Assembly (NCBI RefSeq): GCF_021049285.1
Contig: NZ_CP088017.1
Coordinates: forward strand, 1,623,380 to 1,687,379
Length of the DNA: 64,000 bases
From: Ruania halotolerans
Lineage (GTDB): Bacteria > Actinomycetota > Actinomycetes > Actinomycetales > Beutenbergiaceae
Direction: 5' to 3'
Shown here: positions 1-64,000 of the stretch, piece by piece
Numbering within the stretch: the stretch's first letter is position 1
Layout of the letters: the number at the start of each line of letters is the position of its first letter
Made by a program: the position numbers and the translations under genes
Notes under the pieces: model-generated
Databases searched by the model: none
What the model was told of the DNA's origin: nothing
The model's input: only the letters and a program-made list of their open reading frames with translations

Positions 1-1518
1 GGCGCGATGGAGGACTACGACGTGGGCACCACGTTCGTGGCCACCGAACCGGTCACCTTCAGCATGCTCTATCGCGACCACCCCAACTACGCCTTCAGCG
101 AGGACTGGTCGATCCTGCAGGACCTGGAGGAGAACCACAACGTCTCCTTCGACATGGTGAACGTGCCGCTCTCGGACTGGAACGACCGCCGCAACCTGCT
201 GCTTGCTGCCGGAGACGCCCCGGATATCGTGCCGTCCACCTATGTGGCCGACGCCGATCAGTTCGTGGCCAGCGGCACATTGCTGCCGATCTCGGAGTAC
301 CTCGAGTACATGCCGAACTTCACCGCGAAGGTCGACGAGTGGGGCCTCACCGAGGACCTGGACCGGACCCGCCAGGAGGATGGCAGCTTCTACGTCCTGC
401 CCGGCCTGCTGGAGAACCCCAAGCCCACCTATACCATCGCGATCCGTGCCGACCTGTGGGAGGAAGCCGGCCTGACCGAGGATCCGCAGACGTGGGAGGA
501 GTTCGCCGATCAACTCGAGACGGTCGCCGACGCCCACCCCGAGATCGACTACCCCTACTCCGACCGATGGTCGATGAACGGTCCGATCGAGGCCACCCTG
601 CAGGCCGCCGCCGGTAACTTCGGCACCGAGGCCGGCTGGGGGTACGGGGACGGCGTGACCTGGAACGGGAGTGAGTTCGAGTACACCGGCGCCCAGGACG
701 GCTACCGGGACCTGGTCGGCTACTTCGCCGATCTGGTGGATCGCGGTTTGATGGACCCTGAGTCCATCAGCCAGGACGATGACGCCGCCAAGGCCAAGCT
801 CGTCTCCGGCCAGTCCGCCGCGATCGGCTCCAATGACCAGGAGATCCTCGGCTATCGCACCGCCCTGGAGGAGGCCGGCGAAGACGGGGCCGAGCTACGC
901 CAGATCGTGGTTCCGGCCGGCCCGGCAGGGGACCGGATGGACGCCTCGACCGGCGGCCGGTTCGAATCCGGGATCGTCTTCTCCTCCAGTGCCGCCGAAT
1001 CGGAGAACTTCGTGGCGATGCTGCAGTACATCGATTGGCTGTACTACTCCGATGAGGGCCTCGAGTTCGCCAAGTGGGGTGTGGAGGGTGAGACCTACAC
1101 GGTGGCCGACGACGGTACCCGCACCCTGGCCGAGAGCATCGACATCAACGGACTCAACCCGGGAGCGCCGGAGGCGCTGAACACCGACTATGGCTACCAC
1201 AACGGTGTGTGGATGCTCGCGCACGGTTCCACGCAGGACCTGCTCGACTCCATGCTGCGCCCCGAAGTGGTGGAGTTCCGGGCGGCGATGAACGAGAAGG
1301 AGGTGGCCGATCCCGGCCCGGCGATCCTGATGGATGAGCTCGAGCGGGAGCAGGCCTCTCTGCAACAGTCGAGTTTGCAGGACATCGTCATGCAGAACAC
1401 CTCGGCCTTCATCCTTGGCCAGCGTCCGATGGAGGAGTGGGACGAGTACGTGGCCGAGCTGGAAGGCGCGGGCATGAACGACTATGTGGAGCTCGTGAAC
1501 GGCGCCGCTGCAGAATGA
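1..1518 (+). CDS. ABC transporter carbohydrate-binding protein, LplA/YtcQ-like (5' end outside window)
   Basis: Extracellular solute-binding protein of a carbohydrate ABC importer. The frame is open from base 1, so the true start and the expected lipoprotein signal peptide lie upstream; the first Met at base 7 is internal. About 505 residues are present. The fold signature of family 1 sugar binders is visible: an early stretch with PDIVPSTYVADADQF, then AIRADLWEEAGLTEDPQTWEEFADQL, which I read as the usual domain-hinge region, and a Trp/Tyr-rich C-terminal half. The large size and the YesL-like gene right after it resemble Firmicute LplA/YtcQ systems for complex plant oligosaccharides. The stop overlaps the ATG of the next gene (ATGA). 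The permeases are presumably upstream. The ligand is unknown; the GH42 gene downstream suggests a galactoside. Confidence 0.85.
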   Translation, partial: GAMEDYDVGTTFVATEPVTFSMLYRDHPNYAFSEDWSILQDLEENHNVSFDMVNVPLSDWNDRRNLLLAAGDAPDIVPSTYVADADQFVASGTLLPISEYLEYMPNFTAKVDEWGLTEDLDRTRQEDGSFYVLPGLLENPKPTYTIAIRADLWEEAGLTEDPQTWEEFADQLETVADAHPEIDYPYSDRWSMNGPIEATLQAAAGNFGTEAGWGYGDGVTWNGSEFEYTGAQDGYRDLVGYFADLVDRGLMDPESISQDDDAAKAKLVSGQSAAIGSNDQEILGYRTALEEAGEDGAELRQIVVPAGPAGDRMDASTGGRFESGIVFSSSAAESENFVAMLQYIDWLYYSDEGLEFAKWGVEGETYTVADDGTRTLAESIDINGLNPGAPEALNTDYGYHNGVWMLAHGSTQDLLDSMLRPEVVEFRAAMNEKEVADPGPAILMDELEREQASLQQSSLQDIVMQNTSAFILGQRPMEEWDEYVAELEGAGMNDYVELVNGAAAE

Positions 1519-2258
1519 CTGTGATGGCACCAGCGAGCACACCTCTGCCCGGGGAACCGGGCAGAGGTGTGCTCGGCCGCACCACCACATGGATCCACTG
1601 GGCGCTCACCCTCACCGTGCTGTGTGCCCTGGCCAGCGCACCCGGTCTGGTGCTCCTGGCGCTCCTCGACGGCGGCCGGTCGCCCTGGGCGTTGGCCCTT
1701 GGCCTGCTGCCGGCCGGCCCGGCGTTCTCAGCGACCTTGTTCGCCTGGCGGGCACGCGGCCGGGGCGATGCCGAGGACGGTGGGGCGCCTGCGCCATGGC
1801 GCTCGTTCCGCCGCGGCTACGCGGGCGGGATCGCGGACGTGCTGCGGATCTGGGTGCCGATGCTCATGGTGCTGGCCGTGCTTGCCACCTCGGCCGCGAA
1901 CATCGACGACGCCGGAGTACCCGGCGCCTATGTGGGCGTGCTCGCCGTGATCGGGCTTGGCGTTCTGCTCAGCGGTGCGCAGGCGATCGTGATCGCCACC
2001 TGCTTCTCCTTCCGCACCCGCGACGCCGTCCGGCTGGCCGTGCACCACGTCTTCCGGATGCCCTTCGTGACGGTAGGCGTGCTGGCCCTGGTGATCTGCG
2101 CCGTCGGGGTGCTTTGGCAGGCCGGCGACGGTCCGCTGGTGCTCCTCGGGGCCATGTTCGCCCTCGCCCTGTGGCGCATCGACATGCCGCTGATCGCACG
2201 CATCGAGCGCGACTTCACCCTCCCCACCCCGAATAACACACCCCCCACCACCCCCTAG
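1515..2258 (+). CDS. YesL-like (DUF624) membrane protein
   Basis: Integral membrane protein of 247 aa with about six hydrophobic segments (residues about 27-45, 54-70, 110-130, 140-165, 180-200 and 205-220). YesL/DUF624 proteins commonly accompany LplA-type sugar ABC systems; their exact role is not established. The ATG at 1515 overlaps the previous stop as ATGA, which favours translational coupling. An alternative GTG at 1569 lies just after a strong hairpin that covers codons 7-21, so the true N-terminus is uncertain by 18 residues; the N-terminal 18 residues look like linker, not conserved protein. The C-terminus is Pro/Thr-rich (TPNNTPPTTP), encoded by a CCACC-rich stretch that is duplicated past the stop codon. 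Confidence 0.75.
   Translation: MTVMAPASTPLPGEPGRGVLGRTTTWIHWALTLTVLCALASAPGLVLLALLDGGRSPWALALGLLPAGPAFSATLFAWRARGRGDAEDGGAPAPWRSFRRGYAGGIADVLRIWVPMLMVLAVLATSAANIDDAGVPGAYVGVLAVIGLGVLLSGAQAIVIATCFSFRTRDAVRLAVHHVFRMPFVTVGVLALVICAVGVLWQAGDGPLVLLGAMFALALWRIDMPLIARIERDFTLPTPNNTPPTTP
1534..1575 (+). promoter_or_regulatory. Perfect 19-bp hairpin with GGAA tetraloop at the SBP/YesL junction
   Basis: Arms 1534-1552 and 1557-1575 are perfect reverse complements and enclose the GNRA-type loop GGAA. It begins 16 nt after the binding-protein stop and sits inside the first codons of the YesL-like gene. No T-run follows, so it is not a classical terminator. A 3'-stabilising or attenuating element that keeps binding-protein mRNA in excess over downstream genes is the likely role (inference). 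Confidence 0.7.
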
Positions 2259-2274
2259 CCCCACCACCCCCTAG
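2243..2274 (+). repeat. Perfect tandem duplication of 16 nt including a stop codon
   Basis: Two identical 16-nt units (2243-2258 and 2259-2274) of the form CCCCACCACCCCCTAG. The first unit ends with the TAG stop of the YesL-like gene, so the duplication copies the end of the gene into the intergenic space. A slippage product is the simplest explanation. Confidence 0.8.
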
Positions 2275-2295
2275 CCGCGAGTGCTCTGCTTTTCG

Positions 2296-2308
2296 CTCAC
2301 CTAGTGAG
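2296..2308. promoter_or_regulatory. Candidate operator palindrome upstream of the GH42 gene
   Basis: CTCAC-CTA-GTGAG is a short perfect dyad in the 130-nt gap before the beta-galactosidase gene. The gap also shows a longer imperfect relation between GCGAGTG (about 2277) and CACTCG (about 2329). No known consensus is matched; this is only a candidate site. Confidence 0.25.
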
Positions 2309-2388
2309 ATATAGGCGAGATCGGCCGCACTCGACTCACGTTCAGGGCATGAAACGGCCAGGCAGTGCACGAGACGATCAGGAGATTC

Positions 2389-4452
2389 ATGCGCGCCCCT
2401 CGCACCTCGAAGATTCTCTACGGCGGCGACTACAACCCCGAACAGTGGTCGGCCGAGATCTGGGACGTCGACTACGCGGCTTTCGAGCTCGCCCGGATCG
2501 ACACCCTCACGTTGGGAGTGTTCACCTGGTCGCTACTGCAGCCCGATGAAGAGACCTACGATTTCACCGCACTGGACGCCGCCGTGCAGCGCGCCGTGAC
2601 CGAGGGAAAGCAGATCGTGCTCGCCACGGCGACCGGCGGCATGCCGCCGTGGCTGGGCAAGACCTACCCCGAGGTGAACCGGACCGACTTCGAGGGGCGG
2701 CGGCACGTGTACGGGCAGCGGCACAACCACTGCCCGAGCTCGCCGGTATTCCGCCGCCTGTCTGCGGCGCTCGCGGACCGGATCGCGCAGCGGTACACCG
2801 GGACGCCCGGATTGGTGGCCTGGCATGTGGGCAATGAGTACGGCGGACCGGACGGCTCCTGTTATTGCCAGAACTGTGCCGCTGGCTACCGCGAGTGGCT
2901 GGCGCAGCGGTACGGATCCCTCGAGGCGCTGAACGAGGCATGGAACACCACCTTCTGGTCGCACCGCTATAGCGCCTGGGACCAGATCGAGGTGCCGAAC
3001 GCGCTCAGCGAGCACTGGCGCGGCCCGAACCACACGGCCTTCCAAGGGAACACCCTCGACTTCCGGCGATTCATGTCTGAGGCCCTGCTGCGTAACTTCC
3101 GCGACGAGAAGGAGCGCATCCGCGCCCACGACGCTGACACCCCGGTCACCACCAACTTCATGGGCGCATTCCGCCCGATCGACTACCACCGGTGGAGTGA
3201 GCACCTCGACTTCGCCACCTGGGACAACTACCCGCCCGGGCGGGACAAACACGTCCGGATGGCCTTCACCCACGATCTGATGCGCGGGCTCAAGGGCGGC
3301 GAACCGTTCTGGGTGATGGAACAGACCCCCACGATTACCGCCAGCCGGGACGTGAATCCGGTCAAGCGCCCCGGCGTGCTGGGACTGTGGTCCTGGCAGG
3401 GGATCGCCCATGGCGCGGACGCGATGTTGTACTTCCAGATGCGCGCCTCCCGCGGCGCCTGCGAGAAATACCACGGCGCCGTGCTCGACCACGCCGGACG
3501 CACCGACTCTCGCCCGTTCCGCGAGGTGGCCGCTCTGGGCGAACAACTTGAGCAGCTCGGCGATGCGGTGGTCGGTGCGCGCACCCCGGCGAAGGTCGCG
3601 CTGATCGTGGACTGGGACAACTGGTGGACCACCGAGATCACCGACGGCTTCAACCGGCACGTCAGCTATCTCGCCACCGTGCTCGGCTACTACGACGCCG
3701 TATGGAACGCGGGTGCGCAGGTGGACGTGGTGCCGATGACGGCGGACCTCACCACCTACGACGTGGTCCTCGCTCCGCAGCTGCACCTGCTCAAGGGTGA
3801 CATCGCCGACCGGCTGCATGCGGTGGCGCAGCGGGGCGGGACCGTGCTCACGTCGTTCTGGGCGGGCCGGGTGGACGAGTCCGCGAATGCCTTCCTGATG
3901 GACGCGCCCGGGCCGCTCGCACCCACCCTCGGGATCCGGGTGGAAGAGATCGACTCCGCCGGGCCGGGGGAGACGAACCCGGTCACCTTGGCGCTGGAGG
4001 AGGGGTCGGTTGATGCTGCTGCCGCGTTGGTGATGGAGCTGATCGTGCCCACCGGCGCGGAGGTGATCGGCACCTATGGCGCCGACTTCTACGCGGGCAC
4101 CCCCGCCGTCACGAAGAACACCGTGGGTGCCGGGCAGGCCTGGTACGTGGGAGCCGGGCTTGATGCGATCGGGCTGCGAGCGATTCTGCGGCAGGTGCTC
4201 GCCGGGCACGGCCTGATCGGCCCCTACGCCGGCACACCTGATCTGGAGCACGCGGTGCGCGAGCGGGTCGGTGCTCGGAACGAGGGAGACGGTGAGATCG
4301 AGCGGGTGCACTTCCTGCTCAACCACGGGGGCGTGCCGGTGCGGGTGCCCGCACACGTCGGCGGGCAGAACCTGCTCACCGGCGCCGAGATCCACGCTGG
4401 CGAGAGTCTCGTCCTGGATCCGACCGATGTTGTCGTCATCCTTGAGGCCTGA
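2389..4452 (+). CDS. Beta-galactosidase, glycoside hydrolase family 42
   Basis: Hydrolyses terminal beta-D-galactosides, probably in the cytoplasm because no signal peptide is present. 687 aa, the usual GH42 length. The N-terminus has ILYGGDYNPEQW, the family hallmark. The acid/base Glu is in HVGNEYGGP and the nucleophile Glu in FWVMEQTP. The four cysteines of the GH42 zinc site are present: one in HNHCPSSP and three in SCYCQNC. After the barrel come the trimerization domain (from about residue 395) and a small C-terminal beta domain. ATG 2389 is chosen because AGGAG lies just upstream and the protein then begins shortly before the conserved strand; GTG 2365 is an in-frame alternative. It likely acts on oligosaccharides brought in by the transporter encoded upstream. 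Confidence 0.93.
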   Translation: MRAPRTSKILYGGDYNPEQWSAEIWDVDYAAFELARIDTLTLGVFTWSLLQPDEETYDFTALDAAVQRAVTEGKQIVLATATGGMPPWLGKTYPEVNRTDFEGRRHVYGQRHNHCPSSPVFRRLSAALADRIAQRYTGTPGLVAWHVGNEYGGPDGSCYCQNCAAGYREWLAQRYGSLEALNEAWNTTFWSHRYSAWDQIEVPNALSEHWRGPNHTAFQGNTLDFRRFMSEALLRNFRDEKERIRAHDADTPVTTNFMGAFRPIDYHRWSEHLDFATWDNYPPGRDKHVRMAFTHDLMRGLKGGEPFWVMEQTPTITASRDVNPVKRPGVLGLWSWQGIAHGADAMLYFQMRASRGACEKYHGAVLDHAGRTDSRPFREVAALGEQLEQLGDAVVGARTPAKVALIVDWDNWWTTEITDGFNRHVSYLATVLGYYDAVWNAGAQVDVVPMTADLTTYDVVLAPQLHLLKGDIADRLHAVAQRGGTVLTSFWAGRVDESANAFLMDAPGPLAPTLGIRVEEIDSAGPGETNPVTLALEEGSVDAAAALVMELIVPTGAEVIGTYGADFYAGTPAVTKNTVGAGQAWYVGAGLDAIGLRAILRQVLAGHGLIGPYAGTPDLEHAVRERVGARNEGDGEIERVHFLLNHGGVPVRVPAHVGGQNLLTGAEIHAGESLVLDPTDVVVILEA

Positions 4453-4525
4453 CCGACCGGTCAGCTGGAATCCTCCGGGCTTTTCTTGACTCGATCGACG
4501 CGATCCCGCCGATGGGGGCCACACG

Positions 4526-6181
4526 TCACGTGAGCGCGGCGGTCCAGGTGAGGACGGCGCCGCCCTGCTTGTGGCCGCCCGCTCCGTCAATGCTGTTGTC
4601 TCCACCTGCCACGAGCGTGCACTCGCCACCGTGGCGGCGGGCCCGTCCGGCGAGGTTCGCCAGCCCGGAGTGACGGTCGGCCGCCGGGTCAGGGCCGACG
4701 CCGTCGTCGGTGACGGTAATGGTGAGTACACCCGCCTGCGCCACGAGCGCGACCCGCACATGGCCGGCACGGGCATGCCGGGCGGCATTGGCGAGCCCTT
4801 CGCGCACCACGGCCACGACGTCGTCGGCGAGGTCCTCCATCCCACCCGCTGCCAGCTCGGCTGCAGTCGCGTCGTCGAACGTGACCGAGGTGGCCAGCCC
4901 CAGATCGGTCCGGCCCAGGGCGGCTTCGGCCTCCACCCGTTCGGTCAGTGGTGCGTTCTCGGCATCAGTGCGTAGGGCGTGCACGATCCGCCGGATCTGC
5001 CCGACGGCCTCGTCCACTCCGTCCAGGGCCGCCTCCAGGTCTCCAGTCAGCGCCGCCGGCGCGGGAGCGGGTGAGCCAAGGAGTCGCTGCTGTGCTTGGC
5101 CCAGGCGCAGTCCGGTAGCGAACAGATGCTGGATCGCCAGGTCGTGCAGATCCCGCGCGATCCGGCTGCGTTCGGAGAGCAATGCCGCCAGATCCTGTGC
5201 CTGCCGCGACTCCGAGAGCGTGATCGCCAGGGCCGCCTGGCGGGCAATCGACTCGGCGATGGTCAGCTCGTTCTCGGTGAATTCGCCGGCGCCGGTGTGC
5301 CGCAGCAGAATGAGCACGCCGAGGCCGTGGTCACCGGCCATCAACGGTGCGTACAAGGACGGCCCGTACCGGCCGAACTGCGGCACACGCAGATTCCGCG
5401 CCCGGGCGAAGGAGTCCACGATGATCCCGTGGCCGTCCCGGAGCACGGTCATCGCCCGCCCGTTCGACGGCATCACGATGCCGACCAGGTCACCCACCGG
5501 GTCACCGTCGGCGAATTCGATCACCCAGTCCTGCCCGAGACCCGGCAGTACGATCACCGCCGTATCGGCGCGCGCCACCTGCCGCACCCGCGCCGCGATC
5601 AGCTCGAGCGCCTCCTCGATATCGGTACCGGAGAGCAGGGTGGTGGTGATCTCCTGCCCGACGGCGAGCCACCGTTCCCGCGTGCGTGCCGCCGCGTAGA
5701 GGCGTGCGTTCTGCACGGCGATCCCGGCAGCGGCGGCGAGCATGCGGACCTGGTCGGCGTCGTCCGCCGTGAACGGTTCTGCCTTGCCGGCCAGGTAGAG
5801 CCGCCCGTACGTCTGGTCACGGATCCGTACTTGGACGCCCAGGAAGCGCGCCGTACGAGGGTGTCCGGGCGGGAGGTCCGCGAAGCGCGGGTGGTCGATC
5901 AGATCCTCGAGGACCATCGGCTCCGTGCCGATCGCTTCCAACACCTCGACGCCGTGCGGGTGGGTCAGCAGTGCGTGCACATCCGGCGCATTCCCCGTCT
6001 GTAGGTGGCTCTCCACCTCACCGGCGGCATCGAGAACGTCGATCGCGGAGTAGGGGGCGCCGGTGAGGTCCGCGGCAGCTTCGATGACGTTGTGGAGCAC
6101 CTCGTGCAGCTCCAGGTGCGAGGTCACCGAGAGCACGGCGTTCAGTAGCGGGGCCGTGCGCCCGTTGGGACCACTGGTCAT
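4526..6181 (-). CDS. DevS/DosS-like GAF-domain sensor histidine kinase linked to cyd operon
   Basis: Cytoplasmic sensor kinase of 551 aa. Two GAF domains (about residues 10-165 and 180-320) are followed by a HisKA_3 dimerisation helix with the phospho-acceptor in ARDLHDLAIQ (about 348) and a HATPase domain ending with DDGVGP. The first GAF domain has the PPGHPRTARFLGV pattern seen in DevS/DosS redox and oxygen sensors. There are no membrane segments. The start codon overlaps the cydC stop (ATGA), so it is the last gene of the cytochrome bd operon. No response regulator is adjacent, so the partner must be elsewhere. It probably reports oxygen or redox state to regulate respiration genes; whether it binds haem cannot be decided here. 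It converges on the GH42 gene, 73 nt away. Confidence 0.85.
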   Translation of the reverse strand: MTSGPNGRTAPLLNAVLSVTSHLELHEVLHNVIEAAADLTGAPYSAIDVLDAAGEVESHLQTGNAPDVHALLTHPHGVEVLEAIGTEPMVLEDLIDHPRFADLPPGHPRTARFLGVQVRIRDQTYGRLYLAGKAEPFTADDADQVRMLAAAAGIAVQNARLYAAARTRERWLAVGQEITTTLLSGTDIEEALELIAARVRQVARADTAVIVLPGLGQDWVIEFADGDPVGDLVGIVMPSNGRAMTVLRDGHGIIVDSFARARNLRVPQFGRYGPSLYAPLMAGDHGLGVLILLRHTGAGEFTENELTIAESIARQAALAITLSESRQAQDLAALLSERSRIARDLHDLAIQHLFATGLRLGQAQQRLLGSPAPAPAALTGDLEAALDGVDEAVGQIRRIVHALRTDAENAPLTERVEAEAALGRTDLGLATSVTFDDATAAELAAGGMEDLADDVVAVVREGLANAARHARAGHVRVALVAQAGVLTITVTDDGVGPDPAADRHSGLANLAGRARRHGGECTLVAGGDNSIDGAGGHKQGGAVLTWTAALT

Positions 6182-8160
6182 GGCACCAGTGTGCGCGATG
6201 TCTGGATCTGTGCCGCATCGATCCGGACGATGTCGTCCGCAGCGTCGCATCCGGTGAGCTGGTGCGTGATGACCAGCACGCCACGTGTGCTCCCACGGTG
6301 ACCGATCGCCAGAATGTCGGCCATCAACGCCTCCGCCGTGGCCGGATCGAGATGCTCGGTCGGCTCGTCCAGGATCAGCAGCGGAGCGGGACTGAGGAGG
6401 GCTCGAGCGAGCAACAGCCGACGGCGTTCCCCACCCGAGAGGGTCGGTGCGGCCACAAGGGTGTCGAGTCCGTGGGGGAGCCGGTTCACCAAGCCATCCA
6501 GCCCGACCTGGCGGAGCACAGCCTCAGCCTCGGTCACGCTCACGTCGCCACGGGCGACCCGCAGGTTCTCCAGCACAGTGGTCTCGAAGAGATGCGCGTC
6601 CTCGGCGGTGAAGGAGACCACGTCGGTGCTCACGGGAGTCGCGGCACTGTCCGCGGGTGCACCTCCTGCCGCACGAGGCTCGGCGTCACCATAGGTCTCG
6701 GCTCGATAGCCTGCAATGGTGAGTTCGCCGGCCACCGGGGGAATCAGCCCGGCGAGGGTGAGGGCGAGCGTCGTCTTCCCGGCCCCGCTGGGACCTATCA
6801 GCAGCATCGCGCGGCCCGGCTCGAGCCTCAGGTCCACCCCGGAGACCACGGCACGACCGTGCCATCCGCATGTCAGGTTCCGCGCCACCAGCACAGGCGT
6901 TGAGTTCGCGGTGACCTGCGGGCTCTGAGTCGTGGTGCTCGAGATATCCCCGTCGTCCTTGGCACGCGTTGCCCCGATCTGTCGCGCCCGGGGGAGCGAT
7001 GGCGACAGACCGGGGCAACGCGTGGTCTGGAGGGCGGGGGTAGCCCACACGACTGGTGCGGATGGTGGGGTGGCTGATGGTGGAGCGGGGGATGGTGGGG
7101 TAGCTGATGGTGCAGCGGGGGACGGTGCAGCGGCATCGAGAAGGGCACGGATGCGCCGGGCCGCCGCCGCGGACCGGGTGAGTTGCACCGCGGCCGCGGG
7201 CAATGCCGCACTCGCCTCGAAGGCTGCGAGGGGCGTGAGCACCACCACAGCAAGCTCCACCGGCGCCAGCGCTCCGGCTGTGGTGGCGGGAATTCCGATC
7301 AGCAGGGCAGCGAGCGTAGCGATCCCGGTGGCGAGGAGCACGATGGCGTGGGCGGCAGCGGCAGGGCCCGCTGCCTGGTCTCTGCCATGCCGCAGCCGTG
7401 CTTCCACCTCGCCGAGGTGGTCGTAGGCCGCCGGAAGACCGCCGTAGACCCGCAGCTCCGTCGCACCGTCCAAGATCGTGGTGACCGCGGCGGAGAGCTC
7501 GGCCCGGTCGTCAGTCAGCGCCGACTCGGACGCGCGGGCAGCGGTGGCCGCTAGGAAGGGGGCGAGCAGGCCGCTGAGCAGCAGACACCCGGCGAGCACG
7601 GCGGCGATGGCGGGCGAGAAGGCACCCACGAGCAGCACGGTGCCTGTGCCGACCACTGCGGCCACCGCCGCCGGGATCAGGGCACGCACCACGACGTCCC
7701 CGAGTGCGTCCGCATCGGCGCCGAGCCGGCTCAGCAGATCGCCGCGCCGCAAACCCACGACGGCTTCAGCGCGTCCGGTGGCCAGGTCACGATAGAGCCG
7801 CTCACGCAATGCCGCGACGCCGCGCAGCGCCACGTCGTGCGAGGCGATCCGGTCGAGGTAGCGGAAGACCCCGCGCGAGATCCCCAGCGCTCGTACAGTC
7901 ACCACAGCCACCGTGAGGTCGAGCACATGCGGCATCTGGCTCGCGCGGGCGATCAGCCACGCCGAGACCGCGGCCAGGCCCACTGCGGCGGAGAGGGTCA
8001 GCGAGCCCCAGCCGATGGCCAGCGCCGTGCGGCGCCGGTCGACCTCCAGCAGCGGCAATACACCCCGGACATCGTGCAGGTCAGCCACAAGTCCGCCCTG
8101 GGCGGTGGCAGGGTGGTGGTGTGGCGCTTGAGCGAGCGAGTCTCTGCCCGGGGCGGTCAC
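6178..8160 (-). CDS. cydC: Thiol/haem ABC exporter subunit CydC
   Basis: Half of the CydDC ABC transporter needed to assemble cytochrome bd; known CydDC moves reduced thiols or haem across the inner membrane. 660 aa: six-helix membrane domain (about residues 30-310), a long linker, then the ATPase with Walker A GPSGAGKTT, signature LSGGERRRL, Walker B LLILDEPTEHLD and switch His in VITHQ. The GTG start at 8160 overlaps the cydD stop (GTGA). The linker (about residues 340-415) is unusual: Pro/Ala/Ser-rich, containing a 10-residue tandem repeat and a large DNA palindrome. A further insertion (AEPRAAGGAPADSAATPV) lies in the ATPase domain. It is fourth in the cydABDC operon. Confidence 0.92.
   Translation of the reverse strand: MTAPGRDSLAQAPHHHPATAQGGLVADLHDVRGVLPLLEVDRRRTALAIGWGSLTLSAAVGLAAVSAWLIARASQMPHVLDLTVAVVTVRALGISRGVFRYLDRIASHDVALRGVAALRERLYRDLATGRAEAVVGLRRGDLLSRLGADADALGDVVVRALIPAAVAAVVGTGTVLLVGAFSPAIAAVLAGCLLLSGLLAPFLAATAARASESALTDDRAELSAAVTTILDGATELRVYGGLPAAYDHLGEVEARLRHGRDQAAGPAAAAHAIVLLATGIATLAALLIGIPATTAGALAPVELAVVVLTPLAAFEASAALPAAAVQLTRSAAAARRIRALLDAAAPSPAAPSATPPSPAPPSATPPSAPVVWATPALQTTRCPGLSPSLPRARQIGATRAKDDGDISSTTTQSPQVTANSTPVLVARNLTCGWHGRAVVSGVDLRLEPGRAMLLIGPSGAGKTTLALTLAGLIPPVAGELTIAGYRAETYGDAEPRAAGGAPADSAATPVSTDVVSFTAEDAHLFETTVLENLRVARGDVSVTEAEAVLRQVGLDGLVNRLPHGLDTLVAAPTLSGGERRRLLLARALLSPAPLLILDEPTEHLDPATAEALMADILAIGHRGSTRGVLVITHQLTGCDAADDIVRIDAAQIQTSRTLVP
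6963..7024. repeat. Palindrome with 23-bp arms inside the cydC linker
   Basis: Arms 6963-6985 and 7002-7024 are reverse complements with one mismatch and are separated by 16 nt. They are read in frame as part of the CydC linker (CPGLSPSLPRARQIGATRA on the minus strand). The size, the low-conservation location and the preserved frame resemble a small palindromic element inserted in a coding gene, but no second copy is seen in this window. Confidence 0.75.
7061..7120. repeat. 30-nt in-frame tandem repeat in the cydC linker
   Basis: Units 7061-7090 and 7091-7120 match at 28 of 30 positions; a partial third unit follows at 7121. Each unit encodes ten residues of a Pro/Ala/Ser/Thr linker, so copy number changes would lengthen the linker without a frameshift. 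Confidence 0.8.
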
Positions 8161-9911
8161 GGCAGCGCCTCCGCCCGCGCTCCGAACGCCGCATCGCTGC
8201 GTACCTCGATCACCGCATCGCATGCCTCGAGCAGCGACTCCCGGTGTGCCACCACGATCACCACCCGGCCCTCGGCCGCCGCACCCCGCAGCACCTCCAG
8301 CAGCTGCGCCTCCGCGAGTTGATCCAGGTGGGCCGTCGGCTCGTCCAGCACCAGCACCGGCGCAGGAGCGAGCAGGGCGCGGGTGAGGGCAAGGCGCTGT
8401 CGCTCACCGAGCGAGAGGCCCACCCCGCCCTGACCGATCCGGGTGTTCCAGCCCTGCGGCAGCCCGGCCACCACGCGGTCCAGGCCGGTGGCCCGTGCCG
8501 CACGATCGAGCTCGTCGCCGGGCGGTACCGCCCGGCGTGACGTCGCCGCACTGCGCGACTGCCCTGACCCTGCTGGACCTGCGACCACCGTGCCGGCCCG
8601 CACACCCGGCCGGCCGAGATACTCGGCCAGGGTGCCTGGCTCCAGTACGGGCCGCTGCGGCACCCACGCCACCTGTGACCACCACGACTGCGGATCCAAT
8701 GCCGATACTGCACAGACGCCGTCGGGGGTGTGCAGGCGCACCTCACCCTCATCCGGGGTGAGCGCTCCGATCAGGGTGAGCACCGCCGTCGACTTCCCGG
8801 CACCGTTCGGCCCGTGCAGGGCGGTCACCTCACCCGCGCGGGCGAGTCCGGTGAGGCCTCGGGGTGCGAAGTAGCCGCGATCCGCGGCCTGCACACCCAC
8901 GCCCTGCCAGCTCACGGCGGTCACTGCGACCGGTGCGGGCTGCCGGCCAGGAGTGGGCAGTGGCTCATCCAGGACCGCGTGCACGCGGTCGGCAGCCGCG
9001 AGGCCATCCGCTGAGGCGTGGAAGTGCACTCCCACCTGGCGGATCGGTAGCAGGGCCTCCGGTGCCAGGATCAGCACCGCCAAACCGGCTTCCAGCCCGA
9101 CATCCCCGAACACCAGCCGCAGCCCCACCCCCACTGCTACCGCGGCCACGATCAGACTGGCGAACAGCTCCAGCACCGCCGCGGAGAGGAACGCCACCCG
9201 CAACGTGGCCATCGTGGTGCGCCGGGACGACTGGGCGAGTTCTCGCACCCGCGCACCGGGGCCGATCGCGCGGCCGAAGGCCTGAAGCGTCGCAAGCCCG
9301 GCGAGTAGGTCCAGCAGTTGCGCACCGAGCCGCTCCTGGTCGGCGAGCCGGCGCCGGGCATACGACTGGGTGACCCGTCCGATCAGCCACATGAACATTG
9401 GAATCACGGGCAACAGCGCCACCACGGTCACGGCGGCCAGCAGATCCAGAGTGGCCATTACCACCAGCACCGCCGGAGTGAGCACAGCGGCGAGCAAGAG
9501 CTGCGGCAGGTACCGCACGAAGTACGGCTCCAGGGCGTCAAGCCCGCGGGTCAGAGTCGTGGCGGTGTGCGCACCATGCCGTGCCAGCCACCGGGGGCCG
9601 AGCGCGGCGGCATGGTCGAGCACCTGGGCGCGCAACTCCGCGATCACCCGGGTGGCGGATCGGTGTGCGAACCGCTCGGTGACCCCGGCCAGGAGGGCAC
9701 GCCCAACGAACAGCACGGCCGCCCCGATGATCTGCGGCCATACGTCCGCGAGAGTGGCAACCCCGGTGATCACTGGTGCGAGCGCACCCGCCAGCAGCAC
9801 AGCGGTACCGAGGACGCATGCGGTGGTCAACGCGGTCAGCCCCACGGTGAGCAGCAGGTAGCCGCGGGCCGCACGTGCTCGCCCGATCAGCCTGGCGTCG
9901 AACGGCTTCAT
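8157..9911 (-). CDS. cydD: Thiol/haem ABC exporter subunit CydD
   Basis: Partner of CydC in the heterodimeric exporter required for cytochrome bd maturation. 584 aa: six membrane helices in residues about 15-310, then the ATPase with Walker [10 protein letters not shown], signature [11 protein letters not shown] and Walker [13 protein letters not shown]; the switch His is in VVAHRES. Between Walker A and the signature is a low-conservation stretch ([19 protein letters not shown]). The ATG at 9911 overlaps the cydB stop (ATGA) and the stop overlaps the cydC GTG, so the four genes are translationally linked. Order cydA-B-D-C is the common actinobacterial arrangement. Confidence 0.93.
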
Positions 9912-10951
9912 CGGCCGTCCGCACCGGCACGGGTTCGCGCGGGCAGGCCCGTGTGGGGAGGGATCACCTCGGCGGTGAGCCGCTTGCGGAACACCCAGTA
10001 CGTCCACCCCTGGTATCCGATGATCAGCGGGGTCAGGAATGCCGAGACCCAGGTCATGATCGTGAGGGTGTACTCGGTGGAAGAGGCGTTCGCGATGGTG
10101 AGCGAATGCGCCGGATCGTTGATCGCCGGCATCACGTTCGGGAACAGGGATCCGAAGATCAGCACCACCGCCGCGGCGATCACCAGCGCGCTGGCCCCGA
10201 ATGCCCATCCCTCGCGTCGCGCCCGGGTCGCCACCAGAACCACGACCAGCCCGACGGCGGCCGTCGCCACGGCCGCCCACGTCCACAGGTGCACCGAGTG
10301 CGCCAGCTGGGTCCAGATCGCGAAGGCGCCGGCCACGAGGGCCGTCGGGACCGCCAGCATCGCGGCGAGCCGTCCGGCGCGTTCGCGCATCTCGCCGGCC
10401 GTCTTCAGCGCCAGGAAGATCGCCCCGTGGGTGGCGAAGAGCAAGGTGGTGGTGGCCGCGCCGAGTAGGGCGTATGGGCTCAGGAGGTCGGGGAGGGAAG
10501 AGACCATCTGATGGTCCGCCGTCAGCTCCACTCCGCGGACCAGGTTGGCGAAGGCGAGGCCCCACATGATGGCGGGGGTCCACGAGCCGAGAGTGATGGC
10601 CCAGTCCCATCGTGCGCGCCAGGTGTCGTCGTTGATCTTGCCGCGAAACTCGAAGGCCACACCGCGCACGATCAGCGCCGCGAGAATCACCAGTAACGGC
10701 AGGTAGAAGCCGGAGAACATGGTGGCGTACCACTCGGGGAAGGCGGCGAAAGTGGCGGCGCCGGCCACGATCACCCACACCTCATTGCCGTCCCAGACCG
10801 GGCCGATCGTGTTGATGATCAGGCGCCGGTCGGTGTCGGTGCGGCTCAGTGGACGCATCACCATCCCGACGCCGAAGTCGAACCCTTCGAGGACGAGGTA
10901 GCCGAGCCAGAAGAAGGCAACGATGACGAACCAGAGCTGCGGAAGATCCAT
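9908..10951 (-). CDS. cydB: Cytochrome bd quinol oxidase subunit II
   Basis: Membrane subunit of cytochrome bd, a terminal oxidase that passes electrons from menaquinol to oxygen with high affinity. 347 aa with about eight to nine helices. Family motifs are clear: FFWLGYLVLEGFDFGVGM at the N-terminus, IGPVWDGNEVWVI, and FYLPLLVILAALIVRGVAFEFR. It starts 7 nt downstream of the cydA stop and its own stop overlaps the cydD start. The N-terminal FDFGVGM Asp and the GNEVW region are typical CydB features. Confidence 0.95.
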   Translation of the reverse strand: MDLPQLWFVIVAFFWLGYLVLEGFDFGVGMVMRPLSRTDTDRRLIINTIGPVWDGNEVWVIVAGAATFAAFPEWYATMFSGFYLPLLVILAALIVRGVAFEFRGKINDDTWRARWDWAITLGSWTPAIMWGLAFANLVRGVELTADHQMVSSLPDLLSPYALLGAATTTLLFATHGAIFLALKTAGEMRERAGRLAAMLAVPTALVAGAFAIWTQLAHSVHLWTWAAVATAAVGLVVVLVATRARREGWAFGASALVIAAAVVLIFGSLFPNVMPAINDPAHSLTIANASSTEYTLTIMTWVSAFLTPLIIGYQGWTYWVFRKRLTAEVIPPHTGLPARTRAGADGR

Positions 10952-10958
10952 GGTGACC

Positions 10959-12440
10959 TCAGTAGGCGAAGGAGAGGGGAGCGTCGGTGGGGGAGTCGTT
11001 GCCGTCGTCGGAGTTCTCCGAATCGGGCGAGGGTGGCGAGGTGACGGCGATTCCTCCGGAGGCGTACCGGCGCATCAGCGTGAACCAGACCACAGCGAGC
11101 ACGGTGTAGAGCACCGTGAACGTGACGGTGGCAGCGATCACCTCACCGGCCACCACGGAGGTGGAGACACCGTCCTGAGTGAGCAGGCGAATCGCATCGA
11201 CGCCCGTGGGGTCCGGGTTCGGGACCACCACCCAGGGCTGGCGGCCGGTCTCGGTGAAGATCCATCCGAACGAGGCCGCGATGAAGGGCATCGGTAGCGC
11301 AATGAGGCACAGTCTCGCGAACCAGCGGTTCTCGGTGACCCGGCCCTTGCGCAGCAGCCACAGACCCGCCGCGGCGAGCAGTCCGCTGAAGATCGCGAAC
11401 CCGATCATCAACCGGAACGACCAGTAGGTGAGTGCGAGATTGGGCTGGTAGTCGACACCTTCGCCGTAGGCGGCCTCGTATTCGGTCTGCAGGTCCTCAA
11501 CTCCGGGGAGGTAGCCGTCGAACTCACCGGTGCCGAGGTAGCTGGTCAGGCCCGGCACGGTGAGGATGTGCTCGACGCCTTCGCAGGAGTTGGAGAGGTC
11601 TCCGATGGTCAGGATCGAGAATGCGGCTCCGCTCTCACCCTCGCAGAGGGCCTCCGCCGCCGACATCTTCATCGGCTGCTGCTCGTACATGAGCTTGGCC
11701 TGCCAGTCCCCGGTGATCGCCACACCGGCGCCCGCGAGAACGATCGTGACCATACCCAGGATGGCTGCCGGGCGGTAGATGGTGCGGGCCGTCTCGCGGT
11801 CACCCGAGCGGACCGACTTGACGATCCACCATCCGGCCACGCCGGCCACGAATGTGCCGCCCACCAGCAGGGCGGAGGCGACCGTGTGGCTGAAGGCGGC
11901 GAGCAACGTGTTGTTGGTCATCACGGCACCGAAGTCGGTCATCTCGGCTCGCCCGGTGGTCTCGTTGTAGATCGCGCCCACGGGGTGCTGCATCCACGAG
12001 TTCGCCGCCAAGATGAAGTACGCCGAGATGTTCGTAGCGATCGCGACGACCCAGATGCAGGCCAGGTGGACCTTCTTCGGCAGCTTGTCCCAGCCGAAGA
12101 TCCACAGGCCGAGGAAGGTGGACTCGAAGAAGAACGCTGCCAGTCCCTCGATGGCCAGCGGTGCACCGAACACGTCTCCCACGAACCGGGAGTACTCGCT
12201 CCAGTTCATCCCGAACTGGAACTCCTGCACGATCCCGGTGACCACACCGACCGCGAAGTTGATCAGCAGCAGTTTGCCGAAGAACTTGGTGAGTTTCAGC
12301 CACGCCTGCGATCCAGTGCGTACCCACATCGTCTGCATGATCGCCACCAATGGCGCCAGGCCGATCGTGAGGGGCACGAAGATGAAGTGGTAGACCGTGA
12401 CGATGGCGAACTGCCATCGAGCCAGATCGAGGGTGTCCAC
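10959..12440 (-). CDS. cydA: Cytochrome bd quinol oxidase subunit I
   Basis: Haem-bearing core subunit of cytochrome bd (haems b558, b595 and d). 493 aa with about nine helices. It begins VDTLDLARWQFAIVTVYHFIF; the His in YHFIF matches the conserved haem b595 ligand. GRQPWVV, the highly conserved CydA motif, lies at about residue 405. The periplasmic Q-loop (about residues 245-330) is short, as in the S-type enzymes of Gram-positives. The GTG at 12440 is chosen because the conserved N-terminus starts there and GGAAGGA lies 9 nt upstream; the longer open frame upstream is non-conserved. First gene of the cydABDC-kinase operon. Confidence 0.94.
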   Translation of the reverse strand: MDTLDLARWQFAIVTVYHFIFVPLTIGLAPLVAIMQTMWVRTGSQAWLKLTKFFGKLLLINFAVGVVTGIVQEFQFGMNWSEYSRFVGDVFGAPLAIEGLAAFFFESTFLGLWIFGWDKLPKKVHLACIWVVAIATNISAYFILAANSWMQHPVGAIYNETTGRAEMTDFGAVMTNNTLLAAFSHTVASALLVGGTFVAGVAGWWIVKSVRSGDRETARTIYRPAAILGMVTIVLAGAGVAITGDWQAKLMYEQQPMKMSAAEALCEGESGAAFSILTIGDLSNSCEGVEHILTVPGLTSYLGTGEFDGYLPGVEDLQTEYEAAYGEGVDYQPNLALTYWSFRLMIGFAIFSGLLAAAGLWLLRKGRVTENRWFARLCLIALPMPFIAASFGWIFTETGRQPWVVVPNPDPTGVDAIRLLTQDGVSTSVVAGEVIAATVTFTVLYTVLAVVWFTLMRRYASGGIAVTSPPSPDSENSDDGNDSPTDAPLSFAY

Positions 12441-12876
12441 GCCGCTGCGTCCTTCCGTGGTGGGTGCTTTCACGGTAGGGCGGCTATTGCGCCGTTCTCC
12501 GGGACGAAGGTCCCGGCCGCCGTGGCGGTGCGGCGTGCCGGTTCGTGGCCACGTCCGCCGACGTAGACCCCTCCTGTGCGATACTCCTCGTGGTGACCGG
12601 CTCGTTCCATACCTGCCGGGAGCCCGGTGACATCGGCAAAGGTAGTTGGGGTCATGGAGTACGCGCCGCCTCAGGTGGCTGGCGCGGCCCAGGACCGACC
12701 ACCCGGCGAACGTGCCCCCATGGTGCGTGATGGCACTGGCGGACGGCCGATGCGACCAGATCGTGAGGCCCGAGCACCAAGGACTTTTGACGGATCGCTT
12801 CACCGGAGGCGGCCGACGAACCGCCCTCGGATATCAGGTGGGTATGGCTGGTATCCGACGGCCAGGGGAATGACCC
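12441..12876. other. Divergent promoter region between cydA and the RNase E/G gene
   Basis: A 436-nt region that must carry both divergent promoters. I see no good sigma70 pair and no clear Rex-type or CRP-type palindrome. Its only coding-like content is a weak 61-codon minus-strand frame at 12470-12655. The segment 12585-12640 contains a small inverted relation (GTGACCGG / CCGGTGAC), not convincing as an operator. A translation start with AGGGGAA leads into the RNase gene at its right end. Confidence 0.5.
12470..12655 (-). CDS. Possible small protein upstream of cydA (weak)
   Basis: A 61-codon frame with the same direction as cydA, ending 29 nt before it. The translation is Gly-rich (YRTGGVYVGGRGHEP, then AAGTFVPENGAI) and soluble. 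G/C in third positions is about 70-75 percent, lower than the neighbouring genes, and there is no ribosome site before the ATG, although a TACTCC box 9 nt upstream would allow leaderless expression. It may be a real small gene or chance; conservation upstream of other cydA genes would decide. Confidence 0.2.
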   Translation of the reverse strand: MTPTTFADVTGLPAGMERAGHHEEYRTGGVYVGGRGHEPARRTATAAGTFVPENGAIAALP

Positions 12877-15800
12877 GTGTCAGACGAACAGCAGAACATC
12901 ACCTCTAGCGCGACCGACCACGAGGGTGTGGAGCAGCCGCGCAAACGCCGGTCCCGCCGCGCCACCGCACCAGCGATGACGCCGGAGGTCCCGACCGCCC
13001 CGGAAAGCCCAGCACCGGTGGGCGAGCCCGCGCCGGAGCGGCCGTCGGCCGCGGACGGCGAGCAGGTCACGGTGGCGGACGCACCGGCCGCTCAGCGCGC
13101 GGCCGAACCGACCGCCGAGGAGCCCGCACCGGAGAAGCCGAAGCGGGCGCCCCGGAAGCGAGCCGCCAAGAAGAAGGTCGAGCCCACCGACTCGGACGCG
13201 GCAGCACAGTCCCCGGCCGGTGACGACGCGCCCACCGCTGCGACCCCAGCCGTCAGCGCCATCGCACAGGATCCGTCCGCGGAGAGTGCGCCGAACGAGA
13301 GTGCGCCGAGTGAGAGCGCGCCGACAGCCGCGACGGAGGTACCGGTCGCTGAGAATCAGGCGGCCCCCAAGCGCAAACGCGGCGGCCGCCGCGCGATCTC
13401 CGGCGGCGGGACTCCTGAACCGGCCCCAGCGCTGGATGTCTTCGCCGCCTTCGGGGTACAACGCGAGGACGACGCCAACGAGGCGCCGTCGGCCCGGGCA
13501 CCCGAACTCGACCTCGACGTGCCCTCACGCGGTGCGGCTACTGCCGCCGAAGATCAGGCCGACGATGAGGCCATCACGGATGAGCCGGAAGCGGAACACG
13601 AGGAGGATTCGCCCCGCCTGCCCGCTACGGCGCTGCTGTTCCAGGCTCCGGACACCTCCCGTGGGCGACGGCGCCGACGCTCCACCGATTCGGGAACCAC
13701 TGACGGTGCCGATGCTGGTCGTGATGACACAGACAGCGACAAGACCAGCGCCGACACGGCTGACGACGAGCGGAGCGCCGAGCCTGGGGCGAAGAAGAAG
13801 GGCAGGGGAGGCTCCCGCAAGAAGCGCAGCGGCCAGACCGAGCCCGACTCGGCCCGCGACGATGGCAGCGACGATGGCTCCGCCCAGGCTGGCCAGGATG
13901 ACCAGGATGGCAACGAATCCGGCGCCGACTCCGGCGACGGGGACGAGTCCGGTTCCTCCGGCGGGAAGCGTCGCCGCCGCCGTGGTGGCCGCGGGCGCCG
14001 TAAGTCGGGCAGTGGAAGCGGTGAAACACAGCAGAACCAGGATTCGCCCGACGGGCCGGGGGCGCCCGCCGATGCAGCCGACCCCGACGACTCCGCTGGG
14101 TCGGACAACGTCGAGAACGGCGACGATGGCTCCGACGATGGTGATGGCAATGGCTCCTCGCGCCGCCGGCGCCGCCGTCGAAGCCGTGGATCTCGTGGCG
14201 GTGACGAATCCGCATCGGCCAAGGATGAGGTGACCGCGCTCAAGGGTTCCACTCGCTTGGAGGCCAAACGTCAGCGTCGCCGGGAAGGCCGGGACTCCAA
14301 CCGCCGTCGTTCGATCATCACCGAGGCCGAGTTCCTCGCGCGCCGTGAGTCCGTGGACCGCTCCATGGTGGTGCGCGAGCGCGACGGCCGCACCCAGATC
14401 GCCGTCCTCGAAGACAACGTGCTCGTGGAGCACTACGTGGCGCGCAAGACGCAGAGCTCGATGGTGGGCAATGTCTACCTCGGCCGGGTGCAGAACGTCC
14501 TGCCCTCGATGGAGGCAGCATTCGTGGATCTCGGCAAGGGGCGCAACGCCGTCCTCTATGCCGGTGAAGTGAACTGGGACGCCGCCGGGCTCGACGGGCA
14601 ACCGCGCCGGATCGAGCAGGCACTCTCCTCGGGCGATTCTGTGCTGGTCCAGGTGACCAAGGATCCGATCGGGCACAAGGGCGCCCGCCTCACCGCGCAG
14701 ATCACCCTCGCCGGCCGTTACCTGGTGCTCGTGCCTTCCGGCTCGATGACCGGGATTTCCCGCAAACTGCCGGACACCGAACGCAACCGGCTGAAGAAGC
14801 TGCTCAAGGAAATCGTCCCGGACGGTCAAGGCGTGATCGTGCGCACGGCTGCTGAAGGTGCGAGCGAAGACGCGCTGCGTCACGATGTTGAGCGTCTGAC
14901 GAAGCAGTGGGACGACATCCAGACCAAGGTGAACCGCAAGTCGACGAGTGCTCCGGTGCTTCTCAAAGGCGAACCCGAACTCTCCACCCGGGTGGTGCGT
15001 GACGTCTTCAACGAAGACTTCAAGAAGCTCGTGGTGGCCGGTGAGGATGCCTGGAAGACGATCTCCGAGTACGTGGCTGCTGTAGCGCCCGATCTCACCG
15101 AGCGGTTGAGCCACTGGGACGAGCCCACGGACGTCTTTGCCGAGTACCGGATCGATGAGCAGCTGGCCAAGGGGATGGACCGCAAGGTATTCCTGCCCTC
15201 CGGCGGCTCCCTGGTGATTGACCGCACCGAAGCCATGACCGTCGTGGATGTGAACACCGGCAAGTTCACCGGGTCCGGCGGAACGCTCGAGGAGACCGTC
15301 ACGAAGAACAACCTCGAGGCGGCCGAGGAGATCGTGCGCCAGCTTCGGTTGCGCGACATCGGCGGCATCATCGTGGTGGACTTCATTGACATGGTGCTCG
15401 AGGCCAACCGCGACCTGGTGATGCGGCGCTTGGTGGAGTGCCTCGGACGGGACCGCACCCGCCATCAGGTGGCTGAGGTGACCTCGCTGGGGCTGGTGCA
15501 GATGACCCGTAAGCGGGTGGGCCAGGGCCTTGTGGAGGCGTTCAGCGAGACGTGCGAACACTGCAACGGCCGGGGCTTCCTCGTGCACGCCGACCCGGTG
15601 GAGACCACGGACAAGGGGTCCAGTAACGGGTCGGATAACGCCCCCGAAGCAGGGCGCTCCAACCGGCGCCGGAAGAGCCGTCCGGACAAGCCCGCCATCC
15701 CTGAGCCCGAGGTGGACCCGGAGAAGCAAGCCCAGGTGCGCGCCACCTTGGCCACCATCGCGGCCGCAGCCGCGCACGCGCACGAGCACGAGCAGCAGCA

Positions 15801-16146
15801 GGACGACAGCGATTCGAGTGAGGCGAGCAGCGTGGGCCCCTCGGCCGCGACGGACGCTCCGGAGTCAGACGTCACGCCGCTGGACACGGCAGAATCGGTG
15901 GCCCCGCACGGGGACCCCGGTCAGCCGGTCGCCCCGAAAGGGGGTGCAGGTGAGCCCGTCACCCCGAAAGGGGGTGACGCCGAGTCGGCAGGCCCGAAAG
16001 GGGACGACGCTGGGGCAGGCGCTGCGCAGGTGGATGCCGTGGAGCCGGGAGAGGCCGGGCCAGCAACCTCGGCGGCGCCGAACGTGAGCCATGCCGAGGT
16101 GATCCTGGAGCACGTCCAGGCCGCCGAGGACAAGCCGGCTCCGTAG
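12877..16146 (+). CDS. rne: Ribonuclease E/G family endoribonuclease
   Basis: Endoribonuclease of mRNA decay and rRNA/tRNA processing. 1089 aa, with the catalytic core about residues 490-910 flanked by long disordered arms as in other actinobacteria. The N-terminal arm is acidic/basic low complexity with Arg-rich RNA-binding patches (GKRRRRRGGRGRRK; SRRRRRRRSRG). The core has the S1 domain (MVGNVYLGRVQNVLP), metal-binding Asp residues in VVDVNTG and IVVDFIDM, and the zinc-link CEHCNGRG. The C-terminal tail is Ala/Glu-rich with short Pro-Lys-Gly repeats. The GTG start at 12877 follows AGGGGAA. It precedes rplU-rpmA-obg as in related genomes, though with five accessory genes between. Confidence 0.93.
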   Translation: MSDEQQNITSSATDHEGVEQPRKRRSRRATAPAMTPEVPTAPESPAPVGEPAPERPSAADGEQVTVADAPAAQRAAEPTAEEPAPEKPKRAPRKRAAKKKVEPTDSDAAAQSPAGDDAPTAATPAVSAIAQDPSAESAPNESAPSESAPTAATEVPVAENQAAPKRKRGGRRAISGGGTPEPAPALDVFAAFGVQREDDANEAPSARAPELDLDVPSRGAATAAEDQADDEAITDEPEAEHEEDSPRLPATALLFQAPDTSRGRRRRRSTDSGTTDGADAGRDDTDSDKTSADTADDERSAEPGAKKKGRGGSRKKRSGQTEPDSARDDGSDDGSAQAGQDDQDGNESGADSGDGDESGSSGGKRRRRRGGRGRRKSGSGSGETQQNQDSPDGPGAPADAADPDDSAGSDNVENGDDGSDDGDGNGSSRRRRRRRSRGSRGGDESASAKDEVTALKGSTRLEAKRQRRREGRDSNRRRSIITEAEFLARRESVDRSMVVRERDGRTQIAVLEDNVLVEHYVARKTQSSMVGNVYLGRVQNVLPSMEAAFVDLGKGRNAVLYAGEVNWDAAGLDGQPRRIEQALSSGDSVLVQVTKDPIGHKGARLTAQITLAGRYLVLVPSGSMTGISRKLPDTERNRLKKLLKEIVPDGQGVIVRTAAEGASEDALRHDVERLTKQWDDIQTKVNRKSTSAPVLLKGEPELSTRVVRDVFNEDFKKLVVAGEDAWKTISEYVAAVAPDLTERLSHWDEPTDVFAEYRIDEQLAKGMDRKVFLPSGGSLVIDRTEAMTVVDVNTGKFTGSGGTLEETVTKNNLEAAEEIVRQLRLRDIGGIIVVDFIDMVLEANRDLVMRRLVECLGRDRTRHQVAEVTSLGLVQMTRKRVGQGLVEAFSETCEHCNGRGFLVHADPVETTDKGSSNGSDNAPEAGRSNRRRKSRPDKPAIPEPEVDPEKQAQVRATLATIAAAAAHAHEHEQQQDDSDSSEASSVGPSAATDAPESDVTPLDTAESVAPHGDPGQPVAPKGGAGEPVTPKGGDAESAGPKGDDAGAGAAQVDAVEPGEAGPATSAAPNVSHAEVILEHVQAAEDKPAP
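15907..16009 (+). repeat. Imperfect tandem repeat in the RNase E/G C-terminal tail
   Basis: Four imperfect copies of an ACCCCGAAAGGGGGTG-like motif, encoding variants of PV(A/T)PKGG, starting about 15907, 15941, 15959 and 15992. Each copy is itself a small palindrome (CCCC-GAAA-GGGG). It lies in a disordered tail, so length variation is probably tolerated. Confidence 0.65.
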
Positions 16147-16151
16147 TCTGC

Positions 16152-16439
16152 TCAGTTCAGACGTCGGCTGAGATGGATGGTGACCTCGTCACCATCGGTC
16201 TTGCCGATGGCGCGCCGGATCGCGGCGGCAACCGGCAGTTTGTGGGTGCCGTCGCCCAGGGCCATGAACGCGCCCTGGAAGGGTTCGCCGTCGATGGTGC
16301 CGGCGACCTTCACCAGCCCTCGCGTCCCGAAGACCTGCGCGGAACCAGGCAGCTGCACACAGGTCCAGGTGTCACCTTCTCGCACCTTTCCCAGGGTCGC
16401 CGTGAAGGTGATGTCGATCGGTCCGGTCGTCGTACTCAT
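16152..16439 (-). CDS. DUF1905 domain protein
   Basis: Small soluble protein of 95 aa. The pattern [20 protein letters not shown], then [30 protein letters not shown] and a final [14 protein letters not shown] is that of DUF1905, a beta-barrel domain often found alone or fused to a YdeI-like bacteriocin-resistance domain. No function is assigned. ATG 16439 is preceded by AGGAG at a 7-nt distance. It follows the membrane-protein gene at 16849-16478 by 38 nt in the same direction, so both may be controlled by the divergent TetR regulator. It converges on the RNase E/G gene. Confidence 0.8.
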
Positions 16440-16477
16440 GCGATGCTCCTGCGTCTCGGTCGGGTGGTGGTCGCGGC

Positions 16478-16849
16478 TCAGGTGAACAGTCCAAGGATGA
16501 GTCCGATGGCGACGAGCTTGATCAGCCAGTCGACCGCGTGCGTCGCAGCGGACCGGGCCGGTGCCTTCTCCCAGAGCACAGAGCCGGTCAGAAGCACGAC
16601 GGGCAGCGCCCACAACGCCAGACCGAGCAGCACGCCCTGCGCCGGGCCGGCCCAGCCGGCCGTGACCAGCAGGCCGGCAACGAGTCCGGAGACGGTCGCG
16701 CTGCGAAGCAGTTCGATGACGATCTGCCCGGGCCGCGGCCGTTCCTGTGGTGCAGCCTTCGCAGGCGGTCCTTGGGGCATGAGCGCGTAGAAGACCGAGC
16801 TGATGATGAACGCCGCGAGTGTGGCCACGGCGATTCCGAGTGCAAGCAT
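16478..16849 (-). CDS. Small membrane protein, DUF1761-like
   Basis: 123 aa with about four hydrophobic segments (residues 3-24, 52-68, 70-90 and 104-122). The first segment with [12 protein letters not shown] is reminiscent of DUF1761. It is divergent from a TetR-family gene and shares with it a long dyad at 16872-16930, so it is the likely regulated target, with the DUF1905 gene downstream. Substrate and function are unknown. Confidence is good for the gene and low for the family. Confidence 0.75.
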
Positions 16850-16871
16850 CTGGGTGCCTTCCAGGATGTTT

Positions 16872-16930
16872 AGTACTGGCTGGTATCTTTCTAGCAGACT
16901 AGGGGGAGCAGTAAGATACCGTCAAGTACT
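16872..16930. promoter_or_regulatory. TetR-type operator dyad between DUF1761-like and TetR genes
   Basis: Arms 16872-16889 and 16913-16930 are reverse complements at 15 of 18 positions (AGTACTGGCTGGTATCTT against AAGATACCGTCAAGTACT) with 23 nt between. It fills most of the 93-nt divergent gap, ending 12 nt before the TetR start. This is the expected place for autoregulation and for control of the divergent gene. Confidence 0.7.
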
Positions 16931-16942
16931 TAATGGAGGCCG

Positions 16943-17599
16943 ATGATGCAGGAGAGCCGACCGCGTCGACCGGGACGTCCGCCGGGCAGCGCTGGTGACG
17001 AGCTTCTGGAGATCGCCCGGCGGGAGTTCCTCGCTCAGGGCTATGCCGGAACCACGATGGCCGCGATCGCGGGCGCCGCTCGGATCTCGAAGAACTCCCT
17101 CTACCGGGAGTACGCCTCCAAAGAGGTCCTCTACGCCGCCGTTGTCAGCGACTGGGTGGACCGGGGGCGCGATGCGATGCGACCGCACACGGAGGCACTC
17201 CTCGCGGCTACGGACTTCGAAGGGGAACTGGGTCAGCTGGCGCGCACGATCCAGGCAGCCGTACTCAGCCCCCCGGTGCGTCAGATGCGCACCTTGGTCG
17301 CCGCCGAGGCAACTCGATTCCCCGAGATCGCCACCGACTACGTCACGCGAAGCTGGGAACGCAACATCCAGACCCTCGCAGATACCTTCGCCATCCTCGC
17401 AGAACGCGGCACGATCACCGTTGAAGCTCCGCACGTCGCGGCCGAGCAGTTCACCTGGCTCACCGTGGCCGCACCTCTGAACCGGATGACCCTCGACGCC
17501 GGCTCACATCCCTATGGTCAGGACCAGTTGGACGCCATCGCCGACGAGGCCGTCGCGACGTTCCTTGCACGCTTCGCCCTGCCTCGTGTTGCGTCGTGA
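16943..17599 (+). CDS. TetR/AcrR-family transcriptional regulator
   Basis: 218 aa. The N-terminal HTH is clear: ARREFLAQGYAGTTMAAIAGAARISKNSLYREYASKEVLYAAV, here split over helices 1-4 at about residues 23-65. The C-terminal ligand domain resembles AefR-like C-terminal regions (ATRFPEIA, then a long amphipathic stretch). Tandem ATGs at 16943 and 16946 make the start certain to one residue. It is divergent from the DUF1761-like membrane gene with an extended dyad between them. The ligand is unknown. Confidence 0.88.
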   Translation: MMQESRPRRPGRPPGSAGDELLEIARREFLAQGYAGTTMAAIAGAARISKNSLYREYASKEVLYAAVVSDWVDRGRDAMRPHTEALLAATDFEGELGQLARTIQAAVLSPPVRQMRTLVAAEATRFPEIATDYVTRSWERNIQTLADTFAILAERGTITVEAPHVAAEQFTWLTVAAPLNRMTLDAGSHPYGQDQLDAIADEAVATFLARFALPRVAS

Positions 17600-17611
17600 G
17601 GTCCGACTACC

Positions 17612-19639
17612 TCAGCGCGTGGTCTGAGCCATCCGGCGTAGCCACCATGCCCGGCCGAGCACCGGGAAGACCGCCAGCGCCAGGAGCGTGAGTAGCCCGG
17701 CCGTGGCCACCGACCATCCGGCGAGAGTGATCGGCGTGGTCACCGCGGCCCAGAAGCCGAGAATGAGCAGACCCCGGGAAGCCGGCCCCACCGATCGAGC
17801 GCGACTCGAGCGCGACCCATCGGCGAAAACGTCATCGGTGGGCTGGACGCGCGCGGCGTGGGTGTCACCGACGCTCAGGCCGGCGGCCTCGGCGAAGCCC
17901 GCGAGGTTCGTCAGATCACCAGAAGGCACCCACGCGTCGAGGGGCAGGACGGCCCGCCAGTGCCCCCACCGGTCCACGAGCGCCACCGCCCACGGTCCGT
18001 CGTCGTCCATCAGGCGCCGCAACGCCACCACACCCAACTCGGTGTCGCCGGGCCCGGACAGCCAGGCCACGTGGCCGCCCGGACCTCGCACGCTCAGGTC
18101 CGTGCCGTCGTAGGCCAACGCGGCGCGATGGGCGAACGCGCGGGTTCTTCCTGGGCTCTTCCCTGGCCGATACAGGGCGATGGGTCGCCGCGCCGACCGG
18201 TCCCGGAGCACCTGATAGCCCCACCACAGCCACGGTTCGGCTACGGCCACGATCGCCCAGATCACGCACAGGCGGATGAACCACGTGTCAGCCAGCAGAT
18301 AGGCGCTGCCGAGCCCACCGATCACGATCGCCCAGGCCGCCGGACCGCGGATCACCGTGTTCGCAGGGGACGCCGGGCCGGTGTCGCCGCGCCAGAACCG
18401 GCGGCGCTTCGCCCGGCGCTTGTACGCCACGACCGGATAGGCGCCGCCGCCGCGGTAGGCCAGCAGGTGCGGCGCCGGCCGTACCATGTCGACCACGGCG
18501 GGTGGGTCGTAACCCGGAGATCCAGGTGTGGCGGCCGGCGTCACTGTGCCGCCGGCTGCCCGTGGCCTCCTCGTAGGCTTGAGTGGCGTGGCAGTGGGCG
18601 GATGCATCACCCCACGGCGAATCGGGACATCGAGGATCGCGGCACCTCGCGCGATCCCCATGGTCTCCAGCCCCCACACCAGCAGATCCCGCGCTCGGAG
18701 CGGTTCGGCAGCCGGAACCGTCGCCCGGTACTGACCCACCTGGTACTCCGGCTGCACCATCCAGTCGGCGAGGGCGATGGCGCCCAGGCTGTGCCCGGAC
18801 GCAGCGCAGAAGTGCACCACGCCCAACTCGTCGTAGAGGGGGACCGGTGCGTATCGCTCGGCTGGGTCGTAGGGCGCTAACACGTTCCGGGGTACCGGTG
18901 GGGCCACATGCATCAGGAAGGCGATCGGTTCGTCGGTGCCGATAGTTCGTACACCCGCTGACGTGGTGATCTGTACCCGGTCAGCAGTGAACAGCACGCG
19001 GGCGTTGCGAGCCCACCGTCGCTGCGGTGTGGCGCGGGCGGAGGCACGCAACTCGATCCGTCCGCTGCTCGCGGGTGTGAGCGGCACCGCCGGGCGCTCG
19101 AACTCCCACACCGCGGCCGTGAACACGTTCGTGATGTACTCCGCCGTGCGAGCGGCCTCGGCCACATCGCCGGCGAGCATGAGGCGGTGCATTCCACCCG
19201 CTGGGCGCTGGTGTGCTGGTGGGAGCCGTTGCGCCACCGCCTCGATCCGCTGCACCGTCGCCGCCAGGCAGGCTCGGAACCCGTAGATCGGTTCCTCGTT
19301 CGGGTCGGTCGTCGGCGGCGCCTGCCCCACAGGGGCATCCTGGCTGATCATTGGCTCGCCCCACGAGGTCACCGTGGGCATCGCCAGGGTGCGGGTCTCG
19401 ATGTCGGTCAGCGCCCAGCCGCTCATGCGTTCCTGGGTGCGGGTCAGGCCATCGGTGAGCCGGACGAGCAGCTGCCGGAGTCCCTGGTGCTGCGGGGGCA
19501 GGAAGGCGAGCAGTTCGGCGACACTCCGGTGTGCGCGCGAGACCGAGGAGCCTGCCTCCTCGAACGGGTCGCCTCCGCGTGCCAGTAGTAACTGGGTGGC
19601 GGTGTGCGGCCGCGCCGGGCGCATCGAAGCATCGCTCAT
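17612..19639 (-). CDS. Orphan membrane protein, 675 aa, no recognised domain
   Basis: I do not recognise a family. The first about 400 residues are soluble and partly Pro/Ala-rich; they contain a helical segment (RLTDGLTRTQERMSGWAL) and a region rich in small beta-like strands (residues about 190-290). Two hydrophobic hairpins follow: about residues 437-485 (AWAIVIGGLGSAYLLADTW and RLCVIWAIVAVAEPWLWW) and about 620-665 at the C-terminus. Between them lies a second soluble block with YDGTDLSVRGPGGHVAWLSGPG, which looks like a beta-rich PH-like domain. ATG 19639 has GGAG upstream. It converges on the TetR gene by 12 nt. Third-position GC is normal, so it is not obviously recent DNA. Confidence 0.75.
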   Translation of the reverse strand: MSDASMRPARPHTATQLLLARGGDPFEEAGSSVSRAHRSVAELLAFLPPQHQGLRQLLVRLTDGLTRTQERMSGWALTDIETRTLAMPTVTSWGEPMISQDAPVGQAPPTTDPNEEPIYGFRACLAATVQRIEAVAQRLPPAHQRPAGGMHRLMLAGDVAEAARTAEYITNVFTAAVWEFERPAVPLTPASSGRIELRASARATPQRRWARNARVLFTADRVQITTSAGVRTIGTDEPIAFLMHVAPPVPRNVLAPYDPAERYAPVPLYDELGVVHFCAASGHSLGAIALADWMVQPEYQVGQYRATVPAAEPLRARDLLVWGLETMGIARGAAILDVPIRRGVMHPPTATPLKPTRRPRAAGGTVTPAATPGSPGYDPPAVVDMVRPAPHLLAYRGGGAYPVVAYKRRAKRRRFWRGDTGPASPANTVIRGPAAWAIVIGGLGSAYLLADTWFIRLCVIWAIVAVAEPWLWWGYQVLRDRSARRPIALYRPGKSPGRTRAFAHRAALAYDGTDLSVRGPGGHVAWLSGPGDTELGVVALRRLMDDDGPWAVALVDRWGHWRAVLPLDAWVPSGDLTNLAGFAEAAGLSVGDTHAARVQPTDDVFADGSRSSRARSVGPASRGLLILGFWAAVTTPITLAGWSVATAGLLTLLALAVFPVLGRAWWLRRMAQTTR

Positions 19640-19723
19640 GAGAGCTCCAACGTAGCGGGGAGTTCGTGCCGGTCTGTGCCGGCGTGATGGGCAGGCCGCC
19701 CCATCAGTGGGCGGATCACCGCA

Positions 19724-20461
19724 CTAGGAACTGGCAAGCACCCGGGGTTCGATGCGCTCCTCGCTCACCTGGGCGTCGGGGCCCCGGAGCACGCGGTAGG
19801 CACCCTTCCCTGCGCGCTCGGTGACCGCCTCCACCAGGGAGGTGCCCTCGTAGACCAGACCCACGCCGTCGTCGGTGCAGTGTGTTTCGCCCAGAGTGCC
19901 CTCGCCCACGAGGGCGTGCACGAGCGGACGACGGCGTTCCTCGCTGTCGTAGTGGACCCCGTTGGCGTAGGGCAACAGTCCGAGCCCATTGGTCACCGGG
20001 CGCAGCTCAGGTCCGAAGGAGTCGGTGGTGCCACCGGTGAACCAGCAGATGGATCCCGCGCTGACCCCTGCGAGTACCACACCGGCCTGCCAGACCCGGG
20101 CGAAGATCTCGTCCAGGTCATGCACCCGCCACACCGCGAGCAGATTCGCCACCGAGCCGCCATCCACCCAGATCACGTCCTGCTCCAGCAGGTGAGCCTC
20201 GACGTCCTGCACGTTCGGCATCGTGAACAGTCGCAAGGCGGTGAGCTCGAAACCCGCCACGCGCCCGGCCTCGGACATCGCCGCGATCCGCCAGTCCTGA
20301 TCGCCGCCGGCCGTGCCGAGGTAGGTCAACCGCGGGGAGCGCCCACTCACCCCGGCCCGGTCGACGGCGTGGTGCACCAGCGCATCGAACTCCAGCCGGG
20401 TGCGGTACCCGGGGCGATAGCCACCTGAGGTGGCAACGATCGTGGGCTGCGAAGCAGGCAC
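19724..20461 (-). CDS. Peptidase E-like (S51) protease, class I glutamine amidotransferase-like
   Basis: Cytoplasmic serine hydrolase of 245 aa, related to alpha-aspartyl dipeptidase PepE. The nucleophile Ser is in the elbow GVSAGSICWF, the preceding turn is IWVDGGSVANLL, and a conserved His is in GVHYDSEERR. Length fits the S51 family (about 230-250). The GTG start at 20461 is preceded by AGGAG at an 8-nt spacing. It is divergent from rplU and probably a separate unit. Possible substrates are Asp-X dipeptides; cyanophycinase-like relatives exist, but the size fits peptidase E better. Confidence 0.85.
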   Translation of the reverse strand: MPASQPTIVATSGGYRPGYRTRLEFDALVHHAVDRAGVSGRSPRLTYLGTAGGDQDWRIAAMSEAGRVAGFELTALRLFTMPNVQDVEAHLLEQDVIWVDGGSVANLLAVWRVHDLDEIFARVWQAGVVLAGVSAGSICWFTGGTTDSFGPELRPVTNGLGLLPYANGVHYDSEERRRPLVHALVGEGTLGETHCTDDGVGLVYEGTSLVEAVTERAGKGAYRVLRGPDAQVSEERIEPRVLASS

Positions 20462-20545
20462 AGCAAGAACTCCTGTCGAGTGGGGGTCGGTGAGCTAGCC
20501 TACTGATCGCTGATCAGAGAGAGGCCCAGGTCACTCGCGTGTGGT

Positions 20546-20575
20546 TTGCCCATCGGGCCGCGCGTCGCGTAATCT
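20546..20575 (+). promoter_or_regulatory. Predicted rplU-rpmA promoter
   Basis: TTGCCC (20546-20551) and TAATCT (20570-20575) are separated by 18 nt, a plausible housekeeping pair. Transcription would start near 20582 and give a leader of about 138 nt before the L21 gene. The leader has a GCGCCTGCGAAGGCGC hairpin near 20610, so autogenous control by L21 is possible but unproven. Confidence 0.45.
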
Positions 20576-20719
20576 TGGGCGTCGGTGCTCAAACACCGCC
20601 TCCCGTGCGCGCCTGCGAAGGCGCCGGTCGCTGATCCAAGGTTCAAGTGGTAACTCGGCAGCCGCGTGTGTGTTGCGCATGGGTGCCCAGCAGTCTGTCG
20701 ACAGAGAAGAGCAGGAAAC

Positions 20720-21028
20720 GTGGTGTACGCGATCGTGAAGGCCGGCGGCCGACAGGAGAAGGTGTCTGTCGGCGACATCGTCGTCGTGGACCGGATGTCC
20801 GGGACCTCGGGCGACTCCGTGGAGCTCGAGCCCATCCTGCTCGTCGACGGTGACAAGGTCACCTCCGACGCGAAGGCGCTCGAGAAGGTGACGGTGACCG
20901 CCGAGATCGTCCGGGATGACAAGGGCAAGAAGATCTCCATCGTCAAGTACAAGAACAAGACCGGCTACCGCAAGCGCATGGGGCACCGCCAGAAGCTGAC
21001 CCGCCTCAAGGTCACCGGCATCAAGTAA
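20720..21028 (+). CDS. rplU: 50S ribosomal protein L21
   Basis: Primary rRNA-binding protein of the large subunit; 102 aa, standard length. Starts [19 protein letters not shown] and contains [16 protein letters not shown], the family C-terminal signature. GTG at 20720 is chosen because AGGAA lies 3-7 nt upstream and homologues begin here; an upstream in-frame GTG at 20666 would add non-homologous residues. Followed by rpmA 69 nt later, the usual bicistronic unit. Confidence 0.97.
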
Positions 21029-21097
21029 GCCCGAGCAGCACCGGCTCGCGCCGACGCTGCCCGACGTATCGACGAAGACTCGAGAAAGGTCTTACCC

Positions 21098-21355
21098 ATG
21101 GCACACAAGAAGGGCGCCTCCTCCTCGCGGAACGGGCGCGACTCCAACGCTCAGCGCCTTGGCGTCAAGCGCTTCGGCGGTCAGGCTGTCAAGGCCGGCG
21201 AGATCATCGTCCGCCAGCGTGGCACGCACTTCCACCCGGGTCTGAACGTGGGCCGCGGTGGCGACGACACTTTGTTCGCCCTGCAGCCGGGTTCGGTCCA
21301 GTTCAGCCAGCGTCGCGGCCGCAAGGTTGTCGACATCGTCGCGGCCGAGGTCTGA
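21098..21355 (+). CDS. rpmA: 50S ribosomal protein L27
   Basis: Large-subunit protein near the peptidyl-transferase centre; 85 aa. Begins [19 protein letters not shown], so no Firmicute-type cleaved N-terminal extension is present. RBS AGAAAGG lies upstream. The gene is followed by a strong terminator hairpin before obg. Confidence 0.97.
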
Positions 21356-21366
21356 GAACACTTCTC

Positions 21367-21411
21367 GACGGCGGGGGCGCAGCGGCTAGCGGTCGCTGTG
21401 CCCCCGCCGTC
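21367..21411 (+). terminator. Rho-independent-type terminator after rpmA
   Basis: 18-bp stem (arms 21367-21384 and 21394-21411, one G-U pair), 9-nt loop, followed by TTTGT. It would end the rplU-rpmA transcript, and obg then needs read-through or its own promoter in the 47 nt that remain. Confidence 0.85.
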
Positions 21412-21458
21412 TTTGTCGCATGAGGGCGGATCCTCTGCCCACACCGGAGGGATGAATC

Positions 21459-22994
21459 ATGGCCAGCTTCGTCGACCGCGTGGTGGTGCACGCGCGCGGG
21501 GGTGATGGCGGCCACGGGTGCGCCTCGGTCCACCGGGAGAAGTTCAAGCCCCTCGGCGGGCCGGACGGCGCCAATGGCGGCTCTGGCGGCGATGTGGTGC
21601 TCGTGGTTGACCCGCAGGTGACCACGCTGCTCGACTACCACCACCTGCCCCACCGCCGTGCCAAGAACGGCACGCCTGGAATGGGCGATATGCGCACTGG
21701 GCGGCACGGGGACATGCTCGAGTTGCCGGTTCCGGACGGCACAGTGGTGAAGACCCGCGACGGTGAGGTGCTCGCGGACCTGGTGGGGGTGGGGACCCGG
21801 TTCGTCGCTGCCGAAGGTGGGCGTGGCGGGCTCGGCAATGCTGCCCTCGCCTCCCCGAAGCGCAAGGCACCGGGATTCGCCCTGCTTGGGGAACCGGGCC
21901 AAGAGCGCGAACTGGTGCTCGAACTCAAGACGGTGGCCGATGTGGCGCTGGTGGGGTACCCGAGCGCCGGGAAGTCCTCCCTGATCGCAGCGATTTCCGC
22001 TGCCCGGCCGAAGATTGCTGACTACCCGTTCACCACCCTGGTGCCCAATCTCGGCGTGGTGCAGGCGGGGGACCAGCGCTTCACTGTGGCCGATGTGCCT
22101 GGCCTGATCCCCGGTGCCAGCGAAGGCAAGGGCCTGGGCCTGGAGTTCCTGCGGCACATCGAACGGTGTGCGGTGATCGTGCACGTCCTCGACTGCGCCA
22201 CGCTCGAACCCGGGCGGGACCCGATCAGTGACCTGGATGTGATCGAGGCCGAACTCGGCGCCTACGCCGGGGATCTGGGCATTGATGGCGGCCGCGTTCC
22301 GTTGGCGGACCGGCCACGTCTGGTGGTGCTGAACAAGATCGACGTGCCTGAGGCGCGTGACCTGGCCGAACTGGTGCGCCCCGATCTCCAGGAGCGTGGG
22401 CTGCGCGTGCTGGAGATCTCGACGGCGTCCCATGAGGGCCTGCGTCCGCTCACCTTCGCCCTGGCCGAGCTGGTGCTGCAAGCGCGTGCCGAGGCACCCG
22501 CGCCGGAGCCGACGCCCACTGTGCTGCGCCCCCGTGCGGTGAATGAGAAGTCGTTCACGGTGACCCGGCGCGAGAGCGACCATGTGTACTACCTGGTGCG
22601 TGGTGACAAGCCGGAGCGGTGGGTCCGCCAGACCGACTTCGCCAACGACGAGGCTGTCGGCTACCTTGCCGATCGGCTCGCCAAGGCGGGCGTGGAGGAT
22701 GAACTGTTCCGCGCGGGTGCTCAGGCGGGCGATGAAGTGGTCATCGGTGACGGACCGAACGGAGTGGTCTTCGACTGGGAGCCCACGATGGCGGTAGGCG
22801 CCGAATTGCTCGCCGGTCCCCGCGGCAGCGACCTGCGCCTGGAGGACCGCCACCGGCCGACCCGCGCAGCGAAGCGCGAAGCCTTCCACGAGAAGATGGA
22901 CGCCAAGGCTGTGGCGCGCGATGAGCTGTGGGCCGAGGGGGAGGACTCCGCGCCCGTCCGTGGGGAGGACGAGGGCCCGGAGGCCGGCAGGTGA
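21459..22994 (+). CDS. obg: GTPase Obg
   Basis: Essential ribosome-associated GTPase for 50S assembly and stress response. 511 aa. N-terminal Gly-rich Obg fold ([15 protein letters not shown]), then a G domain with G1 [11 protein letters not shown]3 DVPGLIPGA and G4 NKID (about residues 160-340), then the OCT domain (about 360-440, [17 protein letters not shown]). An acidic tail of about 60 residues ([16 protein letters not shown]) is longer than in Gammaproteobacteria but normal for actinobacteria. RBS GGAGGG lies upstream. The stop overlaps the proB GTG (GTGA), indicating coupling. Confidence 0.97.
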
Positions 22995-24154
22995 CGCCTT
23001 CGTTGCCGGACCGGGCGGCGTTCGCGGACACCCGCCGAGCGCAACGCATCGTCGTCAAGGTCGGATCGTCCTCGCTCACCGATACGGCCGGTCGCCTCGA
23101 CGTCTCCCGTCTGGGTGACCTGGTCGATGTGCTCGCGGCACGGATCGCCGACGGCGGTCAGGTCACCCTGGTCTCCTCCGGCGCCATTGCGTCGGCACTG
23201 ACCGTACTGGGGCTGCCCGGCCGCCCCCGAGACCTCTCCCTCGCCCAGGCAGCGGCAAGCGTGGGCCAGGGCTTGCTGATGGCGCATTACATGCGGGCGT
23301 TCTCGGTGCACGGCTTGCACGTGGGCCAGGTGCTGCTCACTGTGGAGGACGTGATCCGGCGCGGGCATTACCGGAATGCTCAACGAGCCCTGAACCGGCT
23401 GCTCGACCTCGGCGTGGTGCCGATCGTGAATGAGAACGACACAGTCGCCACCCACGAGATCCGGTTCGGAGACAATGACCGGGTGGCTGCCTTGGTGGCG
23501 CATCTGACGCAGGCTGACGCGCTGCTACTCCTCAGCGATGTGGACGCACTTTACGACGGCCCCCCGGATTTGCCCGGTGCGAAGCGGATCGTGCGGGTGG
23601 ACCGCCCCGAGGACCTGGACGACCTGGTGATCACGGCGGACGGCAGCACCGTGGGCACGGGCGGGATGGTCACCAAGGTGGAGGCCGCGACGATTGCCAC
23701 CGGCTCCGGGGTGCCGGTGGTGCTGACCAGTGCGGCGAACGCCGCGGCGGCCCTGGCCGGCGAGGATGTCGGTACCTGGTTCGCCCCCACCGGGCGGCGG
23801 ATCCAAACGCGGCGGCTCTGGCTGGCGCACGCCGCGCACACGCGTGGGCGCGTGGTGCTCGACGAGGGCGCGGTGCGCGCGATCACCACCGGGAAGAAGT
23901 CCCTCCTCGCGGCCGGGGTGATCGGGGTGGAAGGTGACTTCGAGGCAGGCGATCCGGTGGAGCTGGTGGGTACGGACGCAGTGGTGGTGGCGCGCGGACT
24001 GGTGGGCTATTCGGCGGAGGAACTTCCCGCGAGGATGGGCCGGACCTCACAGCAGCTCGCGCAGGCCTTCGGCGACGGCAACGCCCGCACGGTGGTGCAC
24101 CGGGACGACATGGTGCAGGTCAGGCGGCGCTCCGCGCAGGTCGGCGAGCGGTAG
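22991..24154 (+). CDS. proB: Glutamate 5-kinase
   Basis: First step of proline biosynthesis: ATP + L-glutamate to glutamyl 5-phosphate. 387 aa: amino-acid kinase domain ([11 protein letters not shown] at residue about 20; [27 protein letters not shown]) followed by a C-terminal PUA domain from about residue 290. The GTG start at 22991 overlaps the obg stop (GTGA). proA lies 3.8 kb downstream, separated by the flavin reductase, the riboswitch unit and an MFS gene; in many relatives proB and proA are closer, so these genes look like an insertion. Confidence 0.96.
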
Positions 24155-24197
24155 GAGGCGGATACGGGTCGCGCCTCAGCGCGGGGACTGCGGCCGC

Positions 24198-24824
24198 TCA
24201 CGGTGCGGAGCAACCTGGCCTGCCCTGCCCGCACTCGGCGAGATGGGGCGCGTTCGTGAGCTGCGTATGCTCCCCGAGGCGATGGTAGGAGCGGTCGTGG
24301 TACACCAATGGCGCACCGGTACGTGCCGTGTGTGATTCCACTGCGCGAAGGGTGATCAGGTAACTGTTGCCGGCCGGGGTGCGCTGCAGTATCCGGGCGC
24401 GGAGCCAGGCGGCCGCGTCAGAGAGGACGGGCTCACCGGTGGCCAGACGATGCCAGGTCACCCCGGCGAACCGGTCGGCCCCGCGGCGCGCGAACTGGTG
24501 GGCGAGGTGGGCATCGGCGGAATCCAGCAGGTGGACCACGACGGTTCCGGCGCTGGCAAGCGGATCCCATGAGGACGATCGGGCATCGATGGAGAAGGCG
24601 AGCAACGCAGGCTCTGCCGAGACGGAGATGACCGACGTGACAGTCAGTCCGATGGGTCGGCCATCTGGCGCGCTGAAGGTCACCACCGCGACTCCTGCCG
24701 GATGCTGGCGGAACATGCCCTTGTACGCATCCGGCGTCACCTGGCGTTCGTCCTGTTCGACGAGGAGGCGCTCGAAGGCGCCGACCGGATCGTGGTGTTC
24801 GGGCACGGGGCCTTCTTTCGGCAA
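24198..24824 (-). CDS. Flavin reductase-like FMN-binding protein
   Basis: 208 aa. The pattern FRQHPAGVAVVTFSAPDGRPIGLTVTSVISVS, then LLAFSIDARSS, is that of the flavin reductase-like split-barrel domain (residues about 35-190) that supplies reduced FMN to two-component monooxygenases. It is divergent from the SAM-IV riboswitch unit, whose last gene is a luciferase-fold protein; a reductase/monooxygenase pair is therefore plausible. Such pairs release sulfur from organosulfur compounds, which would fit SAM and cysteine control. The specific substrate is unknown. It converges on proB. Confidence 0.82.
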   Translation of the reverse strand: MPKEGPVPEHHDPVGAFERLLVEQDERQVTPDAYKGMFRQHPAGVAVVTFSAPDGRPIGLTVTSVISVSAEPALLAFSIDARSSSWDPLASAGTVVVHLLDSADAHLAHQFARRGADRFAGVTWHRLATGEPVLSDAAAWLRARILQRTPAGNSYLITLRAVESHTARTGAPLVYHDRSYHRLGEHTQLTNAPHLAECGQGRPGCSAP

Positions 24825-24910
24825 CGGCTGCAGACTCGACTCCTGACGCTACTCTCCTTCACCGGACCCGACCGCACCTGGTGTGATGTCCGCCACGTCT
24901 CACGATTTGG

Positions 24911-24940
24911 TTGACACGTCATCCAAATCGCCCGTACAGT
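24911..24940 (+). promoter_or_regulatory. Promoter for the SAM-IV riboswitch transcript
   Basis: Perfect -35 TTGACA (24911-24916) and -10 TACAGT (24935-24940) with an 18-nt spacer. The predicted start near 24947 falls at the first base of riboswitch stem P1, as expected for a leader-controlled transcript. Confidence 0.8.
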
Positions 24941-24948
24941 CATGACCA

Positions 24949-25060
24949 AGGTCTTGAGTGTCAGCGACGCGGCCCCGGCCAGCTGACCGGCAACCCTCCA
25001 CATGCGGTGGGGTGCCCCGGGTGACGACCTGGCCCCGGCCAACTGGTGCGGGGCAAGCGC
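24949..25060 (+). promoter_or_regulatory. SAM-IV type S-adenosylmethionine riboswitch
   Basis: Recognised from conserved SAM-IV core elements: AGGTC...GACCT closing stem, GAGTGTCAGCGAC, CCGGCAACCCTCC, then GCGGTGGGGTGCCCCGGGTGA, followed by the 3' pseudoknot partner region CCCCGGCCAACTGGTGCGGGG. SAM-IV is largely confined to actinobacteria and normally turns off sulfur-amino-acid genes when SAM is abundant. Here it heads a transcript with a Cys-rich leader peptide and a luciferase-fold gene. Confidence 0.9.
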
Positions 25061-25102
25061 AGCATCGCACTCGCGGTGAACGAGAGAAGGACCCTGAAGC
25101 AG

Positions 25103-25189
25103 ATGAACCAGGACTGGACCACAGTGCCCGTACGGCCCGCACTGAGCGCCACCACCTGTGTCATGTGCTGTTGTCCCATGCCGGCCTGA
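25103..25189 (+). CDS. Cysteine-rich leader peptide (28 aa)
   Basis: Short frame between the riboswitch and the luciferase-fold gene. It starts MNQDWTTVPVRPALSATT and ends CVMCCCPMPA: four of six residues Cys near the C-terminus, plus Met codons, then the stop. GAAGGA lies about 11 nt upstream. Cys-tract upstream reading frames that sense charged tRNA-Cys by ribosome stalling are known in mycobacteria and other actinobacteria. The 150 nt after the stop hold hairpins that could be the attenuator. The reading frame and Cys tract are seen; the regulatory role is inferred. Confidence 0.75.
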   Translation: MNQDWTTVPVRPALSATTCVMCCCPMPA

Positions 25190-25338
25190 GCCGAGCTTCA
25201 TCCGATGTCTCGGGCGCCTTCGCCCCTTCGGCATCACCCTCGGTTCGCAGGTGCACATCTGCCGGTGGCGTGACACCACCGGCGTGCATCCGGCGTGATC
25301 GAGCACTCCCGGCCTCTCGCCCGTAAAGGACAACACTC
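25190..25338 (+). promoter_or_regulatory. Candidate attenuator region after the Cys leader peptide
   Basis: Two hairpins lie between the leader-peptide stop and the next gene: GGGCG-CCTT-CGCCC (25212-25225), enclosed by GATG/CATC, and an 8-bp stem GCCGGTGG/CCACCGGC (25261-25283) with a 7-nt loop. Neither has a T-run, so Rho-dependent or translational attenuation is more likely than intrinsic termination. AAAGGA before ATG 25339 is the ribosome site. Confidence 0.5.
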
Positions 25339-26337
25339 ATGTCTTCTGCATCGCCTGCACCCCTGAACACCTCCCTCATCGCCCTAGATCTCTCCGGCGC
25401 CGGCGCGCCCCGTGAGTGGCGCCGCGCCGAAGACTCCGACGCTGAGTCCTTCATCATGGGCCGCCTTGCCGGTCTCGCCGCACTGGCCGACAAGGGCGGG
25501 GTCGATGTGCTCTCCCTCGATGAGAGCTTCCACGCTGCCGGTCAGCGCCGCCGGGACGACTGGCTCGACGGCGCCGTGGCCGCCTCGCGCCTGTCCCGGC
25601 ACACCACCTCGGCCACCCTGGTGGCGACAGTGCCGCTGAGCAGCAGTCGCCCCGAGCACATCGCGGGAGCGGTAGCGAGCGTGCATCGCGCCTCGGCCGG
25701 CCGCGCTGGTTGGCAGCTCGAGGTGGCTGAGTCAGGTACCCGCAATCGACGTGCCGTCGAGTCCGTGATCGGTGCGTGGCCCACGACGGCGGAGCGCCCC
25801 ACGGGTGCCAAGGGGCGCCCCCAGGTGGTGGTGCCTGTACGTACCCCCGTGGATGGGGAGCTGGCTGCCGCCCGGGCAGACATCGCCCGGATCAGCGTGG
25901 CCACATTCGATGAGGCCGTGGCAGCTCGGGCCGCGATCCGTGAGGCAGCAGTGGAGTGGGGACGCAATCCCGACGACGTCCAGGTGCTCGTGGACGTGCA
26001 CGCGGTGATCTCAGCCGATGTGCCGAGCGCGCGAGCCCGTTGGGACCTGCTGACATCCTTGGAGACCCAGCCGCGGCAGGTGCCGTTGCGCTCGATCGGT
26101 ACGGCTGCCGACCTCGCCGACCTGTGGGCCACTTGGGTGCATGGGGGAGCGGCGGACGGCTTCACCGTGATCCCTGCCTCGGTGCCCACCGACGTGGTGG
26201 CGCTGGTTCAGGAGGTCATCCCACAGCTCGAGGCTCGCGGCTTGCGCAAGCCGCGAGCTGCTGCCGTGGATCAGGCACCGGCTCGCCGTGTGACGCGTCG
26301 CACGCCCGCGCGTCAGCGCTCGCACGCCACCGCCTGA
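25339..26337 (+). CDS. Compact luciferase-like flavin-dependent monooxygenase superfamily protein
   Basis: 332 aa, about 100 shorter than NtaA/SnaA/DszA-type enzymes. Family traces are clear: AGLAALADKGGVDVLSLDESF (first strands), HTTSATLVATVPLSSSRPEHIAGAVASVHRASAGRAGWQLEVAESG (barrel middle) and GTAADLADLWATWVHGGAADGFTVIP near the C-terminus. The FMN-binding insert after the GRAGW motif is much reduced, so it may be a degenerate or regulatory member instead of a full monooxygenase. The tail is basic (TRRTPARQRSHATA). It lies under SAM-IV and Cys-leader control and faces a flavin reductase, which points to sulfur scavenging. RBS AAAGGA is 8 nt upstream. Confidence 0.75.
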   Translation: MSSASPAPLNTSLIALDLSGAGAPREWRRAEDSDAESFIMGRLAGLAALADKGGVDVLSLDESFHAAGQRRRDDWLDGAVAASRLSRHTTSATLVATVPLSSSRPEHIAGAVASVHRASAGRAGWQLEVAESGTRNRRAVESVIGAWPTTAERPTGAKGRPQVVVPVRTPVDGELAAARADIARISVATFDEAVAARAAIREAAVEWGRNPDDVQVLVDVHAVISADVPSARARWDLLTSLETQPRQVPLRSIGTAADLADLWATWVHGGAADGFTVIPASVPTDVVALVQEVIPQLEARGLRKPRAAAVDQAPARRVTRRTPARQRSHATA

Positions 26338-26363
26338 CGCTCCCCGAGCCCACCCGGCGGGTG

Positions 26364-26375
26364 GTGGCATGCCAC
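26364..26375. promoter_or_regulatory. 12-bp palindrome in the gap before the MFS gene
   Basis: GTGGCATGCCAC is a perfect dyad, flanked by two copies of CCGGCGGGTG (26354 and 26378). It lies in the 197-nt space between the luciferase-fold gene and the MFS transporter. Candidate operator only; no consensus is recognised. Confidence 0.25.
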
Positions 26376-26534
26376 GACCGGCGGGTGAGAGGTGTGCCAC
26401 GAGGGCACGGTGAGCGGTGGACGGCCGGGATCGGGCGCGTATCATGGCGAGTGCGATCAAGCTTCGGCTCCGATCAGGGCATCGGGCGCACCAGCGGTGG
26501 GGTGGTGCGCGCACCGCCGCACCCTGGAGCATGA

Positions 26535-27764
26535 ATGTCCCCGCTGAGTTCCTACCGGAACCTGTTCTCCCTGACGGGCGCGATCTACGTGATCGTCGCC
26601 TTCCTCGCGCGACTGCCGCTGGCGATGTCCCAGATCGGCGCACTGCTGCTCGTCTCGGCGGTGACGGGGTCCTACGGTGCCGGCGGCGCCGCGGCGGGAG
26701 CGACCGCCGTCGTGAACGCCGTGGTCTCACCGTTCGCGGGTGCGCTGACGGACCGGGTGGGACAACGTCGGGTGCTCCTGGTGCAGTCCGCGGTGGGTGC
26801 GGCGGGGCTGATCTGGTTGGTGCTCGCCGCGGCGGCCTACACCCAGGGTGAGCCCTGGTGGCCGCTCGTGCTGATCGCCGGGGCGAGTGGGGCGTTCCTT
26901 CCTCAGGTCGGCACGATGGCCCGGGTGCGCTGGCGTCCGATCGCGCGCCGTTCCGCTGGATCGGAGCAGCGCCTGGTGGATGCGGCGTTCTCTTACGAGG
27001 GTGCCGCCGACGAGGCGAGCTTCGTGCTCGGACCCGCCCTGGTGGGCGTGGTGGCCGCGATTCTCAACCCATCCGCGGCGCTGATCGCCGCCGGGGTGCT
27101 GCTTGCGGTGTTCGGGCTGTGGTTCGCGCTCCATCCGACGGCCGCCGTTGTTCCGCGACGGGACAGGCTGGCGAGCACGGCGCCCCTGCCACCCGTCCTG
27201 TTCGTGCTCGTGTTCGCCCAGTTGACCATCGGCATGATCTTCGGTTCGGTCCAGGCCGGTGCGTCGGTACTCGCCACAGAGGCGGGGGAGCCGGGCCTGA
27301 CCGGCCTGTTGCACGCGCTACTCGGGATCGGCTCGGTGACCGCTGGGCTTGCTGTGGTGGCGGTGCCGGAGGCGTTCCGGTACGAGAACAGACTGCGCCT
27401 GTTCACCATCGCGTTGGCCGTGCTGAGTGTGCCGCTCCTGTTCGTGTCCTCGATCGGCGGGCTCGTCCCCGTGCTCATCGTGCTCGGGTTGGCAGTTGCG
27501 CCCTCGATGATCACCACCTTCACCTTGGCCGAGCGGATTAGCCCGCCGAGCCGCCTCGGAGCGGCGATGACGTTCCTCGCTGCGGCCACCGGCCTGGGCT
27601 ATGCGGTCGGGTCCAGTGCGGCCGGCCGGCTCGCCGACTGGGGCGGCTACACGCCCGCGTTCGCCGTCACCATCGTGGGCGCCTCGCTGGCTGCCATTGT
27701 CGCTGTGGCCGGCGCGTGTGCCCTCCGCCGCGCCCAGGGTGTCCCGGCTGGACCTGTTCGTTAG
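26535..27764 (+). CDS. Major facilitator superfamily transporter
   Basis: 409 aa with twelve predicted helices. The cytoplasmic loop 2-3 signature GALTDRVGQRRVLLVQ and the related loop 8-9 positions are typical of MFS drug/metabolite exporters. A charged stretch IARRSAGSEQRLVDAAFSYEGAADEASFVLGP follows helix 4-5, as in the actinobacterial YfcJ/arabinose-efflux-like group. Substrate unknown. The start at 26535 is an ATG with GGAG upstream. It lies in front of proA; the stop TAG is followed in the same frame by 52 more coding-like codons. Confidence 0.85.
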   Translation: MSPLSSYRNLFSLTGAIYVIVAFLARLPLAMSQIGALLLVSAVTGSYGAGGAAAGATAVVNAVVSPFAGALTDRVGQRRVLLVQSAVGAAGLIWLVLAAAAYTQGEPWWPLVLIAGASGAFLPQVGTMARVRWRPIARRSAGSEQRLVDAAFSYEGAADEASFVLGPALVGVVAAILNPSAALIAAGVLLAVFGLWFALHPTAAVVPRRDRLASTAPLPPVLFVLVFAQLTIGMIFGSVQAGASVLATEAGEPGLTGLLHALLGIGSVTAGLAVVAVPEAFRYENRLRLFTIALAVLSVPLLFVSSIGGLVPVLIVLGLAVAPSMITTFTLAERISPPSRLGAAMTFLAAATGLGYAVGSSAAGRLADWGGYTPAFAVTIVGASLAAIVAVAGACALRRAQGVPAGPVR

Positions 27765-27923
27765 GTTGGTGAACTCGGGACGTCCGGTGTTGCGCTCAGC
27801 GCCACCCACAGCCGCGCCATCGCGGCATCGCCACCCGTGGTGGAACTGCCCGGCATCACGAGCAGGCTCTCGGTGATCCTGCGGGAGCGTCCATTCCGCG
27901 ACTACGCCGAACGCGCCGCCTGA
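27765..27923 (+). pseudogene. Coding-like tail in frame after the MFS stop (possible remnant)
   Basis: Immediately after the MFS TAG, the same frame stays open for 52 codons with strong G/C third-position bias and a protein-like translation ending [20 protein letters not shown]. No suitable start codon exists before GTG 27837. It may be the last part of a decayed gene, a lost C-terminal extension of the MFS protein, or chance. I do not recognise the sequence. Confidence 0.3.
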
Positions 27924-27954
27924 GTGCGCAGGTAGCGAGCCGTATTCTGGGTGG

Positions 27955-29259
27955 ATGAGCGTGGACACCAGTACACCGACCCCGATCACGGATGAGCAGG
28001 CCGCCGCCGGTGTGCGCGAGCTCGCCGAGAGCGCGAAGGGTGCCGCCCAGACGTTGCGCAGCGCCACGCGCGCCACCAAGGACGCCGCTTTGCTCGCACT
28101 CGCGGGCGCACTCGAAGCCGAGCAGAACATGATCCTGGCCGCGAACGCCGTTGACACCGAACGCGAAGCCGCGAGCGGGATGAGTCCGGGCTTGGTGGAC
28201 CGGCTGCGCCTCACCCCGGAACGCATCACCACCATCGCCGACGCCCTGCGCGAACTCGCCGGACTTCCTGATCCGGTGGGGGAGGTAGTCCGCGGCCAGA
28301 CGCTGCCGAATGGCCTCACCGTTCGCCAGGTGCGGGTGCCGATGGGCGTCGTCGGGATGATCTACGAAGCTCGGCCGAACGTCACGGTGGACGCCGCAGG
28401 ACTGGCACTGAAGAGCGGGAACGCGGTGCTGCTACGCGGTGGCTCGGCCGCTGCGGCGAGCAACGAGGCCATCGTGAGCGTGCTCGGCGACGCCCTGGAA
28501 TCGGTGGGCCTGCCGCGGACGGCGATCCAGTCGGTGGACCGCTACGGCCGACCGGGCGCGCGAGCCCTGATGCGTGCGCGCGGACTGGTGGACGTGCTCA
28601 TCCCGCGCGGCGGCGCCGGCCTGATCCAGACCGTGGTGACCGAGTCGATCGTCCCGGTGATCGAGACCGGAGTGGGCAACTGCCACCTTTACGTGGACGC
28701 CACCGCCGACGTGGACGAAGCCTTAGCGATCCTGCTGAATGCGAAGACCCAGCGGGTCGGCGTGTGCAACGCCGTGGAGACCCTCCTGGTGCACGCCGAT
28801 GCCACCCAGACGTTCCTGCCCGCCGCCTTGGCGGCGCTGGACGAGGCGGGCGTGCGAGTGCACGGTGACGAGACCTCGCGGGCCTGCGCACCGCCGTCGG
28901 CGGATGTGGAGGTGGCCACCGACGAGGACTGGGGTACCGAATACTTGAGCATGGATATCGCCGTGCGGGTGGTGCCGGACCTGGACACCGCGCTGGCGCA
29001 CATCCGCACCTGGAGTTCGGGACACACCGAGGCGATCTGCAGCAACGACGTGCGTGCCATCCAGCGCTTCACCAGCGAGCTGGACTCCGCGGCACTCCTG
29101 GTGAACGCATCCACCCGGTTCACTGACGGTGGTCAGCTCGGACTCGGCGCGGAGATCGGCATCTCCACGCAGAAGCTGCACGCACGCGGTCCGATGGGGC
29201 TGGCCGAGTTGACCACCACCACGTGGATCGTGCAGGGATCCGGGCACGTGCGCCCCTGA
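27955..29259 (+). CDS. proA: Glutamate-5-semialdehyde dehydrogenase (gamma-glutamyl phosphate reductase)
   Basis: Second step of proline biosynthesis: NADPH-dependent reduction of glutamyl 5-phosphate. 434 aa, aldehyde dehydrogenase fold. The catalytic Cys is in [15 protein letters not shown] (about residue 270); the conserved [22 protein letters not shown] and the C-terminal [16 protein letters not shown] are ProA signatures. ATG 27955 has weak spacing to a GGTGG, consistent with homologue length. The partner kinase gene proB is at 22991. Confidence 0.96.
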
Positions 29260-29384
29260 GGCACCGGGCCACGGTGTACGTTCAGGTCGCTCGCCGATGC
29301 GGATGGTGCGCTCCCTGGCCCGGGCTGGTCGTGCGAGAATGAATGCTCGCAGATGTTGGCAGATGATGAAGGAGGACGACGTCG

Positions 29385-29546
29385 ATGCGCAGCTCTTTGC
29401 TGGTCTTCGCCGCCGAGCAGGGTGAGCACGCCGCTGAGGGTCTTCAGCCGCTCGGATTCGGGTTGATCACCTTCGGCGTCCTGATGTTCCTGCTCCTGGT
29501 CACGCTCGCGTTCCGGAGCTTGGGCACGCGCAACCGTCAGCGCTGA
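29385..29546 (+). CDS. Small single-span membrane protein (53 aa) upstream of nadD
   Basis: Short gene with an excellent ribosome site (AAGGAGG, 9 nt before the ATG). The translation begins MRSSLLVFAAEQGEHAAEG, then one hydrophobic helix GLITFGVLMFLLLVTLAF and a basic tail RSLGTRNRQR. Topology is probably N-out, C-in. A small membrane protein at this position, before nadD, is common in Micrococcales as far as I know, but its function is unknown. Confidence 0.75.
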   Translation: MRSSLLVFAAEQGEHAAEGLQPLGFGLITFGVLMFLLLVTLAFRSLGTRNRQR

Positions 29547-29582
29547 GATGTGCGTGGATCCTGACGCCGTGGGGGCGCCGTC

Positions 29583-30227
29583 ATGATCGCCTCGAAAGCC
29601 GTGCCCACCCGGGTGGGGATCATGGGCGGCACGTTCGATCCCATCCACCACGGACACCTGGTGGCGGCCAGCGAGGTGGCCGACGAGTTCGGGCTGGACG
29701 AGGTGGTGTTCGTGCCGACCGGTGCGCAGCCGTTCAAATTGGACCGCGCCGTTACGCTCGCCGAGCACCGCTATCTGATGGCCGTGATTGCCACGGCATC
29801 GAATCCCCGGTTCACCGTCTCCCGTGCTGATATCGACCGATCCGGGGTGACCTTCACCATCGACACGCTGCGTGACCTGCACGCGATGTATCCGAATGCT
29901 GAGCTCTTCTTCATCACCGGCGCCGACGCTCTCGGGCAGATCCTGCAGTGGAAGGACTCGGACGCGCTCTGGGACCTCGCTCACTTCGTCGGCGTGACCC
30001 GCCCAGGGCACCAGTTCGACACCGATGATCTTCCGCAGGGGGAGTACTCGTTGCAGGAGATACCCGCGATGGCAATCTCGTCCACGGACTGCCGTGAGCG
30101 CGTGCAGGCGGACAAGCCGGTCTGGTACCTGGTGCCGGACGGGGTGGTTCGGTACATCGGCAAGCATGGGCTCTACAAGGATCCGAGTACCTATCAACAA
30201 CCGACGACGGCGGGGGGTACGCCGTGA
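29583..30227 (+). CDS. nadD: Nicotinate-nucleotide adenylyltransferase
   Basis: NAD biosynthesis: nicotinate mononucleotide + ATP to deamido-NAD. 214 aa. Nucleotidyl-transferase motif [12 protein letters not shown] at residue 15 and the second motif [10 protein letters not shown] near residue 165. The first about eight residues before [10 protein letters not shown] are non-conserved. It shares a GTGA overlap with the next gene. Belongs to the proA-nadD-rsfS neighbourhood conserved in actinobacteria. Confidence 0.96.
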
Positions 30228-31618
30228 GTGAGACGCCCACGGGAGGGCTGGGGGAGCGCCGCCGGCGACGGGAGGCTGAGCGTGCCCGCGCCGCTGCGGC
30301 GAGTACGGAACGGCCGATGACGCGCCGCGAGCGGCGCGCTCTGGAGGAGGCACTCGCCAGCGGCGCGATCCGGCTGACCGACTCCGGGTACGAGCCCACC
30401 GGCGAGGTTCCGACGACGACGTCCGGCCAGCACGCCCTCACCCCGGAGCAGATGCTGGCCGATGCGCCGCACGAGACGCAGGTTTCCCCCAGCTCGGTGA
30501 CAGATGAAGCACAGAATGCGGAGTCTGAGGCATCGGATGGCGCGCAGACGTCACCGGTCGCCGAGCGTGCAGCGGAGGTCTCCTCGCAGTCACAGGGTGA
30601 GGTGGTCGATTCCGGCGTCGACACTGGAGCCGGTGAGCCGGCTCAGGAGACGGCGGCCGTTGAGCTGGAGGAACCGGTCGAGCACGGTCAGCAGCCGGAT
30701 CAGCCGGATCAGCCGGATCAGCCGGATCAGCCGGACCAGCCGGACCAGCCGGACCTGCCGGACCAGCCGGATCGGGGCGAGCAGGAAGTCCCTGAACCAC
30801 GACGGCCGAAGGTGTCCAGGCGGTCCCTGCGGCAGCAGTGGGATGCGGCCGAGGCGGAGGGCGCGCAGCCGGAGCAGCCGTCCGAACGGACGGCCACCGG
30901 TCGCCGTCCGGTGATCCGGCCGCCGGCTGCGGCACGTGGCATACGTGGCGTCGACGCCACGGGCGACCTCACGGGCATTCAGCGAGCCATCCGCGACATC
31001 AACTCGGCGCCGGACACAGCCTCGGAAGCCGAGACCGCCGCAGCGCCGAGCGAATCGGAGCACTCCGCCAGTTCACCTACCTCCTGGGACACGGCCGTGG
31101 GGTCGTTCGAGGTAGCGGCGGACAGTGCACCATTGCCCTCCACCCAACCTGGCGGCCAGGCGCCCGGCACCGGGGAGAGTGACGCGGACGAGGTGAGTTC
31201 CGCCGTCGGCGCGACGGGCCGCCTCTCGGCGAACGATGCTGTGGCACCGCAGGAAGAGAAGAGTGGCGCCGACGATCCGGCGGCGGACGCAGACGAACCT
31301 GATGACGCGTTCGACATGCGGCCCCGTTGGCCCAGTCTTACCGGTGTGCAGACGGGGGAGAACCCGATTCTGCGGATGGATCCGGAGGCCGAGCATGGGG
31401 ATTCCGACGAGCTGCACCACGACGAGGATGAGGATGACCGGCACACGCCGATCTGGTTGATGGTGCTCTATGTTCTCGTTCTGGTGTTGGCGGCCGGGGT
31501 CCTCGCGCTACTGGTGTGGCGCATGGCCACGGGAGATCTCTTCGAGGACGGTGGGGCCGCCGCGCTGATGGGAGCAGCCTGGCGTGGTGCGGTGGACAGT
31601 TCCGGCCTGCACTGGTGA
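30224..31618 (+). CDS. Disordered single-span membrane protein with QPD repeats
   Basis: 464 aa, acidic and low complexity. The N-terminus is basic ([31 protein letters not shown]), the middle is Glu/Asp/Pro/Gln-rich with nine QPD-type repeats, and a single helix ([22 protein letters not shown]) lies at about 410-432 with a short outside tail. Proteins of this layout lie between nadD and rsfS in several actinobacteria; a cell-envelope or cell-division role has been suggested for similar architectures but is not shown here. The GTG start at 30224 overlaps nadD (GTGA). Confidence 0.75.
30692..30772 (+). repeat. Nine tandem 9-nt units (CAGCCGGAT) encoding QPD
   Basis: Units start at 30692, 30701, 30710, 30719, 30728, 30737, 30746, 30755 and 30764: seven QPD, one LPD, then QPD. 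First-half units end in T and later ones in C, a sign of stepwise expansion. The length is a multiple of three, so slippage keeps the frame. Confidence 0.9.
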
Positions 31619-31711
31619 TCTCTACGTCCGGACTGCCTCTCACGCTGGTCTGGACCGATCAGGGCGCTGTTCTCGGCGGTGTTCGCCGCGATGCCGCGTG
31701 CCGGGCGGGTG

Positions 31712-32236
31712 TCAGTGCACCGGGGCGCTGCTGCGCCCCTGTGTTCGTCCGCTGAGTTCGGCATCCAGCGTTTCCTGCGCCACGCGCATCTGCTCGGTGT
31801 AGGCCGGCTCCTGCAGGCGCTGCCACATGACGTCTTCAGGAACGTCCTCGACGTGGCTCGTGATCCACCAGATGTTCCCGAACGGGTCCTTGATGCGCCC
31901 CACGCGTTGTCCGAAGGCACTGTTCGCCAATTCTGTGATCACGCTGGCGCCGGCCGCCGTCGACCTGGCGAAAGTCTCGTCAGCATCATGGACGAAGATG
32001 CGTAGCAGCGTCGGCATGACCGGCCACTCGGTGCGGCGGTCGAAGGCGAGCAGGACGGTGTCTCCGACCCGGATCTCGCCGTGACCGATCGAGCCGTCCT
32101 CGGTCGCCACGCGGGCGATCTCCTGCCCGCCGAACGCCTGCGTGACGAAGTCGAGGAATGCTCCGGTGTCGTCGGTCACGATCCACGGTGCGACGCTGGT
32201 GTAGCCGGCCGGGGTCGGGCTCTGCTGAGTGGACAT
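31712..32236 (-). CDS. VOC (glyoxalase/PhnB-like) family protein
   Basis: 174 aa. Two beta-alpha-beta-beta-beta modules of the vicinal oxygen chelate fold: SVAPWIVTDDTGAFLDFVTQAFGG (start of module 1) and VHDADETFARSTAAGASVI ... RVGRIKDPFGNIWWIT (module 2). The PhnB-like DPFGNIWWI ending is diagnostic. Start ATG 32236 with AAAGGAA upstream; the longer open frame upstream is non-conserved. Divergent from rsfS. Substrate unknown; PhnB-like VOC proteins are often small metabolite-binding or resistance proteins. Confidence 0.85.
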   Translation of the reverse strand: MSTQQSPTPAGYTSVAPWIVTDDTGAFLDFVTQAFGGQEIARVATEDGSIGHGEIRVGDTVLLAFDRRTEWPVMPTLLRIFVHDADETFARSTAAGASVITELANSAFGQRVGRIKDPFGNIWWITSHVEDVPEDVMWQRLQEPAYTEQMRVAQETLDAELSGRTQGRSSAPVH

Positions 32237-32440
32237 CTCGGTTCCTTTCGGGTTGTTCTCCTGGTTTCGCCCACAGTAGACGTCGATGAGGAAGACTTCG
32301 TTCCTAATTCCCGCGCCTTCGCCGAAAGGTGCTTCTCGCGCACGCCGAGGCCGTGTCACCCACCATGCGAGCCGTACCACCTAGACTCGAGGTGTTCGCG
32401 GCCGTACGCTCGCCGCTCGTACCAGACCTCAAGGAGCCCT

Positions 32441-32860
32441 GTGCCCGCAGACGACCGTTCTCGTGAACTCTCCGTGGTGGCCGCACGCGCCGCGGCCGGC
32501 GTGAAGGCGCGGGAGATCATCGCGCTTGACGTCTCCGAGCATCTGGTGCTCACCGACGTGTTCGTGGTGGCCTCCGGCTCTACCGAGCGCCAAGTGCGCG
32601 CCATCGTGGACGCCGTGGAGGAGGCGATGCGGCTCCAGGGCGCCAAGGCGGTGCGTCGTGAAGGCGTGTCCGAGGGGCGGTGGGTTCTGCTCGACTTCAC
32701 TGACGTGATCGTGCATGTGCAGCACGAGGAAGACCGTCTCTACTACGCCCTTGAGCGCCTCTGGAAGGACTGCCCGCTCGTGGAGCTGCCCGAGGACGCC
32801 CGCGGTGAGGTCTCAGTGCTCGGTGCCGAGGGGGCCGGCGAACCGGATTCGCAGCTGTGA
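32441..32860 (+). CDS. rsfS: Ribosomal silencing factor RsfS
   Basis: Binds L14 and blocks 30S-50S joining under nutrient limitation. 139 aa, DUF143 fold: ALDVSEHLVLTDVFVVASGSTERQVRAIVDAVEE and WVLLDFTDVIVHVQHEEDRLYYALERLW are hallmark segments. The GTG start at 32441 follows AAGGAG. It overlaps the phosphatase gene by GTGA, the usual arrangement after nadD in actinobacteria. Confidence 0.96.
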   Translation: MPADDRSRELSVVAARAAAGVKAREIIALDVSEHLVLTDVFVVASGSTERQVRAIVDAVEEAMRLQGAKAVRREGVSEGRWVLLDFTDVIVHVQHEEDRLYYALERLWKDCPLVELPEDARGEVSVLGAEGAGEPDSQL

Positions 32861-33507
32861 CGGCCGGCACCGTGCTGCTGTGGCGGCACGGGCAGACCGA
32901 CTACAACGCCGCCGGTCGGTTGCAGGGGCAAGTGGACATTCCCTTGAACCAGACGGGGATCGCGCAGGCCCAGGCGGCAGCGCGCCTTCTCGCCGCTAGT
33001 CGCCCCTCCGTGATCGTGGCGTCAGACCTGGTGCGCGCCCACGCGACGGCGCAGGTACTGGGCGAGTTGACCGATACCGCCGTGAGTACCGATACGCGGC
33101 TCCGTGAACGCAGCTTCGGCGAGTGGGAGGGCCTCACTCACGATCAGGTGGCGCAGGGATGGCCCGAACAGTTCGACGTGTGGCGCTCCGGAGGGTATCC
33201 GGAGGGTGTCGGAGCTGAGACCCGAGGTGATGTCGGACACAGGTTTGCGGCGGCAATTCAGGAGTGCTCGGACGCACTGGGGGAACAGGACGTCCTCGTG
33301 GTGACGTCGCATGGAGCCGCGATCGGCATTGGAATCTCGGCGCTCCTGGGTCTCGATCCGGAGTCCTCCCATGTGATCTCCGGGATCGGGAACTGCCATT
33401 GGTCGGTGCTGCGACACAACGCGAGCCACGGGCAACCCTGGCGTCTCGCCGGGCATAACCTCGGTGCACCGGACTCCGATTTCGCACGGGCCGCCCGCAT
33501 CGTTTAG
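32857..33507 (+). CDS. Histidine phosphatase family protein (phosphoglycerate mutase-like)
   Basis: 216 aa. Phospho-acceptor His in WRHGQTDYN (residue about 10), the second catalytic His in VTSHGAAIG, and the acidic proton donor in RERSFGEWEGLTH. The set is that of the cofactor-independent phosphatase branch of dPGM relatives, acting on small phosphorylated metabolites. Starts at GTG 32857, overlapping the rsfS stop. It ends 31 nt before the tRNA gene. Confidence 0.9.
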   Translation: MTAGTVLLWRHGQTDYNAAGRLQGQVDIPLNQTGIAQAQAAARLLAASRPSVIVASDLVRAHATAQVLGELTDTAVSTDTRLRERSFGEWEGLTHDQVAQGWPEQFDVWRSGGYPEGVGAETRGDVGHRFAAAIQECSDALGEQDVLVVTSHGAAIGIGISALLGLDPESSHVISGIGNCHWSVLRHNASHGQPWRLAGHNLGAPDSDFARAARIV

Positions 33508-33538
33508 ACTGGCGACCGCTCGCGAGAGCAACCCGCTA

Positions 33539-33611
33539 GGGGCTATGGCGCAGTTGGTAGCGCGCTTCCATGGCATGGAAGAGGTCGGGGGTTCGAATCC
33601 CCCTAGCTCCA
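33539..33611 (+). tRNA. tRNA-Ala (anticodon GGC)
   Basis: 73-nt cloverleaf: acceptor GGGGCTA/TAGCTCC with discriminator A, anticodon stem CTTCC/GGAAG with loop ATGGCAT (anticodon GGC, A32-U38 pair typical of this isoacceptor), and T arm GGGGG-TTCGAAT-CCCCC. The G3-U70-like identity element is visible in the acceptor. CCA is not encoded. A terminator hairpin follows directly. Confidence 0.97.
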
Positions 33612-33618
33612 CAAATTT

Positions 33619-33655
33619 CTGTGGGGGTCGGCACGCTATGTGCCGGCCCCCACAG
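33619..33655 (+). terminator. Hairpin terminator after tRNA-Ala
   Basis: 16-bp stem (33619-33634 with 33640-33655; one G-U pair) and loop GCTAT, 8 nt after the tRNA. It is followed by a weak T-rich stretch (TCGTTATT). Confidence 0.85.
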
Positions 33656-33864
33656 ATCGTTATTGGCGTGTGCCATGAGGGTGAGCGCAGCGTTGACGCT
33701 GCTCGGGCCACGCCGCTGAACTGGTGGCGCGTCGAGGGCAGCATGGAAGAGCCATGCGATGCGTAGGCATGCGTGGGGGAGCGCCTCGTGTTGATCCTCG
33801 TGGTCCTCGAGTGACTGGCGAATCGGTCAGTGAGGCTCTGGGCGATCCTGTTGCCCGCGTCGGC

Positions 33865-33951
33865 TCAGCGCACGGTGAGCGCTCCGCTGGTGCCCTCGAG
33901 TGTGACGAGGGAGCCCTCGCGAATGATCTCGGCTCCGCTGATGCCTACGCC
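33865..33951 (-). pseudogene. Possible 3' remnant of a PEP-utilising-enzyme mobile domain
   Basis: The last 28 codons of this minus-strand frame translate to GVGISGAEIIREGSLVTLEG, then TSGALTV and a final Arg, matching the pattern at the end of the PEP/pyruvate dikinase mobile domain (GxxxxIxDGxxVTVDGxxGxV). The frame is broken before it and overlaps the end of the DoxX-like gene. If real, it is a short leftover of a lost gene; the evidence is one motif only. Confidence 0.3.
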
Positions 33952-34448
33952 TGGGTCGCGGCGAGCTCGGGCTCGTCTGCCGGAGTGTTCCGTCGCCGCC
34001 AGTAGTACACGACCAGGGATGCGGTTGCGGCGAGGAAGACCACCTGCATCGCGCTCCGCGGCACCAGTTCGTCCATCACGGAGGTGACGGGGCCATTCAG
34101 CGCCTTGTACACATTCGCTGGGAACATGCCCAGCAGCAGGAGAGTCAGTCCGGCGGCGGCCCATGGCGCCGTTCGCGACCACAGCACCCCCACTGCGCCC
34201 GCCAGTTCCAGAATGCCGGTGATCGTGACCAACAGCGCCGGAACGGGCAACCCGGGCGGCACCATCGCGATCAGTTCTGCGCGCATCCCGACGAAGTGAA
34301 CGAGTCCGGTGGTGATGAACAGTGCAGCCACGCCGCCGCGCACGGCCACGGACCAGTGTCTGAGTCGCCGGACACCGGCAACACCCAGCAGGAATAGTCC
34401 TGCCGTGACGGCGATCAACATCGACACAGGGGCGAGACCGGGATCCAC
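33945..34448 (-). CDS. DoxX-like family membrane protein
   Basis: 167 aa with four predicted helices (residues about 8-25, 36-58, 68-90 and 95-112) and a fifth near the C-terminus (AMQVVFLAATASLVVYYW). The pattern GGVAALFITTGLVHFVG and LVTITGILELAGAVGVLW is that of DoxX/DoxX-like proteins, thought to act in membrane redox or detoxification. It is divergent from a TetR gene, with paired operator-like repeats between them. Confidence 0.82.
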   Translation of the reverse strand: MDPGLAPVSMLIAVTAGLFLLGVAGVRRLRHWSVAVRGGVAALFITTGLVHFVGMRAELIAMVPPGLPVPALLVTITGILELAGAVGVLWSRTAPWAAAGLTLLLLGMFPANVYKALNGPVTSVMDELVPRSAMQVVFLAATASLVVYYWRRRNTPADEPELAATQA

Positions 34449-34471
34449 GAGCAGACCTTTCGAGAGTGAAA

Positions 34472-34523
34472 CTTGTCAGTGACTAGATTCCGTCTTGCAC
34501 GCCATCTTGTCAATGGCTAGATT
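34472..34523. promoter_or_regulatory. Two direct operator-like repeats between DoxX-like and TetR genes
   Basis: CTTGTCAGTGACTAGATT (34472-34489) and CTTGTCAATGGCTAGATT (34506-34523) are 18-nt direct repeats with 16 identities, 34 nt apart centre to centre. The first contains the dyad GTCA-G-TGAC. They fill the 81-nt divergent gap and end 6 nt before the TetR start, so repressor binding would block both promoters. Confidence 0.7.
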
Positions 34524-34529
34524 TGCGAC

Positions 34530-35072
34530 ATGAGCCCGTACCACCACGGCGACCTCCGCCGCGCGGTTCTCGATGCCGCCATCGATGCCATCGGCGATCA
34601 CGGCCCGGCCGGGATCAGCATCCGTGACCTCGCGCGGCGGGCCGGCGTCTCCCACGCCGGCCCGGTGCACCACTTCGGTGACAAAGCGGGTGTGCTCACG
34701 GCTCTCGCGGCCGAAGGTTTCGAGCTGCTCGCAGATGCCTTGGCTGCCGCTGATGCGGATACACAGGACTTCGTCGAGGTCGGTGTGGCGTATGTGAGGT
34801 TCGCGATGGACCATCCCGCACATTTCGTCGTGATGTTCAGCCCGGGCCTCTACCGCAGCGACGACGCGACGCTGCTGACCGCCCGGGCGCGCGCCGGCAG
34901 CCTGTTGACCAGCGGTGCGGCCGCCGTCAGCGACGATGACATGGCCGGTGTGGCCGCGTGGTCGCTGATGCACGGCTTCGCCAACCTGTACCTCACCGGT
35001 GCGCTGCGTGCCGAACAACTCGAGGATCCGGACACCGCTGCGCGTGCGATCGCTCGGCTTCTCTTCCACTGA
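34530..35072 (+). CDS. TetR/AcrR-family transcriptional regulator (WHG-type C-terminus)
   Basis: 180 aa. The HTH is evident: LRRAVLDAAIDAIGDHGPAGISIRDLARRAGVSHAGPVHHFGDKAGVLTAL over residues 9-60. The C-terminal half with VAYVRFAMDHPAHFVVMFSP and WSLMHGFANLYL (the WHG-like motif) is the TetR_C_33/WHG domain of regulators of membrane or detoxification genes. It probably represses itself and the DoxX-like gene. Ligand unknown. Confidence 0.88.
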   Translation: MSPYHHGDLRRAVLDAAIDAIGDHGPAGISIRDLARRAGVSHAGPVHHFGDKAGVLTALAAEGFELLADALAAADADTQDFVEVGVAYVRFAMDHPAHFVVMFSPGLYRSDDATLLTARARAGSLLTSGAAAVSDDDMAGVAAWSLMHGFANLYLTGALRAEQLEDPDTAARAIARLLFH

Positions 35073-35190
35073 CGCACACCGCGTCCGCGTGCGGTAGCCG
35101 GTGACGGCGCAGCCTCGCCTCATGCGCCGATAGCATGGTCGCCAGGCGGTTCCCCAGACACCGATCGATGCCAGTGGGAGGCGGTAGGCC

Positions 35191-36768
35191 GTGACCGACC
35201 TCGTGGTGACCCTACTCGCGGCCGTATCCTTCGGCATCATTGCCCATGCTGTGCGCGTACCGCCGCTGGTCGGATTCCTGGCGGCCGGTTTCGTACTCGG
35301 CGCGGCAGGGGTGGCTCCGTTCAGTGGGTTGCCGGAACTCGCGGACCTGGGCGTGACGCTGCTGCTGTTCACCATCGGTCTCAAGTTCGACATCCGGACC
35401 ATGCTCCGTCCGGAGGCCTACGGCACCGCCTTGATCCACATGGTACTGAGCGTGCTGGTCGGGGCCGGGACGGTCGGCCTGTTCGTGGTCGTGGGCGGGG
35501 CGTCCGCCGAGGGCGGCTGGCAGACGCTCGCCCTGGTGGGCTTCGCGTTGTCCTTCTCATCGACCGTGTTGTGCGTGAAAGTGCTCGAGGAACGTTCCGA
35601 CGACGGATCCTTGTACGGTCAGACAGCCATCGCGATCCTCGTCATTCAAGATCTTGCCGCCGTCGTCTTCATCACGGCCAGCAATGGCAGTCCGCCGAGC
35701 CCGTGGGCGTTCGCTCTGGTACTGCTCGTGCCCGCCGCGTGGGTGCTGCGCAAGATCCTGGAGCACGTCGGCCGTGGTGAGCTCCTGATCCTCTTCGGTG
35801 TGGCGTTGGCTCTGGGCCCCGGCTACTACCTCTTCGACTCGGTCGGCATCAAAGGCGATCTCGGCGCCTTGGTGGTGGGACTGCTGTTCGCGTCACATCC
35901 ACGGGCAGTGGTCCTGGCCAAGTCCCTGTTCGGCGTCAAGGAGCTGTTCCTCGTCGGCTTCTTCTTGATGATCGGAATGCAAGCCGACCCGACCTGGAGT
36001 GACCTTGGTCTGGCTGTGCTTCTGGTCGCTCTCCTGGTGCCGATCACGATCGCCGGATTCGGGCTGCTCGGTCGAATCTTCGGCCTGCGTAACCGCACGG
36101 CGATGCGGTTGGCACTGGTGCTCGGCAATTTCTCCGAGTTCTCCATCATCGTCTCCGCTGTGGGCGTGAGCAGTGGCTTGCTGACCGAGCGTTGGCTGAC
36201 CATCGTCGCGATCGCCGTCGCAGTCTCCATGGTGACCTCCACGTTGCTCAACGCACGTGGACCACACCTCGCCGGACGTCTGGCCGCGCGATTGCCTGAG
36301 CAGGACTCGCGCCGGATCCGCCCAGCGGACCGCCCGATCGACACCAGTCACTCCGATCTGGTGATCCTCGGGATGGGGCGCGTGGGTCGAGCCACGTACC
36401 GGCGGTTACGGGAAACCGGGGGACACCGCGTGCTCGGCGTGGACAACGATCACGCGGTGGTGACGCGCCTGCGGGAGGAGGGGTACGACGTCGTCGAGGG
36501 GGACGCCACCGATCTGGACTTCTGGCAGCGCATCACCGCCGGCGGATTTGTGGAGACGGTGATCCTGGCAATGCCGATCCATGACTCCAACGTCTTCGCA
36601 CTCGAGGAACTGCGTGCTGCCGGATTCACCGGTCGAGTAGCGGCGGTGGCCCAGCACCAGGACCAGGTCCAGCATCTTCAGGACGAGGGCGTCGAAGCGG
36701 TGTTCAACCTTTACGCCGGTGCGGGCTTCGCCCTCGCCGATCTGGTGGCACCGCAGCACGAGAAGTGA
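35191..36768 (+). CDS. CPA2 cation:proton antiporter with C-terminal RCK_N (TrkA-N) domain
   Basis: 525 aa, KefC/YbaL-like. Twelve to thirteen membrane helices (residues 1-370), with the conserved LVGFLAAGFVLGAAGV and SFSSTVLCVKVLEE of Na+/H+ or K+/H+ exchangers. The Rossmann RCK_N domain starts at about 390: LVILGMGRVGRATYRRL, then VLGVDND and VVEGDATD. No separate RCK_C domain follows. Probable role: K+ or Na+ efflux and pH homeostasis, gated by a nucleotide. The GTG start at 35191 precedes the first helix. It converges on an ABC permease gene. Confidence 0.88.
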   Translation: MTDLVVTLLAAVSFGIIAHAVRVPPLVGFLAAGFVLGAAGVAPFSGLPELADLGVTLLLFTIGLKFDIRTMLRPEAYGTALIHMVLSVLVGAGTVGLFVVVGGASAEGGWQTLALVGFALSFSSTVLCVKVLEERSDDGSLYGQTAIAILVIQDLAAVVFITASNGSPPSPWAFALVLLVPAAWVLRKILEHVGRGELLILFGVALALGPGYYLFDSVGIKGDLGALVVGLLFASHPRAVVLAKSLFGVKELFLVGFFLMIGMQADPTWSDLGLAVLLVALLVPITIAGFGLLGRIFGLRNRTAMRLALVLGNFSEFSIIVSAVGVSSGLLTERWLTIVAIAVAVSMVTSTLLNARGPHLAGRLAARLPEQDSRRIRPADRPIDTSHSDLVILGMGRVGRATYRRLRETGGHRVLGVDNDHAVVTRLREEGYDVVEGDATDLDFWQRITAGGFVETVILAMPIHDSNVFALEELRAAGFTGRVAAVAQHQDQVQHLQDEGVEAVFNLYAGAGFALADLVAPQHEK

Positions 36769-36784
36769 TGTCCGTCTGGTGACC

Positions 36785-38575
36785 TCAGCGCGAGGGTCCG
36801 GCCGAGCTCTCCTGCCGGGGCGGGCGAGCCTTGGCCATGGACTTCTCCTTCTGCTTGCGCGTCTCGAGATAGGACTTCTGCGCCGCGTTCGAGAGCAGAC
36901 CGACCCACCACGGGACCGCTTCGCTGGTGGCTCCGGTCCCGCCGGGTGGCAGTTTGAGCCCGGGATAGCGGAGCCTGGCGAAAGTCTCCGGCATGCGTGC
37001 GCCGAGCACTGCGATCGCTACCCGGCCCAGCCCCCACGCCACGAGCAGGCCGTTGACAAAGCCGATCACCACGAGCGCGAAGGGCCACCACGGATGCGTC
37101 GTGAACTCGGCCTCGGTGACGGTCAGCGTGGCGAGCGCGAGTGTGGGCGCGCTGATCAGGGCCGCCGCCCAGAAGCCGATCTGGAGCAACAGTGGATTCT
37201 CCCCGGCGTCGGTCGCATTGCGTCGTTTGGCCGGATCCACGCCGGCGCTGACACCCACGACGGAGAACAGGGCCGAGATCCCGGCGCCGCCTCCCACCAG
37301 TGCTGCCATCACCGCACCGACCGGGACCAGCACGGACCAGCCACCGCTGAGCCACGCGAGGGCGATGGCCAGGACGGCTGCAGGGAGTCCGATGGCCAGC
37401 ACGATGGCGAGCTGGCGGCCCCGGACATCCGCCCGGATGGTACTGGGGGAGTCGGTGACAGCGAGCATCCACAGCGCCGTCCCGTCCTGCCCGTACAGAT
37501 TCGCTCCGGAGAGGCCCACCATCATGGCGGCAGCGAGGGCCGCCGCCGGTGCGAACAGGAACAATTCCGGGATCTGTCCGAGGCTGCCGAGGTAGAGGAA
37601 GAAGGCGAAGAACACACCGAGCCAGACGGCGGTACGCACCTCCAGGCTGCGCCAGGGGTCGCGCATCCAGCTACGCAGTTCCTTACCCACCACGGCGCCC
37701 AGCGGGGTGGGTGCGAGGGACAGCACGGGGTCGCGGAGCGCCTGCCCGCGAGCGACCCGCCGCGAGCCCCACGGCCGACTGCGACGGCGCGCCGTCCTGT
37801 TCCCGACGTGCGGGGTGAGCAGAGCCACTGCAGCGGCAACGGTCACGAGGGCAGCGGCTAGCAACGCGCCGATGCGCCAGAACGCCCCCATGGCGTCCCC
37901 CGAAGCGGCCGCCGCGAGAGCACCACCCGGCCAGCCGAACGGCAACGCATGCAGCACAGTGGCCGCCGTCCCTTCGCCGATTCCGTCGGCGAGCAAGACC
38001 GGGATGGCGATGCCTGCGGGGAACACCACGAGCCAGCCGGCCATCGCCGACGAGATGAGCAGTCCGTACTGCATGGCGGCAATCTCGACGCCCACCTGGG
38101 TACGCATCGCCGCTCCGAAGATGGCGTACACGGCGCGCGAGAGTGCCACCAACCCCACGGTGAACAGCACCGCGACGAGCAGACCAAGCGGCGCGAGCCT
38201 CAGGTCCAACAGGGCGCCGTGCGCGACCAGCACCAGCATCGCAGCACAGGTCAGGATCGCTCCCGGGCTCACGTACACCGACGCCAGCAGACCCATGCCC
38301 AACTGGCGACGGTCAAGTGGCAGCAGCGTGAAGTACTCGGGCCGCAGCACAGAGGCTCCCGAGGCGAGGATCGGCCCGATCACCCAACCCAGCGCCCAGA
38401 GTCCGAATATGACGGCGATTACGTCGGCGCGCGCGCCGGGTTCGGCCGCCAGCGTGCCGGCCCACGTCACGCCGACGGCCACCACACCGAGGGCAAGGGC
38501 CGTGGGGCGCTTCCACGACTCGTCGTGGGACTGGATGGTGCGACGGAGCCCGATCAGCAGTTCCACCCCGGTCAT
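36785..38575 (-). CDS. ABC exporter permease subunit (about 12 helices)
   Basis: 596 aa large ABC-2-like permease, apparently a tandem of two six-helix halves joined by a basic linker (NRTARRRSRPWGSRRVARG, about residue 265). The C-terminus is basic and soluble (RKQKEKSMAKARPPRQ). The start at 38575 (MTGVELLIG) overlaps the stop of the ATPase gene as ATGA and is preferred over an ATG four codons earlier. The cargo is unknown; the divergent two-component system suggests a stress- or antibiotic-linked exporter. Confidence 0.82.
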   Translation of the reverse strand: MTGVELLIGLRRTIQSHDESWKRPTALALGVVAVGVTWAGTLAAEPGARADVIAVIFGLWALGWVIGPILASGASVLRPEYFTLLPLDRRQLGMGLLASVYVSPGAILTCAAMLVLVAHGALLDLRLAPLGLLVAVLFTVGLVALSRAVYAIFGAAMRTQVGVEIAAMQYGLLISSAMAGWLVVFPAGIAIPVLLADGIGEGTAATVLHALPFGWPGGALAAAASGDAMGAFWRIGALLAAALVTVAAAVALLTPHVGNRTARRRSRPWGSRRVARGQALRDPVLSLAPTPLGAVVGKELRSWMRDPWRSLEVRTAVWLGVFFAFFLYLGSLGQIPELFLFAPAAALAAAMMVGLSGANLYGQDGTALWMLAVTDSPSTIRADVRGRQLAIVLAIGLPAAVLAIALAWLSGGWSVLVPVGAVMAALVGGGAGISALFSVVGVSAGVDPAKRRNATDAGENPLLLQIGFWAAALISAPTLALATLTVTEAEFTTHPWWPFALVVIGFVNGLLVAWGLGRVAIAVLGARMPETFARLRYPGLKLPPGGTGATSEAVPWWVGLLSNAAQKSYLETRKQKEKSMAKARPPRQESSAGPSR

Positions 38576-39336
38576 TGCCCCAGCCATGACAGTTCCTCCT
38601 CATTGATGGTGCGTTCGCCGACCAGTGCGACGAATCGATCTTCCAGGCTCCCGGCCCCGCGAACCTCGGCGAGCGTGCCGTCGGCAAGAACCTGACCGTG
38701 GGCAATGATCGCCACCCGGTCACACATCTCCTCGACGAGGGACATCACGTGACTGGAGATGACGATCGATCCGCCAGCGGCCACGAACCGGCGCATGATC
38801 GCGCGCAGCACACGTGCGCTGACCGGGTCGACCGCTTCGAACGGTTCGTCCAGGACCAGCACCCGCGGGGAGTGCAACAGAGCCGTGGCGAGACCGATCT
38901 TCTTGCGCATCCCGGTGGAGTACTCCATCACCAGGACGCCGGAGTCATCGGCCTCGTCGAGCTCGAGGATGCGGAGCAGTTCGGCGGTGCGGGCCGTCAC
39001 GACGGCGGGGTCCATACCTCGCAGCAGCCCCCAGTACCGCAGCAGTTCACTGGCCGTGAGTCGTTCAGGAAGGGCGAGACCGTCCGGGAGGACGCCGAGC
39101 AGTGCCTTCGCCTTCGCGGGCGTTCGCCAGACATCGACCCCGTCGACCCGGGCGGTGCCGGAATCCGGTCGCAGGAGTCCGACGGCCATCGACAGCGACG
39201 TCGTCTTCCCGGCGCCGTTGGGTCCGACCAGGCCGGTGAGGGAACCGCGAGGGACTTCTAGGGTGACGCGGTCGGCGGCGAGTTTGCCCGAGAAATCCTT
39301 ACTCAGGGAGTCGAGGGTCAGTGCTGGTTCAGTCAT
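38572..39336 (-). CDS. ABC transporter ATP-binding protein
   Basis: 254 aa ATPase of the adjacent exporter. Walker A GPNGAGKTT, signature YSTGMRKKIGLA, Walker B VLVLDEPFEAVD, switch His in VISSHV. MTEPALTLDSLSKDF is chosen as the N-terminus; three further codons upstream are unneeded. It overlaps the permease start (ATGA). Divergent from the histidine kinase gene at 39444. Confidence 0.92.
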   Translation of the reverse strand: MTEPALTLDSLSKDFSGKLAADRVTLEVPRGSLTGLVGPNGAGKTTSLSMAVGLLRPDSGTARVDGVDVWRTPAKAKALLGVLPDGLALPERLTASELLRYWGLLRGMDPAVVTARTAELLRILELDEADDSGVLVMEYSTGMRKKIGLATALLHSPRVLVLDEPFEAVDPVSARVLRAIMRRFVAAGGSIVISSHVMSLVEEMCDRVAIIAHGQVLADGTLAEVRGAGSLEDRFVALVGERTINEEELSWLGQ

Positions 39337-39443
39337 GCACTCCACTGTGGCGGGCCACCGCAGTGGTGGCTTCGGCCGATCGGCTACTCATCCTGACCGA
39401 TCGGGTACATCCGGACTGCGGTGCACGCTCCTACTCTGGACGC

Positions 39444-40796
39444 ATGGCCGGTAGGGACGAGGGTGAGCGCGTAGACCCGCACGGCGTCGACCTCTGGCTG
39501 CTCCCGGGCGATCTCGCGCGTGCTGTGCAGCGAAAATCACGCCGATCCGGGTCGATCCGCCTGCCGCGCGCACCAGGGATCAGGCATGTGCAACGCACGG
39601 CGCGTGACTGGGTGGTGGACTCACTGGTGTTCCTCGGCTGCGTGGCAGGGTGGGCCGCGCAGGCGTTCGGCCTGTCGTCGGCGGCACCGGTGCCCGCCTG
39701 GCTGCTGCAGATCGATGTGGTCAGCGGCGCGCTCATGTGCATCGCCTTGTGGTGGCGGCGTGACTTTCCAGTCGTGGTCGGGCTCACCGCTGCAGCGTTC
39801 GGCGCCGTGTCCAACACCGGCGCATTCGCGCTCACCGTGGCCTTCTTCTCCCTCGCCCTGCACCGTGGGTGGCGCTGGGGTTACGGGGTGGCGGTGCTGG
39901 CGCAGGTGCTGGCTATCCCGCACCTGGTGATGTTCGTGCCCGAGGGAATCGAGAACTCCGCGGTGTGGGCCGTGATCGTGGGCCTGTGGGTGCTGCTTGC
40001 CGCAACGGCGGGCCTCATGGTCCGCGCGCGCCGCCAGTTGGTGTGGGTGCTCGTGGCCCGAGCCGAGGAGGCCAAAGAGCAGCAGGCGCGCAATGTTGCT
40101 GCCGCGCGCACGGCCGAGCGTGAGCGGATCGCGCGCGAGATGCATGACGTTCTGGCCCATCGCCTCTCCCTGCTGGCGGTCCATGCCGGTGCCTTGGAAC
40201 TCAGGCTCGATCAGGCTCCTGGAGCACAGGTACCCGCCGACGCGCTGGCGGAATCGGTCGCGGTGGTACGACGCAGCGCTCACCAGTCGTTGGAGGAGTT
40301 GCGTGAGGTGTTGCAGGTCATGCGCGGACCGGTGCACGAAGAGGACGATCACGCTGACCACGAATGGGGGACCGCGCCGCCGGCGCCCACACTCGAGGGC
40401 TTGCCCGCACTGGTCAATGAGGCGCGCGAGGGCGGCCAGGTGGTGGACTTCGAGACCGCCGAGCTCACCAGCACTGCGGTGCCCGCGTCGGTGCAGCGCA
40501 CGGTCTACCGGATCGTGCAGGAGGGGCTCACCAATGCCCGTAAGCACTCGCCAGGTACCACTGTGAGAGTTCGCCTGGATGCGCACCTGCGAGGGGCCGC
40601 GCCGAGCCTTGCGGTGCGGGTGAGCAACAAGGTGCCTCCGGGCGTCACTGCCGCTGAGCTCCCGAGCGCGGGGACGGGGCAACTCGGGCTCGCCGAACGG
40701 GTCGCGGTGCACGCAGGCACCTTCGAGCGCACCGTTCGCGACGGTGAGTACGTGCTGACCGCGCGAATTCCGCTGCCCGCAAGTCCGGCGACGTAG
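39444..40796 (+). CDS. Sensor histidine kinase (HisKA_3/NarL-type partner)
   Basis: 450 aa. About six helices in residues 55-205, then a HisKA_3 helix with the phospho-His in AREMHDVLAHRLSLL and a HATPase domain containing the N-box IVQEGLTNARKHSPG. No clear extracytoplasmic sensor domain; such intramembrane kinases usually monitor the envelope or an adjacent transporter. ATG 39444 is chosen because no upstream RBS supports an earlier start; a TACTCT box 8 nt upstream would also permit leaderless translation. It forms a pair with the regulator at 40806 and is divergent from the ABC exporter genes. Confidence 0.9.
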   Translation: MAGRDEGERVDPHGVDLWLLPGDLARAVQRKSRRSGSIRLPRAPGIRHVQRTARDWVVDSLVFLGCVAGWAAQAFGLSSAAPVPAWLLQIDVVSGALMCIALWWRRDFPVVVGLTAAAFGAVSNTGAFALTVAFFSLALHRGWRWGYGVAVLAQVLAIPHLVMFVPEGIENSAVWAVIVGLWVLLAATAGLMVRARRQLVWVLVARAEEAKEQQARNVAAARTAERERIAREMHDVLAHRLSLLAVHAGALELRLDQAPGAQVPADALAESVAVVRRSAHQSLEELREVLQVMRGPVHEEDDHADHEWGTAPPAPTLEGLPALVNEAREGGQVVDFETAELTSTAVPASVQRTVYRIVQEGLTNARKHSPGTTVRVRLDAHLRGAAPSLAVRVSNKVPPGVTAAELPSAGTGQLGLAERVAVHAGTFERTVRDGEYVLTARIPLPASPAT

Positions 40797-40805
40797 GTTA
40801 TTGAC

Positions 40806-41489
40806 ATGGTGCGGGTGCTGCTGGTCGACGACGATGCCCTGGTCCGCTCCGGCTTGCGGCTGATGCTGGGCTCGGACCCGGAAATCGACGTCGTCGGGGA
40901 AGCCGGCGACGGTGCGGACGTCGTTGCCGCGGTCTCGCGCCTGACGCCGGACGTGGTGCTCATGGATGTGCGGATGCCACAGCTCGATGGGGTGGCGGCG
41001 ACCGCAGCGCTGGCACGTATGGGCGAGGATTCACCGGCGGTGTTGATGCTGACCACCTTCGGTGCAGACGCCACGGTGGTCTCAGCGTTGCGTGCCGGGG
41101 CGGCGGGGTATCTCCTCAAGGACACGCCGCCGGCGCAGATCCTCGATGCTGTGCGGCGCGTGGCCGCCGGTGAGCCGGCGTTCTCGCCGGCGGTGACCCG
41201 GTCCCTGATTGCACTGGCCACCCACGGAGGGGATGGACGCGCACCGCTCGAGCCCACGGCACGCGAGTCTGCGCTGGCTCGGCTCGAGGTGCTCACCACG
41301 CGTGAGCGAGAGGTGGGGGCAGCGGTGGCGCAGGGTCTGTCCAACGGGGAGATCGGCGTGCAGATGCACCTGTCCACGTCGAGTGTGAAGGTGCACCTGT
41401 CGGCTGCGTTGGCCAAGCTCGGCCTGTCCAACCGCGTGCAGTTGGCGATCCTCGTGCATACGGCGTCCGGAGATGGCGCGAGCGACTAG
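40806..41489 (+). CDS. LuxR/NarL-family response regulator
   Basis: 227 aa. The receiver domain has the acidic pocket VDDD, the phospho-acceptor Asp in VVLMDVRMPQLDG (residue about 54), the Thr in MLTTFG and the Lys in LLKDTPP. The C-terminal GerE-type HTH is LTTREREVGAAVAQGLSNGEIGVQMHLSTSSVKVHLSAALAKLGLSNR. It starts 9 nt after the kinase stop. A likely target is the divergent ABC exporter operon (inference from layout). Confidence 0.95.
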   Translation: MVRVLLVDDDALVRSGLRLMLGSDPEIDVVGEAGDGADVVAAVSRLTPDVVLMDVRMPQLDGVAATAALARMGEDSPAVLMLTTFGADATVVSALRAGAAGYLLKDTPPAQILDAVRRVAAGEPAFSPAVTRSLIALATHGGDGRAPLEPTARESALARLEVLTTREREVGAAVAQGLSNGEIGVQMHLSTSSVKVHLSAALAKLGLSNRVQLAILVHTASGDGASD

Positions 41490-41569
41490 CCGCGATCCGG
41501 CGCCACCGTGCGGTCAGTGCAGGGCTGCTGTGCCAGATCAGGCGAACTCATCAGCGAGCCGATGATGGC

Positions 41570-41845
41570 GTGGGTCTTACGTGCGCCTGGCGCGGCCGGT
41601 CTCCACGCGGGAGAGGTGCCGGGTATGCGCTCGCGCACCTGAGTCAGATCTACCTTGGTCCGGCGATCGTGGAGTACATCGAGCGGATCGAAGCCACCTT
41701 CGAGCCGTACGGGGGCCGGTGGTTGGTCCACGGGACTTCCCCCGAGGTCATCGAGGGAGAACTCGATGGCGACATCGTGATCATCGGCTTTCCCACAGTG
41801 CAGGCGGCGCGCCGGTGGTACGACTCACCGGCGTACCGGCACTCA
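41570..41845 (+). pseudogene. 3'-truncated DUF1330-like gene
   Basis: Residues about 25-92 of this frame match DUF1330: LGPAIVEYIERIEATFEPYGGRWLVHGTSPEVIEGELDGDIVIIGFP and AARRWYDSPAYRHS. A normal domain continues for some 10-15 more residues after SPAY; here homology stops at the end of the convergent lipoprotein gene and the frame runs on antisense to it until 42703. No good start with an RBS is visible either. I read it as a gene whose 3' end was lost. Confidence 0.55.
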
Positions 41846-42631
41846 CAGATTGATGGTGACGTCCCCGGCTTCGCGCAGGTCCGCAAGGATGCCCTCGACC
41901 GCTGCATTCTGTTGCTCGGAGGTCGCCTGCGAGGCGAGCTGATCGCGGACCTCTTCGAAGGGCGGGATCTCGGTCTCGTCACCGGTCTGCTCACCCTGAG
42001 CCTCCGCCTGCTCGACGAGGGCGTCGTACTGTTCACGCAGCTCGTCCTCGCTCGGCTCCTCGACGTCCGCCTCGGACTCGATGAACGTGCTGACCTGGTA
42101 CTGCGAAGCCGCGTCCGCACGCACCTGCTCCTCGGTGACGCCCTGCTCCTCAAGAGCAGCGATCACCTCGTCGGCAGAGCCGAGGCCGTTCTGTGCGGCG
42201 ACATCTTCGAGGGTGGCCTGAATGTCCTCGTCCGTGGGCTCGATCCCGGCGTCGCTCGCCGCCTGGGTCAACAGGCGGTTGTTCACGAGCAACTCGACAA
42301 CCTGCTGCTTCAGTGCATCCTGATCGACTTCTTCACCAGTGGTCTGCTGGGACATCGCAGCCTGCTGCAACTGACCCTCGTAACTGCTGAGGAACTCATC
42401 CCGGCCGATCTCCTCACCATTGACCACGGCAACCACATCAGGGAGGTCGTCGGTGTCGGCCTCGGGGAACTCCGGGCCGCCTTCGCCCTCGGGCGCCGGG
42501 GTATCGTCGGTGGCGCTGGCCGATGGTTCGGTCTCGGCCGGGTCGCCCTCGCCGTCAGAGCCGGATGTGCAGCCGGCGAGTGCGACGACCGCAGCCACCG
42601 AGACGGCGATGAGCGGACGCGTGATCGACAT
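41843..42631 (-). CDS. SurA N-terminal domain lipoprotein
   Basis: 262 aa predicted lipoprotein: signal MSITRPLIAVSVAAVVALAGC with lipobox ALAGC, then an acidic, disordered spacer, then a SurA_N-like helical domain (VVAVVNGEEIGRDEFLSSYE, then LKQQVVELLVNNRLLTQAASDAGI). No parvulin PPIase domain follows, so it is a chaperone-like domain only. It is convergent with the DUF1330-like fragment and overlaps its end. Acidic C-terminal half (EDELREQYDALVEQAEAQG). Probably exported and anchored to the outer face of the membrane. Confidence 0.85.
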   Translation of the reverse strand: MSITRPLIAVSVAAVVALAGCTSGSDGEGDPAETEPSASATDDTPAPEGEGGPEFPEADTDDLPDVVAVVNGEEIGRDEFLSSYEGQLQQAAMSQQTTGEEVDQDALKQQVVELLVNNRLLTQAASDAGIEPTDEDIQATLEDVAAQNGLGSADEVIAALEEQGVTEEQVRADAASQYQVSTFIESEADVEEPSEDELREQYDALVEQAEAQGEQTGDETEIPPFEEVRDQLASQATSEQQNAAVEGILADLREAGDVTINL

Positions 42632-42847
42632 GGTGACTCCTCATGGTGGGTACAGACCATGCGACGGTACACATACCGCGCTGGGAGCGAGACCAGGCAA
42701 TGATCAGGCGACGTTCAGGAACGGGGAAATTGCGGGCGGCGCGAAGGCTGAGGTGATACGTGTCACCCGGTCATGTCACGATAGAAGCACAGACCGACGT
42801 GCCGCGTGCCGGTGGGGCGTGGCACATGACCGCAGGAGGAGATCGCC

Positions 42848-43231
42848 ATGTCCACGATGGCAGAATTGCTCGCGCTCGAACACGAAGGCTGGCAGTCCCT
42901 GTGCCGCGGCACGGGCGGCGCGCACTACGGCCGCGTGATGACTGAGGACGGCGTGATGGTCCTCGCGCACGGCATGGTTTTCGATCGTGCGGCGGTGATC
43001 GATTCTCTCGACCAGGCGCCCACCTGGGACGACTACCAGATCAGCGACGAGCGGGTGGTCGACGGCGCGGCCGGTGCTGACATCCTCGTCTACACCGCGC
43101 GCGCCACCCGCGCAGAGCAGCCCCCGTTCGTCGCGCTCATGTCCAGTGTGTACGTTCAGCGAAACGGTGAGCGCCGGCTTGCGCTCTACCAGCAGACCCC
43201 GATTCCCGACGCCGCAGGCTCGCCGAGCTGA
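42848..43231 (+). CDS. NTF2-like (DUF4440/SnoaL-type) protein
   Basis: 127 aa. MAELLALEHEGWQSL, then YGRVMTEDGVMVLAHGMVFDRAAVIDSLDQAP and the strand pair ADILVYTARATRAE and ALMSSVYVQRNGERRLALYQQTP form the cone-shaped NTF2 fold of DUF4440 proteins. RBS AGGAGGA is 4-10 nt upstream. No partner gene indicates a substrate. A partly palindromic GGTGATACGTGTCACC lies about 85 nt upstream. Confidence 0.75.
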   Translation: MSTMAELLALEHEGWQSLCRGTGGAHYGRVMTEDGVMVLAHGMVFDRAAVIDSLDQAPTWDDYQISDERVVDGAAGADILVYTARATRAEQPPFVALMSSVYVQRNGERRLALYQQTPIPDAAGSPS

Positions 43232-43249
43232 TCGACGAACCGTGGGCGT

Positions 43250-43921
43250 TCACTCGCCCTCGTTGACCTGTGCCAGCACGCGGTCGCGGGCGTGGGCGAG
43301 ATGCTCGATGAGCGCGGTGCATGCGCGTTCCTCGTCGCCGTCGCGGATCGCCGCCATGATGGCTTCGTGCTCGCTGACCACAGTGGACGGCGTCGTGCGG
43401 CGGTGGGCAGCGTACTGACCCATCGTGAGGTGGATTTCCCCGGAGATCATCTCGTACATCCGCGAGAGTCGTTCGCTGCTCAAGCCGTGCACCAGCCCCC
43501 AGTGGAAGGCGATATCAGCCTGCACCTGCTCCGCGAAGTCGCCGCGATCAGCCGCCTGGGTCATGGTCGTCTGCGCCTGGGTCATCTCCGGAGGCAGCCG
43601 CTGGTTGCGGGCCAAGTGCGCCGTGGCGGCAGCCTCGAATGTCTCCCGGCTGAAGAACAGGTCTGCGATCTCGGCGGCCGCCAGCTGGGGGACCACAGCG
43701 GACTTGTGCGCCACTCGGCGCAGCAGCCCCAAACTGGTGAGACGTTCAAGGCACGACTTCGCCGTCGGGCGAGCCACACCGTACTCATCGGCCACTCGCT
43801 GTTCGGTGACCCGTTCCCCAGGTGCAATCTCGCCATTGATGATGCGCGCGCGCAGGGACTCGAAGAGCGCCTCCGTCAGCGACGCAGGGCCGAGTTTGAT
43901 CTGGCTGCTACTCGTCGACAC
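43250..43921 (-). CDS. GntR-family transcriptional regulator, FCD (FadR) subfamily
   Basis: 223 aa. N-terminal winged helix: LRARIINGEIAPGERVTEQRVADEYGVARPTAKSCLERLTSLGLL (residues about 25-70). The C-terminal all-helical FCD ligand domain carries metal/effector ligand positions in FHWGLVHGL and SEHEAIMAAIRDGDEERA. FCD regulators usually sense sugar acids or other carboxylates. It is adjacent to hyi and reads the same way, so it is the prime candidate regulator of the catabolic island to its right. GTG start at 43921. The upstream gap contains TTGACAGACATCATGACAG (44007-44025), a possible control region. Confidence 0.9.
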   Translation of the reverse strand: MSTSSSQIKLGPASLTEALFESLRARIINGEIAPGERVTEQRVADEYGVARPTAKSCLERLTSLGLLRRVAHKSAVVPQLAAAEIADLFFSRETFEAAATAHLARNQRLPPEMTQAQTTMTQAADRGDFAEQVQADIAFHWGLVHGLSSERLSRMYEMISGEIHLTMGQYAAHRRTTPSTVVSEHEAIMAAIRDGDEERACTALIEHLAHARDRVLAQVNEGE

Positions 43922-44050
43922 TCCTCATCCTTCCTGTGCACCGCGGGCGACGGTGACGGCGCCGGCCGGATCCGGCCACGTCATGACGCCTTCTCGGTGT
44001 CGCAACTTGACAGACATCATGACAGTTCGTGGCGGTCACCGTCCCACGGA

Positions 44051-44845
44051 TCACCGCAGCCAGTTCAGCGTGTCGCCGGTGGCGCGGGTCGGCTTGTACT
44101 CCGCCGCGACGGTTCCGCGGTAGCCGCCGGCGCGCAGACCGGCGGCGATGGCGGCGAAGTCGAGTTCTCCGGAGCCCGGCTCCCCGCGCCCCGGTGAATC
44201 GGCGAGTTGGACATGCCCGATCTCGCCCGCCCGCCGTTGCGCCACGGCTGCCACATCGACACCGTTCATGCCCAGGTGGAAGGAGTCGAACAGCAGCGCC
44301 AGCCGCGGCGAGCCGACCTCGTCGATCAGTGCCGCGACGTCCTCGTCGTCGTGCAAGGGGTAGGAACCGTTCAGTCCGCGGGCGAGCGGCTCCACCAGGA
44401 TGGTGCCGTCGATCTCGGCCACGGCCTCCGCGGCTCGTCGATAGGCCCCGACGGCGTGGGCTCGCTGGGCCTGCTCCTCGCCCTCGTCAGGCTGTCCGTA
44501 GAGCAGGTTGAACCTCCGGACTCCGGTGGCGCGTGCCAGGCGCAGGAGTGCGCCCGTCGAACGATCGAGCTCCTCGGCGCGCTCGGGCCGGCAGGTCACG
44601 CCGCGCTCGCCGCCGGGCATGTCGCCGGCGTAGAAGTTCAGGCCGATCAGTTGCACGCCGGCGTCGGCGATCCGCGCGGCGACCTCGTCCACCCGGTCGT
44701 TTCCCGGGTGCGGTTCGGTGAACGGCCACCAGCTCTCCACGGTGCGGAAGCCGGCGTCGGCTGCGGCCTGGAAGCGGTCGAGGTAGTGGACCTCGGTGAA
44801 CAGGAGGGACACATTGGCGCTGACGTCGTAGTCGTTGAACTGCAT
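44051..44845 (-). CDS. hyi: Hydroxypyruvate isomerase-like TIM-barrel enzyme
   Basis: 264 aa AP-endonuclease-2-type barrel. Known Hyi interconverts hydroxypyruvate and tartronate semialdehyde; OtnI relatives act on 2-oxo-tetronates. Metal/catalytic residues: Glu in ILVEPLA, Asp and His in LLFDSFHLG, His in IGHVQLADSPGRGEPG, Glu in VAAEYKP. N-terminal ANVSLLFTEVHYLDRFQAAADAGF is typical of Hyi. ATG 44845 is chosen, with AAGGTGGG upstream; the remaining upstream codons would overlap the operator. It is divergent from the GH-A-like gene at 44917, sharing a FadR-type operator. With the GlxR-like and glycerate kinase genes it defines the glycerate route. Confidence 0.88.
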   Translation of the reverse strand: MQFNDYDVSANVSLLFTEVHYLDRFQAAADAGFRTVESWWPFTEPHPGNDRVDEVAARIADAGVQLIGLNFYAGDMPGGERGVTCRPERAEELDRSTGALLRLARATGVRRFNLLYGQPDEGEEQAQRAHAVGAYRRAAEAVAEIDGTILVEPLARGLNGSYPLHDDEDVAALIDEVGSPRLALLFDSFHLGMNGVDVAAVAQRRAGEIGHVQLADSPGRGEPGSGELDFAAIAAGLRAGGYRGTVAAEYKPTRATGDTLNWLR

Positions 44846-44882
44846 GAGCCCACCTTGCCATAGTTGTGCTCGACATGTAAGC

Positions 44883-44894
44883 ATGTATGACAAT
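44883..44894. promoter_or_regulatory. FadR-type operator between hyi and the first GH-A-like gene
   Basis: ATGTATGACAAT (reverse complement ATTGTCATACAT) matches the FadR-subfamily pattern TNGTNNNACNA at all but one fixed position. It matches the box before the transporter operon (50012-50024) at 10 of 12 positions. It is the probable target of the GntR/FCD protein encoded at 43250-43921. Confidence 0.55.
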
Positions 44895-44916
44895 CAGCGA
44901 CGATCGGAGAACAGCG

Positions 44917-47037
44917 GTGACGCTCACGCACGCACAACCCGGCGAGGTCATTGGTCTGCGTACCCCGGAGTGGTACCGCGGTGCCACCCGATGGACGCAG
45001 CTGACCTTCACCGACGACGATCCGGCCACTCTGGACGTGGACTTCTGGATCGACGTGATGCGCCGGTCCGCCTCGAATGCGCTGTGCCTGAGCGCCGGCG
45101 GCTACATGGCCTTCTATCCCACCCAGATCCCGTGGCACCACCGCAGCGCCTTCCTCGGCGACACCGACCCCTTCGGGGCCCTCGTGGAGGGGGCGCGATC
45201 GCTGGGCATGCACGTGATGGCCCGGGTGGACCCGCACGCCATCCACCAGGACGCCGCCGACGCCCACCCCGAGTGGCTGGCCCGGGACGAGGACGGCCAG
45301 CCGATCCCGCACAGTTCGGTGCCGGGCCTGTGGTGGACCGACCCGTTCAGCAGCTACCACACCGAGTTCACCACCGAGGTCGCCCGCGAGATCGTGCGCG
45401 AGTACGACGTCGACGCGGTCTTCGCCAATCGCTGGGACGGCCCCCGCTCGGTGTCCCACACCGAGGCCACGGCGCAGCGCTTCACTGCCGACACGGGCCT
45501 CGCGCTCCCGCGTGTCGCGAATCTGGATGACCCGGCCTGGCCGGCCTATGCCGCCTGGCACAGCCGCCGGCTCAGCGAATTGGTGGTGCTCTGGGATGAC
45601 GCCGTGCGGGAGATCAAACCGCACGTACGGTTCATCCCCAACCGCGGCGCCGCCCTGACCCGGGACCTGGTTCACGAGCTCGTGGATGACCGCTACCCCA
45701 TGTTCTTCGTCGACAAGCAGGGCCGTTCCGACCTGGAACCCGCCTGGACACCCGGCCGGATCGGCAAGCGGGCGCGTGGACTCTATCCCGACCGTCCCGT
45801 CGCGCTGATCACCTCGGTCGGACCGGAGCACCACGAGCTGCGCTGGAAGGACTCCGTGGCCGACCCGGAAGAGACGAAGGCCCTCGTGGTCGATGGCTTC
45901 GCCCAGGGCGCACTGCCCTGGTTCACCAAGTTCAAAGCCGAGAACTTCGATGACCGCTGGGTGCAGCCGATCGTGGACGCCTACCGGCTGCACGAGCGCT
46001 GTGAGCCCGTGATCGGGCGGCTGCGGTACACGGCCGAGGTGGCCATCCTGGATAGCCGGGGCACCGCCGGGCGTACGCCATGGACGCCGCCGCCGGGACG
46101 AGAGGCCCACGAGGACGGCGTTTACCAGGCCCTCCTGGAGGCGCGGATCCCGTTCGAGTACGTAGCCGACGAGGCGCTCAGTGCCGACCGGCTGGCCGGT
46201 ATCCGCGTGTTGGTGTTGCCGGCGACCCCCGAACTCACGCCGCAGCAGGTGGGCGTGATCGAGGGGTTCGTGGCCGCGGGCGGCGCCGTGGTGGCTGCCC
46301 ATGACTCCAGCGTGCGGGGGCCGGCCGGCTCCCGTGAACTCGCCCTCGGTGACGTGTTCGGTGTCCGGCTGCGCCAGGATGTGCGGGGCCCGCTGAAGAA
46401 CAAGTACATGGCGATCACCGCCGATCATCCGCTGTCCGCCGGCTACGAGGGCGCCCAGCGGATCGTGGCCGGATCGCTTGTGCTCGGAGTCGAGCAGATC
46501 CCCACGGCCGAGGGCGTCACGGTCCCGTTCCGGTTCGTGCCGGACTATCCCGACCTGCCGATGGAAGAGGTCTACCCACGCGAAGCACCGGATGAGCCCG
46601 CCGTGATCGCCCGCGAGCACGCCTCCGGCGGGCGCACGGTCTACGTGGCCTTCAACATCGGGGAGATCTACTGGGAAGCCCTGCAGTCCGACCACGGACG
46701 ACTGATCGCCAACGCAGTGCGCTGGGCCCTGGCCGACTCGCCCCGCGTGCAGGTCGCCGGCCGCGGCATGGTCGACCTCGCCGTCCAGGAGGGCGAACGG
46801 GAGCTGGCCGTGAGCGTGGTCAACCTGACCAACCCGATGGCCATGCGTGGCCAGGCGCACGAGCTGATCCCGCTCACCGGCCAGAGCGTGCGGGTACGCC
46901 TGCCCGAGGGGGTGCAGGAGGCCCGCGCACGCCTCGTCGTCGCCGGAGAGGACGTTCCCGTGAGCGTGCGCGAGGGCCACGCCGAGGTTGCCCTGCCCGC
47001 CATCGACCACCTTGAGGTGGTCCACCTGACCTGGTAG
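44917..47037 (+). CDS. GH-A-like (GHL6-type) putative glycosidase with beta-galactosidase trimerization domain, paralogue 1
   Basis: 706 aa. N-terminal TIM-barrel-like domain (residues about 15-370; early motif FWIDVMRRSASNALCLSAGGYMAFYP) of the hypothetical glycosyl hydrolase 6 type, then a GH42-like Rossmann trimerization domain (LAGIRVLVLPATPELTPQQVGVIEGFVAAGGAVVAAHDSS) and a small beta domain. The strand carrying the GH42 acid/base reads DAVFANRWDG here, with no Glu, so the catalytic residues differ or are absent. GTG 44917 (VTLTHAQPG) is preferred over ATG 44887, which lies inside the operator; GGAG sits 7 nt upstream. No signal peptide. A separate paralogue lies at 48013. Confidence 0.8.
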   Translation: MTLTHAQPGEVIGLRTPEWYRGATRWTQLTFTDDDPATLDVDFWIDVMRRSASNALCLSAGGYMAFYPTQIPWHHRSAFLGDTDPFGALVEGARSLGMHVMARVDPHAIHQDAADAHPEWLARDEDGQPIPHSSVPGLWWTDPFSSYHTEFTTEVAREIVREYDVDAVFANRWDGPRSVSHTEATAQRFTADTGLALPRVANLDDPAWPAYAAWHSRRLSELVVLWDDAVREIKPHVRFIPNRGAALTRDLVHELVDDRYPMFFVDKQGRSDLEPAWTPGRIGKRARGLYPDRPVALITSVGPEHHELRWKDSVADPEETKALVVDGFAQGALPWFTKFKAENFDDRWVQPIVDAYRLHERCEPVIGRLRYTAEVAILDSRGTAGRTPWTPPPGREAHEDGVYQALLEARIPFEYVADEALSADRLAGIRVLVLPATPELTPQQVGVIEGFVAAGGAVVAAHDSSVRGPAGSRELALGDVFGVRLRQDVRGPLKNKYMAITADHPLSAGYEGAQRIVAGSLVLGVEQIPTAEGVTVPFRFVPDYPDLPMEEVYPREAPDEPAVIAREHASGGRTVYVAFNIGEIYWEALQSDHGRLIANAVRWALADSPRVQVAGRGMVDLAVQEGERELAVSVVNLTNPMAMRGQAHELIPLTGQSVRVRLPEGVQEARARLVVAGEDVPVSVREGHAEVALPAIDHLEVVHLTW

Positions 47038-47042
47038 CAGGC

Positions 47043-47068
47043 CGGGCCGCCGGTGCGCCGGCGGCCCG
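47043..47068 (+). terminator. GC-rich hairpin between GH-A-like gene and glxR-like gene
   Basis: 11-bp perfect stem (47043-47053 with 47058-47068) and 4-nt loop TGCG, 5 nt after the stop. No T-run follows. It may partly terminate or mark a processing site; the next gene starts 78 nt later. Confidence 0.55.
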
Positions 47069-47146
47069 TGCTGTGCGAACCGTAGGCCCCGGACCGGGGC
47101 ACGACCACAACCGTGCGGACGGCTGTCTGCGCGAAAGGAGGATCTC

Positions 47147-48016
47147 GTGCGAATCGGATTCATCGGACTCGGAGTCATGGGCGTGCCCATGGCGCTCAAC
47201 CTCATCAACGCCGGCCACTCGCTCACCGTGCACCGCGTCAAGGAGCGCTCCCAGGTGCTCGTGGAGGCCGGCGCCACCCCGGCCGGTTCGGCCGCCGACG
47301 TCGCCCGGGCCGCGGAGGTGGTGATCCTGATGCTCCCCGACACCCCCGACGTCGAGCACGTGCTCACCGCCGACGACGGCGTCCTCGCCGGCCTGGCGCC
47401 CGGCACCCTGGTGATCGACATGAGCTCGATCTCCCCGGTCGCCACGCGCAGCCTCGCCGAGCAGGTCGAGGCAGCCGGCGGCGGGTACGTCGACGCCCCC
47501 GTCTCCGGCGGTGAGGTGGGCGCCCGCGACGGCGCCCTGACCATCTTCGTCGGCGGCACCGATGAGGCCGTCGAGCGGGCGAGGCCGCTGCTGGAGGTCA
47601 TGGGAAAGACGATCACCCACCTCGGACCGGCCGGCTCCGGCCAGGCCACCAAGGTGGTCAACCAGATCATCGTCGGCCTCACGATCGAAGCCGTCGCCGA
47701 GGGCCTGGCCGTGGCCGAGGCCTCCGGGATCGACCCCGCCGCCGTACGTGAGGCGCTCTCGGGCGGATTTGCCTCCTCGCGCATCTTGGAGATGCACGGC
47801 AAGCGGATGGTGGAGCGCACCTTCGACCCGGGGTTCCGGATGCGGCTGCACCGCAAGGACCTGGGCCTGGCGCTCGCGGCCGCCGAGCACCACGGCACCC
47901 CGGTGCCCGGCGTGCAGGCCGTCGCCGCGCAGATGGACGCCGCAATCGCCCGCGACTGGGCCGAGCTGGACCACTCCGCGCTGTTCCGCCTGCTCACCGA
48001 GGAGCCCACCTCGTGA
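47147..48016 (+). CDS. glxR: 3-hydroxyisobutyrate dehydrogenase family, tartronate semialdehyde reductase-like
   Basis: 289 aa NAD(P)-dependent beta-hydroxyacid dehydrogenase. Rossmann start RIGFIGLGVMGVPMALNL, substrate motif DAPVSGGEVGA, catalytic Lys in GQATKVVNQ. In glyoxylate, aldarate and related routes this family reduces tartronate semialdehyde to D-glycerate, fitting the Hyi-like enzyme and the glycerate kinase in the same island. LtnD-like threonate dehydrogenases belong to the same family, so the substrate is not certain. GTG start 47147 after AAAGGAGG; the stop overlaps the next start (GTGA). Confidence 0.8.
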   Translation: MRIGFIGLGVMGVPMALNLINAGHSLTVHRVKERSQVLVEAGATPAGSAADVARAAEVVILMLPDTPDVEHVLTADDGVLAGLAPGTLVIDMSSISPVATRSLAEQVEAAGGGYVDAPVSGGEVGARDGALTIFVGGTDEAVERARPLLEVMGKTITHLGPAGSGQATKVVNQIIVGLTIEAVAEGLAVAEASGIDPAAVREALSGGFASSRILEMHGKRMVERTFDPGFRMRLHRKDLGLALAAAEHHGTPVPGVQAVAAQMDAAIARDWAELDHSALFRLLTEEPTS

Positions 48017-49995
48017 GCGAGCCCTGGTGGCACACCCCGTTCCGTACCTTCCAGACGAACCTGCGTGAGATCGACGCCGGGCTGGACGTCGAATCCGTGC
48101 TCGATGCCATCGAGGACTACGGCGCCGACACCTGGCTGCTCAGCGTGGGCGGCATCATCGCCAACTATCCGAGCGAGCTGGACTGCCAGAGCGTCAACCC
48201 CGCCCTGGCCGAGCGCGAGTCCGGCGATCTGATCGGGGACGCCGTCGCGGCAGCCCGGGCGCGCGGTATCCGGGTGCTCGGACGGATGGACTTCTCCAAG
48301 ATCGACGCCCGCCGCGCCGAGGCGAACCCCCAGTGGTGCTTCGTCAGCCCCGACGGCGCCCCGCAGCTCTACAACGGCTACCGCAGCGTCTGCCCGAGCG
48401 GTGAGTACTACCAGAGCAAGTCTTTCGATGTGATCAGCGAGGTGCTCGGCCGCTACGACCTGGCCGGGTTCTTCTTCAACTGGATGTCCTTCAACGAGCG
48501 TGACTACAGCCGCCGCTACTGGGGCGTGTGCCACTGCGAACCCTGCCTGGCCGGGTTTCGTGCATTCGCACCCGGCGTCGAGCATCCGCGCGACCCCGGC
48601 TCACCCGGCTATCGCACCTGGCAGCGCTTCGCCGCCGGCGTGCTCGATGACCTGACCGCCAGGATGCGGGCGCATGTGCGCTCTCTCGCCCCCGAGGCAG
48701 GCCTCATCCTCGGCGACCGGGCCGACATCACCTTCCACGAGGCGAACAACGCCGTCGGGCGCCCGCTATGGCACCACGCCACCGCCGAAGCAGTCAGCGC
48801 GGCCCGGTCGGGGGACCCGGCCCGGCCGGTGTTCGTCAACGCTGTGAGCTTCGTGGACATGCCCTACCGATGGGCGGGGGAGGATCCGCACCATCTCGGC
48901 CAGTACCTGCTGCAGGCCATCGCCCACGGTGCCCAGCCCTCCACCTACATCATGGGTGGCCCGGCCGACAGCCCCTTTGAGGCGCTGGACGTGGGCCGGC
49001 AGATCACGCGGTTCCATCGTGACCACGCCGACGTCTACGCCGGCCTGACCTCCACGGCGAGAGTGGCCCTGGTGCGCACGTCCGCGACCGAGGAGATCGA
49101 GCGCCGCACGTCGGAGTTCCAGGGGTGCTATCTCAGCCTCGTCGAACGCCACGTGCCCTTCGACGTGGTCCGTCAGCACCGCCTCGATCAGGTGGCCGCC
49201 GACCGGTACGACCTCGTGGTGGTGCCCGACGGCGGGGCGTTGCGCCCCGAGGAGGTCTCCGCCCTGGAGGGCGTACTGGCCGCCGGTGGCACCGTGGCGC
49301 TGACCGGGGATTCGGGCTGGTCCGAGGGTGCCCTGCAGCTCGCAGGCGATGTGGCCACGCAGAAGGCGGTGTTCGCCACCGAGGAGTCGGTGCGCTCGCT
49401 GCACCTACCCGTGGGCGAGAACGAGGGAGACCTGACCCCCGTCGTCGGCGGCTTCGCCGTGCTCGAGCCCGGGCCGCAGGCACGCTCGGGCTGGCACGCC
49501 TGGGGCCGGGCGCTGTATGGCCCGCCGGAGAAGTGCTACGGGCACGACCGCACGGGTCATCCCGGCTGGGTCAGTGCCGATGTGGGCCCCGGGCGGCTGG
49601 TGGTGCTGCCGTGGCGCCCGGGCCTGGTCTATCGCGAGGTCGGGCTGTCCCGCGTGCGCGACGCCTGGGTGGCCACGGTGCTGGAGCAGACCCGCGCGGA
49701 GGGCGGGCTCGCCGTCGGGACCGACCTGCCCGAGCAGCTGCAGATCGTGCCCGGGCGAAGTTCGGCCGGCCCGGTGATCCACCTGCTGAACCGCTCAGGT
49801 GACGCCTCGCAGCGGTTCGTCCAGCCGCTGCCGATCGCTCCCGGCACGGTGCGCCTCCGGCTTGAGCGCGACCCCACCAGGGCGCGCGCTCTGGTGGCCG
49901 GAGTGGACCTGAACTGGACTCGTGAGGGCGAGGAGGTGGTGATCCACACCCCGCAGATCGGGGCGTTCGACGTCCTGAACCTCACAGGCGCATAA
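48013..49995 (+). CDS. GH-A-like (GHL6-type) putative glycosidase, paralogue 2, with Cys cluster
   Basis: 660 aa, same domain order as the protein at 44917: barrel (residues 1-340), trimerization-like Rossmann domain (YDLVVVPDGGALRPEEVSALEGVLAAGGTVALTG), C-terminal beta domain. Its strand-4 region is DLAGFFFNWMSFNE followed by RYWGVCHCEPCLAGF; this closely resembles the GH42 zinc-site segment SCYCQNCAAGY of the gene at 2389, although the GH42 catalytic Glu is not at the equivalent place. Likely acts on a sugar or oligosaccharide. The GTG at 48013 overlaps glxR (GTGA). No signal peptide. Confidence 0.8.
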   Translation: MSEPWWHTPFRTFQTNLREIDAGLDVESVLDAIEDYGADTWLLSVGGIIANYPSELDCQSVNPALAERESGDLIGDAVAAARARGIRVLGRMDFSKIDARRAEANPQWCFVSPDGAPQLYNGYRSVCPSGEYYQSKSFDVISEVLGRYDLAGFFFNWMSFNERDYSRRYWGVCHCEPCLAGFRAFAPGVEHPRDPGSPGYRTWQRFAAGVLDDLTARMRAHVRSLAPEAGLILGDRADITFHEANNAVGRPLWHHATAEAVSAARSGDPARPVFVNAVSFVDMPYRWAGEDPHHLGQYLLQAIAHGAQPSTYIMGGPADSPFEALDVGRQITRFHRDHADVYAGLTSTARVALVRTSATEEIERRTSEFQGCYLSLVERHVPFDVVRQHRLDQVAADRYDLVVVPDGGALRPEEVSALEGVLAAGGTVALTGDSGWSEGALQLAGDVATQKAVFATEESVRSLHLPVGENEGDLTPVVGGFAVLEPGPQARSGWHAWGRALYGPPEKCYGHDRTGHPGWVSADVGPGRLVVLPWRPGLVYREVGLSRVRDAWVATVLEQTRAEGGLAVGTDLPEQLQIVPGRSSAGPVIHLLNRSGDASQRFVQPLPIAPGTVRLRLERDPTRARALVAGVDLNWTREGEEVVIHTPQIGAFDVLNLTGA

Positions 49996-50011
49996 CAACT
50001 ATACGTGTACT

Positions 50012-50024
50012 ATTGACATACAAT
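50012..50024. promoter_or_regulatory. FadR-type operator overlapping the -10 box of the transporter operon
   Basis: ATTGACATACAAT resembles the box at 44883-44894 (10 of 12). It overlaps TACAAT (50019-50024), a good -10 box. Both sites would allow a single GntR/FCD regulator to control the island's divergent and internal promoters. Confidence 0.5.
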
Positions 50025-50090
50025 CTGGCTGGCGCCAGAGTGATGACGGCCGATGAAGCCCACCTTTCTTCCAACGACGGGAGCACCACG

Positions 50091-51395
50091 ATGCGAGACC
50101 TCAATCGACGCACTCTTCTGATCGCCGCGGCAAGCATGGCCGGGGCCGGAACCCTTGCCGGCTGCAGCGGCGTCGGCGGCGGGGGAGGTGGCGGCGGCGA
50201 TGACGCCTCCGGCTCCGTGCGCTATGCCTTCTGGGGCAACAACGTGCGCCTGGAGAACTACCAGGACGCGTTCGATCGAATGATGGAGATCAACTCGGAC
50301 GTGACCCTGGAGACGGAGTTCGCCGAGTACAACGCATTCCAGGAGCGGATGACCACCCAGATGGCCGCCGGGAACGTGGCGGACATCTTCTGGATCCCCT
50401 CGGCATCCGTGATGAGCTACTACGCGAACGACCTGTACCGGCCGCTCAGTGGCATCTCCAGCCTCGACCTGTCCGACTTCAGCGAGCAGGATCTGCGCGA
50501 CTTCGAGCTCGCCGGTGAGTTGAACACGATGCCGCACGGGATCTTCGTGCCGGTGCTGCGCAGCAACGTCACCCTCGCCGAGGAGGACGGCGTCACGATC
50601 CCGGCGAACTGGACTTGGGATGAGCTGGCCGAGTTCGCCCGTGACTACACCGCCAACAGCGCCGATGGCCGGTTCGCATTGCCGTACAACGCCTCGCACG
50701 ACCTCACCTTCGAGGCCTGGCTGCGCCAGCACGGCGAGCAGCTGTGGACCGAGGATGGGCAGATCGGCTTCAGCGAGGACGGCCTGGCGAGCTGGGTTGA
50801 CTGGTGGGAGAAGTTGCGCGCGGACGGGGTGACTCCCGAGCTCGGTGAGCAGGACGGCGTCGAGCCCAGCTGGGAGGACGTGGGCAACCGCACCCTGATG
50901 TGGACGGGGAACTCCAACCACATCGTCGACGATGCCACCACCTTCCCGGACCAGGAGTTCGCACTGCACCACATGCCCGAGGCAGCCGATGCCCCGGACG
51001 GTCACCAGTTCCTCTACTTCCCGCGGATGGCCATTTACCAGGGCGTCAGCGATGAGCAGGCCGAGCTCGCTGGTGAAGTGGTGTCGTTCTGCACCTCGAA
51101 CTCGGAGATCCACGAATACGTGGGCCTGACGATGGGTGCTCCGGTGAGCCCGCGGGTGACCGAAGAGGTTCGCGAGTTCGCCAGCGACTACGAGCTGCAG
51201 ATGCTCGACGTGGTCACGGCGGATCGGGAGATCGAGCGCACGCCCCGCTACGAGGCGCCTCCGGGCACGAACACCTGGCGCACGGAGATGACGCGCATGC
51301 TCGAGCGGGTCACTCTCGGTGACGTCAGTGTCTCCCAGGGCGCAACCGACCTGATCGCCGAGATCAACCGCGGCATCGAACGGGCAGCGGACTGA
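50091..51395 (+). CDS. ABC sugar transporter solute-binding lipoprotein
   Basis: 434 aa family 1 binding protein. The signal has twin Arg and lipobox features: NRRTLLIAAASMAGAGTLAGC, followed by a Gly-rich spacer (eight consecutive Gly). SBP body: YAFWGNN at the N-terminus, ILPANWTWDELAEFARDY-like hinge (IPANWTWDELAEFA) and WWEKLRADGVTPE. ATG 50091 has GGGAG upstream; the 26 codons before it lie over the promoter and are non-conserved. It starts the transporter set with two permease genes right behind. The ATPase is not encoded here; a shared MsiK-type ATPase is usual in actinobacteria. Confidence 0.92.
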   Translation: MRDLNRRTLLIAAASMAGAGTLAGCSGVGGGGGGGGDDASGSVRYAFWGNNVRLENYQDAFDRMMEINSDVTLETEFAEYNAFQERMTTQMAAGNVADIFWIPSASVMSYYANDLYRPLSGISSLDLSDFSEQDLRDFELAGELNTMPHGIFVPVLRSNVTLAEEDGVTIPANWTWDELAEFARDYTANSADGRFALPYNASHDLTFEAWLRQHGEQLWTEDGQIGFSEDGLASWVDWWEKLRADGVTPELGEQDGVEPSWEDVGNRTLMWTGNSNHIVDDATTFPDQEFALHHMPEAADAPDGHQFLYFPRMAIYQGVSDEQAELAGEVVSFCTSNSEIHEYVGLTMGAPVSPRVTEEVREFASDYELQMLDVVTADREIERTPRYEAPPGTNTWRTEMTRMLERVTLGDVSVSQGATDLIAEINRGIERAAD

Positions 51396-51399
51396 GCCG

Positions 51400-52332
51400 A
51401 TGGCTGACACTCTCACCCCTGCTCGGCCGCCGGATACCCGGCGGCCGAAGGCGGGCAAACTGACCCGACAGGATGGCGCGGCGCATGTGTTCATGGCGCC
51501 GTGGTTGATCGGGCTGGTCGCGGTGACGGCGCTGCCGATGTTCGCCTCGCTGTACCTGGCCTTCACCGATTACAACATCCTCTCCAGCCCCACGTGGGTG
51601 GGCACGGAGAACTTCGAGCGGTTGGTGGGCGATGACCGGTTCTGGAGCGCGGCGGGAGTCACGGTCACCTATGTGCTGGTGTCCGTGCCGCTCCAGCTCG
51701 CCTTCGCCCTCGCGCTCGCGCTGATCCTGGACAAGGGATTACGCGGTTTGGCGATCTACCGCAGCGCCTACTATCTGCCCTCCCTGCTGGGAACCAGCGT
51801 GGCGGTGGCCGTGCTGTGGAAGCAGATCTTCGGCTTCGACGGGCTGATCAACCAGGCACTCGCCCTGGTCGGGATCGAGGGGCAGAACTGGCTGCAGAAC
51901 CCGGACACGGCGCTCGGCACTCTGATCGTGCTGAATGCGTGGACGTTCGGCTCACCGATGGTGATCTTCCTGGCGGGGCTGCGCCAAATTCCGGAGGAAC
52001 TGTACGAGGCCTCCCGGGTGGACGGCGCCTCGATCCTGCGCCAGTTCGCCTCAATCACCATCCCGCTGCTGACGCCGATCATCTTCTTCAACCTCATTCT
52101 GCAGACGATCGGATCGTTCCAGGCGTTCACCCAGGCGCACGTGATCAGCAGCGGTACCGGCGGTCCCGTGGACTCCACGCTCTTCTACACGCTCTACATC
52201 TACCAGCAGGCCTTCGTGAACTTCGATATGGGATATGCCTCTGCCCTGGCGTGGGTGCTGATGGTGGTCATCGCGATCATCACGGCTGTGCACTTCACCC
52301 TGTCGAAGCGCTGGGTCTTCTACGGAGACTGA
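51400..52332 (+). CDS. ABC sugar transporter permease (MalF/UgpA-type)
   Basis: 310 aa, six membrane helices. The coupling EAA loop is EELYEASRVDGASILRQFASITIPLL (residues about 190-215). N-terminal part LTRQDGAAHVFMAPWLIGLVAVTALPM is the usual first helix. Begins 4 nt after the binding-protein stop. Confidence 0.94.
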   Translation: MADTLTPARPPDTRRPKAGKLTRQDGAAHVFMAPWLIGLVAVTALPMFASLYLAFTDYNILSSPTWVGTENFERLVGDDRFWSAAGVTVTYVLVSVPLQLAFALALALILDKGLRGLAIYRSAYYLPSLLGTSVAVAVLWKQIFGFDGLINQALALVGIEGQNWLQNPDTALGTLIVLNAWTFGSPMVIFLAGLRQIPEELYEASRVDGASILRQFASITIPLLTPIIFFNLILQTIGSFQAFTQAHVISSGTGGPVDSTLFYTLYIYQQAFVNFDMGYASALAWVLMVVIAIITAVHFTLSKRWVFYGD

Positions 52333-52333
52333 C

Positions 52334-53248
52334 ATGACCGCTCCCACTCTCGACTCCCGACGCTCCCCGAGCACTCCTGGCGACCCACCGGAGCGGACAG
52401 TCCTTCCGTCCGTGCGCCGGGTCCGGCGGCGCAACAGCATCCTGCGGCATTCCGGGCTCATCCTGTTCGGGCTCTTCATGCTCTACCCGCTGGCCTGGAT
52501 GGCGGTGAGCGCGTTCAAACCGGGCTACCTCGTCCTGACTGACCCGAGCCTGATCCCCACTGAACTCACCCTGGAGAACTTCCGCAACGGCTGGTACGTC
52601 GGGAACCTCTCGTTCCTGGTGTTCTTCGGCAACTCGTTCGTGGTGGCCGGCAGCGCGATCATCGGCAACCTGATCTCGTGCTCGCTGACCGCTTACGCCT
52701 TGGCGCGCCTGAACTTCCGGGCGCGCAAGGTCTACTTCGGGATCGTGCTGGCCTCGGTGATGCTGCCCATGCACGCGACGATGATCCCGCAGTACATCAT
52801 CTTCTCCGAGCTGGACCTGGTGAACACGTTCATCCCGCTGGTGCTGCCGAAGTTCCTGGCCACCGATGCCTTCTTCATCTTCTTGATGGTGCAGTTCATC
52901 CGCGGCATCCCGCGTGAGCTCGATCAGGCCGCGTTCGTGGACGGGGCCGGACCGTTCCGGACCTTCTGGTACATCATCCTGCCGCTGATGAAGCCCGCGC
53001 TGATCACCACCACGATCTTCACCTTCATCTGGACCTGGAACGACTTCTTCGGCCAGCTGATCTACCTCACCGATACCTCGGTGTACACGGTGCCGATCGC
53101 GCTGAACGCGTTGGTGGACTCGCAATCGAACCAGGGAGTGGGCACGCTGATGGCGATGTCGTTGCTCTCCTTGGTGCCGATCCTGTGCTTCTTCGCCTTC
53201 GCGCAGAAGTACCTGATTCGCGGGATCGCCACCACGGGCTTGAAATGA
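52334..53248 (+). CDS. ABC sugar transporter permease (MalG/UgpE-type)
   Basis: 304 aa, six helices, EAA loop RELDQAAFVDGAGPFRTFWYIILPLMKPAL. ATG at 52334, 1 nt after the previous stop. Its stop overlaps the start of the dehydrogenase gene (ATGA). The two permeases form the channel for the sugar imported in this island. Confidence 0.94.
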   Translation: MTAPTLDSRRSPSTPGDPPERTVLPSVRRVRRRNSILRHSGLILFGLFMLYPLAWMAVSAFKPGYLVLTDPSLIPTELTLENFRNGWYVGNLSFLVFFGNSFVVAGSAIIGNLISCSLTAYALARLNFRARKVYFGIVLASVMLPMHATMIPQYIIFSELDLVNTFIPLVLPKFLATDAFFIFLMVQFIRGIPRELDQAAFVDGAGPFRTFWYIILPLMKPALITTTIFTFIWTWNDFFGQLIYLTDTSVYTVPIALNALVDSQSNQGVGTLMAMSLLSLVPILCFFAFAQKYLIRGIATTGLK

Positions 53249-54312
53249 GCGGACGGCTTGACGTGAGCGGCGGGCCTGACGTGAACGGCGGGCCTGTGCG
53301 CAGTGCGCTGCTGGTCAAGGCGGCGGCCGGGATCGATGGGGAGCGGGTACAGGCGGCGGCCGGTGCCCGAGCGGTGCACCGGGTGGAGTCCTTCGCCCCG
53401 GAGGCGGTGCGAGCCGCCGGCGCCGATCCTGCGCTGGTGGGAGCAGTGCTCGGCGCCGGACCCTCGGACGATCTCTCCGCCCTTCCTGCGCTCACCTGGG
53501 TGCATAGCGGGGCGGCCGGTGTGGACGGCTGGCTGAGTGCCGGCTCCCCGCCCGACGGCGTGGTGCTCACCTCGGCGGTGGGCAACGGGGCGATCCCGCT
53601 GGCCGAGCATGCCTTGATGCTCATGTTGATGCTGAGCAGGCAGGCGCCGCGATGGTTCGCCGCGCAGCAACGTCACGTGTGGGACCGCTACACCCACGGC
53701 GAGTTGGCCGGCGCCACGCTCGGCATCATCGGCTACGGCAACAGCGGCCGCGACCTGGCGCGTAAGGCGCAGGCGTGCCATATGCCGGTGCAGGCGGTGC
53801 GGCGTGAGGACAGTGGCGCTGGTACCCACGGCGCAAGCGGTGCGGGTGCGAGCGGATACGGCGACGATGGCAGCGTGGATGACGCCGGTGTGCGGGTGTT
53901 CCGCGGTCGCGCCGGGTTGGAGCAGGTACTTGCCACCAGCGATCACGTGGTGGTGACCGCGCCGTGGACACCGCAGACGCAGAACCTGATCGGCACCGCC
54001 GAGTTGGCGCTGATGCGCCCGAGTGCGTTCCTCATCGTGATCTCGCGCGGCGGGATCGTCACCGAGGACGCGCTGGTGGGGGCGCTGCGCGACGGTGTGA
54101 TCGCCGGAGCCGGACTCGATGCGCATGCGACCGAGCCGTTGCCCGCCTCGAGCCCGCTGTGGGATCTGCAGAACGTCATCATCACCCCGCACAACGGGGC
54201 CACCACCGCGGCCACCGCCGAGCGCGGCACCGCGATCATGCTCGAGAACGTCTCGCGGTGGTCCCACGGGGAACAGTTGCTGAACGTGGTGGACCGTACG
54301 CGTGGGTACTGA
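53245..54312 (+). CDS. D-2-hydroxyacid dehydrogenase (hydroxypyruvate/glyoxylate reductase-like)
   Basis: 355 aa. Nucleotide-binding GIIGYGNSGRDLA, catalytic Arg in VISRGGIV, Glu in ATEPLP and His in ITPHNGATT. Reduces 2-oxo acids such as hydroxypyruvate or glyoxylate with NAD(P)H. A Gly/Ala/Ser-rich insertion (GAGTHGASGAGASGYGDDGS, about residues 190-215) follows the Rossmann strand and is unusual. The ATG at 53245 overlaps the permease stop (ATGA). It offers a second entry to glycerate beside the GlxR-like enzyme. Confidence 0.86.
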   Translation: MSGRLDVSGGPDVNGGPVRSALLVKAAAGIDGERVQAAAGARAVHRVESFAPEAVRAAGADPALVGAVLGAGPSDDLSALPALTWVHSGAAGVDGWLSAGSPPDGVVLTSAVGNGAIPLAEHALMLMLMLSRQAPRWFAAQQRHVWDRYTHGELAGATLGIIGYGNSGRDLARKAQACHMPVQAVRREDSGAGTHGASGAGASGYGDDGSVDDAGVRVFRGRAGLEQVLATSDHVVVTAPWTPQTQNLIGTAELALMRPSAFLIVISRGGIVTEDALVGALRDGVIAGAGLDAHATEPLPASSPLWDLQNVIITPHNGATTAATAERGTAIMLENVSRWSHGEQLLNVVDRTRGY

Positions 54313-55510
54313 TCCGGCGGCCGCGTACCCCGGGCGAGGTTCCGGCCTGCGCGTGCTGGTGGCGCCCGACAAGTTCAAGGGCACGCTGACCGGAGCCGAG
54401 GCCGCTGCTGCGATCAGCGCCGGGGTGCGGGCAGCATTGCCTGCGGCGCAGATCAGCACGGCGGTGATCGCCGACGGCGGAGAAGGCACAGTGGAGGCTG
54501 CGGTGAGCGCCGGTGCCCGGGCGAGCACCGCCGTCGTGACCGGCCCGCTGGGAGCGCCGATCGAGGCGCGCTGGTGCACCCATGGTGACCGGGCCGTGAT
54601 CGAGCTGGCGGCAGCCAGCGGCCTGCAACTGCTGGCGCCCGATCCGAGCACGGCTCTCGCGGCGACCAGCCGCGGCACCGGCGAGCTCATCGCCGCAGCC
54701 TTGGATTCGGGTGCGAACGAGATCCTCCTCGGCCTCGGTGGCTCGGCCTGTACCGACGGTGGAGCAGGTCTCCTGCGGGCGCTCGGTGCGCGGTTCCTGG
54801 CCGCGGACGGTCAGGAGATCCCGGACGGCGGGGGAGCGCTGAGTGCCCTGGACCGCGTGGAGCTGAGCTCGCTGGACCCGCGGCTGCGCCACGTGCCGAT
54901 CACGGTGGCCGCCGATGTGCGCACGCCACTACTCGGGCCGGCGGGCGCCGCTGCAGTGTTCGGACCGCAGAAGGGCGCCGGGCCGGCGCAGGTGGCCCAG
55001 TTGGAACGCGGGCTGGCGGTGCTGGCCCAGTGCTTGCAAGCGGCCACGGGCCGAGACGCCGCGGCGCTCGACTGGGGCGGCGCGGCGGGCGGGTGCGCCG
55101 GTGGGCTGAACGCCGCGCTCGGGGCCCAGTTCCGGCCCGGTCTGGACGTGGTGGCCGAACTCGTGGACCTGACTGCACAGGTGCGCCGGGCAGACCTGGT
55201 GGTGGTGGGCGAGGGCAGCCTGGACAAGCAGTCGCTGCAAGGAAAGGCGCCGGTGGCCGTCGCACGGCGGGCACGCGCGGCGGGTGTCCCGGTGCTCGCC
55301 GTAGCCGGACGAGTGACGGTCGATCGGGCGGTGCTCGCTGCCGAAGGAATCCTCGGCCACGCCGCGGCGAGCGAGCACGCTCCCTCGCCCGCAGACGCGC
55401 TGGGCCCGCGGGCGGGGCACTGGGTGAGTGTGGCCGCCGAACACGCGGTGCGTACGTGGCTGGGCGGGGCCGCGGTGCGAGAGGATGGCCGTTCAGCCGA
55501 CTCGATCTAG
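54302..55510 (+). CDS. Glycerate kinase (type I, GlxK/GarK family)
   Basis: 402 aa. APDKFKGTLTGAEAAAAI, VIADGGEGTVEA and LLGLGGSACTDGGAG are the family signatures; the VAGRVTVD region near the C-terminus is also typical. Phosphorylates D-glycerate (usually to 2-phosphoglycerate), the exit to glycolysis. The start GTG 54302 overlaps the previous gene by 11 nt. The C-terminal about 40 residues are non-conserved. It places the island's carbon flow at glycerate. Confidence 0.9.
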   Translation: MGTDPAAAYPGRGSGLRVLVAPDKFKGTLTGAEAAAAISAGVRAALPAAQISTAVIADGGEGTVEAAVSAGARASTAVVTGPLGAPIEARWCTHGDRAVIELAAASGLQLLAPDPSTALAATSRGTGELIAAALDSGANEILLGLGGSACTDGGAGLLRALGARFLAADGQEIPDGGGALSALDRVELSSLDPRLRHVPITVAADVRTPLLGPAGAAAVFGPQKGAGPAQVAQLERGLAVLAQCLQAATGRDAAALDWGGAAGGCAGGLNAALGAQFRPGLDVVAELVDLTAQVRRADLVVVGEGSLDKQSLQGKAPVAVARRARAAGVPVLAVAGRVTVDRAVLAAEGILGHAAASEHAPSPADALGPRAGHWVSVAAEHAVRTWLGGAAVREDGRSADSI

Positions 55511-55521
55511 GAAGGGCGTCG

Positions 55522-56553
55522 ATGCCGACCGCCACCGTTCCACCCACGATGCGCGCCAGTCTTCTGATCGCGCCCGAGCAGCTGGAGATCCGTGAGATCG
55601 CCACGCCCGAACCGCGCCCGGGGGACGTGCTGGTGCGGATCGAACAGGTGGGCCTGTGCGGATCGGATGTGCACTTCTTCACCCATGGCCGGGTCGGCTC
55701 CCTGGTGGTGGCCGAACCGCTGATTCTCGGCCACGAGGCCGCCGGCGTGATCGCCGCGGTCGGTGCGGGTGTGCCCGAGCAGCGGCTGGGGGAGCGGGTG
55801 GCGATCGAGCCTCAGCGGCACTGCCGGGAGTGCTCCTACTGCCTGGACGGGCGATACAACCTGTGCGAGTCGATGGAGTTCGCCTCCGCGCCACCGGTGC
55901 ATGGCGCGTTCGCCGAGTACATGAGTGTCCCGGCGATGTTTGCCCACCCGATCCCGGACGTTATGACGTTCGAGCAGGCCGCACTGGCTGAGCCGCTTTC
56001 GGTGGGCTTGGCGGCTGTGCGCAAGGTGCCGGTCACCGAGAACCGGGTGCTGGTGGCCGGTGGCGGCCCGATCGGCGTGCTGACGGCGGCCGCCGCCCGT
56101 GCCCACGGCGCCCGGGAGGTGGTGCTCACCGATCCCATCGCGACGCGCCGGGCGCACGCCCGTGCGCTTGGCGCCACGACCGCCGTCGGCCCGGACCAGC
56201 TCGGCGACCACATCGGGGGAGGGTTCGAGGTGTTCGTGGACACCTCCGGCGTACCCGCCGCGATTGACGCGGGACTGCAGGCGCTGCGCCCGGGCGGCAA
56301 CGCCGTCATGGTGGGAATGGGCCATGACCGGATCGACCTCGACCTGTTCCGGGTGCAGTCCTACGAACTCCACCTGCATGGGTTGTTCCGGTACGTCCGG
56401 ACCTGGCCGACGGCGATCGATCTGATCGACCGTGGCGTGGTGACTGTGGATCCGTTGATCTCCGATCGGACCGACCTGGGCGGTTTACCGCAGGCGATGC
56501 GTCGCAACGGCGACCCCGAGGTGATGAAGATCCTGATCAACCCGCAACAGTAG
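55522..56553 (+). CDS. Zinc-dependent medium-chain dehydrogenase (polyol/sorbitol dehydrogenase-like)
   Basis: 343 aa. Catalytic zinc: Cys in QVGLCGSDVHFF and His-Glu in LGHEAAG; structural zinc: CRECSYCLDGRYNLC. Rossmann motif VAGGGPIGVLTAAAA. Closest functional types: L-iditol/xylitol/galactitol dehydrogenases. It probably oxidises a polyol or sugar alcohol C2 or another hydroxyl. RBS AGGAAGG overlaps the previous stop region. Last gene of the island; a tandem TAGTCAGGCAGC repeat follows. Confidence 0.9.
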   Translation: MPTATVPPTMRASLLIAPEQLEIREIATPEPRPGDVLVRIEQVGLCGSDVHFFTHGRVGSLVVAEPLILGHEAAGVIAAVGAGVPEQRLGERVAIEPQRHCRECSYCLDGRYNLCESMEFASAPPVHGAFAEYMSVPAMFAHPIPDVMTFEQAALAEPLSVGLAAVRKVPVTENRVLVAGGGPIGVLTAAAARAHGAREVVLTDPIATRRAHARALGATTAVGPDQLGDHIGGGFEVFVDTSGVPAAIDAGLQALRPGGNAVMVGMGHDRIDLDLFRVQSYELHLHGLFRYVRTWPTAIDLIDRGVVTVDPLISDRTDLGGLPQAMRRNGDPEVMKILINPQQ

Positions 56554-56588
56554 TCAGGCAGCTAGTCAGGCAGTGCCGCTGAGCACAT

Positions 56589-57212
56589 ATGCTCCTTATT
56601 GTGACTGGTGGTGACCGGGGGACTCCGCCGCTGGTGCGCCGCAGCCCGCCGGCGATCGCCGGCTATTCCCTGACGGCGTTCGTGGTGCCCCTGCTGATCG
56701 TCGCGCTGGCACTGGGGCCACCGATCCTGCTCGGTCTGGAGGACGTACTGGCCCCGCGAGGAGCCGGTGAAATTTACGCGGCAGCGGTGGTGCTGTGCGC
56801 GGTGCCGCTCCTGCGCTTGTGCACGTATGAGCTCAGCCTGACATTGGACACCACCACGCACGTGCTCACCGTGGAACGCCGGTTCTGGTGGGGGCGACGC
56901 GTGCGCTACGTGCCGGTGGGCCAGGTGGAGCGCTGGTACACGCTGGAGAGCATGGGGATGGTGGTGCTGCGGCTCGGTGTCGACCGACCGGTGCGCCTGT
57001 GGCTGCACACCCCGCAGAGCTCGCCGAACCGGCGCCCGCGTTCGGTCGAGCTCACAGTCGCCTGGTTGCAGGACGTGTTGGGCGAGCGGCGTGATGCGGC
57101 CCGGGAGCCCGCGGCGTCGCGGCGGGCCAAGCGGTTGCTCATCTCGAGTGTGCTCGCCGGCGTGGTGATCGCCGGCAGCGGATTCGGGTGGCTCCTGGTG
57201 GCCATGATCTGA
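56589..57212 (+). CDS. Membrane protein with PH-like region (hypothetical)
   Basis: 207 aa. Three hydrophobic stretches: about residues 22-47 and 60-77, then a C-terminal helix RLLISSVLAGVVIAGSGFGWLL. Between them, ELSLTLDTTTHVLTVERRFWWGRRVRYVPVGQVERWYTL looks like a bacterial PH-type beta domain. No function is known. The ATG at 56589 or GTG at 56601 may be the start. No operon partner. Confidence 0.65.
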   Translation: MLLIVTGGDRGTPPLVRRSPPAIAGYSLTAFVVPLLIVALALGPPILLGLEDVLAPRGAGEIYAAAVVLCAVPLLRLCTYELSLTLDTTTHVLTVERRFWWGRRVRYVPVGQVERWYTLESMGMVVLRLGVDRPVRLWLHTPQSSPNRRPRSVELTVAWLQDVLGERRDAAREPAASRRAKRLLISSVLAGVVIAGSGFGWLLVAMI

Positions 57213-57248
57213 ACGGTGTGGCCGACCCGTGTGGCGATTGGTGGCCGA

Positions 57249-57758
57249 TCACATGTAGTTGCCGGCCACCTGCTCCAGGTTCGCCCACGCGGCATCCACG
57301 GCGTCGGCCCGACCGTCCGCTGCCAGGCTCAGCGCATCGAGCATCACATGCCAGCCGACGGCGAACTCCGCTGCCGGTTCGGCCAGCACCTCGCGATGAG
57401 TGAGGGTGAGTAGGGTTCCCGAGCCGGTCGGCTCGACGTGCCAGACCACCTCGGAGTCGGGCACTCCCTCCCACACCCAGCCGTGCACCAGGCGGCCGGT
57501 ACCATCCGGCCCCTGGGGCGGGGCGGCTGCTGTGACGGTGCCGGTGGCAGTGCCTTCCTCGCCGAAGTCGAAGGTGACGGCGCCGCCGTGGCGGGCGTCG
57601 ATGCTGCATCCGGGCAGCCATCTCTCCAGCAGTTCTGGTTCGGTGAGCCAGGCCCACACGCGGTCGGGGGTGTGCGGCAGGTGGCGTTCGAAGTGGATGC
57701 GGAACGTGCCGTCCTCGCCGATCCCCAGGGTGCCTCGATTGGTGTCCGTGCGGTTCAT
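57249..57758 (-). CDS. SRPBCC (AHSA1/START-like) domain protein
   Basis: 169 aa. Begins with a strand then RHLPHTPDRVWAWLTEPELLERWLPGC, the AHSA1 hallmark, and ends with a long helix (GWHVMLDALSLAAD). Ligand-binding fold of unknown specificity; pairs with the ArsR gene, overlapping it by ATGA, as is common. Confidence 0.87.
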   Translation of the reverse strand: MNRTDTNRGTLGIGEDGTFRIHFERHLPHTPDRVWAWLTEPELLERWLPGCSIDARHGGAVTFDFGEEGTATGTVTAAAPPQGPDGTGRLVHGWVWEGVPDSEVVWHVEPTGSGTLLTLTHREVLAEPAAEFAVGWHVMLDALSLAADGRADAVDAAWANLEQVAGNYM

Positions 57759-58066
57759 TGTTCTCCTTCACCTTTCTGCATCTCTTCGCCCAGCCGGTCC
57801 AGTGCGGAATCCCACCGCACGCGTTGCGCTTCGAGCCAGTGCTCCACCTCGGCCAGCGAGTCCGGGCGCAGGGCGTACCGGCGCTGCCGCCCTTCGGCCC
57901 GGACCGTGAGCACACCGGCCTCCACCAGCACGCCCAGGTGCTGGGAGATCGCTGGCCGTGAGATCGAGAAATGGGAGGCGATCTGACCGGCGGTGCTCGC
58001 ACCGCCGGTCAGCACCTCGACGATCGCCCGCCGATGCGGGGCTCCCAGTGCCTCGAACACGTCCAT
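57755..58066 (-). CDS. ArsR-family transcriptional regulator
   Basis: 103 aa winged-helix protein: MDVFEALGAPHRRAIVEVLTGGASTAGQIASHFSISRPAISQHLGVLVEAGVL. No metal-binding Cys pairs are seen, consistent with the SRPBCC-linked ArsR group. Starts at ATG 58066 with a near-perfect palindrome 9 nt upstream, pointing to autorepression. Stop overlaps the SRPBCC gene start. Confidence 0.9.
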   Translation of the reverse strand: MDVFEALGAPHRRAIVEVLTGGASTAGQIASHFSISRPAISQHLGVLVEAGVLTVRAEGRQRRYALRPDSLAEVEHWLEAQRVRWDSALDRLGEEMQKGEGEQ

Positions 58067-58074
58067 GAGAACAT

Positions 58075-58090
58075 GTAAGCAAATGCTTAC
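58075..58090. promoter_or_regulatory. Perfect palindrome GTAAGCA-AA-TGCTTAC before ArsR gene
   Basis: Seven-base arms with a 2-nt centre, immediately upstream of the ArsR start. Size and place fit an ArsR-type operator that controls the arsR-SRPBCC pair. Confidence 0.8.
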
Positions 58091-58301
58091 GCGTATGGTC
58101 AAGTGTGATTCGGTGGGTGGGAGTGAGCGCGATGACCGCGAGCGCTCCACTGGTGGATCGAGACTGATGGCCGACCGAATGCGGTCATACCTACCGGTCC
58201 CTACGATCGGCCGCATGGTGTGTCTGATATCGCACGGTCCCGCGCCGGCGGCGCCAGGCTCACGACGTCATCGGAGATTCATCGACTAGAGGAGGCGCAC
58301 A

Positions 58302-58916
58302 GTGTCGAGCGAGGCGGACGACCAGGCCACGAGGCAGGGCCGCAACGGCGGGCAGGACCACTCGAAGGAGCAGGATCGCTCGAAGAAGATGTACCTGCGG
58401 TTCGCCGCGATGTTGCTGACGGCGATGGTGGTCATGTACTGGGTGATGTTCGTCGGCTCGTGGGAGTGGGGCCACGTTCGCTTCAGCCAAAGCCGGATGT
58501 TCATGGCAGTGACCATGGGTGGCGCGATGGGGCTGGTCATGCTGGCGTGGATGCTCAACATGTACAAGAGCACGAGAGCCAACATCGTGGTGGTCGTGGT
58601 CAGCCTCGGGTTGCTCGCGGGAGGGACGTTCCTCGATCGAAGCCAGGCCACAGTGGATGACACGGCCTTCATGAGCGCAATGATCCCCCATCACTCTCTG
58701 GCCATCACACGCTCGGAGCGCGCGGGAATTGAGGACGTACGAGTGTGTGAGCTCACCGTCGAGATCAGCGAGGCTCAGCGCCGCGAGATCGCGGAGATGG
58801 ACTGGCTCATTGAGGACATCGAGGAGAACGGCATCGCCGCGACGCCGGAGGAGGCCGAGGCGCGCCCCGTGCCGGACTTCGGCGAGCCTGCCGAGCGTCA
58901 GTGCGCAACCGAGTGA
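58302..58916 (+). CDS. DUF305 membrane protein
   Basis: 204 aa. A charged N-terminal tail, then three helices (about residues 32-50, 65-85 and 92-110), and a C-terminal DUF305 region with DDTAFMSAMIPHHSLAIT and EISEAQRREIAEMDWLI. DUF305 proteins often accompany metal or copper homeostasis. The GTG start at 58302 has GGAGG upstream (58290-58294). Unclear partner. Confidence 0.82.
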   Translation: MSSEADDQATRQGRNGGQDHSKEQDRSKKMYLRFAAMLLTAMVVMYWVMFVGSWEWGHVRFSQSRMFMAVTMGGAMGLVMLAWMLNMYKSTRANIVVVVVSLGLLAGGTFLDRSQATVDDTAFMSAMIPHHSLAITRSERAGIEDVRVCELTVEISEAQRREIAEMDWLIEDIEENGIAATPEEAEARPVPDFGEPAERQCATE

Positions 58917-59002
58917 GTGGGGCCCCCGCCCGCCAGTGGCACGGTTCTGTGATGGTGACGTGGCGGCGCGCTCATCCGGGCCTCCCTGCGCCGGATCGAA
59001 CC

Positions 59003-60034
59003 TTAGGCAGGTAGCTCGGCGCCGTCGACTCCGCGTGGCAGGACTCGACGCAGGATGTCGGCCATGGTGACTACCCCGACGAAGCGATCGCCCTCCATCA
59101 CCACGGAGAGTTGCTCGCTCCCGGCGCGCATCCGGGCGAGCGCCTCATGGACCGGGGTGTCGGACTCGAGCGTCAGCGGGTCGCGGGCCAGATCCGAGGC
59201 GAGCGTGTCCGAGGATTCGAGGAGCGTGTCGCGCACATGCACCACCTGCGGCCGGCCAGGTTCGTCCTGGTAGACGAGGATCCGCAGGTGGCCCGAACGG
59301 ATCGACGCCTCGCGGACATCGCTGACCGTGGCGTTCGGCGGTACAGCGGTGGGGATCGCCCCGGGCCGGATCAGGCTCACCACGTCGAGGGATTCCAAGT
59401 CGATCGCGCGGGCGATCTGCGTGCGGAACGAGGGCTCGATCGCGCCGACCTCTGCCGAATGCTCAACCAGGTGCCGGATGGTGGCGGCGTCCTGCCCGCC
59501 CACGGCCGCCTGGTTCACGGGAGTTACGCCGGTGGCTGCAACGAGCCGGTTGGCGATCGCGTTGATCCACAGCAGCAGGGGCCGGAAGATCCAGATGAAC
59601 GCTCGGGCCGGGATCGCGATCATCGAGGCGGAGCGCTCCGGGTGTGCGATCGCCCATGATTTCGGCGCCATCTCACCGACCACGAGGTGCAGGAAGGTCA
59701 CCACCAGCAGGGAGAGCACGAAGGCAACCGTGTCCGCCGTCCACACGGGCATGCCCCAGGCCTCGAACAGCGGGGTCATCCAATGGTGCACGGCGGGTTT
59801 GGTGACGGCACCGAGTGCGAAGGTGCAGGCGGTGATGCCGAGCTGGGCGCCGGCGAGCATCACGGTCAACTCGTTCACCGACCGCAGCGCCGCACGGGCG
59901 GATCGGCTGGTCGTGGCCGCCTCCTCGAGGCGGTGCCGCCGGGCGCCGAGCAGGGAGAACTCGACGATCACGAACAGGGCGCTGAGCGCGATGATCGCGA
60001 CGGTTGTCACGGTGACCAGGAGGGGGTTCTCCAT
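59003..60034 (-). CDS. CNNM/CBS-pair transporter (hemolysin C/CorB-like), short paralogue
   Basis: 343 aa. N-terminal CNNM (DUF21) domain with four helices (ALFVIVEFSLLGARRHRLEEAA), then a CBS pair (VSLIRPGAIPTAVPPNATVSDV; LTLESDTPVHEALARMRAGSEQLSVVMEGDRFVGVVTMADIL). No CorC_HlyC C-terminal domain. CNNM proteins are implicated in Mg2+ homeostasis. The start shares TGATG with the stop of the longer paralogue. Confidence 0.88.
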   Translation of the reverse strand: MENPLLVTVTTVAIIALSALFVIVEFSLLGARRHRLEEAATTSRSARAALRSVNELTVMLAGAQLGITACTFALGAVTKPAVHHWMTPLFEAWGMPVWTADTVAFVLSLLVVTFLHLVVGEMAPKSWAIAHPERSASMIAIPARAFIWIFRPLLLWINAIANRLVAATGVTPVNQAAVGGQDAATIRHLVEHSAEVGAIEPSFRTQIARAIDLESLDVVSLIRPGAIPTAVPPNATVSDVREASIRSGHLRILVYQDEPGRPQVVHVRDTLLESSDTLASDLARDPLTLESDTPVHEALARMRAGSEQLSVVMEGDRFVGVVTMADILRRVLPRGVDGAELPA

Positions 60035-61404
60035 CAGTGCGCCTCCTCGTCCTCGTCCGGCTCCTGGACATGCAGCGAGAGCCGGACAGTAGCGGGCACG
60101 TGGCGCTCGACGTCCATCACATGCGCGCTGATGATGTGGCGGACCGGCTCGTGCTCGACCAGATCGGCCGGATCCACCGGGAGCTCGATCTCGAGGTGAT
60201 CGCCCTCATCGAGGAGGTCGCCGCGCTCGGCGAGCAGGAGTCCGGCGATCGTCTCGTAGTCCCCCCGGGGGAGGTGATGGCCGATCGCGCGTTCGACTTC
60301 GTCGATGTGTACGTCGCCACCCATCATCCAGGTGGTGTCATCCTCAGCGCTGATGGTGGCCGACTCTTCGCCATCGTGCTCGTCGGTCACCTCGCCGATC
60401 ACTTCCTCGGCCATGTCCTCGATCGTGAGGATGCCGGTGAAGCCGCCGTACTCGTCAATCACGCAGGCGAGTTCGTTGCGTGAACGGGTGAGCTGGGCGA
60501 GCGCGTCGGGCAGTGCCATCGCGGTGGGCACGAGGATCGGTTCGCGCATGAGGCGTGTCACCGGCGCATCATCGGGGAGGTCGGTGGCGAGCAGATCGGC
60601 GAGTTGGACCAGGCCCACGGCCTGGTCGTGATCGTCGACCACCGGGTAGCGGGTGTGCTCGATCGCCATTCGCTCGCGCACCTGCGCCAGAGTGGCGTGC
60701 TGGGGCACGGTACCGACCCGGGAGCGCGGGACCATCGCGTGCTCGACGTCCTGATCGGGAAAGTCGAGGATGCGATCGAGCATGATGGACAGTTCCTCGG
60801 GCAGGTCGCCACTCTGGCGTGAGTCGGCCACGATGTGCTCGAGGTCGCGTGGGGTGGCTGAGGAGTCCACATCGTGCACGGGCTCGATCCGGAAAATCCG
60901 CAGCAGGCCGTTCGCGGCGTGGTCGAACACCGTGATGAGCCAGCCGAAGGCGGTCAGGTAGATCTTGGTGGACCGGGCCAGGGCCAGCGCCATCGGTTCG
61001 GCATTGGCGATCGCGAGGTTCTTCGGGAACAGCTCACCGAAGATCATCTGCACCACTGTGGACAGGGCCAGGGCGGTGATCGTGCCGATCGAGATGCCGA
61101 CCGCGGCCGGTACTCCGACCCCGCCGAGGAGCTCACCGAGGGACTCACCCACCAGCGGTTCGGCCACGTACCCGATGAGCAGACCGGTCACCGTGATGCC
61201 CAGCTGAGCGCCGGAGAGCATGAAGGAGGTGCGCTTCGTGACTGCCAGCGCGCGCGAGGCCGCGGCGTCACCTGCTTCGGCGCGAGCTCCGAGGCGGGAG
61301 CGGTCCACCGACATGAACGCGAACTCCTGGGCCACGAAGTACCCGTTGGCGGCGATGATCGCCAGGATCACGAGGATCCCGACCAGCAACATCAGCACGG
61401 TCAT
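60034..61404 (-). CDS. CNNM/CBS-pair/CorC-domain transporter (hemolysin C-like), long paralogue
   Basis: 456 aa. CNNM domain (AANGYFVAQEFAFMSVDRSRL), CBS pair (DFPDQDVEHAMVPRSRVGTVPQHATLAQVRERM; PILVPTAMALPDALAQLTRSRNELACVIDEYGGFTGILTIEDMAEEVIGEVTDEHD) and C-terminal CorC_HlyC domain. Probable Mg2+/Co2+ efflux or regulation. It is translated with the shorter paralogue (TGATG). Its 5' gap of 259 nt has no recognised Mg2+ riboswitch. Confidence 0.9.
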   Translation of the reverse strand: MTVLMLLVGILVILAIIAANGYFVAQEFAFMSVDRSRLGARAEAGDAAASRALAVTKRTSFMLSGAQLGITVTGLLIGYVAEPLVGESLGELLGGVGVPAAVGISIGTITALALSTVVQMIFGELFPKNLAIANAEPMALALARSTKIYLTAFGWLITVFDHAANGLLRIFRIEPVHDVDSSATPRDLEHIVADSRQSGDLPEELSIMLDRILDFPDQDVEHAMVPRSRVGTVPQHATLAQVRERMAIEHTRYPVVDDHDQAVGLVQLADLLATDLPDDAPVTRLMREPILVPTAMALPDALAQLTRSRNELACVIDEYGGFTGILTIEDMAEEVIGEVTDEHDGEESATISAEDDTTWMMGGDVHIDEVERAIGHHLPRGDYETIAGLLLAERGDLLDEGDHLEIELPVDPADLVEHEPVRHIISAHVMDVERHVPATVRLSLHVQEPDEDEEAH

Positions 61405-61663
61405 GAGATGACCGGCGCCGGGGTGGGGGTCGGCAGAGTGCCGTGGTGGGGTCTATGACAGGGGTCGGCCGAATCGGCCGAGGGACTGTCGTACTCCATC
61501 GGGGTAAGAGCCTCTCATCGTTCGGGGGATGTCTCTATCTTGCGGGATCAGGTGGTTGTCCGTCCAGCGGGCAGATTCTCACTCCATCGGGCCCGGTACC
61601 GATGAGAATCGGACGCGTTGTCAGTCAGTCCGGGTGAACGTCACCTGATAAGGAGAAGGTTCG
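61405..61663. other. Intergenic region with structured element
   Basis: A 259-nt divergent gap. Two TCGGCCGA palindromes lie near 61467, and a hairpin with 12 bp (GATTCTCA 61574-61581 and TCGG with CCGA and TGAGAATC 61603-61610) with a left bulge lies before the broken VOC gene. AAGGAGAAGG at 61649 is the ribosome site for that gene. Confidence 0.5.
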
Positions 61664-61813
61664 ATGACCGAGCACAGTTCACGCGAGCACCTGCCGGGGT
61701 TGCATGGCCACCCCACCCACACCGAACTCGTCAGCAAGGACCCGGAAGCCACCCGCGCCTTCGGCGCCCAGGTGTTCGGAAGGCACTCATGCGGACGCAC
61801 TGCCTGCGGCTGA
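61664..61813 (+). pseudogene. Truncated VOC (glyoxalase-like) gene, N-terminal fragment
   Basis: 49 aa after an excellent ribosome site. HPTHTELVSKDPEATRAFGAQVFG matches the first beta-alpha unit of VOC proteins of the kind HVELVSTDPEATKAFYGEVFGW. Then the frame turns to RHSCGRTACG and ends. The remaining about 80-200 residues are missing from the following 170 nt, so this is a deleted gene, not a simple frameshift. Confidence 0.6.
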
Positions 61814-61987
61814 GTAATCGCACCATCTCGAGCGGGGCGCTGCGGCTGCCTGGTGGCAGTCTGGGAGTCGATGAGCAGCGGTTCCGGAGAAATGAACGAC
61901 GACTACGTGAACGACGGTTCCCGGTAGCGCTCGGTTCCCGATTCAGAAATGGGACCGAGCGTTGCGGGATGTCGCGAGGAGGAAAGA

Positions 61988-62569
61988 ATGGGCAAGGTTT
62001 GCTGGGGCTTCACGTGCTCCATCGACGGCTTTATCGCTGGACCGGGGCACGACATGAGTTGGATGTCCGCCGCGGAACCGCTGGCTGAGGGCACTCTGGA
62101 CCGCATGGCGGGAGATGTCGGGGTGATCATTTCCGGCCGAGCCGGTTACGACGCGGCCAAGGCGCAGCAGGACGAGCGCGACGAGACGACGTCAGCAGCG
62201 TATGGCGGTGCCTGGTCTGGGACTGAGATCATCCTGACCCATCGGCCGGAAGAGATCGCTGATATCCCGAACATGCTTGCGCTGAACTGCGACATCGTGG
62301 AGGCGATCGGCCGTGCCCAGGAGATCGCCGGAGACAGGGATGTCCAGATCATCAGTGCCGACATCGCCCGCCAGGCACTCGACCACGATCTCATCGATGA
62401 GTTACAGGTCTTCGTCGCCCCTGTCTTCCTCGGTGATGGCACCCGTATCTTCGACGTTCCCGGAGGGCAACGGGTCGACTGGGAACTGGTCGAGATCTAC
62501 GAGGACAGTCCGCGAAGTTTCGGGCGCACGTATCGCCCGAGGCGACGTGAGAACGTCACGCCTGACTAG
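61988..62569 (+). CDS. Dihydrofolate reductase-like (RibD C-terminal domain) protein
   Basis: 193 aa. Strand MGKVCWGFTCSIDGFIAGPGHDMSWM is the typical opening; DVGVIISGRAGYDAA and DVQIISADIARQALDHDLIDELQVFVAPVFLGDGTRIF complete the DHFR-like pattern. Probably an NADPH-dependent reductase of unknown substrate. ATG 61988 follows AGGAGGAA at a good distance. Next gene converges. Confidence 0.86.
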   Translation: MGKVCWGFTCSIDGFIAGPGHDMSWMSAAEPLAEGTLDRMAGDVGVIISGRAGYDAAKAQQDERDETTSAAYGGAWSGTEIILTHRPEEIADIPNMLALNCDIVEAIGRAQEIAGDRDVQIISADIARQALDHDLIDELQVFVAPVFLGDGTRIFDVPGGQRVDWELVEIYEDSPRSFGRTYRPRRRENVTPD

Positions 62570-62722
62570 GCGGTCTCGGATGGTCGTTGGCGTGGGCAAG
62601 CATGCGTACATGCGCGGGCCTCCCTCTCGACGCCCGCGCGACTCACGCGGCCGCCCCGTGCTCAGCGGGAAGGAGCGCGCCTCGGCCGGGCCTGGCTTTG
62701 CCGATCCTCGCGCCCCGAGGGA

Positions 62723-64000
62723 TCAGTTGCGGTGCGCGTTCCCTCGGCAGGAGTTGTCGGCCACGACGGAGCCGTCCGCCGTCAGCTCCAGGGTGACGAC
62801 GTCGTCGTAGACCCGGCGTTCGGTCCCGGTCACGGTGTAGTCCTCATCCATGAGCGGGAAGAGGTAGACCGGGGTCAGGGTCAGTTCGGACCCGCAGCGG
62901 GTGCGCTCCAGGTCGAGCTGCAGGTGGCCGTAGTGCAGGCCACCATCGACCAGCCGGGGGTTGCCGTTGGAGTCCTCGGTCCACAGTTCCGGCTCGTCCA
63001 CGGCAGCCATCCACTCGGAGTGGGTGTTGAAGCGGATCGGCTCGTAGCTGCCGTCCTCTGTCTCGTACAACTGCTCACCGCGCAGTCCGTCCGCTGCGAC
63101 ACCCACGTCGTACATCTGGACACCCACACCGTCTCCGTCGCTATCGACGAAGGAACGTTCGAACATCTCGTCGTGACCGCTGATCACTGCGGCTACGCCG
63201 TACTCCTCGAACATGGAGGTGTAGGCGCGCATGGCCACCCCGGACTGGTTGTCTGCGAACTCGTGGTTCGGCGGAGTGCCGTGAACGCCATTGGAGTAGG
63301 CCGCGTGGTGGAACTGGACGAGGATCACCTGACCCTCGTCACGGGCGTCGGCCAGCTGTTCCTGCGCCCAGTGCCACTGTTCGCTATCCGGACCCAAGTT
63401 CGGCAGGTCGGATTCCGAGACGTCGGTCTCGTAGACGTCGGCATAGGCCGAGGCGTACTCCTCGGCGGTGAAGGAGCCCTGGGTGTCGGTGGACATCCGG
63501 TCCGGTGTCAGGTTCGTGTCGTCACCGGAGAAGATCTCACCTGAGAGCGTGCCGGTGCCGGTGTCCTCGTCTGGGACCCCATTGGTGGAGTCGAGGGTCA
63601 GGATCGTCACCGGGCCGTGGTCAAGGCGGTAGTAGGAGTCCCGGAACTGCGGGTTCGCCGGGTCGCCCGGGGTGACCATGTAATCCTGATAGCGGTTCCG
63701 GGAGACCACTGGCGGCGTCCGGTCTTCGGGGCTGCCGTAGCCCCCGCTGATTCCGGCGTAGGTCTCCCAGTTGCCCAGCGCTGTCACCAGCGGCACGGTC
63801 GAGGCGAGGTCGCTGGACTCGCCGGCGAAATGCCGCCAGAACTCGTCCCACGCCGGCTGATAGCCAGAGCCCTGGGCAAGATCACCGGCGATCAGCAGTA
63901 GATCCGGGTCCTGCTCAGCGATCGTTGCCAGATTGGCGTCGAGTGCATCGGCCTGGTTCATCGGGTATCGCACGAGTTCCTCGCCGTAGCGCACGGCCGT
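62723..64000 (-). CDS. Secreted metallophosphoesterase / purple acid phosphatase-like (5' end outside window)
   Basis: The frame is open to the edge of the window; about 425 residues are present and the N-terminus (signal and first metal motif) is missing. Calcineurin-like motifs: GDLAQG, LGNWETY in the place of GNHE, QFHHAAYS and SGHDEMFER. The change GNH to GNW replaces the usual conserved His. Acidic regions (TDVSESDLPNLGPDSEQ) fit an exported protein. Likely a phosphatase or nucleotidase; substrate unknown. Converges on the DHFR-like gene. Confidence 0.82.
   Translation of the reverse strand, partial: TAVRYGEELVRYPMNQADALDANLATIAEQDPDLLLIAGDLAQGSGYQPAWDEFWRHFAGESSDLASTVPLVTALGNWETYAGISGGYGSPEDRTPPVVSRNRYQDYMVTPGDPANPQFRDSYYRLDHGPVTILTLDSTNGVPDEDTGTGTLSGEIFSGDDTNLTPDRMSTDTQGSFTAEEYASAYADVYETDVSESDLPNLGPDSEQWHWAQEQLADARDEGQVILVQFHHAAYSNGVHGTPPNHEFADNQSGVAMRAYTSMFEEYGVAAVISGHDEMFERSFVDSDGDGVGVQMYDVGVAADGLRGEQLYETEDGSYEPIRFNTHSEWMAAVDEPELWTEDSNGNPRLVDGGLHYGHLQLDLERTRCGSELTLTPVYLFPLMDEDYTVTGTERRVYDDVVTLELTADGSVVADNSCRGNAHRN

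Follow-up and report, generated by a model that had tools for sequence, protein, structure and literature searches.

The window, a 64,000-nucleotide stretch of Ruania halotolerans DNA, contains a gene for a luciferase-like monooxygenase that is preceded by a SAM-IV riboswitch and then by a short leader frame whose end is crowded with Cys codons. This tandem of riboswitch and Cys leader is real and conserved, and because the same pair is kept in many relatives, the gene probably listens to two sulfur signals. An earlier note on this DNA had proposed that a single transcript reads both SAM and charged tRNA-Cys, and the proposal is supported at the level of sequence and evolution.

The source is a soil-type actinobacterium with a genome of 4.27 Mb, and the nearest named relatives of this genome are Ruania, Occultella, Pseudactinotalea, Miniimonas, and Serinibacter. 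The elements ahead of the gene lie in series (Table 1). The promoter that the earlier note had called strong is indeed there, a consensus promoter just upstream of the aptamer, and is the sole promoter-like site within 24800-25400 (shuffle mean of 0.0). The SAM-IV aptamer, which had been described as complete, is recovered at full length by the RF00634 covariance model with 100.3 bits against a curated cutoff of 38 (E = 3.3e-17). The leader runs from an ATG at 25103 to a TGA at 25187-25189 and translates as MNQDWTTVPVRPALSATTCVMCCCPMPA, with the tail TTCVMCCCPMPA before the stop; the 28-aa frame ending in CVMCCCPMPA had thus been read correctly, and it has its own Shine-Dalgarno sequence. An in-frame GTG upstream of the ATG would extend the leader to 47 aa, but we favor the ATG because of the Shine-Dalgarno sequence and because the upstream part is closed in three relatives (L078, L079, and L075). 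The hairpins that had been placed before the gene also hold up, as conserved hairpins occur at and after the leader stop, and the span of 24911-25338 that the earlier note had assigned to the whole arrangement is correct. A search of 24800-25400 returned no terminator-like site that has a T run, and no Rfam family matched 25066-25400 at E up to 1.

Table 1. Features of the monooxygenase locus in the window (positions count from the first letter of the window).
Feature	Position	Strand	Basis or detail
Flavin reductase gene, divergent, probable monooxygenase partner	24198-24824	-	PF01613, E = 3.8e-35
Sigma-70-type promoter, TTGACA-18-TACAGT	24911-24940	+	TTGACA 24911-24916, 18-nt spacer, TACAGT 24935-24940
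SAM-IV riboswitch aptamer	24950-25065	+	RF00634, model positions 1-116 of 116, 100.3 bits
Shine-Dalgarno of leader, AAGGA	25087-25091	+	Read from sequence
28-aa leader frame with Cys/Met cluster at its end	25103-25189	+	Frame reading; kept in 42 of 47 homologous SAM-IV loci
Small stem holding the leader stop codon (UGAG/CUCA-type), putative	25183-25203 (limits approximate)	+	RNAalifold, alignment A4
Hairpin GAUGUC...GGCAUC	25204-25235	+	Two-sided A-U to G-C change at one pair
Hairpin with 7-nt loop [AC]GUGACA and covarying stem	25260-25284	+	16 loci
Shine-Dalgarno of monooxygenase gene	25326-25330	+	Read from sequence
Luciferase-like (LLM) monooxygenase gene, 332 aa	25339-26337	+	Profile searches

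A search for SAM-IV in 59 relatives returned 91 matches in 46 genomes, all of which were read (L001-L090 and the window). Homologues of the monooxygenase were found in 23 of the 24 genomes of the window's family, at 35 loci in named genomes, and in 98 of 396 genomes across the order. When 20 of the 35 named loci were scanned for SAM-IV, eight were positive, six of them additional to the earlier set, and SAM-IV was present in the upstream DNA of 12 of the 40 order-wide matches scanned. The test set consisted of 47 loci with SAM-IV ahead of a homologue, 12 of them short loci whose DNA stops within the monooxygenase gene. We defined a Cys-tailed frame as one that starts near the end of the aptamer and has two or more Cys among its last 14 codons. 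Such a frame is present in 42 of the 47 loci, compared with a mean of 4.7 (maximum 10) in dinucleotide shuffles. At least three Cys occur in 32 loci (shuffles: mean 0.6, maximum 2) and at least four in 14 (mean 0.0, maximum 1). Among 62 other SAM-IV loci, the corresponding counts are 5, 1, and 0, against 3.2, 0.2, and 0.1 in shuffles. The 42 tandems, whose species are not independent samples, come from the window's family (23, in nine genera), from family f9 with Cellulomonas and its allies (12), from one f3 genus (4), from one f13 genus (2), and from Puerhibacterium (1). The five loci lacking a Cys leader are L058, L063, L076, L084, and L110; L076 has only a remote homologue, 1.6 kb away, and at L084 the gene starts 28 nt after the aptamer. 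In IMG/VR, one contig (L278) matched an 18-mer taken from the leader; no Rfam family, SAM-IV included, scored over its cutoff there, and we rejected this match as due to chance.

The leader takes the place that a gene usually has behind this riboswitch. Its start lies at a median of 34.5 nt past the aptamer (IQR 32-36, n = 42), and genes behind a stand-alone SAM-IV start at a median of 38 nt (IQR 31-45, n = 106), so that the leader occupies the usual SAM-IV gene position. The other SAM-IV of the window's genome (L009) is followed by its gene at +30 and has no leader. Three Cellulomonas loci (L105, L107, and L108) have a 15-residue leader (VTVASMPRSCCRCCR and alike) before the gene and no SAM-IV over the cutoff within the locus, with a promoter-like TTGACA readable shortly upstream of the leader. 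At a fourth locus (L159), likewise with no SAM-IV over the cutoff, a Cys frame lies about 460 nt ahead of the gene match. The presence of the Cys leader without SAM-IV at these four loci indicates that the two halves are separable.

These four leaders and the 42 behind SAM-IV make up the 46 leaders listed, each of which has a purine-rich site upstream of its start (by eye). They are 15-40 aa long, with two to five Cys at variable spacing, and the last Cys lies one to six codons before the stop in 44 of the 46. Their tails include CVMCCCPMPA, AMCCCSMSVQA, CMCMCPCTKA, MCCTPSACTCMR, MCMCGRPCMSV, CPSCCRR, and SCCR, whereas the N-terminal sequence varies from genus to genus. Many leaders carry Met among the Cys, and in genera other than Cellulomonas the tail often contains Met codons. 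Comparison of the Cys codons in homologous leaders, a check that the earlier note had called for, gave conservation: beyond the 42 of 47 loci that are Cys-tailed, 161 of 190 Cys codon cells stay Cys in pairwise comparison within nine groups, 126 of them identical and 35 switched between TGT and TGC, with 29 lost. Over whole leaders, 109 of 337 single-change codons are synonymous, a mild excess over the approximately 24% expected, from pairs that are not independent. TGT and TGC stand at 100:58 in the 46 leaders versus 25:112 in 27 long frames of the window, a background drawn from one genome. The leader therefore has the features looked for in a ribosome-mediated Cys attenuator, namely, its own ribosome-binding site, a Cys cluster near the end, and Cys conserved in homologues. 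It belongs to no family in NCBIfam or Pfam at E up to 1, the leaders of six relatives belong to none in NCBIfam, and none of these seven matches the known Cys leader families NF042934, NF042933, or NF042936. Canonical NF042934 leaders were also not found elsewhere in the window's genome at E <= 0.001 (150 of 151 candidates scored).

The RNA between the leader and the gene appears, from comparison of the sequences, to be structured and conserved within lineages, with no single fold for all. In Ruania and Occultella, an invariant GGCCTGAGCCG block holds the leader stop codon (11 sequences). The stem predicted around this stop codon is weak, with one pair that shows a two-sided change in one of the 11 sequences. 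In the hairpin that follows, one pair changes on both sides from A-U to G-C in five (alignment A2) or four (alignment A4) of 11 sequences. The [AC]GUGACA hairpin combines a near-constant 7-nt loop with several different stem sequences over 16 loci, the loop variants being AGUGGCA in L018 and AGUGAGA in L026. Its loop lies 76-79 nt past the leader stop in 13 loci (Ruania, Occultella, and G009) and 115-119 nt past it in two Pseudactinotalea-type loci; in four loci of another family it lies at 75-76 nt, on a shorter, interrupted stem. An upstream UCAC strand was considered as a pseudoknot partner for the GUGACA loop and was dropped because, by eye, it is conserved only in some loci. Serinibacter, Miniimonas, and their allies have a different hairpin, located inside the leader between the Cys codons, in which both arms vary (six sequences, by eye). 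A covariance model of the post-leader region (R1), trained on 11 family sequences, gives one strong copy each in 13 of the 24 family genomes, at the leader locus, and the only other match in these genomes has E = 0.87. Since 11 of these 13 are the training sequences, the R1 search says no more than that a second strong copy was not found. When applied to 34 loci together with the window, R1 picks up L026, which is in the training set, and has weak matches (E = 0.16-0.76) at three of the four loci of the other family; it also gives a chance-level match in the window (E = 0.73).

Folding calculations were made for several candidate switches. In partition-function folding of 34 loci, the accessibility of the gene's Shine-Dalgarno sequence is 0.37 with a ribosome stalled on the Cys codons, 0.33 with a ribosome at the stop (p = 7e-5), and 0.34 with the RNA free (p = 0.005). 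However, a control stall placed upstream also gives 0.37, the same value as the Cys stall, so that this test does not discriminate, and sequestration of the gene's Shine-Dalgarno sequence was rejected as the switch. Also set aside was the complementarity between the Cys codons TGTTGTCC of the window and GGACAACA over the gene's Shine-Dalgarno sequence, which is only partly kept in the relatives compared (by eye). With P1 forced, the Shine-Dalgarno sequence of the leader has an accessibility of 0.62 bound versus 0.54 unbound (p = 0.07, 39 of 42 leaders scorable), and that of stand-alone genes 0.36 versus 0.31 (102 of 106 genes scorable). As accessibility does not fall on binding in either class, the P1 test cannot see the OFF switch of either. 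Pairing of the leader start with the Cys codons was evaluated at 35 loci, one or few per close group; the window has z = -2.5, the mean z is -0.48 with 12 of 35 loci below -1, and this lineage-specific pairing was rejected as well. The C-over-G skew has a mean of 0.21 in the intergenic region and 0.16 at the gene start and is not diagnostic of Rho.

We consider it probable that the locus is under serial two-input sulfur control, in which SAM is read first and a ribosome then reads the Cys (often also Met) codons of the leader. SAM-IV riboswitches as a class fold the aptamer at high SAM and block further expression. Transcription would start just before the aptamer, as suggested by the promoter, and high SAM would be expected to fold the aptamer and block expression here too. 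At low SAM, a ribosome could load at the leader, at the position of a stand-alone gene. If Cys-tRNA is charged, this ribosome would reach the stop codon and leave, the stop-codon stem and the hairpins would form, and the gene would be kept down; if Cys-tRNA is scarce, the ribosome would sit on the Cys codons and cover the stop stem, and the gene would be expressed. Full expression would then require that SAM and Cys run short together. In this scheme, translation of the leader, the response to each signal, its direction, and the molecular switch itself (Rho-type termination or translation) are what we infer; with no T-run terminator at the locus, Rho or translational control would be needed. 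If the scheme is true, the locus provides a natural two-input RNA circuit, with a riboswitch and a codon-reading attenuator for one nutrient network placed in series on one message.

Other explanations of the tandem can be weighed against these data. Regulation might come from SAM-IV only, with the leader serving to keep a ribosome on the message through Rho protection or reinitiation and the identity of the Cys codons being minor. This agrees with the folding calculations, which gave no clear Cys-stall switch, and with the uORFs behind B12 riboswitches in Mycobacterium tuberculosis, which affect expression and for which the accessible text of the report does not mention amino acid sensing (PMC11260477). 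We nevertheless regard it as unlikely, because the Cys enrichment is extreme and specific to this class of locus (32 of 47 with at least three Cys versus 0.6 in shuffles) and because the Cys are mostly retained while the rest of the leader diverges. A little less likely still is a leader that responds to something other than charged tRNA-Cys, either redox state or a metal through the nascent Cys-rich peptide, or tRNA-Met to an equal degree. Several Cellulomonas tails have Cys without Met (SCCR, CPSCCRR), and the preference for TGT over TGC fits decoding or RNA pairing and not a function of the peptide. What speaks for such a signal is the presence of Met among the Cys in many leaders (CMCMCPC, MCMCGRPCMSV, MCGTPMACMCMR), along with published readings of related leaders, in that a similar Cys/Met leader before metNIQ in Streptomyces lividans was read as methionine-dependent (PMC8079986) and redox is named as an option for mycobacterial Cys uORFs in the available part of Shell et al. 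(PMC4633059).

A frame that codes, under SAM control, for a small protein rich in Cys and with a function of its own, such as metal binding, is quite improbable. Conservation of the frame and its Shine-Dalgarno sequence would be expected of such a gene, yet the products would be only 15-40 aa long, their N-terminal part is unconserved between genera, the number and spacing of the Cys vary, the cluster sits near the stop, and the protein family searches described above were negative for the window leader (NCBIfam and Pfam) and for six relatives (NCBIfam). Chance, that is, a GC-rich spacer with an open frame and some TGT or TGC codons, would account for two Cys in about 10% of such loci (4.7 of 47). 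The observed 42 of 47, and the 14 of 47 with at least four Cys where shuffles give a mean of 0.0 (maximum 1), refute it and leave it a negligible probability. Serial sensing of SAM and of Cys codons by one transcript is the reading that we favor.

The nature of the downstream gene fits a dual sulfur input. The monooxygenase scores 92.8 bits against TIGR03860, the NtaA/DmoA family of FMN-dependent monooxygenases (cutoff 279.7, E = 2e-26), and 27.3 bits against PF00296, the luciferase-like monooxygenases (Pfam gathering score 27.9). By these profiles it appears to be related to NtaA/DmoA, shorter, and outside that family by the curated cutoff. A profile built from 19 homologues matches 17 distinct solved sequences, the first of which are MoxC/YtnJ (6ask, 1tvl, 1yw1; about 4e-28 for 6ask and 1tvl), with nitrilotriacetate monooxygenase, dibenzothiophene desulfurization enzyme A, and dimethyl-sulfide monooxygenase among the further matches. 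The MoxC/YtnJ structures presumably come from Bacillus subtilis, where we take the protein to have a role in the use of sulfur compounds. A similar flavin reductase gene lies upstream on the other strand at six of the 35 named loci (Ruania L092 and L093, Occultella L094 and L095, Miniimonas L104, and Serinibacter L112, the last a partial match at the edge); flavin reductase matches are placed elsewhere at L111, L118, and L123, and none was found within the locus DNA examined at the remaining named loci, L091 and L096 included. From these homologies, the monooxygenase and the flavin reductase look like a two-component FMN monooxygenase for sulfur scavenging. Because the enzyme is related to sulfur-scavenging enzymes, a dual sulfur input is sensible, and the proposed control would tie a luciferase-like enzyme to sulfur supply. 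We note that the monooxygenase gene is broken into two matches in the homologues of G004 and G009 (L057 and L026), where SAM-IV and the open leader frame are complete. At L173 and L174 (G293 and G311), two SAM-IV matches on opposite strands point apart beside the monooxygenase, and the second may serve the divergent gene.

The separate parts of this arrangement are already known; as a tandem, SAM-IV with a Cys leader is a new combination in the literature searched, in which no description of it was found, with most subscription papers outside the reach of the search. In the Salmonella mgtA leader, Mg2+ sensing is combined with a proline-codon frame, mgtL. That leader likewise joins metabolite or ion sensing to codon-specific leader translation on one transcript, although the RNA, the ion, and the amino acid are unrelated and its two signals are not of one nutrient pathway. 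Canestrari reportedly described cysteine attenuation in mycobacteria in 2020. The actinobacterial Cys-rich leaders NF042934, NF042933 (Ms5788A), and NF042936 (Ms4527A) are likewise short frames with a terminal Cys cluster ahead of a probably sulfur-related gene, whereas the window leader has no sequence match to them, is preceded by a riboswitch, and has a Shine-Dalgarno sequence. Conserved Cys uORFs are reported from mycobacteria (PMC4633059). In Rhodobacterales, Cys codons in the uORF of the uORFC-8-2 motif before cysS are proposed to stall ribosomes; the motif shares a Cys-codon uORF with the window but includes a U-run intrinsic terminator, and the portion of that report at hand mentions no riboswitch (PMC8632094).

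Riboswitches that control uORFs are found in M. tuberculosis, for Mbox and B12 (PMC12810186, PMC11260477). The uORFs behind the B12 riboswitches suppress expression (metE) or are needed for it (ppe2, mainly by termination-reinitiation) (PMC11260477), and in these mycobacterial examples the riboswitch acts on translation together with Rho (PMC12810186) or with translation of the uORF (PMC11260477). They resemble the window in the order of riboswitch and uORF, and the uORF influences how the gene behind it is expressed, as is proposed here. The text accessible to us attributes no amino acid sensing to the mycobacterial uORFs, whereas the locus in the window pairs a Cys-rich uORF with a riboswitch whose ligand is a second sulfur metabolite. 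The metL leader of S. lividans, MSTTSDRTPATEATTTPGARCMCRRMCAF, lies before metNIQ on a leaderless message and has a Cys/Met-alternating tail very like CMCMCPC; SAM-IV in that species sits before another gene, a cysteine desulfurase, according to the same partial source (PMC8079986). In Mycobacterium avium, SAM-IV is reported before an O-acetylhomoserine sulfhydrylase gene (PMC3774663). The homologous loci with and without each half listed here provide a ready comparison set.

We also looked at 142 SAM-IV loci without this gene (62 controls and 80 picked among the matches listed), none of which has a monooxygenase homologue in the locus DNA examined. In the window, by comparison, the complete RF00634 aptamer is followed first by the Cys leader and not by the enzyme. 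The first Shine-Dalgarno-led frame has at least 100 codons in 106 of the 142 loci, is shorter in 22, and was not found in 14. Twelve of the 22 short frames have Cys in their last eight codons (55%), whereas shuffled post-aptamer DNA gives 2.4 per 142 loci (maximum 7 in 40 rounds; 19% of short frames). At L054 (G045), one of these 12, SAM-IV is followed at +30 nt by the leader RRHVDLQRVSSATCCC, which matches NF042934 over the cutoff, ahead of cysD (TIGR02039) and a cysN-like gene. Judged from these matches, L054 would be a second, unrelated tandem of SAM-IV and Cys leader. L041, which also belongs to the 12, likewise has a canonical Cys leader matching NF042934 over the cutoff, near a contig end, and the RH[VI]DLxR stretch of both is absent from the window leader. 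In two Cellulomonas loci (L253 and L275, from G171 and G258), SAM-IV and an RCRC-containing frame precede a gene like those of dicarboxylate/amino acid symporters, which may be a cystine importer; L253 is counted in the 12, and L275 is similar with the Cys further from the stop.

With 12 of 142 other loci against 2.4 expected, before cysD, metY, and a symporter gene, the pairing may be a wider actinobacterial module. We tentatively suggest, with slightly less than even confidence, that SAM-IV plus a Cys-codon uORF is a recurrent logic module of actinobacteria. The riboswitch would control whether an attenuator peptide is translated, and the functions behind the pair, namely, sulfur scavenging, cystine-type uptake, sulfate activation (cysD), and homocysteine synthesis (metY), would be switched on only if SAM and charged tRNA-Cys run low together. 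The module would have been assembled several times with different peptides, ranging from the multi-Cys leaders ahead of the monooxygenase to hexapeptides at metY, for example, MTGCRG. The annotation of actinobacterial genomes may have missed short Cys frames that lie behind SAM-IV.

At L001, L002, L012, L016, L212, L236, and L254, a frame of six or seven codons that includes one to three Cys lies between SAM-IV and metY, metY being assigned by profile for L016 and by sequence likeness for the others. The short frames before metY that contribute to the 12 read MTCRMPF, MTCRMRR, MIERMCR, MIQRMCP, MNCRMCC, MTSCPG, and MTGCRG. A Cys short frame is absent at other metY loci (e.g., L004, L055, and L056), and the short frames before metY at L015 and L023 have no Cys near the end. 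In two Occultella genomes (G017 and G020), a third SAM-IV (L086 and L087) is followed by a longer frame ending in APSCR at its stop, before an oligopeptide/nickel-type ABC permease gene (assigned by profile at L086).
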